Shown: in pieces, positions 1 to 64,000 of the stretch | Layout of the letters: every line of letters begins with the position of its first letter | How positions within the stretch are numbered: position 1 is the first letter of the stretch | Assembly: GCF_000264995.1 (NCBI RefSeq) | Contig: NW_006767442.1 | Location: forward strand, 1,066,420-1,130,419 | Reading direction: 5' to 3' | DNA: 64,000 bases | DNA from: Punctularia strigosozonata HHB-11173 SS5 | Lineage: Eukaryota > Basidiomycota > Agaricomycetes > Corticiales > Punctulariaceae | The notes under the pieces: generated by a model | What the model was told of the DNA's origin: nothing | The model's database searches: none | What the model saw: the letters and a program-made list of their open reading frames with translations, nothing else | Program-made: the position numbers and the translations under genes

Positions 1-262
1 TGGATACGAGGCCGTCGTAACACGGTCTTGGATGCCTCACTTGTTAATTTTATGGAGAAGCGCGCGGCACTTCAAGTTGGATGCATCCGAGTTTAATTAC
101 AAGATGGGCTTCATGAACATGGTTCTGGCGTGACGAGGTGGACATACATCGCCTTGTCGTTTGGGAAATTGAACAGCCGAGCCATACGGGGAGTATGTAT
201 GAGCATCCGAGACCTAGGCTGTAATCCGGCGGTGCGAAACACTCGAAGCTACTAGCGGCGCA
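1..262. other. Unassigned sequence at window edge
   Basis: No reading frame here shows recognisable protein features on either strand. It lies downstream (on the minus strand) of the carboxylesterase-like remnant. Confidence 0.3.
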
Positions 263-545
263 TCAAAGCCGCCCCAAGAACGCGATCAGGTCGGCATCGC
301 GGAGGCCAGTGTCGACCATATCGAGCGTCGAATTGTCCGACACAGCAATCGCATTGCCATGGGCGAAGGGTTTCCAGTTTCGCACATATCCGCTACCACA
401 TGTCAAGAGGTTTGAGTGCCCACCACGAGTATCAGGAGATGTCTTCGATAGCCACTAGCCGAGGGCAGGTATCCCCAAAGTTAGAGACATTCGGGCTAGG
501 AACAATTGGACAGGGTTCGGGCAGTTTCCATCGTGCTAACCGGAT
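263..545 (-). pseudogene. Carboxylesterase-like gene remnant (two exon-like blocks)
   Basis: Two minus-strand blocks read like coding sequence. The first (about 545 to 425) contains RWKLPEP followed by NVSNFGDTCPRL, which resembles the N-terminal region of type B carboxylesterases, where a GDLRF-PP motif is followed by FGPACPQ. The second (about 395 to 263) contains NWKPFAHGNAIAV and ends in a TGA stop at 265-263, preceded by an acceptor-like TAG. The large catalytic middle of a carboxylesterase (GESAG elbow, Glu, His) is missing between them, and the first block runs into a stop after IEDIS. I read this as an internally deleted pseudogene. The family call rests on one short motif, and the blocks could instead belong to different genes. 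Confidence 0.3.
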
Positions 546-1329
546 GCGCACACCTCGTCGGGAAATGACGAGAATATTGTTCACGGCGCGATCGTCCAGC
601 CGCGGGTTTGGGCGGCGATGGGCCCTGTGGGGCGCGACTGTCGAGAGCCCCCTTCAATTTCGTCGTTGCGCCCACCCTCTTTGGACGCGGGGGCGCATTC
701 CGCAGCTCGGTAAGGGGCGTTTACACCCACGCGACGCCAACCGAGATGGAGCGCTGTGATGAACACAATTTCGCAAGGAGAACCAAGGTACGAGTATGAC
801 AAGCTATTTGCGCGTCCCGCTCATGCGATGATCGGGGTGGAAAGAGGAGGGGCAGGCAGACGCGGCCGCTCGAGGGTGTGGTGAGGAGAGTGGCCTGAAC
901 GAGCTTGAAGGCGGTTGGAGCGTGGGCATTCGCACGGTTCCTTCGCTGAGAACTTGGTGCACTCGCCTGCGACATCCTGTGTGCTTTCCTCCCATCCTTT
1001 CCAGGGAGCGCGGAGATCCATGCCGGCCAGCGACCGCTCCCGATAGTCCGGGCTCTTCTTCGTGAGCAAGTGCCTCGATGCGTCACGGTCGGGTTCCATG
1101 ATAGCGGGCGTGGAATCACCTCGGAGCCTGTGTTCCCGTAGGTATAAACACTTCGGCAATTCTCTGGAGGATGCGCATCTCCTTCAAGCTCCATAGATTC
1201 TGAGCGTTCCAGTCAAGTCTCGCCCACGTTCCGTTGTGCTTAATTGCACCCAACGGCCCCTCAAACCGGTCGCGCATTCCTCCGTTCACGTCTTCCCCGT
1301 TTCTCCATCTCGAGGCCTCTCCTCTGGTC
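546..1329. other. Intergenic, upstream of the TmpA-like gene
   Basis: Several overlapping short open frames occur on both strands, but none has splice-consistent extensions or a recognisable domain. An in-frame ATG at 1234 could extend the next gene by 32 residues. Confidence 0.35.
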
Positions 1330-3623
1330 ATGTCCGCTCCTACCCATCTACCTGACCCCGAGACGGGGCTCATGGACCGCGAGGCGCCGCTCGCATCGCC
1401 CCCGAGCTCGCGTTCGCATTCGACCTCGGGAGCGTCGACGCCCACCCTTAATTCGTCCACGCTCAACATCACCCCATTGAAGTCCCCCGCAGAGGAACGT
1501 ACACTTTCCCTGAAGGATAGCATGCCGCAGATGGGGGAAAAGACAGACGAGGTGTCGAAGTCGAAAAAGGAATTTTCTACCGCTGTCATCCCTTCCTCTC
1601 CTCGACCAGCCAAGCCACGAATCAAGATCAGCCGATGGGTTAGGTTCCAACTCTGGTTCAACACCTATCGGTAGGTCATTCGTGTGGGGATTATCCTTAT
1701 GATGCTAACAACAATGACAGGAAATTCTTTACATTCATCGTCACTTTGAATGGAGTCGGCCTCTTCCTTGCCGCCTTTAACATCTGGGAGTATCCAAGAA
1801 GATACACCGGCGCTCTCGTACTGGGCAACCTGTTGTTTGCGATTCTTATGAGGAACGAGCTCTTCGGACGTGTTTTGTACCTGATCATAAACAAGTGTTT
1901 CGCCAAGGTTCGTCGTCATAATATATAGCGAGGCGACTGCTGACTCCTCCTGCAGTGGACACCATTATGGTGGCGGCTAGGCTGTACCTCTGTGTTGCAA
2001 CACCTCGGCGGAATTCACTCAGGATGCGCATCGTCCGGTTTCGCATGGCTCATCTTCCGTGTCGTTCTTATCTTCATCGACCACAAGGCGAGTGGACTAT
2101 GGCGCGCTCCATGTGCTAGAAACTCTTCTTACCGTCTATGCCGTAGGATAACCACGACGCCGTCCTCGTCATGGGGGTCATTACCAACATTGCTGTCGCT
2201 GTCAGCATCGCTAGCGCTTTCCCCTGGGTTCGCAACACGCACCATAAGTAAGGGCTCCGCACCGTGTAACTGTTCTCTGCTAACCTTGAGAACAGCGTGT
2301 TCGAGCGCCACCACAGATTCATTGGCTGGTGAGTTCGAGCCCATATCCGGACACTTCTCCTGGACCGTTGTTAACCCGTACTTTTGATAGGCTCGGCCTT
2401 GCCTCAAGTAAGTAGTAGCTTCTCATCCGAAGCTCCGGCTACTTCGTCGGCGATCGCTCTCGTCGCTGAATCGATGAGATTCCGCTGCGCGTGGCGATAC
2501 GGCTTCACATGCGCGTGCTGTGCCCGTCCATTCTTCTCACATTCTGCCCTTGCTCCGGTCGCTCTCTCTCATGCCCGCAGTTGCTGACCGTATCTTTACT
2601 CGTGTTTACAGCATGGGTGTTTGTCGTGCTTGGTGACAGTTACGACCTCGAGAAACACGCATGGAATCCCGATGGCGTGCGGGTCCTGCGCCAGCAAGAC
2701 TTCTGGTACGCGTTTGGTATGACTGTCTTGTGAGTTATCGATTAGTTTTTCGTAACGCTTCATTGACTAACAAACGCTCCTTAGCATTCTCATCCCCTGG
2801 TGCACCGTTCGGGAAGTCCCCGTCGATGTTGAATTGGTACGTCCTGGCCTGAAACCATTGCCAATGCCGGTTAAGCTTTGCCTCTGCCTTCCCAGCCGTC
2901 GCCCAAGGTTGCGGTACTGCGCTTCGAACGTGGGATGCAGCAGGGACTGTTGTCTCGAATTTCCCGCTCATCGATCATGGAGTATCACGCATTCGGCATC
3001 GTCTCTGAGGGCGTCCACGCGAAGTATCACTACCTGATCTGCGGCGTGCAAGGCGATTTCACCCGGGGCCTCGTAAATAATCCTCCCACCCACATCTGGA
3101 CCCGACAGCTCAAGGTAACGCCTACTTATATCTATTCGTGCACATCTTGCCATACTGACCCCTGCTGTTCAGTTCGCTGGGGTTTCTCATACCTCCACTC
3201 TATACAAGCGTGGCATCCGAGTGTGCACTGGGACGGGCCTCGGTGCCGCCCTGTCCACATGCCTACAGAGCCCCAACTGGTATCTAATCTGGATTGGCTC
3301 TGACCAAGAGGTACGAGGTGTCCAGACCGTGCCATTACCTCCCTCGACTGACCAGCGCCCCGGTTCTCTCCTCACCATAGAAAACCTTCGGACCGACCAT
3401 TACCGGCCTCATTCGCAACAACCTGGGACCTGAGCGTGTCTGCCTGTGGGACTCCAAGGCGCGCGGCGGCCGCCCCGATGTCCTGAAGCTTGTCAAAGAC
3501 GCCTACCGGGACTGGGACGCCGAGGTCGTCTTCATCACCTCCAACTTCCACGGCAACAAGGAAATCATGGAGGGCTGCAAGGCGGCCGGCATCCCAGCCT
3601 TCGGCACCCTCTGGGACTTCTGA
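1330..3623 (+). CDS. tmpA: TmpA-like integral membrane FAD/NAD-binding oxidoreductase
   Basis: Eleven exons (1330-1670, 1721-1907, 1956-2087, 2147-2247, 2296-2328, 2391-2407, 2612-2729, 2785-2836, 2896-3114, 3173-3310, 3381-3623) sum to exactly 527 codons. The first ~100 residues are Ser/Pro/Thr-rich and probably cytosolic. Then come membrane segments with landmarks NIWEYPRRYTGALVLGN, FERHHRFIGW and VILGD-type DSYDLEKHAWNPD, and a soluble C-terminal half with CTGTGLGAALS and NWYLIWIGSDQE typical of ferredoxin-reductase-like nucleotide binding, ending IPAFGTLWDF. This is the architecture of Aspergillus nidulans TmpA, a transmembrane flavoprotein that regulates conidiation; related domains occur in NRPS-like membrane proteins. 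Intron 3 (2088-2146) is a GC-AG intron, and exon 6 is only 17 bases. The upstream in-frame ATG at 1234 is an alternative start. Confidence 0.85.
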
Positions 3624-4073
3624 GGTTAGACGGGGATACATAACCGGAGAAATCTTGACGACGGATAACAACAACTTGCAATCGCCCATGGGAGCTGTAC
3701 GGGCCCCAGCCGGGAGGCAGTCATTGGGAACACTCGCAGCCTCCAGCATCGCCTGGCAGCGCTAACTTCAGCGGCATATACTACCTTCTTACCTGTAGTG
3801 TAGCAAATTCCACACGTGTACGTAGGTACCGGTGGAGTGTATGCGTCTAGCAATGTATTATTTTCCCTGTTTTCAGTTTGTCCCGTCCGCTCTACTCTGT
3901 CGCGTTTTTCCACATCACTGTTGGCTTCAAAGCAATTGCGTCTTTCCCCGGGAAGGAGCAGTATGAACAAGCGGTAGAAGACATGGTCAATAACTGACGG
4001 GCTGAGAGCGATGTTACGGTCCTCATACTTAGCTCCCCATCGCCCGTTGTGGCTTTCCTGTGCACCGTCTTCG
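3624..4073. other. Intergenic between TmpA-like gene and REX2
   Basis: No supported gene. It holds the 3' region of the TmpA-like gene and the promoter side of REX2. Confidence 0.4.
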
Positions 4074-5281
4074 ATGCTACGAGCTCTACCTCACTTTGGG
4101 CGGCTCCTGTCTGGCTCGAGACTCTTCCACAACTCATACGCGGGTATACTACGAAGTGCTGCGCGGAACATGGCGACGTCTTGGGTGCCGAGACCTATGG
4201 ACTTCAAAGCCGGGCCTATGGTATGGATCGACTGCGAGATGACGGGTCTCGATCCGAAGAAGGACAAAATTATGGAGATTGCTGTATGTCGCACTTCCGC
4301 CATGCGTCAAAGCAACGTCGGGCATCCTTGACGGGCTTGCTAGGTTATAATCACGAATGGTGACCTTCAATTGGTTGACGATGGCGTCGAATACGTGGTG
4401 TACGTGGAAAAGGAATCGCTCGACGGGTTAGTACTTGTCATGCATTGGTCCATACGACTCCCTCAGCGAGAAAACCTATAGAATGGACGAGTGGTGTACA
4501 AATCAGCATGGGAAGGTCAGGTTTTTCGACTGTGCTGCCACCATGCGAAGAAGGACTGAAGGGCATATGCCAGATAGTCAGGCTTAACACATGCATGTCT
4601 AGCCTCTCCACACTCTCGCCAGTGGGTGGCTCAACAGGTCCTTGAGTACATCAAAAAATGGGTACCGGAACGACGCACGGCCGTCCTAGCTGGGAACTCT
4701 GTGCATGCCGACCGGGCCTTTCTCGTCGAAGAGATGCCTGAAGTTGTGGATTGGCTTCACTACCGGTATGCTCTCTCTCACGATCGTGCAAGGCTTGAGC
4801 ACTAAGTTTAGCAGCATCGTAGGTCCGTTGCATCGTCGAACTTCTCCGACAATGGCTGATTCTTGAGGGGCAGACGTGTCTTCAATAAAGGTAAAAGGGT
4901 GCCATTACCTGTCGTACGCGTCTCTGACACTTACACAGGAAGTAGTGCGCCGATGGTATCCCAAGGCCGGCTTGACCTATCGATACGCGGCAGCAGATAG
5001 TCGGCATCGGTATGAACGTTGATCGTCTATTCTAATCACCCCCCTGATATCACAAAAATTCAGGGCATTGGATGATATCAAGGGCTCTATAAGAGGTGGT
5101 TGCCATTACATCATGGTTATGTTTGCACGCGTACTTATTTGAGGAACGTCCAGAGCTACAATGGTATCGCGAGAATGTATTTGTCCCTGCGACTGCCCTC
5201 AATTCGCCACCCACCCTATCCACCGCGACGAAGGTTCTCGAAGAGTTGGACGGGGACGCGCTCAAAGTCCCGCCCAAGTGA
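4074..5281 (+). CDS. REX2: Oligoribonuclease (REXO2/Orn family 3'-5' exonuclease), mitochondrial
   Basis: Nine exons (4074-4283, 4344-4426, 4482-4515, 4578-4765, 4812-4822, 4874-4890, 4939-5009, 5064-5095, 5154-5281) join to 258 codons exactly. The product degrades very short RNA oligonucleotides left by other nucleases, mainly in mitochondria. The DEDDh active site is visible: WIDCEMTG supplies the first Asp and Glu, GNSVHADRAF the next Asp, and HRALDD the final His and Asp. The first ~32 residues after the ATG at 4074 are rich in Arg, Leu and Ser and lack acidic residues, like a mitochondrial presequence. A second ATG at 4170 starts just before the nuclease domain and could give a cytosolic form. 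Two microexons (11 and 17 bases) encode the conserved IVDVSSIK stretch. Another in-frame ATG at 4011 is possible. Confidence 0.9.
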
Positions 5282-5410
5282 GGACGAATCCGCAACCGCA
5301 CGGGGAACGACTTTCGTATTTCTTAACTACCACTTAGGCCTATGGATTCCTCGTATGCTATCCGGACCCCTCGCTAGGCATTAATGTATCGCTTCTCTAA
5401 TTGCGCATGC

Positions 5411-6644
5411 CTATTTGAATTCGCCAACCAGATCTTTGCCGTGGCCGGTAGTGAGGTAATCCCGAAGGTTCGTTAGCGCCCTAATCTCCATCTTCTTCTG
5501 CGAGTCCTGTGTCTCCGTTCCCAAATGCGGGAGCAGTGTGATGTTTGGGAATTCGAGCAGGCGTGGGTTCACCTCCGGTTCATTCGGGAAGACATCGAGC
5601 CCGACGGATGCAAGCTACAACAAAATGAGCGACCTCTTCAGACAATCACGCAGATATACTCTCTGAACACACTCACATGGCCGTCTTCCAATGCTCGAAT
5701 CATCGCCTGTTCGTCGATGACCTTGCCACGCGCAGTGTTGACGATGACGGATCCCCTCTTCAAGGCCCTGATCTCCTTCTCGCCCACAAGGCCCTCCGTC
5801 TGTTTGTTCAACGGCACATGCACGCTCAACACGTCCGTCTGCTTGAGGAACTCTTGGATATCGCCCACGTACTCGGCCCACTCCGGGGCTTCCGCGGAGG
5901 GCTTGCGGTTATGATATATGACGCGCATCGGGAATGCATGGCACAATTCCGCAAGGCGTCCGCCAATTCCGCCCATGCCGAGGACGCCGAGTGTACGTCC
6001 TGTAAGGTCGTGCGTCGCAGCAGACGAAACCTCGGATTTCCACTTGCCCGCACGCAAGCTACGCTCGCCTCGCGCGAACTGGCGCAAGGTGGAGATGACG
6101 AGGTAGAGAGCAGTTGTCGCCGTTGCGTCGTCCACGGCTCCCGGAGTATTAGAGACCTTGATACCTGGATATCTATCAAATGCGGTGCTGCCTGAGATAC
6201 GCAAAGTACTCGTACCCTTCTCTTTGCATGCCGCAACGTCGATCTGGTCGTACCCGGCTCCATTGTGGGCGATCCATTTCACGCTGGGTGCGAGAGCAGC
6301 GATGATTTCCTTGTCAAAAATTCCAATGCGGTCCGCAGAGACGTTATGCCGGTAAACACCGATAATGCCTTCGTACTTTCCGCCAGGCTGAAAGCCCTTC
6401 AAGAAATCTGCTCTGTCGGGCGAATCCATGCGCTGGACACGATCACATATGGGCATCAGCCTTTAGTAAATTCCGAGAACAGAGACGTACGACAACGTCA
6501 GCTAGGCCCTGAAACATATCTTTAGCCTCGGCATCCGCCCAGACAAGATCACCTTGACGGCAAGACCAAAAGTCAGATAATTGTTTATGTTAGTCGCTCC
6601 TCTAGCACGAGGGACGCACCACAGATCAATACCCTGTGTGTCAT
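5411..6644 (-). CDS. D-2-hydroxyacid dehydrogenase (NAD(P)-dependent glyoxylate/hydroxypyruvate reductase type)
   Basis: Four exons (6644-6620, 6552-6491, 6432-5677, 5614-5411) join to 349 codons exactly. The enzyme reduces 2-ketoacids such as glyoxylate or hydroxypyruvate with NAD(P)H. Evidence: a Rossmann motif GVLGMGGIGGRLAE, the catalytic Arg in NTARGKVID, the Glu in LDVFPNEP, and the catalytic His in LLPHLGTET. HNGAGYDQIDV and NTPGAVDDATA are also typical of the family. The start is the ATG in a 25-base first exon encoding MTHRVLIC, which continues directly into the family's GDLVWAD start. Length matches fungal GOR1-like proteins. The exact substrate cannot be read from sequence. Confidence 0.9.
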
Positions 6645-7418
6645 GATAAAATATCGGAGAGGTCAAGGGAGTAGGAGACAGGTTGTGTTGATATCCTTGG
6701 GACGAGACATCGATGACCAGAGTGACATGGACGCTCGGGCCGGAGCCCCGGCTCACCTTAGATCCCCCTGACCCTGGCCTCGAAACCTGGGGGCCAGGCC
6801 AATGAACGGATTGCATGTTCTGGCACGCAGGACGTGCCCCGTAACATTCGATCGGTTCCCCAAGGGGGTCAGCAGATCCGTGGATTATGGCATACGACGA
6901 TACCACGCGTTGAGCTGACATATCGAAGATAGCTGACGGGAAACCTGATCACCGAGTTTGCGCTGTAATGTATATGTTCATTGACCACGAGTGGAACTTG
7001 AAGCCGAGCGATAAGCGGAAGACTGAGATTCTCATATCCAGAACTTCAGAAGATTCATCATGGGTCAGCCGTCCGTCGAAGGTATTGCGGGTCGTCGGTG
7101 GTGGCGGTGCGCCCCGCTGACCGTCGACGCTCAGGGGCTTGCTCATAACACTGATCAGGAAAGTGGAGAGTTGGCCGCTATAGATCTCTCGGCCGGAAGA
7201 CGACATGAATGGCGGTAATATCGACCGAATAGGGTCAGGATTGTATGCAGAAGTTCAGGCACTGATCGAGGTTCGCAGAGTCTGTGCACGGCCCCGCGAA
7301 ACGTTCTCTCAAGAAACGATGGGGTTGCGTCTCTCAGATAGGGACACTTGTGGTGCACCAGGACTAAACGGAAAACATGCCTATTAGCTCAACAAGGCCG
7401 TGTAGATTATCGACGGCT
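6645..7418. other. Intergenic, no gene seen
   Basis: Short frames occur on both strands but none joins to a recognisable exon series. It contains the upstream region of the dehydrogenase gene. Confidence 0.4.
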
Positions 7419-8640
7419 CACCCGAAGTCTGGAGTGCCTCCGAGCGTCGCGAAAGCGTCCCGGATATAGTTGGTAGGCATGATGCCTTCAGCGAACCCTC
7501 CGTCCCATTGAGTGAGGATCCCTTCAACCAACTACATTACAACGTTGTACAGGTTTCGAAGGGATGTTTCGGAAACACCAGAATCGGCGAATATGAGGTT
7601 GTCCAGGACGCTCTGGTCTATCAATCTGCATCATATATTTGCCAGTTTCTAGTGCGGAAGGTGGACGCACCAGGTCAGGGTCGGTCAGAAGTAGACAGCA
7701 AACGCATCACTGTGGAGAAAGAACTCCATAAGTGTGGCTCCGAACTTGCGGAGGTCCGCACTCACGTATGACACGGTCGAAATCTATCTTACCTGCCTTC
7801 GCTGTGCGCGCATGAGCGCTGCCAACGAACCACTGCTCTCTTGTGCTGTCGCGCAATGCCGTCCAGTCCCATTCATGATGGCCATCACGTATCAATCGAA
7901 AATTTTCCCGAGAAGAAGGCCGCTGTAATATACGTCCGATGTGACGGCGTCACACTCGACACCGGATGGTGGAACTAAAGCTGCATTATACGAGGCACTG
8001 CTACCGAGGTGCCCCAGCACTCGTGCACGATGTGAGTGTCCGCCACAACATCCCTTTGAGCGAAGGAGACAACCTATATGCATAGGTCAACGGTCTGAAG
8101 GTAGAACTAAGCGCCGGACTTCACCGTTTTGCGTAGCGCGTTGTTAAGCTCGAAGACATCGGTCCTGTATACCAACCACCGACACCCGGATTCGTGTCCG
8201 GCTTTTCGATCTCAAACGCAAGATACCCGCCTTGAAATCGGCTCCTGCTTCGCGTGGGTCGATCTCGTGTTGCAATGCGACCTGCACCGCGTAGCGAGCG
8301 ACTGCTATCTCACGGGTTCTCATTCGAACGGGATTTGCGCCCGGCAATGAGAAAGTACGCAGACGTGAGATCGAACTTTGACGAAGATGCGGGGGTATAT
8401 ATAGTGCTGGCGGCGCCGATCTCTACATTACAGGATGTGAACAGCGATTAGTGGCTTGAACGTGCAGTGAGGGTGGACACTCACCAGCTTCTCCTGTGAT
8501 GAGTTGACACAATTCGCAGCGCGTACAATGCGCGCCTGGAAAGAGGAGAGAATTCGGGGATGTTGTGTTCTAACAGGTTGAACTCCCGGATCGTCGTGGC
8601 CTTCGGCAAGAATTATCAATCCAGGGTCGTCTGAGTGTAT
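7419..8640 (-). pseudogene. Purine nucleoside permease (NUP) copy 1, degenerate
   Basis: The minus strand retains, in order, most of a NUP gene: EFNLLEHNIPEFSPL and CELCQLITGEAG (8600-8480), ARYAVQVALQHEIDPRE (about 8310-8240), CDAVTSDVYYSG (about 7960-7920), MNGTGRHCATAQE (about 7880-7830), AGKIDFDRVI (about 7790-7760) and the C-terminus GGTPDFG (about 7440-7420). The frame is broken at least five times: a shift between EFNLLEHN and CELCQL, one after EIDPREAGADFKAG, a TGA just before the MNGTG block, a shift before AGKIDF, and a TAG in the block about 25 codons before the end. No start or signal peptide was found. The copies at 9.7 and 13.3 kb provide the comparison. Confidence 0.85.
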
Positions 8641-9713
8641 GCAGGAAGCAGAATATACACATCATGCTGATAGTAAAATATTAAGGCTTCACAATTCTAT
8701 CCCCGAGTACTTGGGCGCCGCCCCATTCCTCCAGTGGTCACGAATGCACGAGAGCGCGTAGCACACAATAGATATAGAATTGGCATAGTATCGCACTATC
8801 ATGGGCGGCGATTGATTATCCGGGTCGAAGAGCTTCGACAGGAACCAGCGTGATGGTCCGTAACCCTCTGCGACGCACTCTTGGCTTGAATTCCGAAGGT
8901 ACTGTTTGCGAGGGAAAATGTGTAAATCTTAACAGATCATCAGTGGCTGAGCGCCTACCACCTCCCAGGTGGCTGGTGATTGTACTCACCACCGAATCCT
9001 ACCTGAATATCCGAAGCGTCCGGACGAGAGGTTGTATAGGTATCATGACATCACTCACTACCGGGCATTGAGTAAGGCATCTGTTGAAGACGTGCGGTTA
9101 AGTTTTTCTATGAGCGCTTCACAGACACAAGAGGAACATTCACAGCTGCAGGGCCCGGAGGACTTGTAAACCAGTGACGACTGAGCAGTGAGATTCGGCA
9201 GCCTCCGGTGAAATGTCAATGTCGCGTGCTTCATTGAAAAGCTGACAACGTCGAGAGTGTACGACCATGGCGTTCACACACGTACCTGCATCATCACGTT
9301 CATAAGTAACAAAGGTGGTCCTGTTCTACTCAATTGCGCGGAACGCACGAGGTCGCGTTGCAGGCCTACTCTCCCCCACAAACCACCTCAAATCTGAAAA
9401 GGACCAAGACCCAGTCTTCTTCTCGGAAAGCTTGTATATGGGAAGACTTTCACATGCGTTGAGGTGAGTTGCCGACGCTCATTTTCCTTTGCATATGCTG
9501 TTTCTGAATCGTGTAATAAATAGTCTGTGTAGAATAAATCCTAATCGGCGTCGTTACCGACGTCGATGGCGTCCCAGGATCTGTCGATCCTCAGCGCCTA
9601 CGGTATCCCAGTCCCCGCCTTCGGAGCGACACTCCAGTTGAGGCAGCTGTTTTACCCGGGCTGCAACGACTTCGTTCAGCACGCCGCCTCTGTTATCTAT
9701 GATGGAGTGGTCC
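8641..9713. other. Intergenic between NUP copies 1 and 2
   Basis: No supported gene. It may hold the decayed 5' end of NUP copy 1, whose first exon could not be found. Confidence 0.35.
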
Positions 9714-11158
9714 CTACCCGAAGTCGGCTGTGCCACCTAGCGTCTCGAAGATATCGCCGATGTAGTTCGTAGGCTTGATGCCTTTCTCGAACTCGGACTT
9801 CCAGCCAGAAAGGATGCCTTGCACGACCTGGACACCAGCTTTGTATATGTTCGCGAGCGCGATGTCGAAGCCACCCGAGTTCGCCGACACCAAATGGAAT
9901 AAAGGGTCCTCGCCTACGCCGCATAATTCAGCAAAGGAGTACAACGCAACGCATCTAGCTAAGTAGCGCACCAGGGTACGGCCGGTCGAAATTGGAGATC
10001 GTGCGCATGACTGTCGATGTTGTTCAACGATCACACACCCAAGGTAAGGGTCGCACGCGCGAAGTCTCACCGATGATGCGGCTGAAATCGACCATTCCTG
10101 CCTTAGCGCCGCGCAGGAGCGCTTCCAACGAAGCATTGTCCTCTTCAGCCGAGGAGCAGTACTTCGCAGTGCCGTTCGTGACCACCGAGGCGTATATAGC
10201 GAAATTGCTGCTCAGAATGTTTCCGCTGAAGTAGACGTCGGACGTCGTGACGTCGCACTCCTGCACGGAGGGTTTCAAGGTCGCTGGCCCAAAGGACGCG
10301 TTGGCGGCGTAATTGGCACGGTACGACTCCGCGATGTCGCTATCCTCCAGGGTTGCGTTCTGAGCAAAGCTGATGGCCTGCATGTTGGTATCAGATCGCG
10401 CGAATCGATCTGTAGTTCTTCCAGAACAACCTTTTGACGGAGAGCATCGTTCACTTCGAAGGCCTCCGTCCCATACCATGCTCCTGGATTGAACATATTC
10501 GGTGCGTCTGTGTTGAACGCGAAATAACCAGTGCTGACATTGCCTCCAAGCTCCCGAGGGTCGATCTCGTACGAAACACCGAGTTGGACGATGTATCTCG
10601 CAAATCCGACGCTGCCTGTGGTGGTCACGTCCGGAGCTCCACCCGAGATGCCTCCGATGAGGAAGTACGTGGACTTCAAATCAAAGATCGGAGATGCAAC
10701 TAGGAAAGCCACCGTCGTGGCGGCGTTGATCTCTTCAGAACATACGGAACGTGATCAATTCGCGCGCTTGAGTTGTTGGCTGTGTTGTACGTACCGGCTT
10801 CCCCAGTGACAAGCTGGCATATCTCACCGTTCTTCGTGCAGTGCGCCTGAGGGTATAACGGAGCGAACCCAGGAACGGTGATGTTATGCTCCAGCAGGTT
10901 GAACTCCGGAATGCCGTACCAAGCATCTGCTTCAGGTTGGAACTGCGGTCACGGCGGACGGGTTAGAAACGTCTATATCACAACTCCTCCCAACCCCGGA
11001 CTCACCATGCTGAAGATGAACACCTTCGGTTTTATGACATGTCCGGAGTGGCGCTTATCGTTCTGGCCCCGTGCGTCGTGTTCCGCGCTGTCCGGGACTA
11101 ACATGGCAACGGCGAGTGCCGTCCAGGCCAGGAGAAACGCACCCAGTCTTGCTATCAT
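9714..11158 (-). CDS. Purine nucleoside permease (NUP family), copy 2, intact
   Basis: Six exons (11158-11006, 10942-10795, 10732-10431, 10377-10071, 10010-9972, 9913-9714) join to 383 codons. The protein starts with a hydrophobic stretch (LGAFLLAWTALAVAM) that looks like a signal peptide. It then carries family landmarks: KPKVFIFSM, WYGIPEFNLLEHNITVPGF, the FDLKSTYFLIGGISGG block, YGTEAFEVNDALRQK, CDVTTSDVYFSG, YCSSAEEDNASLEAL, MRTISNFDRPYPG, and the end TNYIGDIFETLGGTADFG. The family, known from Candida albicans NUP, takes up purine nucleosides and is related in fold to nucleoside phosphorylases. This is the only undamaged member of the three-copy array. The fourth intron (10061-10011 region) and fifth (9971-9914) are short, and the third has a weak GTTGTT donor. 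Confidence 0.9.
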
Positions 11159-12425
11159 GGCTCGACGCTGGTGAAGTCGGAGGTCTAAAGACGCCGGATG
11201 AAGAGCCGTCAACGTCGGTCACCTCGACCTATATACAGCACGGTGCTCCGCGTAATGCAATGTCTTGCCGTGAGACGCGGGATCGTTATTTGAGTTCTTC
11301 TCAAAATAAACTCCATTCGCTCCGCTTCTCGTGTCACCCGTGCGTGAGATGCACTGCATGAGCGCTCTCCGCGTGCGAAGTTGACGGCAGGTCTACTCAG
11401 GCTGCAGTGATAAAACGCCAAACGAAACGAAAACCACATTTGCATCATTGCAAGCGGCGGGAATTACCATATCGGGTGGATCGCGCACCACAATGGTCCT
11501 GTAAAAATTCGTCAAGCCGCGGTCTTCTTTGTGCATATGGTAAGCAATCCATTTCAAAATGTATTTTTATGAAGACACCGACAAGCCAAGTATAATTGAT
11601 GTTGTCCAGCTTCCCTTGCCACCCACCGGGAGCAATCCTCCTTCGACTGTTCCGCGCTTAGGTATGATGCTGCCTTCGATGTTGGCAGAAGATTGCATTT
11701 ATATTCGGAACTAAGACACAGGGACAGCATCATGAGTATGGCGGAGCAGACGAAGCTTCGTAGCATGCGATTGCGTATACCGCGGGTACTACGTCTTCAT
11801 GCGTAGCACCCGCCCATCAGCGCTGAACATATTTTAGCTGGAACCATCAGTCGAGAGTCATCGCGCCTGCCGAGAATCCCCCTTGTTCTGCTCCTTACCC
11901 TGCGGTTGCGAGTGATGCTGTGAAAGGACGATGGAGTCGGCAGCTCCGTATGGTGCTACATGAACCCCGTGCCCTGCCTCAATCTAAAAGTGGTGATTAG
12001 GGATTCAATCAGGTGGGCATCATTACAAGTTAGTACTGGCATAAAGATGGGGTAGCTAAAAATCATGAATGAGGCCCGCGGGATCCCATGTGCCGCGATA
12101 TCAGCTCACTAACACTACCAATATTATCGTGTCGACGCGAAGCTCCGCCAAAGTCAAGAAATATTCTCTTCCCCTCTGACCTACTCATGGTCGTTGTGCT
12201 GTTCCCCCGGCTCCGACAGAATACGATATATCCCATCCGTTTCCTTGTCGAAGATCTCGGAGTCAGATGGAACCATGCCATTTTAGAAACATCATACGAC
12301 AGCTATCGCAGCTACCTTACGATTGCATATCCAAGGACACGTGAAATACGATCGGGTTCATACGGAAAAACCGTGGTTGACTTCAGATACATCGAGATGG
12401 GCATCTGGTGAAGCGCAGCCGGCAC
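11159..12425. other. Intergenic between NUP copy 2 and the inverted-repeat element
   Basis: No supported gene. It includes the promoter side of NUP copy 2 (minus strand) and ends at the 7-base direct repeat CCGGCAC (12419-12425) that flanks the element. Confidence 0.4.
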
Positions 12426-12461
12426 TATGGTGCACCGAGTGCACAAAAATACAATTACTAG
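12426..12461. repeat. Left terminal inverted repeat of the 733-bp element
   Basis: 36 bases matching the right end in reverse complement with one mismatch. It contains an internal near-palindrome GGTGCACC-AGTGCAC. Confidence 0.85.
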
Positions 12462-13122
12462 GAATGGCAGTGATTTTCTAGTAATTCAGGTAATTACCTA
12501 GGTTTTATGTCGTATCGGCGATTTCGAAATGGATTGCGATTCTCGATCTGTCGTAGCTTCGCATCGCAATTTCAGAAACGAGGTGTAGGGAAAATAACAT
12601 GTATTTGTGACCATGCCATCCGGAATTGCGAAGTAATTCCGCAGAGACAAAGTGGTAATCAAGACGATCACAGCCAGTTTATGGAGTTCTATTGTACGAT
12701 ACAAGTAAATTACCATCTACACTGTATCTAATTCTTACGCCAAGGATTCTTCTGCACATTCTTGGGGATTGTGACAACAGACTCAAACCTAATGAAGTAC
12801 ACATTGATGAGTTGCATTGTCATGATCAGAATGGAGCATCGTTAAGGTCACTTCAATCACTTCGCACAGATCAGTTACAAATGTAGTGGTATCATGTCAA
12901 TTTCCCACGACCCGTCCAGGCTGGACGGCATCAGAAACCCCTCTTGTGAACTCGCAAATTCGATTCTAAACGCTGAACTCTGCTACTGACATCGGAAACA
13001 CTGGACTTCCTTCGGAAATACGATAAAGACTGGATTCCGAAACCAACATCAACTCGCGATTACGATACCACGAATCAAAATCTCGAAGTTTACCTGAATT
13101 GTTAGGAAATCATGGGTATTTA

Positions 13123-13158
13123 CTAGTAATTGTATTTTTGTGCACTTGGTGCACCATA
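13123..13158. repeat. Right terminal inverted repeat of the 733-bp element
   Basis: Reverse complement of the left end (one mismatch), ending GGTGCACCATA directly before the CCGGCAC duplication. Confidence 0.85.
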
Positions 13159-13310
13159 CCGGCACTACTGGCCCGATAGACTCAATCCCTACGGAATAAC
13201 TGCCTCCTCTTGCGCAAGGAATTGATAGTCGCATTCAGCGACTGGCCAGGGCTGTTGTAGTGTTCCATGCGCATCTGTCAGAAAGCCGCCTTCTTATGCA
13301 GTCACGATGC

Positions 13311-14749
13311 TTACCCGAAATCAGCTGTGCCGCCGAGTGACTCGAAGACGTCGCCGATGTAGTTGGTTGCTTTGATGCCTCTCGCGAAATGGGAGTTTCA
13401 TTCAGAGAGGATGCCTTGTACCACTTGTACTCCAGCTTTGTAGATATTGGTGACCGCTATGGCGTGTCCTCCTTGGCTCGCGAACCGCAAGTGATACAAA
13501 GCGCTTTCACCTGATTGGTATGGGGTAAGCAGTGAGAGAGTTCCCGGGCGATATAACATCTAACCAGGGTATGGCCGGTCAAAGTCGGAAATCGTGCGCA
13601 TGACTGGCGTTCACGGTCAGTGATCAAAACTGGGTAGTCTATGTTATGCACGCTCACCAATGATGCGCCCGAAGTCGAGCACGCCAGCCATAGCGCCACG
13701 CATGAGCGCTTCCAACGTCGCGTTGTCCTCCTCGGCCGAGGAACAGTACACACCCGTGCCATTAGTGATGACCGAGGTGTATATCTCGAAGTTGCTGCTA
13801 AGAATGTCGCCACTGTAGTATACGTCGGACGTGGCGACATCGCACTCTTGAACCGAAGGACCAAGGATCGCTGGACCGTAGGACGCGTTGGCGGCGTAGT
13901 TGGCACGGTAAGACGCTGCCGCAGCACTGTCAACCAGAGTCGCCCTCCGGGCAAAGCTGACAGCCTATTTATCATATAGCATATAGGAGCAACATGAGGG
14001 GCGATCGATTGCGCTGCAATCCATCGAGACTCGCCTTTTTACGGAGCGCGTCGTTGACCTCGAACACCTCCGTGCCGTACCACTCTTGCGGGTACATGTT
14101 GGGCGCGTTCGTGTGGAACGGGAAGTAACCGGTGCTGACATTCAGCCCCAAATCCCGAGGGTCGATTTCGTATTGAAGGGCGACCTGGACTGCATATCGG
14201 GCGAACGTGGCGCTGCCGGTGGTCGTCCGGAGCGGAGAGCCTCCGCCGATGCCAGCGATGAAAAAATAAGTAGATTTGAGATCGAATTCGGGTGACGCCA
14301 CGAGTGCGCCTACAGTGACCGCCGCGTTGATCTCTGCGTCGAAAGATCCGATTAGTACAGCTTCAGAATTTGTTACTGGTTTATCCGTACCAGCTTCCCC
14401 AGTGACGAGTTGGCAGATCTCGCCGTTCATCGTGCACTGAGCTTGCGGGAATAGCGGAGAGAAGCCCGGAACGGTGATGTTGCGCTCGAGGAGGTTGAAC
14501 TCTGGTATCCCGTACCAGACTTCGGCTTCAGGAGCGAACTACATACGTGACTTCGATACAGAGTTGCGCGAGATGTCCATCTGTGAGACTGACCATGCTG
14601 ATGATGAACACCTTGGGTGCAATGGCATGTCGGGCTTGACGCTTCACACTCGGGCTGAGCACATCATTCGTCGAGCCGCCCGGGGCTGGGGTGGCGGCGA
14701 CGAGTGTTGCTACGGAGGCCAAGAACAGCGCGCCTAGTTTCGCAAGCAT
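13311..14749 (-). pseudogene. Purine nucleoside permease (NUP family), copy 3, full length with one nonsense codon
   Basis: Six exons (14749-14594, 14538-14391, 14333-14035, 13964-13658, 13603-13565, 13510-13311) have the same boundaries as copy 2 and also sum to 383 codons. It has a signal-like start (ALFLASVATLVAATPAPG), then EFNLLERNITVPGFSP, FDLKSTYFFIAGIGGG, YCSSAEEDNATLEAL and the end ESLGGTADFG. Within the last exon a TGA at 13400-13398 (codon 354) replaces the Trp codon of copy 2 (ILSGWK versus ILSE-stop), removing the last 29 residues, a conserved region. The fourth exon is entered by a GC-AG intron (14034-13965, donor AAG|GCGAGT), where copy 2 has GT. It may be a recent pseudogene, a sequencing error, or a gene making a shortened protein. 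Confidence 0.8.
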
Positions 14750-16065
14750 GGCTAGTACGGATTAGATCCAATGCAGGAGGGCGTCCCGTTGAGTAACTCG
14801 ACAGTGGGTTGTCCGAGTTTTATACATCGTAACGAGACTATTCTTGTCTTGACGTGCCGCGAAACGCGGTTTTGCTTGCACCAATTTTCACGGATTCTTG
14901 AAGATCGCTCTCTTGACGTCGCCGATGCCCGCGTGATACGCCCTCGCCGTCGGTGATAAGCGCGTCGGGGGCAAACCCGATGCTGACGGACCCCTTCAAA
15001 GTCGGAATGAGTGTATAGGGAACCGGTCAAACAGCTTCCGAAAGCACTGATCGGCGATGCAATATATTTGAAGTGCGCCACGAGAGCGGAGGTAAGCCTT
15101 GTCGATGCCACAGCAACACGGGATACCAAATACTCACTTACGTTGAACAACCATGACGTCGTTCGTCGAGGTGGGTGGACTGAATGACATGGGGGTATTC
15201 GTAATGTCAGAAGCGCGTAGGCTACGGCCGACCTATAGCGTTGAGAATGGATCATTTTGGTAGTTGTCCCAACTTTGCGGCACAGACACTGGTCCGGTGA
15301 CGAGTATATATTGGTGAAGCCATTGTGTAGTCGCACTTGAGTACCGCGGAATTCGCCAACTTTTGTCATACCACGAAAGAGGTAGAGACTCGGACACGAG
15401 ACTAGCGAAGCTCAAGTCAGACGAAGTCATCGATTCAAGATATCTGAGAACTTGTCAGCGGACACAGCACATGCAGTGCCATCGTCTATACTTGAATTGG
15501 AAATGACTCACAGCTGCCATCTCGACTGAACGTAAAATCGTTCTAGATTTCATCTCTTCTTTGCAGCGAGGGTCGCTTCATCGGTTTTGATCATATGCGG
15601 ATTCCTGACCGCAAAATGGGGCATTTGCCATTAGTATCAATGACAATGTCGGACCCGATCCACAGACTGCGATCAACGCAAGGAATGTAACGGGATACAC
15701 CGTTTTACATCACCTTCCCTTTTGCAGATTGACCCTTGCAACGTGTTCGCCTGAACAACCTCGAACATTGGGGTGCTTATCGTATACGTTCTGGCCGTAC
15801 ATTCGTGCCCCTGCGCATCGATTATTGAGCGAATCGAACTCTGGGCAAGGTCCATTGTCACAAGTAGCAGCAGCAGGGGGTCGTAAACCCTTTTTCCGGT
15901 TATGTCCCTATTACAGAAACCCGGAGCAGGACGTGGGAAAGAGGGAGCACCTCCCGCCGTAACAGCTCATTGAGAACGGCATCCAATATCCGTATTCGCG
16001 GGGTAGATATGGTACAAGTGTCAGGGCTCATGTAAATGGCTGCAACATCAGCACGTCAAATCGGG
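14750..16065. other. Intergenic between NUP copy 3 and the SWIB gene
   Basis: A 66-residue minus-strand frame near 15233-15430 is the longest plausible piece, but no exon series or domain supports it. The rest shows nothing recognisable. Confidence 0.35.
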
Positions 16066-17064
16066 TCAACGCATAGAGAAAACAGATACTGACTGAGAGA
16101 GGGTTTTGTTCATCTTGAACATGTTGGTGGACGCTTCGGGTGATAGAGAGTCAGGGAATACACTTCACAGAAACAAAGACTAGACTTACGAGCATTAAAG
16201 ATGCGCTGAAGCTTCTCATCACAGATAATCTCGCGCTTATCATTGGGATTTTGGAGGTTGTTCTCACGGATGTACTCCCACATGCGTTTCACTACTTGCG
16301 GTCGCGATAGCTTGTCTACATTCAACACCGCAGCCAAAGGCTCGCTTCGGAAAGCATCAGTACTGCCCGTACCTTGTTTCTCAGAGGACAACGAACCTGA
16401 GCGAGTACTCCTTCGCAAAACCGCCACGAGCACCCCCGCCTCCAGAGGACTTTTTCTTCGTTTTGCTCTTCCCTCCTCCCTCAATGGCATCTGAGTCATC
16501 CTCCGAGTCGACAACATCTGCGCTCTTCTTCTTTCCCCGTCCCTTGGTCGTCGATTTGGCTCGGGCTTTCGGCTTCGGTGCTGCAGCCCGTGCAGCTCGC
16601 GGTCGACCGTTGAGTTCGCTCGACAGCTGCTTGGCCATTTCAGCGTCAGTCAACTCGTTCTTCGAGGTGACCTTCTTCTTCTTAGCAGGAGGGGGCGTCT
16701 GTTCGTCTTCGTCCGCGTCGTCATCCCCTGCGCCGTCATGCGTCGCGTCACCCTCGGTTGCGCCGTCCTCTTCCACGTCTTCCTCGGCATCCTCTTCTTC
16801 GTGTTCGCGTTTCCGTTTACTGGACGATTCCGCAGACTCCGAACGCGCTTCTTCTCCCCTCTCCGAGGTGACTTCGTTGAAAACGGCGGTGATGAGATCT
16901 TTCAATGCCAGCTTGTGCTCTTTCGCCAGCTCCGGCGTGAATGGGCCGTTCTCGTCAATCAGCGAGTCCCTAATTTGCTTCCGGCTGACTGACGCCAAGT
17001 CCGTGTTAGGGGCCACGAGGAATTCGCGTATCCTTGTTCGCAGAGATTCCACATCAAAAGACAT
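16066..17064 (-). CDS. DEK_C and SWIB/MDM2 domain chromatin protein
   Basis: Three exons (17064-16397, 16344-16190, 16133-16066) join to 297 codons exactly. Residues ~1-75 (ESLRTRIREFL, SRKQIRDSLI, KLALKDLITAVFNEV) resemble a DEK C-terminal-type DNA-binding domain. A long acidic, then Lys-rich nuclear linker follows (EEEDAEEDVEEDG, PPPAKKKKV). The C-terminus is a SWIB domain: GGFAKEYSLS, EPLAAVLNVDKLSRPQVVKR, MWEYIRENNLQNPNDKREI and MFKMNKTL. In yeast, SWIB proteins such as UAF30 take part in rRNA-gene transcription, and others sit in SWI/SNF complexes. The order DEK_C then SWIB is the usual UAF30/TRI1-like layout. Confidence 0.9.
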
Positions 17065-17343
17065 CTTGTAAGACGATTACTGAGATGTTATAACGAGGAG
17101 TAGTGTAGCATTAATGCACGAGGCTAGTGAGATATTTGTCGCGAAGGGTGAACGCACCCTTAGCGAAAGGGACTTCGCCACGAAATCATACGTCAACACA
17201 ACACGTGACAGAGTGCAGTCACTGACAGTGACAACATTGACCGGCTTTGACCGGACCCGAGGCCCGAGGTTTGAGAGGACAAGATCGAGCAACATTATGA
17301 TAGTTTACAGTCATGTAACATCAAGGCCGCAAAATGTTAGGGT

Positions 17344-20300
17344 TCATCGAAGGATTGCCCAGTCATCCCGTGCGGGATCACCTGCGGGTGGGAAGAGGCC
17401 GCCATCGGCTGGCGGTTGTCGGTCATCGTGCTCGGCAGCCTCCATTTCCCTCCGGATGCGATCCATCCATCGACCGCGCAGGTATACGAGAAGTGAGATG
17501 GCAAGGCACAACGCTACGAGGATCATCGTTTCCGCGAACTCATCAATCTCTTCCCCGGCGTCTCCGCGATAACCCCCGCGCATCGTGCCCTCGAAGTAGT
17601 CTTCGGGCCCGAAGTCGCCATCGCGCTCATTTTCGGCTGCACGACGGTCTCGAGCCCACTAGAGGGTGGTTGTCAGCGGACAAGTTCCGCGACATTTGTG
17701 TTAATATCATACCTGGATGGGATCTTCCTCGCCGTTCCTTACTCTGCGCGCGTCCTGATCACGTCTCCGGTTAAATTGGTCGCGCGCCTTTCCCAAGTAC
17801 CATGGCCCATCGTCTCTTTCATCCTCTTGGTAAACGGCTTCGCCTTGCGCCGCACCGTCCGAGCTGGTCTCCTCACGATGACCTTCCAAGCCGGGAGTGT
17901 TGACAGATTCGAAGTAATCCGCGTCTGCTTCCAGCGTCAGCACAGCCCTTCAGCGAGCGCGAATAAATCGGCGTACCTTCGTTGTCAGCAGACCACAAGC
18001 TGAGACCGCCCTTTCCGCCCCTGAGTGTATGCCAGAAGCTACGTGCGTAGAGTTTTACGAGCGAAAGTGTGATGGGAAGGTACGCCTCGCTATTAGTGAT
18101 GAGCGCCAAATCGTAATACCGTTTGGCGAGATGGAAGTCCTGAAAACTCGAAATATCAGCTCCCGGAGTTGAATTTGCTCCACGATCATGCGTACCATCG
18201 GAACGCCTAAGCCATTCTCGTACATCCATCCTAAGTTCCACATGGCCAGAGCGCTCACTTGAGTATCGGCGGCGGAGCGATAGTATCCCGCTGCCTTCTC
18301 GTATCGTATGTGCTCTGGTTCATCCGGTACGCCCAGACCGTGGTAATAGTAATCGCCAACCTTGACGAGCGCATCCACGTTGAGCTGGGCAGCTGACCGC
18401 GTCCATTGCGTCAGCGCCAGTCGCGCAGTATCGTTCGAGGGCGTGATCGGTGCGAACCGCGTAAGGCGCAGAACGCTCTTGTCTGTCGGAGTCCTGATCA
18501 CGAATGCTGCCGGATCCGTCATATAACAATACTCACCTTGATCCAGGACGTACGCCAGGTTGTTCTGGGCGATCTCAGAACCGCGCTCGGCAGCCATCCA
18601 CCACCGAAGCATGGCCATTTCCTTATCCCTATCCGAGCCCCGTGCCCACGCCAGGTCTGCTTCCCTGAGCAGATCGTCACCCCAGCAACCACGTTCGGCC
18701 ACCAGCTTGTAGAAGGAAACAGCGGTCGCAGAGGAAGCCGCGAGAATGTTGGAAGACGTAGCAGGAGCCCGAGCTTGAGCCGCATACATCTCCGCGAGGT
18801 AATAAAATGCCTCAAAGGGAGACCCATTGCGCACAGCAGCCTCGAAGAAGGACATTGCAATCTTCATCTCGCCCCGGCCTATGACGATGAACATCAGTAA
18901 GCGATCCACCGGAGGACCAGGAAATGCTCCTTACTTCGATGATATTTCCCTAGATTAACCTGTGCCTCCGCGAGATCCTGACCTGCGGCTACCCCGAAGT
19001 GCGCAAAGGCCTTCTTCAGGTCCTTTCGACCCTCCACTAACCCGTCCCTCCAGATGATACCCAATCCGTTGTGGCATTCGCGGTCACCGTATTCCGCACC
19101 ACGCTCGAACCACAACCTCGCCATGGCCATATCCGCCTTGACACCCTCTCCCCGCAAATACATCCTCCCGATATAACCCGCCGAAGAAGCGGCATAGCCC
19201 AGGGGCCCATTTTCATTGTCCGCTTTGTGAGATTGCGGTTGCAGCGGGTTAGGAGGGTCGCGAGGCCAGATTTGCCTAGCAATACGCAGGAAGTAGTAAC
19301 GCGCGCGCTGGAAATCGCGGGGTATGGCGCCAACTCCTTCGCTCCCTGAGGCAATACCGCCCGGAGTACCATAGAGGCTGCCCTGATAGAAAATCTTCCC
19401 CAGGCGGTAGGCAAAGCCGGTTTCTCCGCGATCCGCATTGTACTTCCGGACGAAATCATGAGCACCCAATTCTGATAGCAAATCTACTACACTCACAAGG
19501 TAGTACTCCAAAATGTCTTCCCAGGTCTCTCCAGCCGAACGGGCATTCGCTGCTCGAATAGCGGGTCGCTGTGCGTTGATACCAGTGGACGCAACGCTCG
19601 CACCGGGACCATATACTCCACCTTCCAAGTCCGAGAGGCGTGCGGAGGTCAGCGGTAGCGTTCTGCCACCAGGAGGACCGCTCAGGAACTTTGCCATCGC
19701 TACGTGAGTTGAGTCAGTCTCGTGCGCCTCGTCAACACAAGATCATCCCTACCAGCTTCCGCCGCGGCTTCATACCAGTCCATCGCGCGTCTAGCTTCTT
19801 GCAATGTTCCTATACCGGCCCAGAAGCGGTAACCAAGGGCCATCTGAGCGGCTTTATCACCGCCATGCGCTGCGAATGTGTAGTAGAGCTGGGCTTTCGC
19901 TTGGTCCACGGGGACTACGTCTCTATAGCCCGTAGAGTAGAAGAACCCTAGCAGACCTTGGGACGTCGCGTTTCCAGTGAGCTCGACATGTTGTGAGAAC
20001 GCATTGAATGCTAGGGAGGGATCCACAGGGAAGTACGAGTTGGGCGGCAGCTGGTGTATAGTCAGTGAGGTGAAGAGACGATGTCATTGGGAGGCTCACC
20101 AGGGAGATCTGTCCCAACGTATATAGCGCGTCTGTATGACCCAGCTCGGCGGAATGCTGCAACAAGTCCAGCACCTTCACTGCCTTGCCTCGTGCCTCAT
20201 CTTCCTTTCTGCTCTTGCCGCTACTACCGTCATCCTTAACCCCCAGCGAAGGCAACACCTGACGTAACCATTGGCCAGGTTGCTTCTTGAGCCTGAGTAC

Positions 20301-20752
20301 TATTCGAATCGCGCTGGCAAGCGGGCCGGGACTGTGTTCAAGATATGAGGAGAGGTATGCATTGGAAACTCCGAAACTTGGGTCGCGGGTATAGCTCGGC
20401 GGGTTCGCGGTGAGGGTGGACAGAGTCGCAAGGGCTTGCTTGTAAGCTCTCGTGGCTGACAGCAGTAGTATGTCAGATTGCGATTGCACAACGAGCATCG
20501 CGTCCACGTACCTTCAGCTGCGTGATCGGATTCTTGCGCAGCTGCAGAGGTTGCGGCCGACGGCGGCGTAGTCTAACATCAGGTTGTCACCATCTTCATA
20601 CTTAGCTGGAAAGGAGGAATGCTCACATCCGTCGCGGTCAGCTCAGTGATAGTGTTCGTGTCCTGCGCGGTGCAGCTGAACGCCGCGAGTGCTATAATGC
20701 CAAAGGCGAGTAGAGTGGCTTTTCGGCATGATTTCCTCTTCGCCGAGACCAT
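17344..20752 (-). CDS. HRD3: Hrd3/SEL1L, Sel1-repeat subunit of the ER-associated degradation ligase
   Basis: A minus-strand series of about eleven exons. The first (20752 to about 20630) encodes a basic start and hydrophobic signal sequence (ATLLAFGIIALAAFSC). A Ser/Ala-rich linker follows, then many Sel1 repeats with Ala/Gly/Leu spacing, such as LGHTDALYTLGQISL, AAQMALGYRFWAGIGT, YIGRMYLRGEGVKADMAMAR, CHNGLGIIWRDGL, AQNNLAYVLDQGEY and MWNLGWMYENGLGVP. Near the C-terminus MILVALCLAISLLVYLRGRW is a transmembrane segment followed by a short basic/Pro tail. Signal peptide, luminal Sel1 repeats and one C-terminal membrane span match Hrd3/SEL1L, which holds the Hrd1 ubiquitin ligase and selects misfolded ER proteins. 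Some inner exon edges are not resolved. Confidence 0.88.
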
Positions 20753-21131
20753 CCCAAGTGTACAAGAAGGATAAGCAGATGAAAGCCCTTGTTGAACGAC
20801 GAAGGCTCAGCGCACAGCGCACAGGGAAGCAAGACGTTGTAGTCGTGGCGGTGGCAGGCGAATATCTCAAGAATTACGTGGAATTCGCGGAAACCGGTGC
20901 CACGCACGCACCGGAATGATCGCGTCTTCGAGTGGATGAATTCATGCAGACGTTGACGGGCAACGCACAATACATATCCCAATTTCGCCGGATTAACAGG
21001 CACATAAACCAGAGTAATATCGATACATGGTCAACTGCTGACCGTCATTGAAATAAACACATGTACACGCTTGTGCCAACATAAATCTCCATCAATGGCA
21101 CAAAACCTCAGAAACACACCATACACCGTCA
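20753..21131. other. Intergenic between HRD3 and FCF1
   Basis: Upstream side of HRD3 and 3' side of FCF1. A 63-residue plus-strand frame overlaps the HRD3 start and is not supported as a gene. Confidence 0.4.
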
Positions 21132-21994
21132 TCAGCTCGGCGCTCCCTGATCTGGCAGTCGCTCAATAGCGTACCGTCGCTTGACGATGTACATGAGCGG
21201 TACGCCAGGGATTTTTCGTAGTCTCCGACGAAGGTCACGATCGCACGTCGCAACGATATAGCAACGATGTGACGTTACTCGTTGTACAAGGCAATCGTCG
21301 GCATATGTGCCGGAGTGGGAGCAATTGAGGCGTTCGAATCGCGGATCTCGAGCGACACTACGACAGAATAGGTTTTCTTCAGCGAAACCGCGATAGACGT
21401 TTGCTGGGACGCACCGAAGGGCAACACGATACTTGCTTCCAAGCTTCTCCAATTCAGCCAGCACGCAATCTGTTACACAAGGTATGCCTACATGCTGAAA
21501 TGAGCACAAAAACAAAAGAACACCGATGATACATACATTTGGCATAGAGGCAGTCCATCATGCCGGAAACGAGCTCAAGCTTGTTCTGCAAGCTGAAGTT
21601 GATGAAGTTGGTATCGATCAGTACCCGGTACGGCGGGGCGAGCGAGGTATTGTGTTGCAAGAAGAGGGAAGAGGCAACCTGGGGACTAGCGCATCGCGTC
21701 AGCCTTATGAAGCGGACGAGTTGGACGATTGGATTAGGACGCACACTCGGCGTACGGCTTTTTCCTTCGCTTCCTGCTCTTTCTTCTGTTGCTTCGCCCG
21801 ATTCTCCTTGCTGTGTGCGCACCACAAACCAGTCAAGACGTGCAAAAACGGTCAAGAGCGGATACTCACAGGCGAATGTCATTCGGGTTGATCATACGCT
21901 TGACCTGGGCGAACTTGCGTGTTTTTTTGGCTTTACCCTGGAAACAAACGGATGAGGTACGGTAACAGAGACGGTGTAGAGGTCACCGCACCAT
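21132..21994 (-). CDS. FCF1: FCF1, PIN-domain 18S rRNA processing factor
   Basis: The protein starts [15 protein letters not shown], the highly conserved FCF1 N-terminus. It continues with a basic helix ([19 protein letters not shown]), [20 protein letters not shown], the PIN entry [13 protein letters not shown], the acidic-site stretch [24 protein letters not shown]-like [19 protein letters not shown], and [20 protein letters not shown]1 acts in the small-subunit processome during cleavage of pre-rRNA at early sites. The first coding exon is only the ATG (21994-21992), followed by a GTGCGG intron; exon 2 starts at 21937 with GGTAAAGCC. Exons 1-3 (3, 68 and 64 bases) keep frame. Identity is very strong; the later exon edges are less certain. 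Confidence 0.92.
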
Positions 21995-22572
21995 TTCGAC
22001 CGTCCTTCGGTATTGATAAGATTCAAATGGTCTTTTCGACGTTCGACTAAATTAGAGAATGCTGGGAGAGTGTACTGTATGAACAGTTCTGTACTTGAAG
22101 ATAGCCGCTAAGATTTGTGGGCCTGAAGAGCCATTGGCGCATATTTCGATGAGTCAGGTGATCGGAGCAAAGTCGGCGACGTCCGACGCGTCTTGTCGCG
22201 TCCCAGAGCACAACGACACGCATCTCTCACTGTCAGCACCGTCCACGTTGGAAGCGAGAACACGCAGACACTGCGGGAAACAGGCTGAATCTGGGCAAAA
22301 TATATCAGAAATAATTGGCAAGATGATTCAGAAAAGCTGTGAGCTAAATTGACCCAACTGATGTCAAACTTACTGCAAAGCAACCGGGAAAGTAGTCATA
22401 TTTCTGACATATGTCTGCATCCTTGAGATAAATCTGTCATAACTTCAAGCTAGCTTAGCTGAAAATAATATGTCACTAACAACCATATTTATTATACAAT
22501 AGTTCTGTTATATGTTTTCCCCAGATTCCTAGGATTTCCCGCTGTGAGAGAGACTCGACGCTTCTATGAGTA
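21995..22572. other. Divergent intergenic region between FCF1 and the Bles03 gene
   Basis: AT-rich for this window, with no open frame of note. It is likely the shared promoter of FCF1 (minus) and the Bles03-like gene (plus). Confidence 0.45.
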
Positions 22573-24363
22573 ATGTCTGAGACTAATAGTGAACGTGTGG
22601 CACCAACGTCTTATCCATATGCGTGGACACCAAAATCCGAGTTGTCAATAGACGATTTCGTGAAGAAGGTGCGTATGCCGGTTGAATTACTATGTGCCAC
22701 CCGACCTGGCTGCTTATATGCGTTCTATGATGTAGTATCGTCCGTCTATGGTACAGGACGATGGCACCAAACCTGTGAGTTCATGAGCACGGGCTAGTGG
22801 CGAGGCATTGAAGGTCCTCTGACAAGGCCTATATGCGCAGTGGATTTGGGTCAGGACGTTAAAAGACGAAGGGCTGTCATTGCATGATAGCTCAGAAGCC
22901 ATCGAAGAGGCATCTACCGTATGTTAGTACTTTTTGAGCTTTGGCTGCACCTCGCTAACCACCATCCTGCCACTGCACAGTGCAAGAAGTAGCAACAAGA
23001 GTAGAGGAGATCCAGGCAAGCGTCGCAACGCACTGGATAATGTCTTATAGTTGACAGATATGTATTTCTTGCTGCAGAACGACGCGAGTATACCGCTCCG
23101 ATCAAGCAAGAAGACTGGTGCCAAGAGCAAGAAGGAGCTCCGCGAAGCCGTAAGCCGCCGGCTGAGGAAATACGATATGGGCTCATTGATGTTGCCGTAG
23201 GCTCAAGCTGAGGCTACCGAGAAACTAAGAGAAATATCCACTCGCCACGGTTATGTATGCGGGAAATGGTAAACGTGCACTCAGAACACAGTACTCATAT
23301 GGACTGGCACTCACTTCCATGGTGCATGTTTTGTGCCACAGGCTTGCCTTTGCCCCTGCTGATAAAGTCGACCTCATCTGGTCCAACCTCGCCAGTACGT
23401 ACCTTCAATACCGGACTGTAATCCAATCGTGCTCATGCCCAGAACTAGAGTCAATTGTCTCCGGCCCACTCTCCTCCACTGCCATATATACCGCGAAAGT
23501 GTCTACGTCCCCGAAAGTGGACTCGCCGAACTATCAGCATGTCATATGCATGTACATGCCAGATGTGTACAACAAAACTGCCGTCACCGAAGTATGTTAC
23601 CGATTCTTCCGCTTCTCATATGTTACATGCGCTTTTGGGGCGGCATTTCTTGCTTGATAGCGTGCCAATGGCTGATCGAGAGTTTAGGCCATGAAGGTTC
23701 TGTTGCAAGATCATGGCATGAACCTATCCGGCGTCAAATCCGATTTGTACACATGCATAGGTAATTATACATTTTCCGGATCTTGTTGCTCACACAGGTC
23801 GCTAATCGGCGTATCGGAAGGGTTGGACAGCAAACATCCAAGTGAAGTTCAATCCACAGTGAATTTGTTCCTTGTTTCGTCTTGGGTGTTTCGCTTGCAT
23901 ATGCTGACTTCACCTCGCAGATCTGGAAAAACAAGGATTTGATACCCGAGGTTGAGATCAAAGTGGGCACTTCGATAGATCCCTGGATATACCACGCTGG
24001 GCTTACGTATAACTTCAGGCGCTGAAGGACACCTTCTACGCCAATCTCAAGGATAAGGATAGCAAAACGACTGCTGCCAATGTGCAAAGCACCGCTGACA
24101 ATGGCAGCAAGCCAGCAGCCAACAAGTCCGACACCAATGGCAAACGAAAACTTCCCGGTAAGAAGAAAACCGCAAATGACGATCCTTTCGAGAGCGACAA
24201 CGAGGATGACAAAGGTAGGCGCAACCTTGACGACAAACTAGCCGCTTACAAAGGACGTGCACCCTCAGCCGAGGCGATAAAGAAAAGGCCAGTACCCGAG
24301 AAGAAATTACCACGGAAAAAGGCAAAGGTTGAGAATATTTTCGCTGACGACGACGATGCCTGA
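22573..24363 (+). CDS. Bles03/DUF1917 (UPF0696, C11orf68-like) protein
   Basis: Twelve exons join to 353 codons exactly. They are 22573-22668, 22757-22774, 22841-22922, 22981-23015, 23078-23149, 23201-23268, 23342-23394, 23443-23591, 23688-23760, 23821-23858, 23921-23950 and 24019-24363. The fold-defining pieces fit the Bles03 family (eIF4E-like fold): WIWVRTLKDEG, a coiled LREIST stretch, GKWLAFAPADKVDLIW, HVICMYMPDVYNKTAV, GVKSDLYTCIGLDSKHPSE and TIWKNKDLIPE-like IWKNKDLIPE. The last ~95 residues are a charged tail with KRKLPGKKKT and PRKKAKVENIF that looks nuclear and disordered. The function of the family is unknown. Intron 4 (23016-23077) is a GC-AG intron. Exon 2 is 18 bases. Confidence 0.8.
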
Positions 24364-24632
24364 CTGCCTTCGAACGCAATCCCGGAGCGACCGCAGAACT
24401 ATGCAAAATACTGCTTTGCCGTGCCTCGTGTACATTTGCTGCATCTTCGAACAGTGCCAATGCCGTCTTCCCCCTAGTACTTATCTCATGTAACATATTC
24501 AAACCTCTGGTGTTTCGCGAATACAACGGCATGGGGTTGCGGTCATATGGAAGATGCGATACAGCGGCAGTGCAAGGCTTATTGAGGAAGATGCATGATA
24601 TACTGATACATTGCTCCAGCAAGGGCACACGA

Positions 24633-26845
24633 TCAGGCGGAGCTACGCCCTCCCGCACGCCCGTCGGTTACGTTACGATGGACGGGCAAGGTACCAGCTG
24701 GCAATTCCAAGACCTGGTCTGCTTCATTCACCGCCAGAGGAACCGACAAGACTGCAATTTCGAGACTCTGGAAGTCCTCGGCCGATAGAACCGAGCCATC
24801 GCTCTGAAAACGACGCGTTAGCATACGTGCCGCATCGTATTGCGTCGCGAAGCTCGTACCTTTTGGATGCACCAATGCAAATTCTCCTTCAAATACGCGT
24901 CGATCTCAGCCTCGGGGCGTTCCTCAAATCCGCGATGCTTGAGCGACTCCGTGATGCTGACGAAACCCTCAGTGATCATATCCCTCTGGTCGTTGCAGTT
25001 CGGACAGCCCTGCGGGTGCGAGTTAACGAACTCGGCGTGGATACCAGCAAGGTTCGGTGAGGTGCGCCATTGCGCAGGGTTCTCAGGCGGCTCGCCGAGG
25101 AAGATGAGGATTGTATAGCTCTTTCCGATCTCGAATCGCTTGGATCGGATGCGAACGTACCACTCTACGAAGTGGGTCGGCGCTGCAGCTGGTGCCTGCG
25201 CACCGGCTTGGGCAGGAGGCATGAGGGACAGGAACGAGACGGGTGACGCTGCAACCGGAGCTTGGGAGGCAAGATCCACAGATGACGGGATCGCCACCGG
25301 CGAGTTCGCCTGTATGGGCCGGGCTCCGTACAGCTGGTTCACCTTGTTTCGGATGGCTGTGGTGATCTGATCCTGGGACTGGCCTTCCAAGCCGACAAAT
25401 TCGGGATATGTATAGTTCAAGTCGGTCCAGGTGCTGACGTCGGCTTCAGTTGACTTGTAGAAGGTCGTGGGGCCGTTCCAGAAGGGGGTCAAATCTACGC
25501 AAGAATAATCAGAAAGTTGATTTTGTGACCACGGCGCTGGCCTAACTAACCATCGTTAGCGATCTCGCCTTCCGGACCATCCTTTGCAAAAACACCGGCG
25601 GTTGGGTTCAACGCCTGCCATAACGCAAGAAGACGGTCCACCTAGGGATGATTCGTGAGTTCAGCGAAAAATCAAGGCACCGAGTCCTACATTAGAATGA
25701 TGGAGCCAGAAGATAGGATCGAATGCTGTGTCAGTGGTTCATCAGTTATGCTTGAACCGCCGGCACCCATCATCACTTACCTGCATAGCTGGGATCGGCC
25801 ATCTGGCCATTGCCGCCCACAGTAACATGGATGATATCATGAATCGATTCGAGGCTGTTAGCAAGTTGAACTGGACGGAGGTTGAGGATGACGACAGGAC
25901 GCAGTGCTTTCTCAACGTACTGGCACCTCGTTTCGGCTGGTAACCTTTGTTACTGAAAACCTTCCAATTCTTGAGGAGAACGAGGGTTTTGTAGGTTTCT
26001 GCTCGTATTCCATCGCCAAGCCAGTTGTTCAGGCCTTGTAAGGACCTTTGTATGTCGAAAGGTCAGCATTCAAGCATCTCCCCCTGCGGGAATGCCACTC
26101 ACTCAATCAGGGCAGGGACGTTCGTTTTAGTCGGATCATCGTCCTGAGAGTTCCGGACAGTTGTCGGCACGTCGGTGAAGGAGTCAAAGCTGGGGTCAAT
26201 GGGGTGAAATCGATAGGAGTACAGAGGATTCTCCACTTCGGCTTTGCCCTGCGCGGTCGTGACTTGGATCTTTTGAAGACGAATTACCTCGGCCGGGGGA
26301 ATAGCGTCCTGGGCCCAGTCCCAGTAAGGCGCTCTGAGGTCCCTGGCCGCCTCAAGCCATGCATCCTTGTCGCTGGTATACTTGTTAGCGACTTGCACGG
26401 CGTAGCCCTGCAAAGCTTGCTGTATACAGAACTCGGTCATCAGGAATGCGCCTCGGCACAGCACATCCATGATCGTACCTCAAACAACGTAACATATGGC
26501 CGATGCCAAGTGGGGAAGTTCGCAGTGGCATGCGCACAGTATCCCCACTGGGGTTTGTCGCCGGCATTGTCCCAAGGAGTGTGAGGGAGGCCGTGAATAC
26601 CACCGACACCGAACCACGATAGCGATTCGGATTGGTCCCTTCCCATCATGAGGACTAAAGCAACGTATATGAAAAAGTGGCTAGGCAGGCTCAGCGGAAT
26701 GCGTACTCAAAGCCTGAATGTACAGCGAGAACTGTTTTTCGTCCTTGATCAGATCCTTGATGTTCTTTCTAACGGCCTTGCGAGCTTGCATCTGACCGGG
26801 AGTGGGCAAGACACCCGTAACAGTGATCTGGTGCGAGGTTGACAT
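24633..26845 (-). CDS. Tyrosinase (polyphenol oxidase), mushroom type
   Basis: A multi-exon gene of about 600 residues that starts MSTSHQITVTGVLPTPG with no signal peptide, as in Agaricus tyrosinases, so it is probably cytosolic. It hydroxylates monophenols and oxidises diphenols to quinones for melanin. The CuA histidines lie in GIHGLPH, GYCAH (the Cys two residues before His forms the usual thioether) and FPTWHRPYV. CuB is SIHDIIHVTVGG and FDPIFWLHHSNVDR. LRAPYWDWA is present. The C-terminal part (from about FVEWYVRIRSKRFEIGKS) matches the domain that shields the latent enzyme until proteolysis. The stop is at 24635-24633 after NVTDGRAGGRSSA. Joins around both copper sites keep frame. Confidence 0.93.
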
Positions 26846-27840
26846 GGTGAACAACTAGCAGATATCAAGCGGTGTCGAGGCTGTTGTAGTATTTGTGTGC
26901 ACCATCTGTGGTCTTATATAGCTAGCACGAACGCCGCACGGGCGAGGCGTCCGTGATAGGAACGGAGCGATATCATCGGAAGGCCCGGGAATGGACGGAA
27001 GCAGGACAGAAAGCGTAAGTTGTCGAGCGTTCCGCTCCAAGCGCAATTCCTGCTGCTGTCAACGACCCTCATCTGACCTGTAGTTCAATGGTGTAATGAC
27101 GGCGTCTTGGCACATCCAGAGCGTAACTGCCTCGTGATCCGACGACTTTACGATATGAAGCTAGGAGAAAGCGACCCCGATTATACTGGATGACCATTCT
27201 TGACATGAATAGCTTCCAGGTCTCACAGACGGAAGGACTCACTCCTTCGGAGGACACCGTATTATGCCGTCCACCAGCACGACGGGTTGTGTGTGCGACT
27301 TTGCTCATGTCCTTGAAAGGCGGCGACTCGGGGCTGCGCTGACGCCGATCTTCGCGGTGAATAGCGTCGATTGAGCTCCCGCCAAGATTACCGTCATGGC
27401 AGCAGTATGCAGCACGTAATGACGCTGAATCTTGAGACAGGGCAGCTCGGTCGTTCTCGTGCGACGGACGTGTTCCTTGCGTCAGCTTCAGGTTTAATCG
27501 TGCAGAGATTATTCTTGCTCGCAGAAATCACATTGATGGGATCCCTTTCTCTCTGCGCGGCACGGCGTCAAGAATCGATTTCCTTTGGGTCAGCGAGCGC
27601 GGAAGACACGAAGAGCGTAATCAAGGGCTATCGAGCGTTGCACCAAATGGACACCCACGCGAGGGGAGCGCGTCTGCCGCAGTTTGCCGGCGTCGCTCTT
27701 TCGACCCGACCACCACATCCACCCATCGCGCTCACATGCTGCGTTCTTACACATCTCTAGTAGTGATTAGCTGTTGTTCATCCTCCTCTTGTCCACCGGT
27801 ACAAAGCGAAAATACAATAGCATGGAGACACCGATAAATA
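26846..27840. other. Intergenic between tyrosinase and GNAT genes
   Basis: Tyrosinase promoter side. Frames of 60-130 residues on both strands show no domains or splice support. Confidence 0.4.
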
Positions 27841-28461
27841 TCAATCGTCGACGCCGTAAACCTTGAGATCCTGGTCCATCTCGGGCAGCGCATATACCGC
27901 GCTTCGTGCACCTCCAAACACCCGCAGATTTCTCTCTCCTCTATACTGCAGCACTTTATTCAAGACCGCCTGGCTGTGCTTGTTATCCGCGGCGCAAAAC
28001 CCGAACACGCCCTTCAGCCCCAACTCCTTCGTCGCGTACGAGATCAACGCCCTCGTTACCTCAGTTGCGTACCCCTTGCCGTTCTCCTCGTCGATAATCG
28101 CGTACCCCACGTCGGGAAATTCGTACGCATTGGGCGGAACGCCGCTCAGGAGAGAACCACTCCCGATGGGGACGGATTCCTCGCGGGTCGCACCGGGCTT
28201 CGGCTTGAGCGAGACGAGGTACATGCCGTAGCCGTTGCGTGCGTGGTGGGCGCCGAAGCGCTGCTCGATGATGTTCTTGGCCTTCTCGGGCGTGTCGATA
28301 CCCGTTTTCCCGCAGCTCTGGACGAACCCGGGAGAACTCCACAGCGTGCACAGAAATTGGCAATGCGCAGGGACGTCGGGGAGCCAGTGTGAGATGTAGA
28401 GCCGGTCGGTCTCGATGAAGAAGTTGGGGTCGGGCGTGAAGGCGTTCCCTGATTCGGACAT
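27841..28461 (-). CDS. GNAT-family N-acetyltransferase (RimJ/RimL type)
   Basis: A single uninterrupted exon of 206 codons, which is rare in this window. It opens ETDRLYISHWLP, matching the ET-RL-L start of RimJ/RimL-like acetyltransferases. It contains PIGSGSLL, PDVGYAIIDEENGKGYATEV (the acetyl-CoA-binding Q/E-x-x-GKGYA loop) and ADNKHSQAVLNKV (the N-x-x-S-x-x-V-L-x-K motif). These proteins transfer acetyl from acetyl-CoA to an amine, often a protein N-terminus or small metabolite. The substrate is not predictable. The start ATG is at 28461 and the stop follows YGVDD. Confidence 0.9.
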   Translation of the reverse strand: MSESGNAFTPDPNFFIETDRLYISHWLPDVPAHCQFLCTLWSSPGFVQSCGKTGIDTPEKAKNIIEQRFGAHHARNGYGMYLVSLKPKPGATREESVPIGSGSLLSGVPPNAYEFPDVGYAIIDEENGKGYATEVTRALISYATKELGLKGVFGFCAADNKHSQAVLNKVLQYRGERNLRVFGGARSAVYALPEMDQDLKVYGVDD

Positions 28462-29466
28462 GTCGGTGGCTTTTTTTGGCGGAGTGTGTGTTCTTCTGCC
28501 TGCGATCTTTAGGTGTCGGGCTACTTGAGCCTTTGCTTCCGGAGACGGAGCCGTGGTATCGAAACCATGAGTCTTGCAATTGTGAGTCGCTATATCTATG
28601 ATCGTGACTCCCGATCATGATTCGTGTTCTCAGACTCAACCTTGACTCTGCCTCCATGTAACTGTGCCACTGTGAGCCCCTGGCTGTGTCGTCCTTGGCT
28701 CACTACATACCAGGCAGTAAGCTATGTTAGAGTTGCGATGACTGGATGTAAGGTGGAACCCATGCATGATGCGACGCGTCCCGCAAGGGATCGTTCGGTG
28801 GCGGTGCAGACAAGAATACATATGTGCGTTCCGTGCTCGCCTCGCATGGTTCCCAACAGTTCGATGCGTGCACAGTGACTGAGGGTGCTCAACGAAGCGA
28901 TTGAATACACAATGGCGCTGATGGACATCTGTTGCCTTTCAGGATTATCTCCGCGAACGAGTGGGCACCCACGGCCGTACCGTAACCGACACCGCCCATG
29001 TTTGCGGATTTCGGACACATCACACACTAGTCGGATAAACATCTTGTGCCCTTGGCATGCGTCCCTAGCAGTTTACGGTGGCATACTTCGTACAGAGTCA
29101 TCATAGGTCAGCACCCGCCCCAACTGTTCTCTAACCGTCGCCAAGCTAGATGATCGGATATAAGTAGTCTTAGGAAGATGTTTGCCCGGCGACTCGGAGC
29201 GCTATTTTTGTTTCTGGGAAGAGTTCGTATGGCCCCCCATCGCTCGATGTCTTGATTGTGCGACTGCGATCCATAGGCAGCTTCGTTCGGTGGTCGTGAC
29301 GAATAAGCGTACCAGGATATGAGAATGCAATGACGCTGCGAAGGAACTCCATACAGACTTTGCGGCGACGTCTCAGGAGTTGGGTCGCACTGACCGGAGC
29401 CAGAGAAGGAAAGCTGAATATGTGCATGCGGGCTTGAGGCTTCCTGATACGTCGTCCAAAGAATGG
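28462..29466. other. Intergenic between GNAT gene and DPH5
   Basis: No supported gene; several overlapping short frames only. Confidence 0.4.
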
Positions 29467-30555
29467 CTAATCCATTCTGCACCCATACACCCGCTGCGCA
29501 ACATCCAGCCAAGATTCGGTATTCACCGCGAACTCTTTGGCGTACTCGATCTCCAGATGGTGCACTCTCTTCCCTACGATGACCAAGCTATGCAGAGGCG
29601 ACCCAAATTTTTCCTCTGGCTGAGCCAGTAATTCTGCGAGCGTTCCGCATACAATGCGCTGCTCCTCCTGGCCGCCCACGCGAGACATCGCGATTGCGAG
29701 CGTTTTTTCGCCTGCTAGAATACCTTTTCCACGAGTTTCCTCGACTTCCAGTAGCTGCGAGACCGCGGTTGTGATCGACATGTAGCGCGGTGGCTCGTAG
29801 ATTTTCCTCCCCCTACGGGAATGTACAGTTAGTAGGTGCATTCGTTCCATGAAGAAGTACAACGTGCCTGGCCAAATTTTCTTCGCTCTGTTCCTTAACT
29901 TTAATGTCCAGCAAAATGAGAGTGTGCATCCCGAGTTCAGCGTTCTCGGCGATGCGATCATAGAAGCTATTCGGCTTCCAGGTATCCGTGAAGAAAACCA
30001 GTGAGACCGTCTGTCCAAAATTATACAGCTGCAGACCGCAGGCGCCCACCGCGTTCATGATCGAGGCGTTATGGATCACGCGGACTGGGATCTTGCGCGC
30101 GCGCGCTCGGAGAATGATATCCGTGTGCGTGGTGGCTCTGCAGATCACTATCAGCGGACCAAGGCACTCGCCGTCCAGTGCGCGATGCTGACCCGAAAGG
30201 GTCCCCGACCACTAAAAAGCAGACGTCCTCCTTGTCGGCGTCCTCGAGGATAGCGTCACTGTTGGTTTCCACCATGTCACGATCCGCCAGGATCACATCT
30301 TTCCCATAGAGTGCTTCCTAGCTCCGGAACCTATTTCTTACCTCGTGTTGAACGGAGGTGAGGAAGAGACTAACCAAGCGCTCCTTCTGGACTAATAATA
30401 TGCTCGTGTACGCTTCGAGGTAGACGCGAGCAGCTCCTCGAACCGCCTGGACTACTATCAGTGGGATATCGTGTTAATTCTATAACACTCACTTCCAAGC
30501 CCCGGACTGTGATGTCCTTCTCGTCGCAGAGTCCCAATCCGATGATGAAGAACAT
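29467..30555 (-). CDS. DPH5: Diphthine methyl ester synthase
   Basis: Five exons encode a protein beginning [21 protein letters not shown], the signature start of DPH5 (first 20: [20 protein letters not shown]). It continues with [83 protein letters not shown] and [11 protein letters not shown], and ends near RVYGCRMD. The enzyme methylates a modified His in elongation factor 2 with S-adenosylmethionine, the second stage of diphthamide synthesis. A VGDPFG motif binds the cofactor. The acceptor for exon 2 is best placed at GTCCAG about 30445, giving LE|AVRG. Length is normal for the family. Confidence 0.93.
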
Positions 30556-31693
30556 GCGTGCAAGATAGAGAGATTATGCGTGCGAATTTCGAAGTAGGGT
30601 GGCCAGCACCGCTTTCCGTGTGACCGCGTCCTTTTCATCACTAACTGAACTTCATCCTTCAACTCCGAACTGCGGCAAGTACTCATCATATCCAACTCGT
30701 CTTGGCTCGTTCATATCGTCACACAGTGATCTAGCAACATAAACTGCACCCTGAACTGCTTGAGAAAACTCTTCATAAACCGCCGGCCGAACAGGATACA
30801 GATTATGGATACGAACCCATTAGTGCATCGCAGAGATTCCAACGCAGTACTGCGACTGTGAATGACACGGCGCAGATTCGGGTATGAAACGTACCGGATC
30901 AGGGGATGCTACAAATGAACTCGGGCGCCCGTACTCCCCAAACATCTCGTCACCTTCTGGTTCGCAGCGCGTTTCTTGCACATGCAGTTGCAAGCCTACA
31001 CGAAAAGGCACCACTCGCTGTCAAGGAGATGAAGGAGATCAAGATCCAGCGTGAGATTTTGCTCCAGATCATGCTGACTCCGGATGATAATCTTGACTTC
31101 TAATCCGGCCAGTCTGTCGCAGCAATTTCCATTCCAGTTCGGCTGCGGGTTCGTCGCAGGTTGGTGTTCTTTGGGTCAACATCTGATTCGACGCTAGTAG
31201 TACCTCAAGGCACACAATGGCTGTGTCTCTTCTCTTGTGGTTCTCGTGCGTGGTGCATTTCGTCTTCCCGCTTTTTCATCCTCAGGAGTACGGACAGCCA
31301 TCCGTCAACGTCTACGACATTGGCAGTGCCTCAGCTTTCTGCATCAACTTAGTTTCAAAGGTTCCGGATCTTGATTCAACGTAACATACGGGTACGAGGG
31401 ACAGCACCCCTTTATTCTGGCTCAACTAAGATCAACGGCGACTCTTAGCATCGCCGATCCTCCCGGATGCGTTCATTCAGAAAGTATCATACGAAATCCA
31501 GGCAGGTGCGAGCGAGCGGTGAGCGTCTAATTGTAGAAGTTTGTGTCATGATGTTTCGGCCCTGCTTAACGCATCCATCGGATCATGTCCTCCTCTAGCT
31601 CGGGGTATATATTGCTTCAATGCGCGGACTCAGCCTGCAAAGCAAGATCCCACTAGCACTTCCAAAGGTTGCACGCGGTGCCTAGTTGACGCC
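30556..31693. other. Intergenic between DPH5 and the zinc-finger gene
   Basis: Divergent promoter region of DPH5 (minus) and the C2H2 gene (plus). A 65-residue plus frame ending at 31103 has a helical, charged C-terminus but no family match or splice support. Confidence 0.4.
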
Positions 31694-32681
31694 ATGTCTG
31701 GACTCCCAAGATTACCGAGCATCGAAGAAATGCTCCCAGGTCAGCCAAATCGCACGGCCATTTTTTCTGAACCTAACCACACTTGTTTTGTCAGAGCGTC
31801 TTTTCGAGCAAGCCCAGCAGCCAAGGAGCGGACGAGTTCCATCAGGACGCGAGTCCTTGCAGTCTCGGGCGCCTCCTGTGCAAAGCAATAATGCCGCTTC
31901 GGCGAACCCCTCCGCCATGCTCATGCATGCTCGTCCGTCGGCGACTCACCCCGAACACTACCCTCAAGCAAATGACCCTCGGACTTCCAGACGAGATGGA
32001 CGGTTAAACGCGTGGCCTGTTCCTGCGCAAGAACGAGGGCCATACTCTGTGCCGTCAGACAACAATCAGCGGAGGGGTACGTCTGTGAATCAGGGATACG
32101 CCGATCGAGCCTTACCCTCTCAAGCCTTACCCTCTACCTCCCCCAACGAGCAATCCTCTTTCACCGAAAACGAATCTGACGGGGACAGCGAAGGATCTCG
32201 AGGACAGCGTCACCCGCGTGGAACTGTCCACGAATGCGACGTATGCGGACGCCAGTTCAGCCGCCCAAGCAGCCTTGCTACCCATTACAATATACATACC
32301 GGAAATCGACGTGAGTGCTCCGCTCTCTCATGCGAACGCTCATGCTCATGAGTGACTACAATAGCATTCGAGTGCCCGTATCCGAACTGCGGAAGGCTGT
32401 TCTCAGTGAACAGTAACATGCGGCGACACTACCGCAACCACTTTCAGCCCTTGCCCGAAGAGCGTCCGGGCCTTCCGGCCGGGCAGAGGGTCTTCAGGCT
32501 GGACCAATTCCACGGTTACAACAACGTGCCCAACATGCCCTCGACGAATGCCCCGACTCCGCCGTTCGGGCAGCTGATGCCTTCGACTTCGAACACGTCG
32601 ATCCAGCCATCGACGTCGTCTTTCACCTTCGTCGATTCATCCGCGACCGCCGCGAACGCCCGCATGCGCGCTCCGAGATAA
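31694..32681 (+). CDS. C2H2 zinc-finger transcription factor
   Basis: Three exons (31694-31739, 31795-32310, 32365-32681) sum to 293 codons exactly. The first ~170 residues are low-complexity (Ser, Pro, Gln, Arg). They lead into two adjacent C2H2 fingers: CDVCGRQFSRPSSLATHYNIH, with linker TGNRP, then CPYPNCGRLFSVNSNMRRHY ending RNH. The linker is split by the last intron, a common place in basidiomycete finger genes. A Pro/Ser/Thr-rich tail follows. Likely a nuclear DNA-binding regulator; the target is unknown. The 150-base open stretch upstream of the ATG also begins with an ATG (31541), so a longer N-terminus is possible. Confidence 0.88.
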
Positions 32682-33385
32682 CTTGGTTTTGTAAGAATGC
32701 CGCCAATCCCTAGCCCAACTCAAAGACTCTTGTAGTGAACACAACTCCTAGATGCGACTTATTTATGTTACCTATGGTGGTGTGTTGCTTTCGTAAATTA
32801 TCTCCGTATTTGATCCCTTTGTACTGCGCCAGACTATAACGATTTGTTACCGGACTGGCTTCGGTGTTCACGCATTGGTACTCATGTCCTTTTCAAGCAA
32901 GCATCAGAGGCGTATCTCTGCCCTTGATGATGATGTGGAGAGGACGTGGATGGCCAAGGGTGTGCGTCAGGGTGTGCGTCTTCGCGGCAGCGCATGCGGG
33001 GCGCGATCTCGATCCCGCGCAGAGCTGCGAGGATCCGCTACCACCATCGCAAGGTCTGCACATCGCGCATGGTATCTTGAACCTGCGAATAAAGTCGCAA
33101 ATTGTCAACAATTGTCAACATGGTCATTCAGTCATGCCGTTGATAAGATTCCGTGCTCGAAAAGGTCTTTTGATCTTGAGGAGCTCCATATATGTGCACA
33201 GACTAAAGGCTGGCCAGGGTTGACAGCTAGTGTCACTATCGCTGCTAGCACCTCCATGGACTCATACAAGAACTACATCGACATCTGTCGTCCAGACCAT
33301 CAAACACAGCGGCTTGATGTCAAGCAAGTATGACACATTCAACTCGTTCAATCACATATCATATAAATGCGTCAGAATTACGTTG
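32682..33385. other. Convergent intergenic region
   Basis: 3' sides of the zinc-finger gene (plus) and giant BTB gene (minus). A short direct repeat of ATTGTCAACA sits near 33103-33123. No gene seen. Confidence 0.4.
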
Positions 33386-36300
33386 TTATCGTTCGGTCAT
33401 ATCACTGCGTGCGTCTTCATATGTCGAACTTGTGTCAGTCTCTTCCCCGTTGATTAACCCTTCAAGTTTCCCTTCGACCTGTTTGGCGAAAGAACTTAGC
33501 CAACTGCGCGGACCGGAAGGTTGAGCCTCCTTCGGCGTCGTCACCGGGTTGGGCAGTACCTGCGCTGGCTTCGATGCTGATTTGGAGCCCCAGGCATTCT
33601 GTCCAGGAGGGCCCTTCGCCCAGGGACCAGCTGGCGCTCTCGCAGCACTTTGTGCATTAGTCAAAACCTTTGCTTTGCGTTCCGCGTCCTGCGCGATTGC
33701 CCGCCTCGGCTCCGTCGCCCGCCTCGACACCGCCTCCTCGGCACGCTTCGCCTCTTCCGCACGTCGTGCCTCCTCCGCACGTTTTGTCTCCTCCGTGCGT
33801 TCCGCCTCCTCCGCCTTCCTCCGCTCCTCCTCTTCCTCGCGCCTTCTGGCCTCCAGCGCTTCTTGCTGCTTCAACCGCTCTTCTTGCTGCTTCAACCGCT
33901 CTTCTGCTTTCTTCTCCGCCTGCCTGGCCTTCTTGGCCGCCCTTTTCTGCGCGGGCGTCAGGACCGCGCCGGATTCGGACGGGACGGGGGATTGAACAGA
34001 GTCGGGTGTACTAGGTCGGCTATCGGATGCGGAAGATACGGTGAGCTTGGCGAGGTTGGGCTTTTCACGAGGCTGGTCAGGTTGGGGTTTCGCCTCGGCT
34101 GATTGCGCTGCTGAAGCGAGTGGATCCGCACCCTCGGCGGGACCGGAACCCGGGGTACTTTTCGTGTCAGTGACTGAGGCGTCCTTCGAGGAAGTCTGTG
34201 GCTCAGGTGCCCTGTCCGTGACCTGAGCGAGTTCATTCGGAGCAGGAGCGGACGATGTGGCTTCACCACCACTAGCTTGCAGATTTTCAACCGCGAGGGA
34301 ACGGTCAATAGCTTCGCTAGCCAGGTTTTGTACAGCACTAGGAGGAGATGCGGGGTTCAGATTCGTCCGTTCCTCTGCAGATGCATCGCCAACAGATGTC
34401 GCGCTTGTAGCATCGACAGCGCTCGACTTTTGAGCCCCAGAGGTATCTGGCGGCGCTGCTGATGCTGACGTTGCAACACTGGACGACGACGTGAGTGGAG
34501 GCAATCCGGTCGAATGGTTCGAAGGGTTCAATGCGACGGTCTCGAGCGCAGTAGTAGCGATGGATGCATCCTTGGCTGCGCTATTTTTGTTAGCCGGGGA
34601 AATTACGGGCTCTACTTGTCCATAGCCGACTTTGAGACCTGCGAACTGATCGGCAATCGCCTCGACTTCTGGATCGGGAGGAACATCGAGCGATGTAGCA
34701 TCGCCCCATGGGTCGACTTCAGCGATATGCTCCTCCGCAGGGGCAGAGACGCCGCCGCTTGGAGGCGAGGGCAATGGAGCGGAGGCGACGTCAACCAATG
34801 CGCTCTCCAGAGCGAGTGTCGACTGCGAGGCGGGCTCCGATTTGGCCTGGGAAAAGTGATCCACCGTTGTCGGAGAAATGGCGTCTGTGCCCGTAGCAGA
34901 AGTAGAAGTAAGGTCTGTAGGCCCAGCCGCAGCGAAAGGAAGCATTTTCGCAACCGCGGTGTCACCCATATTCTGGTCAGTCGTACTATGAGGGATAGGG
35001 TTGCTCGGTAAATTGGCCTTCTTGGTCTGTTCTTCGGATTTTGTCTTATCCGTCGATGAATCCGCTTTGCCTTTGTTGCCAACAGCAGCAAGCCTTTCAG
35101 TCAACGACAATCGTTTGGCTGGAGTACCAGGCTTGACTGGTGGGAGGGAAGCGGTCACAGGCGCCGCACGGGCCTCCTGCAAAAGAACGAGATTATCAAC
35201 TAATTCTCGAGAATTTGAACTTCGCGATGTACCTGCAACATTTGAGTTGCATCTGTCAATGTCTCATCTACCTCTCTGGTGGGCAATGGAGGGTTCGACC
35301 CGCTAGACGAAGACTTGTTCGACGTGTTTCCCCCGGATTTCGTCTCTCCGCTAGTAGCAACGGAACTTGCAGACGGTTTGAGTTTCCTCTGCGAATCCGA
35401 TGATGTCGGCTTTGCTGTAATCACGGGAGATGTCACCGCCTGACCGGGTGCATGTGCCACCGGCGAATCTTTCGTCTTGTACTCCATAGTCTTGCCTGCT
35501 TCCGCTGGTGGTGTGACGGCAGATGCGTGAGGTACCTCTTCTTGCGACGCTGGAATTGTCTGCGGTACAGCCTTCGTGATTTCCTCCATGGCGGGCGTGG
35601 GCGCTTCCTGCATCTCCTTCGTCGCGGGATCGGAAGGGTGCTCGGTGGCGGAAATCGCCTGGGCAGCTTGATCCCTCGACGGACTCGCTTGAGAGCCGTC
35701 GCTGTTCTCTACGCCGCCCATACCCTCTATTACAGGTGGGGCGCTCTTCCATGGTGATCCTTCCGCCGTCGTTGTCGCAAGAGGCTCAGTCTTCGTGTCA
35801 TTCTGGAGAGGAACCTCTTGCGAAGTACTTGACACCTTGGGATCGTCCACCGTCTCGGGATCATCTACCGGTTTGGGATCACATGCCACCTTGGTATCAC
35901 CCGCCGCTTTCCTATCCTCTGCTGCCTTCGTATCACCCATAAGAGCAACTCCTGTCGATGAATCCCGATCATTGGCCTTAGCCTTCGTCGCAGGCGGCTC
36001 GCCGTTGACGGGAATTTCTGGCGCAGTGTCCGACACAGGTTGGTCGGACGCAGCTTCGTGGGCGGCCGTCTCAATGGTGCTGGCGGGAATTTCCGGTGCG
36101 CTCTCCGCGGCATGGGCCTCCGTTGCAAGGATCTCGGGGGTGGTTTCTTCTGCAGGGGTCTCGGGTACAGGGCTCTTCGGTACAGTCTCAGGAACGATAT
36201 CCTGCGCGTGACTCTCCGGCTCGATCTCCGTAGTTGACAGCTCAGGAACCGTCTCAGGAGCAGAACCTTCGGTGACCGTTCCTTTGACCAAAATCGCGGT

Positions 36301-39300
36301 GGCCAACTCGGTCGCAGGGGCTTCGTCGTCCGGGGCCGTACCCTTTTGCTTTCTCCTGGCCCTCTTCTTGGCAGCCTTGGTGAGTGGTCCGACGGTCTCG
36401 GACTCGGGTGCTTCTACGTCTGCGTCTTTGGCTGGCGTGGAGACGGGAACAGAGGGGGTTTTGTTGGAGTCGGATACAGGCGGAAGCGGCTCGTCCTTGC
36501 TGCCCTTCATTTTGCCCTTCGTCTTAGCCTGAACATCGGGCTTCGACTCAGGCTGCTTAGCTGTGTTGGCCTCAGCTTTCGCGGGGATAGCAATAGAGTC
36601 AAGAGTGTCGGATATAGCATTGGTAGCTGAGACATCTGTGGCGTCGGTAGGAGGTACAGCAGCGAGAGTAGAAGCAGGGGCAGGAGAGGGGGCAGGGGCA
36701 GGATCAGGCGCGACGACTTCCTTCGCCTTCTCCTCAGCAGCACCACCCTTCCCCTTCTTGTTCTTCTTGCTCTTTTTGGACGTAGTCTCCGGGCCCTGGT
36801 CAACATTTGTCAACTGCAATTCACATCGACGACAACCACTCAACCCACCTTGGAAGCGGTGCTCTCTTTGACGTTCGCACCGGCATTCTGACCGACCTTT
36901 CCACCATCCGCGGAGGGCTTCGCGCTCTTGTCATCCTTCGCGGCCACTGCTTGCTCGACGGGCATCTCGTCCTTTTTCTCGGATGCGATCGCGGGCTCTG
37001 CGGCAGGTGTCGCTTTCTTGTCCTTGGCAACGACCGGCTCCGCTGGAGGCTTCGAGGTCTTGCCCTCCTTGCCGGGAATGGGCTTTGCGTCGTTCTTTGG
37101 TCCCAGAGCATCGTTGACGGCATCGGCTGAGGCACACTTCTAGAGTATGCGACGGACGCTATCAGTTTATTGCCAATCTATCGTAGAAGTACACCAACCT
37201 TGGCAGCGTCACCCTCCTTGACCAGGGTTTGCTTGCCCGCCTTATCCTCCTCCACTTTCGTCTCTACGATCACCTGTGACGGCTGCTTGTCCTTCGTCGA
37301 CGACGGTGGGAGGGGAGTCAGGTACCCTACGCTCTCCCCAACGACCTTCTCCGCATTCATGCTCCACCGGTCTCCGAACTGGCTCCTCTCCTCCGGCCGC
37401 TCCCATGCGCTCCACTCGTCCTTCGCGCTGGTGGCCACGACGGCAGACGGTGTCGACGTGTCCTTCTTCGGTGATCCGTGCAACGCCGGCGAGGCGGGCT
37501 TGGGCGGTGACGACGTGCCCGGCCGCCGGCCGCCCAACCAGTCCCCAATCTTGGCCAGGGGTGTGGCGAGACTGGCGGGGATGACGGGCTTGGTTGACGG
37601 CGCAGAGAGCGGAGGTGTCATGATGCGCGGCGGGGGCTCGCGCGTCGCAGAAGACCCGGGGAACGGTATGGGCCGCGCTGCGGACGGCGCAGGGGTAGGG
37701 TCCGTGGCGTCGCTGAACACGTCCGCGACGTTGACGCTCGCCGCTTGCGATTTCTTGCGCTCAGAAAGCGGACGCCAGGTCGAAACGGGCGTGATGACAG
37801 GACCTGGCGGGCCGGTCCAGGTGCCTGATTTAGAGGGTGTGGAAGGAGCGGACGGGAACGGTGACTTGAGCTCCTTCGAAGGCGAGCTTTGGGCGCTCTT
37901 CTCCTTGGCTGCCTGCGCCCACTGCTGTGCCTCTTCTTCACGCTGCTTGGCCTCTTGCTCGCGCTTCTTCGCCGCTTCCTCCACCCGCCTGGCCTCCTCC
38001 TCCACCCGCCTGGCTCTGGCGTTCTCCTCCTCGCGCCTCCTCTCCTCCTCCTCTGCCTTCCTCTTCTCCGAGGCCCGGGCCTCTTCCTCCTTCCTCTTCG
38101 CCTCCGCCGCAGCTCTCATCTGCTCCTCGCGACGTTCCTCCTCCTCCTTGGCACGTCGCGCCGCCTCCTCCGCCTCTCGCTCCTTCCTCTCCTTTTCCTC
38201 CCGCAATCGCGCTGCCTTCGACATGGTTTTCGTTTTCTCCGTTACTTTCGGTGCCGGCACCTCCTTCACATCCACGTCCTTCACCTCCTCCACCTCCTGC
38301 GGCGCCCGCGCCTCCTCCCCTTCCGCGACCGCGGGCTCACTTGGAGCCGGCGGAGGCGAAGCTCTGGAAGTTGGACTGGCTGCCCTGCCGACGGTTTCCG
38401 TTGGCGTTGGCACCTATACCACGCACGGGCGAACAAAAAGGTAGGAAAGGCAAACACGGTCAGTCAATAGGAGAACGGAGGCAAGAGAGGGGTCATCACC
38501 GATTCACCAGTATTGGGGCGTCCGGAGATGCTTCCCGTCCCGTTTGCGGCACCGCCCTTTCCGTTGACGTTGACGTCCTTTCCGGAGTCGGCGGCCTTGG
38601 AGGCGGCGTCGCCGTTCGCCTCTCCGTTGGTCTCGGTGGAGGGGGCGCTGGACGGCTGAAAGCTCTGCGAGAAGGGATTCGAAGTCGAGCGGACGTGCGC
38701 GGTGAGCGGCGTGTTCTGCTTGGACGCGCCGGCGAACGAGCCGTTGATATGGAGCGCCGGTTTGGGCGGCGTGACGGTCGTCATCACCTCGCGCTCGACG
38801 ATCTTCTGCACTTCGGCCTCGTTCGTCTCGTACTCCTTCGCGCCTTCCTTGTTGGCGTTGTTGCCGGACTTGGGCTTGGTGGAGGGCAGGGCGCGGACGA
38901 GCTCGCGCGCCTTGGCGAGCGACATCGCGGTCTCCCAGCCGAGCTGTCGGCCCTCGTCGACGGCGAGCGGTTCCGGGCGGACGGCGAGCGCGATGAAGGC
39001 CGGTAGGAGGAGCTGGATGTCCACGTTGTACGTCTGGTAAATCGAGATTTTCTCGACGGGCGCGATGGTGTGCGTCTGGAGCTCGCGCACGGAGAGCGCT
39101 TTGACTTCGCGGAACTGCCAGTAGTGGGCGAGGCGGAGGACGGAGGTCCATTCGGGCACGGTCATGTGGTCGTAGAGCGTGTATTTCCTGATGACAAGAG
39201 TTCGGTGAGTTCGGTTGAGTATATGCTGTTTGGAAGGGGCACGTACGGGTTGTAGAAAACGGAGACGAAGCGCCCGAAGTCTTCGGAAGAGACATCGTCG

Positions 39301-39598
39301 AGGATGACGGGGTTCGTGTCGGAAGAGCCTTCGCGGTCTTGACCGGGCGAGGTCGGGCACGAGAGCCGGTGCTTGAAGTAGATCGATTCACGCTCGAAGA
39401 AGTACGAGTGGACCCGGAAGAGGATCTGCTGGACCTGCATGGGATGTCAGCACGTTCGAGGTCACGAAAAATTGGTGTGTTTACCAGAACTACGAGGTCG
39501 GCGCCGTCGAGGTAGTAGTCCCGCGAGCGCCGGATGCGCTGCTCGGGGATGATGACGATGCTCCCGTTCGGAGAGGCAGGGCGTTGGTGGTAAGACAT
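33386..39598 (-). CDS. Giant BTB/POZ-domain protein with long low-complexity and charged coiled-coil regions (~1,950 aa)
   Basis: Seven exons on the minus strand, about 39598-39485, 39436-39246, 39186-38491, 38413-37199, 37142-36856, 36813-35232 and 35176-33386. The first three encode a BTB-type domain: YYLDGADLVVLVQQILFRVH, FFERESIYFK, ILDDVSSEDFGRFVSVFYNP, VPEWTSVLRLAHYWQFREVK. An Arg/Glu/Lys coiled coil follows (EEARRVEEAAKKREQEAK). Next come EERSQFGDRWSMNAEKV, a long Ala/Pro/Glu/Thr-rich part with degenerate short repeats (PETVPE, PEIPA, DPKPVDDPETVDDPK), a second coiled coil (KQQEERLKQQEALEA), and an end LINGEETDTSSTYEDARSD. Fungal BTB proteins are often substrate or scaffold subunits, but this size is unusual. 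It could be two fused genes, although no internal start or stop breaks the exon chain. Confidence 0.75.
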
Positions 39599-41115
39599 CT
39601 TCGTGTCGTTGTTTTTCGTCCAAAAGAGTCGTAGTACAACAGGTTCAGAGATTCCACCAATCAACCAGGGATGAAGGGAGATAAGATACGCCTTTTATGA
39701 ACTACGGGCGTTCGTCGTGCGGAAGGGAGAGATTAGATGGGTGAGGGAAGAGGTGAGGAGATGATGAGGGGATGAGCTGGCGCTCGAGGGCGTGCGGGCG
39801 GTAGAAAAGCGGGGGCGCGGACAATGAGATGGGGTGCTGATACACGTGTAGGACGCATGTTTTGCGGCGACGGCGGCGACGACAGTACGTACGAATTTCT
39901 CGTGCGCGGCGCGTGTTCGCGTTAGCCGACGGTCTGGATTTTCTGCCGCTGACGGAAGCTTTTGTTGGTCACTTCGCGGTTTCTCTAGCTCGAACGAGCG
40001 CCTGACATCTCACGATGCCATTGTACATCCTTGCTGAACCATCCAAAGTCGCATATATCAAGATGTTGGTATAACGTTGATGATTTCTCCGGGGTGCCGT
40101 GACTCTCGCAACGACGGAGCTTGTGGGCGTCTTCCACTGCCAGTGCTCTGCGGCGAATGTCCAGGAAAGGCAGGAGCTCAGGGGTGTCGTATACTGGGGT
40201 TAGGGTCAGGTCAACGATGGATGGATGTCATTGAGGATGATGCAGACTTCACGATCTACTGTCGCCTGCTTGTCAAGATTGCATACCGAACGGCTGTACG
40301 AACGAGCTGCTCAATGCGACTGATGCCACCCAATCAGTGCGATTCCTGTACCGATGAACGAAACTTATCCCAAACGACGTACCGGCCTTTATTCAAAGGA
40401 TGCACATCTGGGCCTTCTACCAGAAGCTAGACATCACGGTACGCAGCAGCGGCTGATGTGGGTGGATAAGATGGCCAATGAACTCGCAATTCAGATGGTG
40501 GACGCATGTAGAAGGCTTCCGGCGCCAAATACCTATAGATCCCACGTCCCTGCCCCGCATGCGCACTCGTGGTCAGACCAATAGTCGCGAAGAGGTTGGG
40601 GCTAAGCCGAATATCAAAGAAGGCAATTAGGTTACTCTGGCCGTTTGTGGGATGCGGCATGCTGTGGCGTTCTCGCCTGCAGGTCGATTCAGTTGTACGT
40701 CGAAGCATGTCGTCGACCCTTGCCTCGTGTGAGGGGGATCCGGACACAGCTGATCGATATCATCGACGAGGACCTCAGGCCTCAGCGCCTCGTCGCCTCA
40801 TGGTGCGATAGGTCTCGCTCACAAGCACGGGGCTCGCCGCGAGGCCAGGGTTTCCCCATATTCGGAGGGGGATACGCCGAGTATAGCTCGCACCAAAACC
40901 TACCAGCTTCTGCGACAGTGTTGCTGTGCACACATCGAGTCGTTTTGACCATGAATGACTCGCGCTTAACGCTTGCATCAAGCCCAGAGTGCAGAAGAAG
41001 GGGAGAAGGTAGAGTGGATTGCTTGATCAAGTTGGCCGTGTGCGCGAGCAGGCTCTGGGGAGCAGCGCCAGCCCTCGTATGGGCTTCGATTACAGAGCCG
41101 CCGTCGACGAGGTGT
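39599..41115. other. Intergenic between giant BTB gene and a coding remnant
   Basis: The first ~400 bases are the promoter side of the BTB gene, with purine-rich GGGAGAG runs near 39720-39780. The rest holds only unlinked short frames. Confidence 0.35.
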
Positions 41116-41206
41116 TCTACGCGCCTCCGTGCAAAAAGTCAATCCCGAGTTGCGTCTCTCTTATGAAGAAATCCAAGATGTAGTGAATGCTCTGAATGAA
41201 ACGTGA
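41080..41206 (+). pseudogene. Possible C-terminal gene fragment
   Basis: Two neighbouring frames look like one broken coding block. One reads GFDYRAAVDEVFYAPP, and after a one-base shift the next reads VQKVNPELRLSYEEIQDVVN and ends ALNET before a TGA. Composition looks protein-like and helical, but no family is recognised and upstream exons were not found. It could be a pseudogene tail or a misread intron. Confidence 0.25.
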
Positions 41207-41339
41207 TTGGATGTCGGTAATAGCGCTCAAGCAAGCTTCTGAAGTTCCGTATACGCGTACCGAGTTAGGGGGCTGTCCTGATGAGGATGCTTCACAAGGT
41301 TAGGGTTAGCGCGTCTCTCCTCGCACCACGTTCCGAGAA

Positions 41340-42319
41340 ATGTCGATGAACCCATTGAACGGTTTATTCAGGCTCTACTATCGCCTCGCGGCCGAGACAC
41401 CTTACAAAATCAACCGCCTCCCAAAAGGTCTGCGGAATGTGCGGCCGCGGTTCGCAGTGGAGGTTAACCCGCCGTGGTATTTGCGACATTTCTTCCTCGT
41501 GGCCACGTTAGACGGCCTCGTTGTGTGCGTATTATGCCCTGTTTTGCATGCGAGAGACAGAGGATGATTATGCTGTAGAAACTCCACCGCATGAAATACA
41601 GCGGTGTCATGGGATCGGTGACGTGGTTTGGCTGGACGCAACCAGCGAAGAACGCCTCCCAGTCCCCAAAAAGCACGAAGGAAGAAAAGGGCGACGAAAA
41701 GGGCGACGCGGGCGTGCTGTCGTCTTTGAAGCAGACACCTTGGCTCCCCGATGGTTGGGAGCTCCGACCAGCCTTCCAGCGCGGCGCTGCGATAACGTTC
41801 CAAACCGCCTTCGGTCTCATGCTCTTCACCATCCTCTACGCGGGCAAACGTACCCTAATCCGCCGCCTCACCATATTTGACGTACCCACGTCGGGCGCCT
41901 CCCAACCGACACCTGTGAAAAGCACAATCAACAACAATCCATACCTCAAGACTCGGACGCCCCGTGCGCCGACCCCCGCTAATAGAGGGTCCGGTCAGCT
42001 GGTCTTCCTCCAGACGGCGGGAAACGGGCCGGACGACGGTTATCTCATCCCTGCAAGCAAGTGCGAGCTCAGGCACTGGTCAACGAAAGATGACGTCGTG
42101 GTCGTAGTGGACAATATGCCCGGCGCGTTCGCAATCCAGATGGACAGTAACCCGCGCATCTGGCAGGCAGCTGCTACCGCCAGCCCGGCCTCAATTCCAG
42201 GGTCAAGCTCGAGTTCAAAGTTGGATTTTGTTAGGACCGAAGAGATGCGAAGGATGGGCACGAAGGAGGCGATCGGGTTGCTTTCGCGTAGCTGGCCCGG
42301 AAGAAGGATGGCTCCTTGA
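41340..42319 (+). CDS. Predicted membrane protein of unknown function
   Basis: Two exons, 41340-41522 and 41579-42319, join in frame (donor GTGTGC, acceptor TGTAG) to about 307 residues. The N-terminus is basic (PYKINRLPKGLRNVRPRF) and followed by NPPWYLRHFFLVATLDG. The middle has one clear transmembrane candidate, ITFQTAFGLMLFTILYAGKR, and the C-terminal part is soluble with a Ser/Ala stretch. The basic start with an inner hydrophobic span would suit a mitochondrial inner-membrane protein, but this is inference. No family was recognised. The C-terminus SRSWPGRRMAP may be affected by an unseen further intron, because another frame stays open after it. Confidence 0.6.
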
Positions 42320-42898
42320 ACGTGTTGTACGCGTCGCTCGCCTTCGCCATTAGGTTGCTGAATGCCATGGCGTTTTCATGATACGTTCTGATAGGTATGC
42401 CTGTGCATGTTTGCGCCTTGCGCTCGTTATCGCGCATTCGTGGGAAGCGCTTCGCCATCCTGGAGAGGGGCCACGCAGGATGCCTCTAGTCGATCGTCCT
42501 CGTGAGCTGCATACTTGTGCACAGAGGATGATATCACTCCCCTAGCCCAGGGTTGTGTCCACTTTGCCGACCGATGTTCGCTCGCCGCCTTCGCTACTCC
42601 GCATCCCGAAGTCATGCGCTCCAACCACGTCGACGTGGTGGCCTTTCAGGTGAGCATTCCAGGATTTCGCCGCGGTGTACGAAAGTCGATGCATGCCTCC
42701 CATAGATGAGTTATGATTGGCTGAGAGCCAACGATGAGATAAGATAAGGCTCAGATGCATCTTCACAAGGCATGTATTGCGCGTGTCCGGTGCAACAAAG
42801 AACATGCAACATCCTGGCAACGATTCACAGTATGAAAGCTGGCATTTTTGCTCTCTTCACTCATTCTTCGAAGAGCGAACGCGATTGAGCATTCGGAA
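42320..42898. other. Intergenic, no gene seen
   Basis: Short frames only; includes upstream sequence of the next BTB gene. Confidence 0.4.
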
Positions 42899-43703
42899 AT
42901 GTCAACCTTCAAGTTACCATATCCTTTCACGTTCTTCTATCCGGCGCCCTCAAGTCAACGGCCTCTGCCGAAGAGAAACACCCGATTTTACCTCCGCAGC
43001 GTGATTTTCCAAGTGAACGAGAAGATGTCTGTGCCGCGCTGCTACGCTAATTCGGACGTAGGTCGAAGATGAGCTATATCGCATCCCTCGGCGCACCTTC
43101 GAGCAGGATTCGGGGGTATTCAAGACCATGTTCAGCCTTCCGCGCCCGAGAAACGGCAAAGAAGAAGGCAACACTGATGACAATCCGATCCGGTTACAAG
43201 GGATCAAAAAGAGGGACTTTGAACAGCTGCTGAGGGTGATTCAACCGAGGTACCTTTTTCTCTTTGTTCACAATGTTATTTACGCTCTGATCTCCGTCTG
43301 CTCTAGTTTCCCTTCCAGCGGCGGAAACTTGACCATCCAGGAATGGCTCGTCGTTCTTGAACTCGCCACGATGTGGGAGTTCGCCGGGATTAGAGTGAGA
43401 GCCATTGAGGCGCTGTTGGTACTTCCTATGGATCCAGTGGAGAAGGTCACAGTGGGTTTTCAGTACGACATCAAGGACGAGAGATGGCTCCCGCCCGCAT
43501 TGAAGGCGCTCGTTGAAAGACCCAAATGCCTGACCTTGGAGGAAGGAGTGAAACTTGGCTTGGAATGCGTCATCAAATTGGCTCAAGTGCGGGAGTCGTA
43601 CCTGCTAGGCTTCACCAGCAGCGAATGTGCCCAAATTATCAAACGAGTATTCTTTCCGGACGCGAACGAAATAAGCTACAAGAAACCAAGGCTAAATCAT
43701 TGA
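42899..43703 (+). CDS. BTB/POZ-domain protein (paralog 1 of local cluster)
   Basis: Three exons (42899-43012, 43062-43249, 43307-43703) sum to 233 codons exactly. It shares its layout and both intron positions with the genes at 45.8 and 47.0 kb: a start ending FYLRSVIFQ, then VEDELYRIPRRTFEQDSGVF, KTMFSLP, an acidic stretch, NPIRLQGIKKRDFEQLLRVI, and EWLVVLELATMWEFAGIRVR, and helices ending SECAQIIKRVFF. This is the fungal BTB arrangement in which the dimerising fold is followed by a short helical tail. The partner and role are unknown; such proteins can bind Cullin-3. Unlike the other two it lacks the C-terminal Cys motif. Confidence 0.82.
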
Positions 43704-44168
43704 TGACACTTATGCATGTATATATTAGACTTGATCTACAGGCAGGCTATAACATGTAGTACACTCGGGCTCTTGTATGGCCGTAGATTGTCATTGCACA
43801 ACTATGTTGTCTTATTGACGTACTTCACCTTCGCGCACTGATACATTCAGGGTGATTTGGTAGGCCGAAGGTGGCAACTATTACCACTTCGTCAGATTGT
43901 CCGTAGCTCCCCGAACAGTCGTTGCGAATTTCTCCAGGAGTATCCAAGCCGCGCGCTGGCCTCGCAGCCCTTGATAGCATCCAACGGCCGATGCCGGTAT
44001 GCCAGGGATTACTAGAGGCTCACAGATTGCGCTGCATCGGGCATTGGTAGCAATATCCTCATGCATATCTTGCCGCTGTTCAAGAACCCTTCAGCGTGCA
44101 GGAGGCTAATTTTTAATTGAAGGTATACGCACGTCTGTGTCGCTGCTAGCTGAACCGTCCCATCTCTC
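43704..44168. other. Convergent intergenic region
   Basis: 3' sides of BTB paralog 1 and the PARG gene. Nothing further recognised. Confidence 0.45.
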
Positions 44169-45065
44169 CTAGGGTTTCTCGAATTCATGCCTGAAATCAT
44201 CGTAGGTTTGCTTCCCGATGATGGCGAACATGACTCGTTCGAAACTCCGTCCAAAGCGGTTGCCGTCCTCCTTCAGCAGCTCCCGCCAGAGACGCGCAAC
44301 CGTCCGAACGTCGTTCTTGAAGACCCCCGTTCCGAAACTGCCCAAGACCACATTCCGTACACCCTGTTGCTCGAACAGGAAGAGAATTCTTGCCATCCTC
44401 TCCTTCATAGCCTCCGCGATACGAGCTTCCTCCGATTGTCCTCCAACGCGACCAAAGAGCGTATTGCGAGCCACGCCGGCATTCACAGCCGCGCTCGTGA
44501 CAGACTCCACCTCCAAAGGTTCCAGCCACTTTCCGTCATCCGCTCGAAAGAGGACGACACCGGGAGTGTAGATCATGGCGTGCGAGTAGTATCCGCCTTT
44601 CTGACCCCCGGGCTTCTTATGATTCTTGTAGAATTGTTGGCCGTTGGACGACATGAGAGACGGGTACAAGGTAGAGGAGCGCGCAATGGACTCCTCTTGC
44701 GCTTGCGCCCCACTCAGGAAACCACCTCCAGGCTTCTTGGCGGAAGCGAAGTTCAGAATGCCTATGCGCTCCTCGGCCGGGGTTTGCTCACGTAGCAGTC
44801 GCGCGCCTTCGAGAGTCGAGATCTCTATGACAGAGAACGTAGGGGGACTAGATCGAGGTTCGTCAGGGAGCATGGTCTTCCATGAATCCAGAAAACTATC
44901 CGGGGCATAGTATCGCGTATCCTCAACTGCTAGAGCTTTCGCAGCCGCAAGGGAGTATGATACGCCGTCAAGCGTGTATGAGCCTCGTTCAAGCGCCTCG
45001 AGGGTAGATTCCGCGATTCTTCGTCGCTCTTCACGGTTTGGCTGTGATGTCTGTGTAGGTGCCAT
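44169..45065 (-). CDS. Microbial-type poly(ADP-ribose) glycohydrolase (TIGR02452/DUF2263)
   Basis: One exon of 298 codons from the ATG at 45065 (REERRRIAESTLEALERGSY follows the start). It has the PARG macro-domain signature KKPGGGFLSGAQAQEESIAR, where Gly-Gly-Gly and the paired Gln-Glu-Glu form the catalytic loop. It also has RIGILNFASAKKPGG, SHAMIYTPGVVLFR, SAAVNAGVARN, and FGTGVFKNDVRTVARLW before the end. These enzymes remove poly(ADP-ribose) chains from proteins. The frame stays open upstream but only to non-ATG codons. It is intronless, unlike nearly all its neighbours. Its start lies 160 bases from the start of a divergent small gene. Confidence 0.92.
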   Translation of the reverse strand: MAPTQTSQPNREERRRIAESTLEALERGSYTLDGVSYSLAAAKALAVEDTRYYAPDSFLDSWKTMLPDEPRSSPPTFSVIEISTLEGARLLREQTPAEERIGILNFASAKKPGGGFLSGAQAQEESIARSSTLYPSLMSSNGQQFYKNHKKPGGQKGGYYSHAMIYTPGVVLFRADDGKWLEPLEVESVTSAAVNAGVARNTLFGRVGGQSEEARIAEAMKERMARILFLFEQQGVRNVVLGSFGTGVFKNDVRTVARLWRELLKEDGNRFGRSFERVMFAIIGKQTYDDFRHEFEKP

Positions 45066-45227
45066 GTTTGCTCCAGGCAAATGACGCTGCGGGGCGTATA
45101 TTACTTTCGAGGCCAAGAGTCAGCACCGTGAGGGCTTGATCATGAGCGGTGATTTGTGACTCGGCGCGTCACGCAGTGCGGGTCACTCGCCAGCCGACGG
45201 CGAAGGTCGTGTTGAGCACCGGCGTCG
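45066..45227. promoter_or_regulatory. Short divergent intergenic region (shared promoter candidate)
   Basis: Only 162 bases separate the ATGs of the PARG gene (minus) and the small anchored coiled-coil gene (plus), so both must be driven from this stretch or from overlapping transcribed sequence. It contains a palindrome-like GTGACTCGGCGCGTCAC near 45156. This is positional inference only. Confidence 0.4.
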
Positions 45228-45659
45228 ATGTCCCTCCGTTATGTTCAGCATATACTCTACTCAGTGGCGATAACGTCCATCAGTATACACCTGTTGAACA
45301 CCCGAAAGTCGGCGGAAGCGACGCGTTCTCAGCTCCGGGCCCAAATCTCCGTCCTCGAGACGATCGCGCAAAGGCTGCGCTCTGGCGAAGACGTGTCAGA
45401 CGCAGAAATCAGTCGACTGCAACGATTGCTTCGCGCGAACGAGGTCGATGCATTAGAATCTACGAGTACTTCCGATAAGGATGAGATTGGGTGGAGAGAA
45501 GTCTTGTTGGGTCGGAAACGACGTGAAGCGGAACGGCTGAAGACCGAGGAATTAGACAGACGCGACATGGAAAGAGGTCCGTTGCGGAAATATATCCTGG
45601 CTTTTGGGCTGCAGCTCAAGAGATATGCAGTGGAGGCGTCGATCCGCGCAGAAGGCTGA
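45228..45659 (+). CDS. Small membrane-anchored coiled-coil protein, unknown
   Basis: One exon of 143 codons. After MSLRYVQHILYSVAITSISI, a likely single N-terminal membrane anchor, comes a charged helical region (RSQLRAQISVLETIAQRL, DAEISRLQRLLRANEVDAL). Then IGWREVLLGRKRREAERL and an ending AVEASIRAEG. The layout recalls small mitochondrial or ER assembly factors, but no family was recognised. It is intronless and divergent from the PARG gene. Confidence 0.6.
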   Translation: MSLRYVQHILYSVAITSISIHLLNTRKSAEATRSQLRAQISVLETIAQRLRSGEDVSDAEISRLQRLLRANEVDALESTSTSDKDEIGWREVLLGRKRREAERLKTEELDRRDMERGPLRKYILAFGLQLKRYAVEASIRAEG

Positions 45660-45817
45660 CACTGCGTTTTTCTACCGTTGCCACCCTCTTGTACGCCTAG
45701 TCTCCCCAGTCAGACTCTCGATGCGCAGTGAAGACAATCGTTCACACGCATACTCGGGTCTCTACACGCTCTTCAACCAGCATAGCAGTTAAACCCAGGC
45801 TCCTATCCAATATATGA

Positions 45818-46721
45818 CTACGCTAGATTGAAGACTCGGCGGATTTCCCCTGTGAAGTCGTGATCGCTCCTTGACGTGGTCTCATGACCGGCGCACCAAT
45901 AGCAGCTACGTGCACAGCTGTTGCAGCTCTGTTGTCGGTCGACGATGGTACGGCTTCCGAACGCTCCGTATGGACCTCCGAATGCGCTACCGAATGCCGA
46001 GCTCGAGTGCTGACCGTCATCAACCGCTTTCGGCGATTCTGTGAAACTTTCCCGCACTTCCGCGAGCTTCAGGGCGTACTCAAGCCCTAGCTTCTCAATG
46101 TCCTCAACATCAATAGGCTTCGCCCTCCTCGCGATCTCGTTCAGGGCAGGAAGGAGCCACTGGTCGACGCTGAATTTTTTTGCCAGAACGACTTTTCGTA
46201 CGGCGTCGATCGCAATCGCCGATAGCTCACGGACAGCGCGCGCTCGTATTTCGGCGAATTGCCACATCGTGGACAGTTTGAGCACGGACACCCATTCGTC
46301 GCAAGACAGCTGAGGTGGTCCGGACGCGGAGGGTCTGGCAACCGATTGTGAGCGAAATGTTCAACCGTCGGATTCTGGGAATCATTACGAGTGAAACATG
46401 ATTTTAAGGAGCTGTTCAAAATCTTCAAGCTCGATGCCTTCCAGTCGGATGGGATTCTCGTCCACAGTACCTTCCGCAGCTTGTCCCGAGTCCACCGGCG
46501 GGATAGGGCACTCAAACATGTGCCGGAAGACCTCCGAATTCTGCTCGAACTGATGCCTGGGCAAGCAGAACAAAACATCCTCCACCTGTTGATGCTTTCA
46601 AAAGCGGAACTCCGATCTTGGTTCTGACATTACTGACCAAAAACACGACGCTTCGGAAATAGAAGGTGCTATGACGATGCGGCCGCCTGTCCGTGGTTCC
46701 AGAAACGCCTTCGCGATTCAT
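45818..46721 (-). CDS. BTB/POZ-domain protein (paralog 2)
   Basis: Three exons (46721-46638, 46585-46389, 46334-45818) sum to 266 codons exactly, with the intron positions of paralog 1. Landmarks: STFYFRSVVFL, VEDVLFCLPRHQFEQNSEVF, RHMFECPIPP, NPIRLEGIELEDFEQLLKIM, DEWVSVLKLSTMWQFAEIRA, and SVDQWLLPALNEIARRA. The tail adds a Gly/Ser linker and a Cys-rich CNSCARSCYWC motif before FTGEIRRVFN. The Cys group could bind a metal, and it recurs in paralog 3. No function is known. Confidence 0.85.
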
Positions 46722-46977
46722 ATCCTATGGGGATTGGGGGGACGTCGTTCTTGAGGGTCGAACCGGAGCAGGTGTACATGGATGGCAGCAGTCGTGGCTG
46801 CTTTATGTGGTGCGCGAAGGACACCTCCATGCAGTTTTCATTTACCAGCCCTTCACCCCACAGATGGCTTCTGCAGCCTTGCAATCCATGCTCGAGGCCA
46901 TACACAGAGCTGGTTCGAATATCCATTATCGTTATCGCATGATCTGAATGTACGTCATAGCGAATCGACTCAATTTG

Positions 46978-47824
46978 CTAGTAATTGTACAGACCGAACA
47001 GGAATCGTATTTGACCACTGAAGTCGTACGCTATCCTCGACTGTTCGACACAACCCGAATGTCGACCGCAAGCATAGCATCTGCCTCCATTTTGCGTGAC
47101 ATGTGTCTTGAAGCCCTCTCTTAACTGCCCAATTTTCAAGGTGTAATCCCACCCTAGCTTCATAGCCTCTCCAAGAACAAGTGGATCTGTCCGGCGAGTA
47201 AGCTCGTTGATGGCTGGCACGAGCCACTGGTCGACGTGGTACTCTCTTGCGAGGACGATCTTCTCGACCGGATCTTGGGTCAACAACGCAACGCGGTCAA
47301 TTGCCTCGTTGCGAATGGCCTCGAAGTCCCACATGGTTGCGAGCCTCAATACAGATACCCACTGGTCTTGCTCCAGGACGTCGCAGCTAGCAGGTTGTCT
47401 GAAGTGTACACGCTTGGTGAGCCAAGGACTCATAAGCTCGCAAGAAACGGGCTAACCTCGGAAACATCACTCGAAGCAGTTGCCTGAAATCATGTTTCGA
47501 GACGCCTGGCAAGGGTAGTGGTCGATCATCGCTCTCTCCGTCGATACTTGAGGGGCCTACGACAGGCAGAGCGAACATTCCTTCAAAAACGGAGGATCCC
47601 TTGGCGAAGTGTTCTCGGGGTACTTTGAACAGGCAGCCCTCTACCTGGCCTCCCCACTCCGTATGAGCGCCCCCACTATCATCGATGGAACTCGCGCTCA
47701 CCAGGAAAGTTATGGTTTCGAAGTAGAAGGTATCATCCCTTTCGTATGCTATCGAGAGCGAAGGGGGCGCCAGACTGGTTATTTGGGTGTCGCGCACAGG
47801 GCTTTGTTCCGTGGGGCTGGTCAT
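46978..47824 (-). CDS. BTB/POZ-domain protein (paralog 3)
   Basis: Three exons on the minus strand: 47824 to about 47692, then about 47637-47460, and about 47400-46978. Landmarks match the neighbours: DTFYFETITFL, VEGCLFKVPREHFAKGSSVF, EGMFALPV, KHDFRQLLRVMFPR, DQWVSVLRLATMWDFEAIRN, and HVDQWLVPAINELTRRTDPL. The tail has CYACGRHSGC followed by YDFSGQIRFLFGLYNY, a shortened version of the paralog 2 Cys motif. Paralogs 2 and 3 are adjacent and co-oriented, so they most likely arose by tandem duplication. Confidence 0.85.
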
Positions 47825-48290
47825 GACGATGGGCGGGGCTCACCTGCAGGCGCAGGGACCAGGTACTTATAAGTAACTCCGTCCCGGCTTCCGCATGGCT
47901 TCTCCATCCCAGAATATTGTGTTCACAGTGTTCGGCGGGGCGTTCTCCCAAGAATACAAATCCGTCTGTTTCTACTCCCATGAGGTCTCACATTGATGTG
48001 GCCCGCGAATACGCTATTATCGAAGCCTATCGCCGCGAGGCTCAAGCGTCGAAATCGGGCACAGCCACTGTGCTCGGTGGTACCCGACACCAGTTCCTTG
48101 CTCACCAAGTTCAGTGGGGACGGCGTTCCGTGACCGGGAGTCGCAAACTGATTGGAGTCAATATCAGTGGCATCGGGATTGGTTCGGCTTCATGCATATT
48201 GAACATAATCTTTTCATTGACGAGCGCAATTGATCACAGGTCTATATTGGATTGATCCATGCCTGAACCATACAAGATCCGGGGGCGCGG
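47825..48290. other. Intergenic upstream of BTB paralog 3
   Basis: No supported gene. Confidence 0.4.
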
Positions 48291-49134
48291 ATGCATGGCG
48301 TCGGCCCTCATTTGTACCAGCAAATGGACGCGTATGACCTAGTTCAGCTTACACTCCCTCGGTCCGCAGTGACACCTCCGGTTGCCGTCGTCGTGATTGA
48401 CCGCTTTAAGCAGACACAGTACTATGAGGAGTGCGGCCACCGATGGAAACAAAGTTCTGTAGCTTCATAGACCTCATTGTTCTCACATGACCCGGTTTGA
48501 GCAGTGGCTCCAAAGCAGTCTTCATAAGCATGGTTCTCTGCAACATCAACCTTAGCCCTCGGGAACCTTGTCAACGTCTATACTTACACAACCAAGCGGT
48601 ACCGAAGGAACCCCATCACGAGATACACAACATGCTCATGCTTCACAAGACCGTAAGTCAGACATCTGTCGCGCCATCGCTTCGTAGCTCATAGCTGTCT
48701 CCACAGTTACAACGTGAACGGTCCAAAGCGGAAGAAGAGGAGCATACCCTCTCGGCTTACGGCGAACTAGACGAACAGCCCTTTTTGTTTGCTCGGTTAT
48801 CATTCACGCGAACGCGTCACCGGCGGCGGACCGCCACCTTGATGGCAGCTACGACCACGGTGCGTTCGGTTTACATACAGATCAAATTTAGATGATAATA
48901 AACTACATCTTATTCTTCGTCCAGGGCGCAGGCACGGTTGGGCCTGCTGGCGAACCCTGTGTTCCTGAATCACCAGACGTCGAGGCCTTTTCATGCTCTG
49001 CTACTCCTGTGACGTCAAGCCTGTCCGACGTACCGGGGAGCAATTTGGCGCCGGAAAGTGCGCGCCCGACGGAATTGGATTTGTATTGGCGATCGTTCAT
49101 AGTCCAGCGCCCAACCTCGAGCTCGCCGTCATGA
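48291..49134 (+). CDS. Uncertain multi-exon gene of unknown function
   Basis: A first block from ATG 48291 reads MHGVGPHLYQQMDAYD and then FKQTQYYEECGHRWKQ, whose YY-x-x-CGH pattern resembles short fungal Cys/His start motifs. Two later blocks join well: PKEPHHEIHNMLMLHKT to LQRERSKAEEEEHTLSAYGE (donor GTAAGT at about 48651, acceptor CCACAG about 48708), and TLMAATTT to GAGTVGPAGEPCVPESPD (donor GTGCGT about 48861, acceptor GTCCAG about 48925), ending at the TGA at 49134. The connection between the first block and the rest is not resolved. It may be a working gene, or partly decayed. Not recognised. Confidence 0.4.
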
Positions 49135-49695
49135 GGACACCTCGGAACCGCAACGTTTGGCCTCTAAGATACTGGGATCGTATCATCGCATATGCCCTTC
49201 CACTCGGTCGAAAATCGTCTCCAATGGCCATCATTATGAACCTGCATGCACTACGATATGCCACCGCTCTTGCTATATAGCCGCGATACTTCTCCAAATA
49301 GATTCTCCATTCCCGCTTTCCATCCATGTCACCTGTCTTGTGCGTGCTAAGTCTTGTGGTCTGTGTATCCGAGTTGTCATACTTGATAGCGCATAGGAAT
49401 GTACCGCGACTTCGTAAATATCGCACAGAATGGTGCTACGTAATTATAATATGACTGTTCGGAGTAATGCCAGGGCAAGCACAAGAAGGTCATAGAACGC
49501 ATAACGACACCCTTGCATGTGGATTCGGACCGGTAGTTGCTCACGCGCACGCGTCCGGGGATCGTGTATTGCAAACCCTCCATCGCTGCTGTACACTGCT
49601 TCATTATTCATTGTTCAAAAAACTATAGAGTAAATGACGCTGGCGGTATTATTCGAGGAGCTCGGCAATGCCTATAGAGTAGATGGCGCTGGTGA
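49135..49695. other. Convergent intergenic region
   Basis: Nothing recognisable apart from short frames. Confidence 0.4.
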
Positions 49696-50505
49696 TCATG
49701 CACTGATGTAAGGCATCTCCCGAATCCAAGCGCCCTTCTCGAGCGCCTCCACCGCCCTCCACGCGAGCTGCTCGCGCCTGATCCACATACGGGTGGTGCC
49801 GTCGCCCGGAAATCCGGCGTTTCCCTTCTTCGGCTTGTCGCTCATGGTCGAGCCCACCAAGGCGCCGACACGAAGCAACGTCCACTCCAGATGCGGTTGC
49901 GCGAAGACGAGATGGCCCATGGCGACGAACTCGGCCCATGCTTCGCGGTCGACTATCCGGATTGCGATGTTGCTGGCCAGCAGTGTCACAGCATTCAGAT
50001 GGTCTGAAGGATGCGGCAGGGCACAGGTGGAGAGCGCCACGTATCTTGTAGCGGGAGGATGAGCGTGCTGAGCATCGATATCGATTGACGTGAATCTCTC
50101 ACCGTTTGATGCTTAACTCGTCCATGAGTCTCACCACTGTCTCCATCCCTTTGGTGATCGGTAGACCCGCAGGGTGTTTACCCGCGTAGGCTGCATGAAT
50201 CGTACATCAGACTGAAAAGCTGGTTCTTTGAGATATCAGGGTGACTTACGTCCAAGCATGTTGACTACAGCATTGGAGCCGAGCAACGTTTCCCGCAGCT
50301 TCTCCACATCCGTCAGCTCGCCAACGATGATCGTTAAGAGGTCGGATTCCGAAAGGTCTGCGGGGATTTTGCTGGGCGACCGAGTAAAGGCGCGTACGCG
50401 GTATCCGCGCGACAAGAGGGCGCGAAGTGTCAATAAGCCGGTGACACCTGTCGCACCGAACAGGGCAACGGTCGTAGCGTTGGTGGATTCGTTGGCTGAG
50501 GACAT
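49696..50505 (-). CDS. NmrA-like/NAD(P)H-binding atypical short-chain dehydrogenase
   Basis: Three exons on the minus strand, from ATG 50505 to TGA at 49696. The N-terminal motif VALFGATGVTGLLTLRALLS is the Rossmann G-x-x-G-x-x-G of the extended/atypical SDR group. It is followed by RGYRVRAFTRSPSKIP and NAVVNMLGPYAGKHPAG. The last exon contains YVALSTCALPHPSDH, EWTLLRVGALVGS and TRMWIRREQLAWRAVEAL. These proteins bind NADP(H) and often act as redox sensors or reductases; the catalytic Tyr-x-x-x-Lys is not obvious. It is divergent from the aldo-keto reductase 421 bases away, so the two may be co-expressed. Confidence 0.8.
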
Positions 50506-50925
50506 GTTTAAGCTTGGGGTTTGGCTTCTGTATATTGAGGTGGGCATCCAGAACACTCGATTCTTTATAGCTGCCATCCTCCGCCTACGCGTTCTCCTGG
50601 GCCTGCGTCCTCTCGCTGAGACATTCGTATCTTGCGTTTGTCAGCGCATCTTTGAAACGAGAAAGATTGCAAAGAACGAGCGTCCGAGTCGGGTGGTAGC
50701 ACAAGGGAGCTTATGCATGCATATGTCGTTGAGAGTCAGTCCGACCCACAGCTCGCCGACGGTGACCATCGAGTTCTGTTGACTCAGGGGACGCGCGTTT
50801 GCGGCGAGCAGCCTTTCGATCCTGCATTACGTACTCGCATCCTGAACACAGTCATCCTGAGCACGATTGAGCCCGCACGAACAACATCCGTACTGCTGAA
50901 AACGGTCTTGGCATTGAGAATCGCG
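50506..50925. promoter_or_regulatory. Divergent intergenic region between NmrA-like and AKR genes
   Basis: 420 bases between two outward-facing oxidoreductase genes. No specific site is claimed; the shared location suggests joint control. Confidence 0.4.
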
Positions 50926-52061
50926 ATGACATCTCGTGGCGTGAACTTGATCTTTGGCGGCGCCAACATCGGAGAGCGATTCACAACGGTCGAAGAAGTG
51001 TCTTCGGTCCTGTCCAAGCTCAAGGAGAAGGGAATCATCCGAATCGACACCGCTGCTAGATATCCCCCTACGAATCCGGGGGCTTCCGAAAAGTTGATTG
51101 GAGAGGCGCATGCTGCTCAACTTGGCTTCGTCATCGACACCAAGGTCAACGTGGCCGGAGATGGTAGGGGGTCATTGAGCGCCGAAGCTATTGCGAAGTC
51201 TATCGAGGAGAGCCTTGGACGACTCGGGGTGGACAAGGTGTTAATCATGGTTTCCGGATACATACTCCGTGTTTCTCATACGCTGTGATTGTCATCAGGT
51301 CAACGTTCTGTACTGTCATCGTCCGGACGATGCTACGCCTCTGAGTGAAACGGCTGCTGCTTTTGACGCGCACTTCCGGAAGGGCAAGTTCAGCGCAGTC
51401 AGTATCTACGTCTCCTGGGATCAACGACCCAAGCATTAACATGAGCACCATTGCAGTGGGGAATCTCGAACTTCACTCCGGAATCGGTGAACGAACTCTG
51501 CCGAATCTGCGTGGAGAACAAGTTCGTTAAGCCCGCTGTCTACCAAGGGCAATACAACGCGCTCTGTCGAGGCGCGGAGGATAAGCTGTTCGCCGTGCTT
51601 AATGAGCACGGTATACAATTCAACGCTTTCAGGTTCTTGTCTTATCCCCCCCAAACCTACAACGACTGCGCTGACATTGTATACTCTCCTGCAGTCCACT
51701 TGCTGGAGGCATCTTGACCGGGAAGCTCACGACCGGCGGAGATCTTTCAGACTCACGCCTACAAAGCGGCAATGCTTTGGGAGCATTCTTTAGGAGCCTG
51801 TACGACAAGCCTGTGATCCACGCAGCGATTGCTGAGCTTCAAGAGGTGCTTGATTCCCAAGCCTTGTCGCTGCCTGAGTCATCCATACGATGGCTCGCCC
51901 ACCACTCGGATTTACGCCCTGACGACGGGATACTTCTCGGCGCTAGCCGGGAGTCGCAGATCGAGACCAGTATCAACGATATCGAGAAGGGGGCCTTGCC
52001 CGACACGGTGGTGGCGGCATTCGGAGAAATGTGGAGGAAAGTCCAAGCGGCCTCTTCTTGA
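50926..52061 (+). CDS. Aldo-keto reductase (AKR7-like aldehyde reductase)
   Basis: Four exons starting at ATG 50926 (TSRGVNLIFGGANIGERF). Catalytic tetrad positions: Asp in RIDTAARYP, Tyr in the same block, Lys in DTKVNV, and His in VLYCHRPDD. Other family motifs are SLGRLGVDKV, VGISNFTPESV, QGQYNALCRGAE, FNAFSPLAGGILTGK, and the NADPH-binding end PDDGILLGASRESQ. The AKR7 group reduces toxic aldehydes and dicarbonyls with NADPH. The third intron (about 51632-51695) was placed to join FNAFS with PLAGGILTGK. The frame stays open far upstream, but the ATG before the conserved start was preferred. Confidence 0.9.
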
Positions 52062-52246
52062 TCGTGTTACGATTTAGGAAGTCAACACAAGCGACCCGGA
52101 TACATTGTATGCAAACATTATCGGATACATGTACATTATACAATTGAAAATATGATATAAGTATTGCTTTGCAGGACCTAGCCTACAAAGCGAGTCGCCC
52201 AACCACGACAAAGTTGTGATATGAATGGTGGCGAGCGAGATTCGCG

Positions 52247-53025
52247 CTACGTCCTCTCCATTGTCTTGTTGGAGGAGAGGGCCCTCTGAACGAGCCTCGC
52301 AGGCTTTTCCAGCCTGAGTGACAGCAGCGGTGGTTTGTCCTGGGGTCGTTGCGGGCTGGACTGCGCGCCATCTGCCCCCGATGCGTTGGTCTCGAACGCA
52401 GGGTCAAAGAAGATGTATTGACCATCGGACTGGCGTACGCAGGTCATCTGAGGTCGACCGGCGTGTTTTTCGCCCATTCCCGTGGGCGGTTCATACGGCG
52501 GCTATACGTTATCCAATCATTAGGTATATTATCGCGCAAAGAACTATGTTGAACTCACGAATTCGTCTTGCAAATCCACTCGCTCGTCCGCAGGGTACAC
52601 TTCGTGGAGCGTTGCATAGGCGGGAGGCGCTTCGTCGAGATCGACGTCCAGCGACGCCCTCCAATTCTCGATGAAGTGCAAGACGGACGGACGGCGCGGC
52701 ATGCGCTTCCGCGCGACGCAGCCAAGGCGGCGGCGCTGCTTCCAGTCGTCGCCGCGTACGGCCTCTTCCCAGCAGAGCGCCGCAAAGGATTCGAGGGGTG
52801 CGGAGAGCAGCTCATCGTCGAGGTCAAGCGTCTCAAGGTCGAATTTGTGCTCGAGAAGGGTGCGGTCAATGGAGCTGTACACCGTTGAGCTGCTCGATTG
52901 ATTGCTGCTGGACGTGGTCGGGCTGGGCGGGACGGAGGTCGCGTCCGAGTAGCTATCGCTGTACGACTGTACACGCAGAAGTCAGAATACAGGTTGAGCA
53001 CGATTATAAGTTCGGCACTCACCAT
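52247..53025 (-). CDS. Unknown acidic/Ser-rich protein
   Basis: Exons 53025-53023, 52966-52559 and 52501-52247 sum to 222 codons exactly. The first coding exon is only the ATG, followed directly by a GTGAGT intron. The protein then reads SYSDSYSDATSVPPSPTTSS, a Ser-rich start. It is followed by a helical, acidic centre (LETLDLDDELLSAPLES, VLHFIENWRASLDVDLDEAP), PPYEPPTGMGEKHAGRPQM, and a Pro/Gln end. No family was recognised; its conserved look suggests a basidiomycete-specific regulator or adaptor, but that is a guess. Confidence 0.6.
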
Positions 53026-54344
53026 CGTTACAACGGTGAATAGGTTCGGATTTGAGAGAGGTAAGGGGAAAACGAAACGAAAAGGACGACAACCGGGAGG
53101 ACGAGGCCCTGTTGTGTCGAGGCACAAATGAGCGGAAGACTGTTGAGGGGCTCGAAGCGCCACTCCTCGTTGCTTTATGCACATCGCAGATGGAGGCCTT
53201 TTTGTCTTCAGTCTTTTTGTGAACACCGTGACTGCGCGACAGGGATGCTTCGCGGTGCGCGAAAATGTAACAGTCACGCTATTACGTGATGAGCACCGTT
53301 GTTCGTATCGTCGGACGCGGTGGATCCTGGTCGTTGATACCGCGAGTCAGGACGAGAATTGTGCCACAGGATATATTTCCGATGCATAAACACCTACGTA
53401 CAGATTGCGCGATGAAGAGAGGGGATAGGATGCGTGACTCCACTCACGGTGACCATCGCCGTGACGCGGATTCCCAGACGTGCGGAAGACAATTGAATGA
53501 GAATAAGATGCCGCGCTCTGTACGTGTCTGTAGCATCTCAGGCATCATTGCTACCGCAGACAAGCCTTGAAACAATAGCGACAGTACTTCGGAGCCGTCG
53601 AATCTCGTCAGGTCGGGCGTTCGTCGAGGAGATCGCCGACGAAGCCGTAGGACATCACGTGGACATCAAGGACCAAGATTCTTTCCCAGTTCCTTCCCTT
53701 TCTCGCAGATATTCCCGCACACCACCGCCCGCCAAATACTTTGATACCTTTGCTCGCCAGAAGCCCAAGCGGATCGTGTAGACGACAGTTTCCCCCAAAG
53801 CCCGTTGTACATGTCATCCACCCAGCCACATGCACATCAAGTCATGCTGTCGACGACTTGGCACGTACCACAGCCACACCTGGCTTAAGTGGATGCCCGG
53901 ACCGTCTCTGCCTACTCTTGGTACCAACCAGTCGCTGGATGGGTATATGCACAGGTTCTGTCCTAACTCCGCTCCCCTCGGGCGGCATAAACTTCCAAAG
54001 ATAAGCAAGGCTCGCTTCTATCAGACGGTGATATCCGTGCGGATAGTCACACACAAACCTAGTCCGCAACCCTCGGAGGGCCTCAAAAGCCGGGCTATGG
54101 AACGGTTCGTGCGGGAGAGCGAAGGTTGGCACGAGACCTGACGTTCCATTGGGCCAAAGCTATCTGTAGCCCCGACAAGCTAGCACCTTAACTAACAGCC
54201 TCCCCGACTGCGAGAGGCCGTCCTTCGTCCGGCGTCTCACAGCTCTGGTTATCTATGACATCCCGAGTGGTATAAAGCCGGGGGGATGCGGGGTGTCAGA
54301 ACCTTCCCCGACGATCGCTTCCCACTTGCGCACATCGGTTCAAC
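53026..54344. other. Intergenic upstream of the 7-TM receptor gene
   Basis: Minus-strand frames at 53608-53835 (contains SKGIKVFGGRWCAGISARKG) and 53842-54132 (FHSPAFEALRGLRTRFVCDY) look partly protein-like, but they do not join with good splice sites. Left unassigned. Confidence 0.35.
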
Positions 54345-55947
54345 ATGGTCAAGCGGGACTTCACTTGGACGTCGGAACGGCAAGCGGTGACGGTATGGAC
54401 AGCTGTGGCGCCTGCGATTGCGGCGATCGTTGCTGCTCTACTCGTGTTGGGATTGAGCGTCAAAGTATATCGCAACCCCCACACGCGCGGATCCTTGAAG
54501 AGGCAGAGCCTGCAAGTCCTCATGTCGGTCCAGGCTGCCAGCATCATCTACAGCGCGACATACATGTGAGGATCCAGTCACAGTTGTTCCTCGCGCGACG
54601 CTCACGTCGGACAAAGCGGCGAGATGTTGATCACGGGCCCTACGCACTGGTGCAACGCCTGCATCGTCCTTACGCTATGGGCGAGCAACTATATTGACTT
54701 CTGTGTGATGTTGATCCCGGTCAACCTTCAACTTGCGCTAGTCCACGGCGTTCGTACCGAAGGCTGGGCGCAATGGTATATGGGTGGCTCCTTCCTCGCG
54801 GCAACCATCATATCTATTCCCGGAGGTATGTCCCCCGCGCACCTTCGCCACGATCTTGAGTTGATCCCATGATCTCACTAGCCGTCAAGGATGTTTGGGG
54901 CTGGGATCCTGAGTCCCTCATCTGCTGGACAAAAATCACCGATGCAAGTCAGCGCAACGCGTGGCAGATCGGCGCGTTTTACGCCTGGCAGCTGTTCACG
55001 ATGGCCGTTGCTTCGATCTCGACGCTCGTCGTCATCGCGCATCTCTTTCGCTACGCGCGCACTATGGAACACCGGATCGTCGCCGCGCACTCCACATCGA
55101 CGGGCGGGCAGCATATTGTCCGCGCCGTCGCATGGCGCGTGATCGTGTACCCGCTCATCCTCATTTTCACAAATTGTGTCTCGGCCGCTGGCAACTTCAC
55201 GATCACGTCAGCGGGGGGAATTCTGTCTGGTAAGCGCTCACAGCTGCCGAGGCCGCGCTTGGTGCCTAAAGGGTATCAGCAGATACAACATATAACCTCT
55301 GGATCGTATCCGGCATTCTATATGGATTAATGCCTCTTAGCTTCGCTCTCGTCACCCTTTTCGTTGAGTGAGTCACTCCATATCAGCTTACGCACACGTT
55401 CCGCTGACAATGATTCAGCCCATCCTTCAATCACGCGATCCGCGGCCTAGCATTCAGCTGGTCGCCAAGCTCCTCCACTCGCACTTCTCGCAGCGTCCAC
55501 ACGCACCCCAAGCCTCCTACTACTATCGAGATTGAGCTCTCGCGAGTCGTTACCGTGCATGATGACAGTAAACAGCCCATGTCTGCCTCTCCGACAGGCG
55601 CCTTACGCCCCGATGCGGAAACACAGCCGCGCAAGACGTCGGACTCGGCGCCATCCACTCGCTCTTCTGACGACCTCCCACACAAGATGCCTTATCCGGA
55701 TCCCGAGCTTGGCATCCCGAATTGCGAAATATCCACGCACGATGGACAAGCCGACCTTTCGATGGATGTGCTGCGCGCTATCTACTCGCCGCCGCCGACT
55801 CCGACCCCGCCGGACGTTCCGCTGTCCGACACATCCCACCCTCGGACACGTCGGCATTCTTTGTTCCCGCATTCCGTCGTGAGCGCTGCTATGCAACGCG
55901 GCCGCGAAGCACGGACACGACTCCGCAGCCACCTAAACCAATTGTAA
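54345..55947 (+). CDS. Seven-transmembrane receptor-like protein (fungal GPCR type)
   Basis: Five exons (54345-54565, 54617-54825, 54882-55229, 55283-55367, 55419-55947) sum to 464 codons exactly. Hydrophobic spans include TVWTAVAPAIAAIVAALLVL, SLQVLMSVQAASIIYSATYI, the NACIVLTLWASNYIDFCVML block, MGGSFLAATIISIPG, WQLFTMAVASISTLVVIAHL, RVIVYPLILIFTNCVSAAG and NLWIVSGILYGLMPLSFALV, seven in total. A ~150-residue Ser/Pro/Thr-rich tail on the presumed cytosolic side ends RTRLRSHLNQL. This resembles fungal class receptors of the Git3/STM1-like or cAMP-receptor-like groups, which sense nutrients or other signals. The ligand is unknown. Confidence 0.8.
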
Positions 55948-56328
55948 CCTTAGTATACGCCCCTGGTTGGCTGACATTGACCTTAGCTCAATGAGTATAT
56001 ACATTTCTTCTAGAAGATAAGAAAGGTATGAACTTCTGTGGTATCGTACTATATGTAGCTCGCGATGCCCAAATGCACGTATAATAAATGGGAGTGAACT
56101 CGCATATATAATAATACAGCGACCGTACCCATTCGAGTACGGCGAGAAACCATGAAGCACCACGTACTAATGATATCGCATACCTGCAGCCTCCGAGGCC
56201 CACAGCACATACAAGCTGGATAGTCGTGATGCCGTCGCATTTGCCAGATCATAATAGCGACGACACAATACAGGCCTGCTACGAAACGGCGAGTCATGCA
56301 GGTCATTTGCATATGTGATATGTTTTCA
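55948..56328. other. Convergent intergenic region
   Basis: AT-rich, with TATATA and AATAATAC runs; no gene. Confidence 0.4.
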
Positions 56329-57701
56329 TCAGATGACGCTCATAGCGGTCTGATTCTTCGTCCTAGTATCCGATGCATGCTCTACCGCAGTGCGAATTTC
56401 CGGGGCCCTGGCACCTCGAATGGCATCGATCTTCGCGAGCGCTTGGTTCAACTGGTCGGTTTGGTCGCCCACCGTCTCAGCGTTGATTACGTCCAATTCC
56501 TGGAAGTTGAGGATGTTTCCGTTACAACCAAGTTACCGCTAGATACTCCGCTAGATACTAATGGTGCACATACCGCCTGAAGTGTAGTAACCGTGCCGCG
56601 CTATGACAGAAGCCCGGTGAGACAAGGTCGTAATGAACAAGGGGACGACACGACGGCCCACCTGTGCCTGCTCGCACCACGCGCTGAGTTTCTCTGCATC
56701 TGCAACGAGTGAATCGTGGATATCGGCCACTCCAGGTAGGAGGTCGATCGTGGACAATATCTTCATACCGTCGGCAACATGAGCGCGGTATACCTTTGAG
56801 TAGTTCTATGGCACGTCCATCGCCCAATTTCAGCACGGACGCAGAACGCGGGCAAGATGAAGACATGACATACGAGAGCGACGCGGCATATCAGGCTTTG
56901 AAGCTCGGCGGAACGTACTGCATGTTTGAGGGCAACCTGCATATTGATCACAATGTCAATACGTGGGAGTTAAAATATGTTGTATGTTGCGGATTCACCT
57001 CCTGTTCGAAGTCACTAAGTAATGCTGGAGCGCCATTGGCCTCAGTCGGCGTAGCAAACCGGGAAGAGCTTTGAAAGACGTTCGCTCCCAAAGCGATGAC
57101 AAGGGCGAAGCTTCGGAAACCAGCGCTGAGATCGGTGAGATCGTGAAGGGCTTGATATAATGTTCCTAATAGGAGAACCTATTCGAACATAAACAACGAG
57201 GAAGTAGCGCATGGAATGTGCCTCACGAGGTTCTCTTCGCGGTCGAGCTTGTTCAGCTGGTCGTTGACATCGGCTAGTTGTTCGCCTGAAGAGAGGGTGT
57301 CAGCCAATGAGATACATCTGATAACCAGCACCTCTCACCCGTTGGCAACTGAGCTATCGCCTTCGAGAGACGCGCCTGAACCTGTACTCTCGGTCAATCC
57401 ATGCTAGAAATAATGTGCAGTCACAAAACGGTCACCTGTTCCGTAGACTCCTTTGTCTCTACGAAATATTTCTCTTGCGCCGCCTTCATCTCGTCGGCGG
57501 CGCGCTGCTTGTCCTTGACAACAGCCCGTAACACCTCGATCTCCTTCTGACGCTTGTCAGTCATGTTGTCGAGCGCGTGGCAAACCTCGTCGACGAGGTC
57601 GTGTAATTGCGTGATCCGGTCCGCTGCGCGGTCGACTGAAGCCTTGCACATCGCCACGCATTGATCGACTCTCTGCATCATATGTCCTACTATGCATCCA
57701 C

Positions 57702-57729
57702 CCCTAATGCAACGCGTGTTGCATTAGGG
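57702..57729. repeat. Subterminal hairpin of the 699-bp element
   Basis: Perfect 12-base inverted arms with a 4-base loop (GCGT). It may be a transposase-binding or structural end. Confidence 0.8.
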
Positions 57730-58340
57730 TTATATCTCCCTCAAATCGCTTTGAAATCGTCTAAAAGTTTGCCAGTAGATAGCCAAGATGCTATAGATAT
57801 GTCATGCAGCGTCTCAAATATTTTGGTTTAGCCTCAACTCTGCCAGAGAGATGCCGGCGAGACGAAGTGAGCACCAGCCAAAGTTGCGAGATCATCACAC
57901 GCGGTCACGTCTTGCCGAGGTGCCGGAATAGGACAGGCTGGAACGCAACGCAGGGCTCAAGCGGCTCAAGCCAATCAACGCAGGCGGAGTTTGAACTCAC
58001 CCGTCACGCCAACACCGTCCTTTGTGTTGAACCTCCTCCTACAGCAGCACTACTATACCAATTGCAAATCGGGATAGCGTGGCGGATAGTATATAAGGTC
58101 ATAAGCACTACCAAATATTTCCATAAAATTTGCGCTACCGATCCAGCGAAGCGAGGCCGTGGAGTACTCGCGACATGTTGCATCAACTCACTCGAGCAGT
58201 TCTAATGTTTTCTGTAGCCCGAACCAGGCCTCGCTCCCACCTCAGCTCTTACATACAGTATGTATAGATGTATGAGAGTACATAGAATTTTTTTCCAGAC
58301 GAACGGCTGAGCAGGGAAGGAACGGGAATGGGATTTGTGT

Positions 58341-58375
58341 CGATGTTGCATTAGGGGGCGATGTTGCATTAGGGG
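58341..58375. repeat. Tandem 17-18 base subterminal repeat of the 699-bp element
   Basis: Two adjacent copies of CGATGTTGCATTAGGGG, sharing TTGCATTAGGG with the hairpin at the other end. Confidence 0.8.
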
Positions 58376-59098
58376 TGGGTGCATAGTATGTTCCTAGCGA
58401 TCGTCCGAGACCGCTGCTCAGCTGACATGCCTTCCATGTCTTTCTCCATCGCGAGGTCAATGACGTCAGACACAGAAACTGGAATCCATACCCACGTTCA
58501 GCACTTCCCAAGCAGCCTAGATACAAAAAAATACTCACATCTCCATTGAAGGCTTTGCTTGGTCAGAGCCTGATGCAGAATGTGACTCCTTGTTGGGAGT
58601 ACAGGGATCGGGTACGACTCACGTCTATGTCCGTATAAACTTGGGAGAAGGCAAGAGAAGCGGCATTAACGACTTGAACGACGGTTGCTCGGAAGTCGCG
58701 ATCTTTGATGTGCTGGAACCGTCCGTTCTCGTCGGGTGCAAGCTATTGCCCCCCAGCCGTCTCAGAGATTTGTTTACGACGTGGAGGTGATGGACTCGCC
58801 TTGAGTTCGGTGACTCGGGTTATCAGCTTGAGCCTGCAGAGAGCGGCAATGACCAATGTTGGCGGCAGAATGAGCTTGTCCCTAGTTGACGTCGGCGTTA
58901 CTTCCTACCGTCATCCTCAGCACCAGGAAAGAATCACCATGGTATCTGGTGCTATCGGGTTTCATGGTGTCAACTTTTGAAGACGATGCTTGTCAAGGGA
59001 CCCACCCATGTCGTACGAATGTAGTCTTGGATCTCGTCCTGAACAACCCGCTTCCCTGCGGATGCGTCCTCAAAAAATGCAAGCGTTTGGCCCGACAT

Positions 59099-59855
59099 GT
59101 TGTTCCGTTGATTCAGCTCCGGGTGGATGTGCAATTTCAGGTTTATCTTTGCGTATTTATATTCATGAAGCGTTCTCCCAGTGTGTATGTGTTTTGGATG
59201 TTGCGCAACCCTCCTGATAGTCAAGGCACGACCCGCTGCTTGACGGGAGTAGCGTGAAGCCGATGATCAGGTCAAGGAACCTGCAAGCCACTCGGTGGTG
59301 ACGAATCACCGATGTGTATGTTCACCGTACGTGTACAATTGCTAAGAGCATCTGTAGTTGGTGCCTGGCCAAAGAGGTGATGTCGGAGGCGTACCTACCG
59401 GTCACGCTTTCCACAAATAAACACTGCGAATCCCACGCCTTCTCGCCAACATTATCCTACATTATCGCGGCCGGGCGGACATTCGCCTGGAGCATAACGC
59501 GGCGTGTTCTAGTTCTCTCCAAACCGCGCAAATAGCATGTCCCTACTAAATATCAGCTGATCAGGAACTCGAAGTTGGCATTTGCGGATTCTTCGGATTC
59601 AAATGCCTGCCTACCTACCTCAATCGCCCAATTGCCATTTGTGATCGCATGCTGGTGCTTGACGAAGTGCTACCGTTAATGTGGAAGAGACCAAGAAGAG
59701 ACCACATCTTCCGCGTCCGCGGTGGACTCAAAGGCCTTGCCCAAAAAGGAAATCCTCCCATAACCAACTTGAAGCCCCTATCCACATCCGACATTGTATG
59801 CTCGTTTATGCCCAACACCGCTGTATACGCATACCGCTCTGAGCCTCATTCGACG
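59099..59855. other. Divergent intergenic region
   Basis: Between the helical gene (minus) and orphan paralog A (plus). A CCTACCTACCTC run lies at about 59610, as also upstream of paralog B. The frame of paralog A is open back to 59649 with an ATG. Confidence 0.4.
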
Positions 59856-60669
59856 ATGACCGAACGAATTAGTACTACTGCACCAACTATAGGCGACAAA
59901 CCGTGGTATCATTATCCCGTCGGCGATATTCCAGACGACACCTTGCGCCACATTGTTTCCAGCTTCAATGAACGCTTCAACCAGGCCGCGCTTTCCTCAC
60001 GGGAAAACTACGCCGCGAATACGTTCCTGCCTGCGTACAATAAGGTCGTCCGTGCCTGGGAGCAGGAGCCCAACATCTATCCCACTCAGCTGCCCGTCGC
60101 CGAAGTACCACCCTATCCGGCCACTCCCCATCCATCGAGGATCGAGTTTTTCCGGGTGGTCTACGACCTCCTGGATCGGAAACCCACTTGTATTGAAGAG
60201 TGAGCCTTCATCGCCCCTAAACTCATTTGAAGCAGCCTTCTCACATTTGTAGGACAGTCACCTGAATGCCGAACTGGCAGCGCAGCGCGCCATCGAGTGG
60301 TTCGTGGAGTGCAAAATTCCGCATGTCAATGGTCCAGAAGTCTCCCTAGAGATCAAAACATGGGGTGCAGATGAGCTGTCAGTATCTCCCGACTATGATC
60401 TTGCCCTGTCGCACCATGGAATTCATTCCTTAGTTTTCAGATACAGGCATATCTGGGGCGCAGATGGGGAAGGGCCTCTGGGTCGTCTCCGCTCCGTTGT
60501 AGGGAAATCGGTCTCGATTGACGGCATCGAGTACAAAATCCATGCCTGCTTCACTGCGACTGAGGACATTGATCCCGTGTACGAGCTACATGCCGTGGAT
60601 AGCCCGCAGGATAAGAGATACGTCCCTCTACCGGAATTGGAGAACCTGATGGGACGGATTATACTCTGA
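59856..60669 (+). CDS. Orphan protein, local paralog A
   Basis: Three exons (59856-60199, 60258-60377, 60441-60669) sum to 231 codons exactly. The sequence has no signal peptide or membrane span. Conserved with paralog B: PWYHYPVGDIPDDT near the start, FFRVVYDLLDRKPT at the end of exon 1, AAQRAIEWF in exon 2, and a strong C-terminal block LGRLRSVVG, YKIHACFTATEDIDPVYELH, KRYVPLPELENLMGR. Both genes also share exon 2 length (120 bases) and intron phases. No known family was recognised. The start at 59856 is chosen because it lies just before the conserved region; a longer form from 59649 is possible. Confidence 0.75.
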
Positions 60670-61202
60670 TTGCATATCCATGCATGTCGCCGCGAGAGGA
60701 CGTTACATGCACGAGCTGCGTACCCTAGATGACCTGCAGAAGGAGGAGATTTGTTCTCATGCCGCATAGGGAACACGATGAATCGGACCGCTCATCGATT
60801 TCATGTCTAGGCGAACTTGATGTGTAGCCGAACGTATGTTCTGTCTCGCGTGCCTGGGCTCTACGCCGCGTGGTCTTTGCTAAGGAACATGGCTATCTCG
60901 TTCGAACTAACCCGACCGCGCCTTGGTCAGCTCGGAACCTGCGAAGGTTCAAACCGAGAGGTGCCGAGAGGTATTAAAAGTAGAGTCTAGTGGAACGCAT
61001 CCATTTGAGAGCGCGCAAGAGCCAGGTGCATCGTCAGTGTAATTCAAATTTGAATAGTATTAAAACTGAGCAGCGAGGATGATTGTCCGGGCAAGCGAGC
61101 ACGAATTAAGGAATACCTCCCAGTCCATTGTTTCCATAACCCGATGCTCCACCTACGACCTTAGTCGACCCTTCCGGGGCCGTTCCGTGGCGACCACAGC
61201 CT
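60670..61202. other. Intergenic
   Basis: No gene seen. Confidence 0.4.
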
Positions 61203-61483
61203 TCACGACGGAGTGCCAGTCACTTTGCACCCAATTTTACAAACGTCCTCCTTGAAATCGTCCTCCGAGCTACCATCTGCGACGCGGCGGATGAAGCCGT
61301 AGTTAGGAACCTCCGCAAACTCGGCAAGACTGGCACGAGCAATAACCTCGGCTCCGGTCGATGTACTGGTACAAGGCCTCAGCACGTGTTGTGGATCAAG
61401 ATTTGCTCTACGCACGTAAGGATAGGGATCCCAGAGACGTAGGCGAATGCTCCGACAAAGGCGAAGAAGGCTGCAGTACGCAT
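61203..61483 (-). CDS. Candidate small secreted protein
   Basis: From ATG 61483 the first block reads MRTAAFFAFVGAFAYVSGIP, a convincing signal peptide. A second block reads PCTSTSTGAEVIARASLAEF, EVPNYGFIRRVADGSSEDDF, and ends KEDVCKIGCKVTGTPS. They join through a short GTGCGT...CTGAG intron of only 38 bases, shorter than others here, so the join needs proof. The mature protein would be about 65 residues with three cysteines. Small secreted proteins are common in Agaricomycetes and often have roles in host or competitor interactions; nothing specific is visible here. Confidence 0.45.
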
Positions 61484-62959
61484 GCTTGGCGATGAAAAAC
61501 GGGGTAATGAAGGCGATAGCGGATGTATATGCGCGTAAGATAGTAGATAGACAACTATAATCAACGTGTCAGTGATAGGGCGGCTCATAAGTCGAGAGTA
61601 CGTACTGGGCGAGTATCCCAGTGAGCTCACAGAACGAATGCGAAGGAGAGCTACGATCTGCAGAATCATGGCCGTCCTATACGATTTTATATACGATTGA
61701 ACATAGTTATGCTGTCGATGATGCTGGCTCACCCTGCGGTAGGTGGCTTACGGAGGGTCGATTGCCCTGTATCCGGCGCCAGACGCTAGGACAGCGCTCG
61801 CCGTGCGATAAAGCATAACGACCGGCAAACTGCAGGGTCATGCTCGATGGGGACGCAGTCCAGGGCGTCCCGCGGTCGGCAATGTTCGGAACCTACTGGA
61901 GCTGTGGAGGCTTTCTCGTGTCCATGAACAGTCCGGGAAAGACATGCGAGCTGTCCAAAGTCAGGCCGATGGAAGTTGCCAAAATATGGGTATGGCGCAA
62001 CGTCTGTGTCCGTAAAATGATTGTACGAGCATCATTCAGCAACTGTTCTGTGCCATATATCATATCGCTGCGGGCGTACTAGTCATCCGGCATGGATGTG
62101 GTCTGGGTCTTGCGGCGATCTCGTTCACGTTGTACAGCGTTCCGAGACAGTGCTGCGGAAAGTGAACGGAGGATCGTACGCCACATATTGACGTTGTTCC
62201 TAGATAATTCGGGGTCATGGTGAAACAGGGCCAACGAAAACAGAACAAAGCTCCAGGAAGTTTATTCTCATGATTTCCTGCATTTTGACCACGGATCCAC
62301 CACATATAATCGCAGCCGTCTGTGGATGAAGGGGAGTGTACGTGAGATGGACATGGCCTCAGAGGTCGGATCCGAGGCCTTTCAGTCGCTCGATCTTTGA
62401 CGGGCTTGTGGATTCAGGCCTAGTGAGTGTCGGTCATGGTCAGAGAGCAAGTGCACCTGAATGGCGTCGCAGAGGATCAAAACAATGAATGGTTGAGTTT
62501 GATCGTCTGAAGCTGGCCAGATCCTTAACTGGATGCGAGGTCATTCGGAATATCTTGACCTTACCAACATTAGGGTGACATAGGCTGAATGCATGGGACG
62601 GAGTTCGCGTTATGTACTCTTCAGCTTCCGCAATTGGGTCCAGCTCCTTTTCGCTGTCAAGGCCGTCGGTCGGTATCGTCTATCTCGTGAATGGTCGTGC
62701 GTATGGGAAGCTCTAGAAAGGTCGTGGATACGAGGGCTTGCGGCCCCGGGTTGATCTGGTGCGCTCCACACACAAATTCCCACCAATCCACGTCGGCACG
62801 CTGTCGACTGCACGAGTGGCGTACGTGCAGCGGCTGTTCCGCTACCGGGACCTCGTCGGCAATCTACCTACCTACCTACCTACCTACCACGGCGCCAACC
62901 TCGAACGGCGTTTGACTTGGACCCTCGCGCCTCGGTCCCATACCGCGTTTCCTTCGACA
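61484..62959. other. Intergenic upstream of paralog B
   Basis: No gene with support. A CTAC microsatellite lies at about 62869-62888, just upstream of the paralog B start region. Confidence 0.4.
62867..62888. repeat. CTAC tetranucleotide microsatellite
   Basis: About five tandem CTAC units directly visible. A shorter CCTACCTACC lies in the matching position upstream of paralog A. Confidence 0.9.
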
Positions 62960-63775
62960 ATGCTTCGCGTGAACAACATACCGTGGTATAAAACGGCCAC
63001 TGGCCGACTCTCTGACAAGAATATATTTGATATCACCTTCGACTTCTACAGACACCTTATCCATTCCGAGCATGCAGTACACGCTCATCGGCTCGCCCAT
63101 GGCGATGCAGTCACGAAGCGGTCGTACGACACCGTCACGGCTTTGTGGCGTTCGGATCCCTGGAACAGGGAATACCCTTCTTCGCTGCCAGTCGGACCTT
63201 CGAAGGAGGACAGGTCCAAATTTTATGACATGGTCTATGAAATATTCGATCGAAGCCCCACGGTCGTGGTTAGCGCTGATCAGTGAGCCTCTTTCCGTGT
63301 TAGTCCCAATCCATGCATGCTGAGATTGCCTCCTTAGCCACTTCGACATCCTATTCGCGGCGCAGCGCGCCCTCCAGTTTTTCCTGTCTTACGAACTCCC
63401 GGCTTTCAAAAGCGATATCTTTATCTCGAGGCTTCAAGGGCAGGCTAGCACTGAGGCGTCAGTACCTCTGGTTTCTCCCGAATCTTGCTGACTTTTCGTT
63501 GCAGGATCAGAACGATCGTTGGCCCGGAATTTAGTCCTCAAGGGGGGTTGCGCATTCAGCAGCCACCTGCGGAGACGGCTCTTGGACGACTCAGATCCGT
63601 CGTCGGGGCCCAGGTCGATGGTGGTGACAATATCTACTACACGGTAACCGCGTGCCTCACTGCGACTGAGGACGTTGAACCCGTGTATGAGCTGCACGCT
63701 GCGGACAACCCGAACAAGAAGAGATATGCCTCTTTGTCGGAGCTAGAGGAGATGCTAGGACGTCACATCGGCTAG
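62960..63775 (+). CDS. Orphan protein, local paralog B
   Basis: Three exons (62960-63282, 63338-63457, 63505-63775) sum to 238 codons exactly, with the same phases and the same 120-base middle exon as paralog A. Shared blocks: NIPWYKTATGRLSDKNIFD, FYDMVYEIFDRSPT, FAAQRALQFF, LGRLRSVVGAQVDG, YTVTACLTATEDVEPVYELH and KRYASLSELEEMLGR. The N-terminal half has diverged far more than the C-terminal block, which suggests the C-terminal domain carries the function. No family was recognised. Confidence 0.75.
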
Positions 63776-64000
63776 TCCACAGTATCCTATGAAGAACTTG
63801 TCATGCGTTGACAATCTATGTTGCTTGTCCTTTTTGTGTTTTGCCCTTATAGTTGCGAATCATGTATGCATGTCCGTCGACTTCTCGACGATAAAGTGGA
63901 TGTTACTCGCGTTCATGAGCTGCGCGGTGAAAAGGACCCAGAAGAGACGACATATACCCTTGCCCCCCCCCCCCCCCGACCCGACCGACCGACGACGACG
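63776..64000. other. 3' flank and simple-sequence end
   Basis: Non-coding. The last ~40 bases are simple sequence. Confidence 0.6.
63963..64000. repeat. Homopolymer C run, GACC and GAC repeats
   Basis: Directly visible: a run of about 15 C, then GACC units, then GAC units to the window end. Such runs often mark assembly breaks or variable loci. Confidence 0.95.

What the first reader, a model, noticed from the sequence alone, without database searches (positions are those of the whole stretch)
56329..59098. Cryptic many-exon helical gene, split by a MITE
No single frame is long, but at least eleven short exons join with good splice sites into one nearly all-helical protein with no recognised family. 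The 699-bp inverted-repeat element sits between two coding parts. Either it is a recent knock-out or it has become part of an oversized intron. The open frames on both sides have not decayed, so the insertion is young or tolerated.
Basis: partly seen in the sequence, partly recalled or inferred. Interest (0 to 1): 0.75.

Follow-up and report, generated by a model that had tools for sequence, protein, structure and literature searches.

The report
Fungal orphan gene cut by transposon
A small mobile DNA element has recently landed inside a coding stretch of an unnamed helical-protein gene of a wood-rotting fungus and most likely switched it off; this is an ordinary kind of event in a little-known gene family.

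Summary
On the minus strand, 59098 to 56329, lies a real 13-exon gene. Its exon pattern, including a 14-nt microexon, matches a paralog in the same genome; my splice model of that paralog equals the public protein PUNSTDRAFT_140854 of Punctularia strigosozonata. The insert belongs to a 697-bp inverted-repeat family, at least 18 loci, flanked by TA. It sits inside one exon, continuous in both relatives I modelled. Unspliced, the frame stops five codons into the element. Removal as an intron is not excluded, but needs 723 nt where this gene's and its paralog's introns are 48-74 nt; shuffled elements offer as good a splice in 36 of 500 trials. The insertion is young: 8, at most 10, derived changes. 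Undecayed frames are therefore uninformative: a third of neutral simulations stay intact. Best reading: a recent loss-of-function MITE insertion in one member of a small, apparently helical orphan family with no Pfam or NCBIfam match above cut-off and no confident fold. Public annotation holds the downstream half as a separate 300-aa protein.

The parts
59006..59098 (-). exon 1 with start codon
   Evidence: paralog match and splice sites
58938..58951 (-). exon 2, 14-nt microexon, same length in the paralog
58800..58881 (-). exon 3, 82 nt as in the paralog; followed by a GC-AG intron
58623..58742 (-). exon 4
58539..58569 (-). exon 5, 31 nt as in both modelled relatives
58387..58478 (-). exon 6, upstream part, cut by the element
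   Evidence: paralog exon 6 is continuous
57690..58386 (.). 697-bp MITE-like inverted-repeat element; TA at 57688-57689 and 58387-58388
58369..58371 (-). first in-frame stop inside the element, after five codons of element
57436..57687 (-). exon 6, downstream part
57339..57381 (-). exon 7, 43 nt as in the paralog
57227..57285 (-). exon 8; lies where the paralog has about 250 more residues
56999..57178 (-). exon 9
56874..56936 (-). exon 10, 63 nt as in the paralog
56662..56805 (-). exon 11 (acceptor as in public P0003, 12 nt upstream of my first choice)
56574..56600 (-). exon 12, 27 nt as in the paralog
56329..56499 (-). exon 13 with stop codon
56329..57651 (-). extent of the public model PUNSTDRAFT_127390 (P0003, 300 aa), downstream half only; extent deduced from the protein sequence

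Best explanation
This is a 13-exon gene of Punctularia strigosozonata that coded for a protein of about 456 residues (144 before and 312 after the site), apparently helical. It belongs to a small family with no named domain. A 697-bp non-coding transposon with terminal inverted repeats inserted at a TA dinucleotide inside exon 6. Transcripts that keep the element end translation five codons into it, so the strain has most likely lost the full-length protein, and the downstream half is annotated as its own gene. Shown: gene structure, exon position of the insert, in-frame stop, repeat family, young age. Inferred: loss of function, and any role of the protein.
For: Exon structure shared with an intact paralog whose spliced model equals a public protein. 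The exon is continuous across the site in that paralog (353 nt; the two window pieces sum to 344 nt) and in par2. TA flanks 12 of 12 readable left ends and 11 of 11 readable right ends of the copies, the window copy included. The stop lies five codons into the element. The nearest copy differs at 16 of 697 sites plus one 1-base gap; 8 of these 17 are derived in the window copy, 2 unclear. Past purifying selection on the N part: dN 0.41 against dS 1.44, the latter near saturation.
Against: No transcript data. A frame-keeping 723-nt intron (58426 down to 57704; donor GTCAGC, acceptor CATTAG) is formally possible: both sites score within the range of the 28 real ones, at a cost of 40 nt of exon lost and 16 nt of element kept. 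No other lesion is seen in the exons or splice sites, apart from one GC donor that may be normal.
Confidence: 0.8

Rival explanations
1. The element is removed as an oversized new intron and a slightly altered full-length protein is still made.
For: One frame-keeping donor and acceptor pair with combined score 12.9 exists; no lesion in the remaining exons.
Against: 28 introns of this gene and its paralog measure 48-74 nt. Shuffled elements reach the same score in 36 of 500 trials. Intact frames are found in 1664 of 5000 neutral simulations at this age.
Confidence: 0.12
2. The insertion split the gene into two expressed units: a truncated N-terminal protein and a separate C-terminal protein started at a downstream Met, as the public annotation draws it.
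For: PUNSTDRAFT_127390 is annotated as a free-standing 300-aa protein that starts 36 nt into the downstream exon piece.
Against: The public entry is a hypothetical protein; I saw no transcript evidence and did not test for a promoter. P0001 carries both halves in one chain; so does P0002, which lacks about the first 67 residues.
Confidence: 0.07
3. The two sides are unrelated genes that only look joined.
For: The public protein found holds the C part alone.
Against: Both parts match consecutive stretches of one 741-aa protein, with 10 of 12 introns at identical position and phase.
Confidence: 0.01

Closest known systems
MITEs (non-autonomous DNA transposons with TA target sites, as in the Tc1/mariner superfamily; label recalled)
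   Same: 697 bp, terminal inverted repeats, at least 18 loci, TA outside each readable intact end, no recognised coding frame in the window copy
   Different: parent transposase not identified; the terminal-repeat search did not complete
PUNSTDRAFT_140854 (P0001), hypothetical protein, Punctularia strigosozonata
   Same: same exon pattern, 44% identity over the N part, C-terminal third also similar
   Different: 741 aa against about 456; keeps about 250 middle residues that the window gene lacks; no insert
PUNSTDRAFT_127390 (P0003), hypothetical protein
   Same: is the window gene's downstream half
   Different: lacks the upstream six pieces and the first 12 residues of the exon-6 downstream part
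Alpha-pore-forming toxins (SmhB, AhlB, ClyA), as a fold resemblance only
   Same: appear among the weak PDB matches of the two models (SmhB E 0.13 and AhlB E 2.7; ClyA E 1.4)
   Different: both models have mean pLDDT under 45, no match reaches E 0.001, no sequence match; vinculin (E 0.05) and 14-3-3 (E 0.16) rank first

Membership tests
MITE | terminal inverted repeats | tested here: met
   26-nt arms including the TA, 96% complementary
MITE | many dispersed copies of uniform length | tested here: met
   19 matches of 248 bases or more at 18 loci, a lower bound; 12 copies align over 600 bases or more, the window's included; the other 6 loci hold partial or interrupted copies
MITE | short target duplication | tested here: met
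   TA at 12 of 12 readable left and 11 of 11 readable right ends; without empty alleles a 2-bp duplication is inferred from TA on both sides; ends that the alignment left ragged were set aside
MITE | no transposase gene | tested here: met
   longest ATG/GTG/TTG frame wholly inside 57690-58386 is 133 aa (57804-58205, which lists frames of 60 aa or more) and has no Pfam match at E 1 or better
Tc1/mariner superfamily | mobilised by a related transposase with shared terminal repeats | not tested
   terminal-repeat pattern search unanswered
PUNSTDRAFT_140854-like family | sequence similarity along N and C parts and shared introns | tested here: met
PUNSTDRAFT_140854-like family | middle segment of about 250 residues | tested here: not met
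   absent from the window gene, present in P0001 and P0002. Whether it defines the family is unknown with so few members; I call the window gene a homologous, shortened, divergent relative
alpha-pore-forming toxins | sequence or confident fold match | tested here: inconclusive
   no Pfam hit, no such sequence hit in PDB, only weak hits of low-confidence models

The most novel reading that the evidence does not exclude
The element is an intron in the making: its terminal repeat supplies a usable acceptor and the upstream exon a usable donor, so that the gene survives a DNA-transposon insertion in a coding exon through a 723-nt intron, about ten times or more the length of its neighbours.
Probability: 0.1. 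Interest if true: 0.5.

Novelty: new member of a known kind. Interest (0 to 1): 0.25.

Why it matters
It shows that a public gene model records half of a gene, gives a young exon insertion of a fungal MITE that can be tested for splicing or loss, and points to a small family without a name. If the element were spliced out it would be a fresh case of intron gain from a DNA transposon; the evidence does not favour that.

Tried and rejected
Family identity: Pfam and NCBIfam gave only hits below cut-off for the window gene, its paralog, P0002, P0003 and the modelled start of par2 (NCBIfam was run on P0001-P0003 only). PDB by sequence gave nothing convincing (best E 0.057 and 0.7). Three protein-database searches gave three proteins in all: P0001 and P0002, P0001 alone, P0003. 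Searches scored only the 7995 and 7994 candidates that shared most words, and the tool needs shared exact words, so distant relatives may be missed; 'lineage-restricted' is therefore not claimed.

Structure: both predictions were poor (mean pLDDT 41.9 and 44.5, three sequences each). The PDB fold searches gave 0 matches at E 0.001 or better (196 and 492 at E 10, the first 50 of each shown); I give them no weight.

Element as intron: considered and tested, not favoured. Frame intactness as a sign of function: rejected by simulation, which treats substitutions only.

Papers: six searches, of which only listings with abstract starts were seen; none was opened. No held paper names either PUNSTDRAFT number.

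My first acceptor for exon 11 was 12 nt too far downstream; corrected from P0003. The blastp values use the first version of the C part.

Full report
Source. The window lies in a 33.6-Mb, 32-contig genome. A protein model I spliced from another contig is letter-for-letter the public PUNSTDRAFT_140854 of Punctularia strigosozonata HHB-11173 SS5, a basidiomycete of the Corticiales. That it rots wood is recalled.

The gene. The longest open piece of the finding (57421-57681, minus) has one other match in the genome at E 0.1, on contig C1. That locus (L003) holds a gene of 17 exons and 741 residues. With it as guide the window gene resolves into 14 coding pieces on the minus strand, 59098 to 56329, i.e. 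13 exons with one cut by the element. Exon lengths 14, 82, 31, 43, 63 and 27 nt are the same in both genes. 10 of 12 introns match in position and phase; of the other two, one lies beside the internal deletion, where I had split the alignment by hand, and one is a residue off next to a gap. The N part is 44% identical to the paralog (E 6e-40); the C part matches its C-terminal third (32%, E 3e-20) and the stretch just after the site (28%, E 4e-12). This is far beyond chance splicing of random frames. One intron (after exon 3) has a GC donor.

The family. A second relative, par2, is transcribed divergently beside the paralog on C1. Its first 216 residues were modelled. It has 82-, 123- and 31-nt exons like the paralog, but my model of it has no 14-nt microexon. 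It is 31% identical to the paralog over 192 columns (E 2e-24). The public searches returned P0001 (the paralog), P0002 (678 aa, 39% identity, unnamed; its source code 'lgn' I take, from recall, for assembled read archives) and P0003. P0003, PUNSTDRAFT_127390, is 300 aa and is the window gene's downstream half only; with the corrected exon 11 it is contained exactly in my C part. The window gene lacks about 250 middle residues that P0001 and P0002 have, so it was probably a shorter, divergent relative before the insertion. dN 0.41 against dS 1.44 on the N part suggests past purifying selection; dS is near saturation there, and beyond estimation for the last part of the gene.

The element. 57690-58386, 697 bp, arms of 26 nt including the TA, 96% complementary. 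The genome holds 19 matches of 248 bases or more at 18 loci including this one, a lower bound; two matches belong to one copy that carries a nested insert, and matches under 60 bases were not counted. TA stands outside 12 of 12 readable left ends and 11 of 11 readable right ends; ends that the alignment left ragged were set aside. The nearest copy, on C17, differs at 16 of 697 sites and one 1-base gap. Judged by the other ten long copies, 8 of these 17 columns are derived in the window copy (one of them the gap), 7 in the C17 copy and 2 are unclear. This caps the age of the insertion at about 1.1 to 1.4% divergence on its own branch. The longest frame inside the element, 133 aa, has no Pfam match.

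Where it sits. In the paralog exon 6 is one open exon of 353 nt; in the window its two pieces are 92 and 252 nt. In par2 the corresponding exon is also continuous. The element therefore most likely entered coding sequence and not an existing intron. Read on without splicing, the frame meets a stop five codons into the element (58369-58371).

Could it be spliced out? The 28 introns of the two genes, as given, are 48-74 nt. In the ranges scanned (donors from the upstream exon piece to 120 nt into the element, acceptors in the last part of the element and the first 130 nt after it), 34 candidate introns keep the frame without a stop. The best has donor score 5.8 and acceptor score 7.1, both within the range of the 28 real sites, a length of 723 nt (58426 down to 57704), costs 40 nt of exon and keeps 16 nt of element. 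With the element shuffled (dinucleotides kept), 36 of 500 shuffles offer as good a pair. That is 7%: the observed pair is better than most shuffles, but not rare enough to count as a sign of adaptation. The score matrix was trained on the same 28 introns.

Does intactness mean function? Not at this age. At 8 changes per 697 bases, 1664 of 5000 neutral simulations (substitutions only; indels ignored) leave both halves without a stop and the splice dinucleotides intact. The undecayed frames fit youth and do not show tolerance.

Function. The helical character rests on low-confidence models of the paralog and of P0003. Fold searches gave no match at E 0.001. Weak matches to pore-forming toxin subunits (SmhB E 0.13, AhlB E 2.7; ClyA E 1.4), and the lectin-like gene near the paralog pair (PF14200, E 9.4e-8), could hint at a lectin-linked membrane-acting set. 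But vinculin and 14-3-3 rank first in the two searches, so I do not file the family there.

Verdict. A young MITE insertion in an exon of a gene from a small unnamed family, most likely a strain-level knock-out; an ordinary event, with a half-gene public model as its visible trace.

Noticed in passing
L003 (4630 to 1487, minus) and L049 (652 onward, plus; 4435-6266, plus): Contig C1 holds a cluster of the intact paralog, a divergently transcribed relative (start modelled), and a gene with a ricin-type beta-trefoil lectin domain (PF14200, E 9.4e-8) followed by a probable coiled coil.
   Followed up: partly
L016/L020 (contig C20): One copy of the element carries a nested insert of about 1 kb with long inverted ends and no long open frame (longest stop-to-stop frame under 130 aa).
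   Followed up: partly
window 59649-60669 and 62738-63775: Two neighbouring genes, each apparently of two or more exons, are related to each other (26% over 117 aa, 60% over 67 aa) and match no Pfam family in the four pieces tested.
   Followed up: partly
window 58798-58799: Intron 3 of the gene has a GC donor where the paralog has GT; either a normal GC-AG intron or an early lesion.
   Followed up: no
window 54293-55947: Multi-exon gene on the plus strand, by eye hydrophobic, possibly a membrane receptor; of two pieces tested one has a sub-threshold Pfam match and the other none.
   Followed up: no
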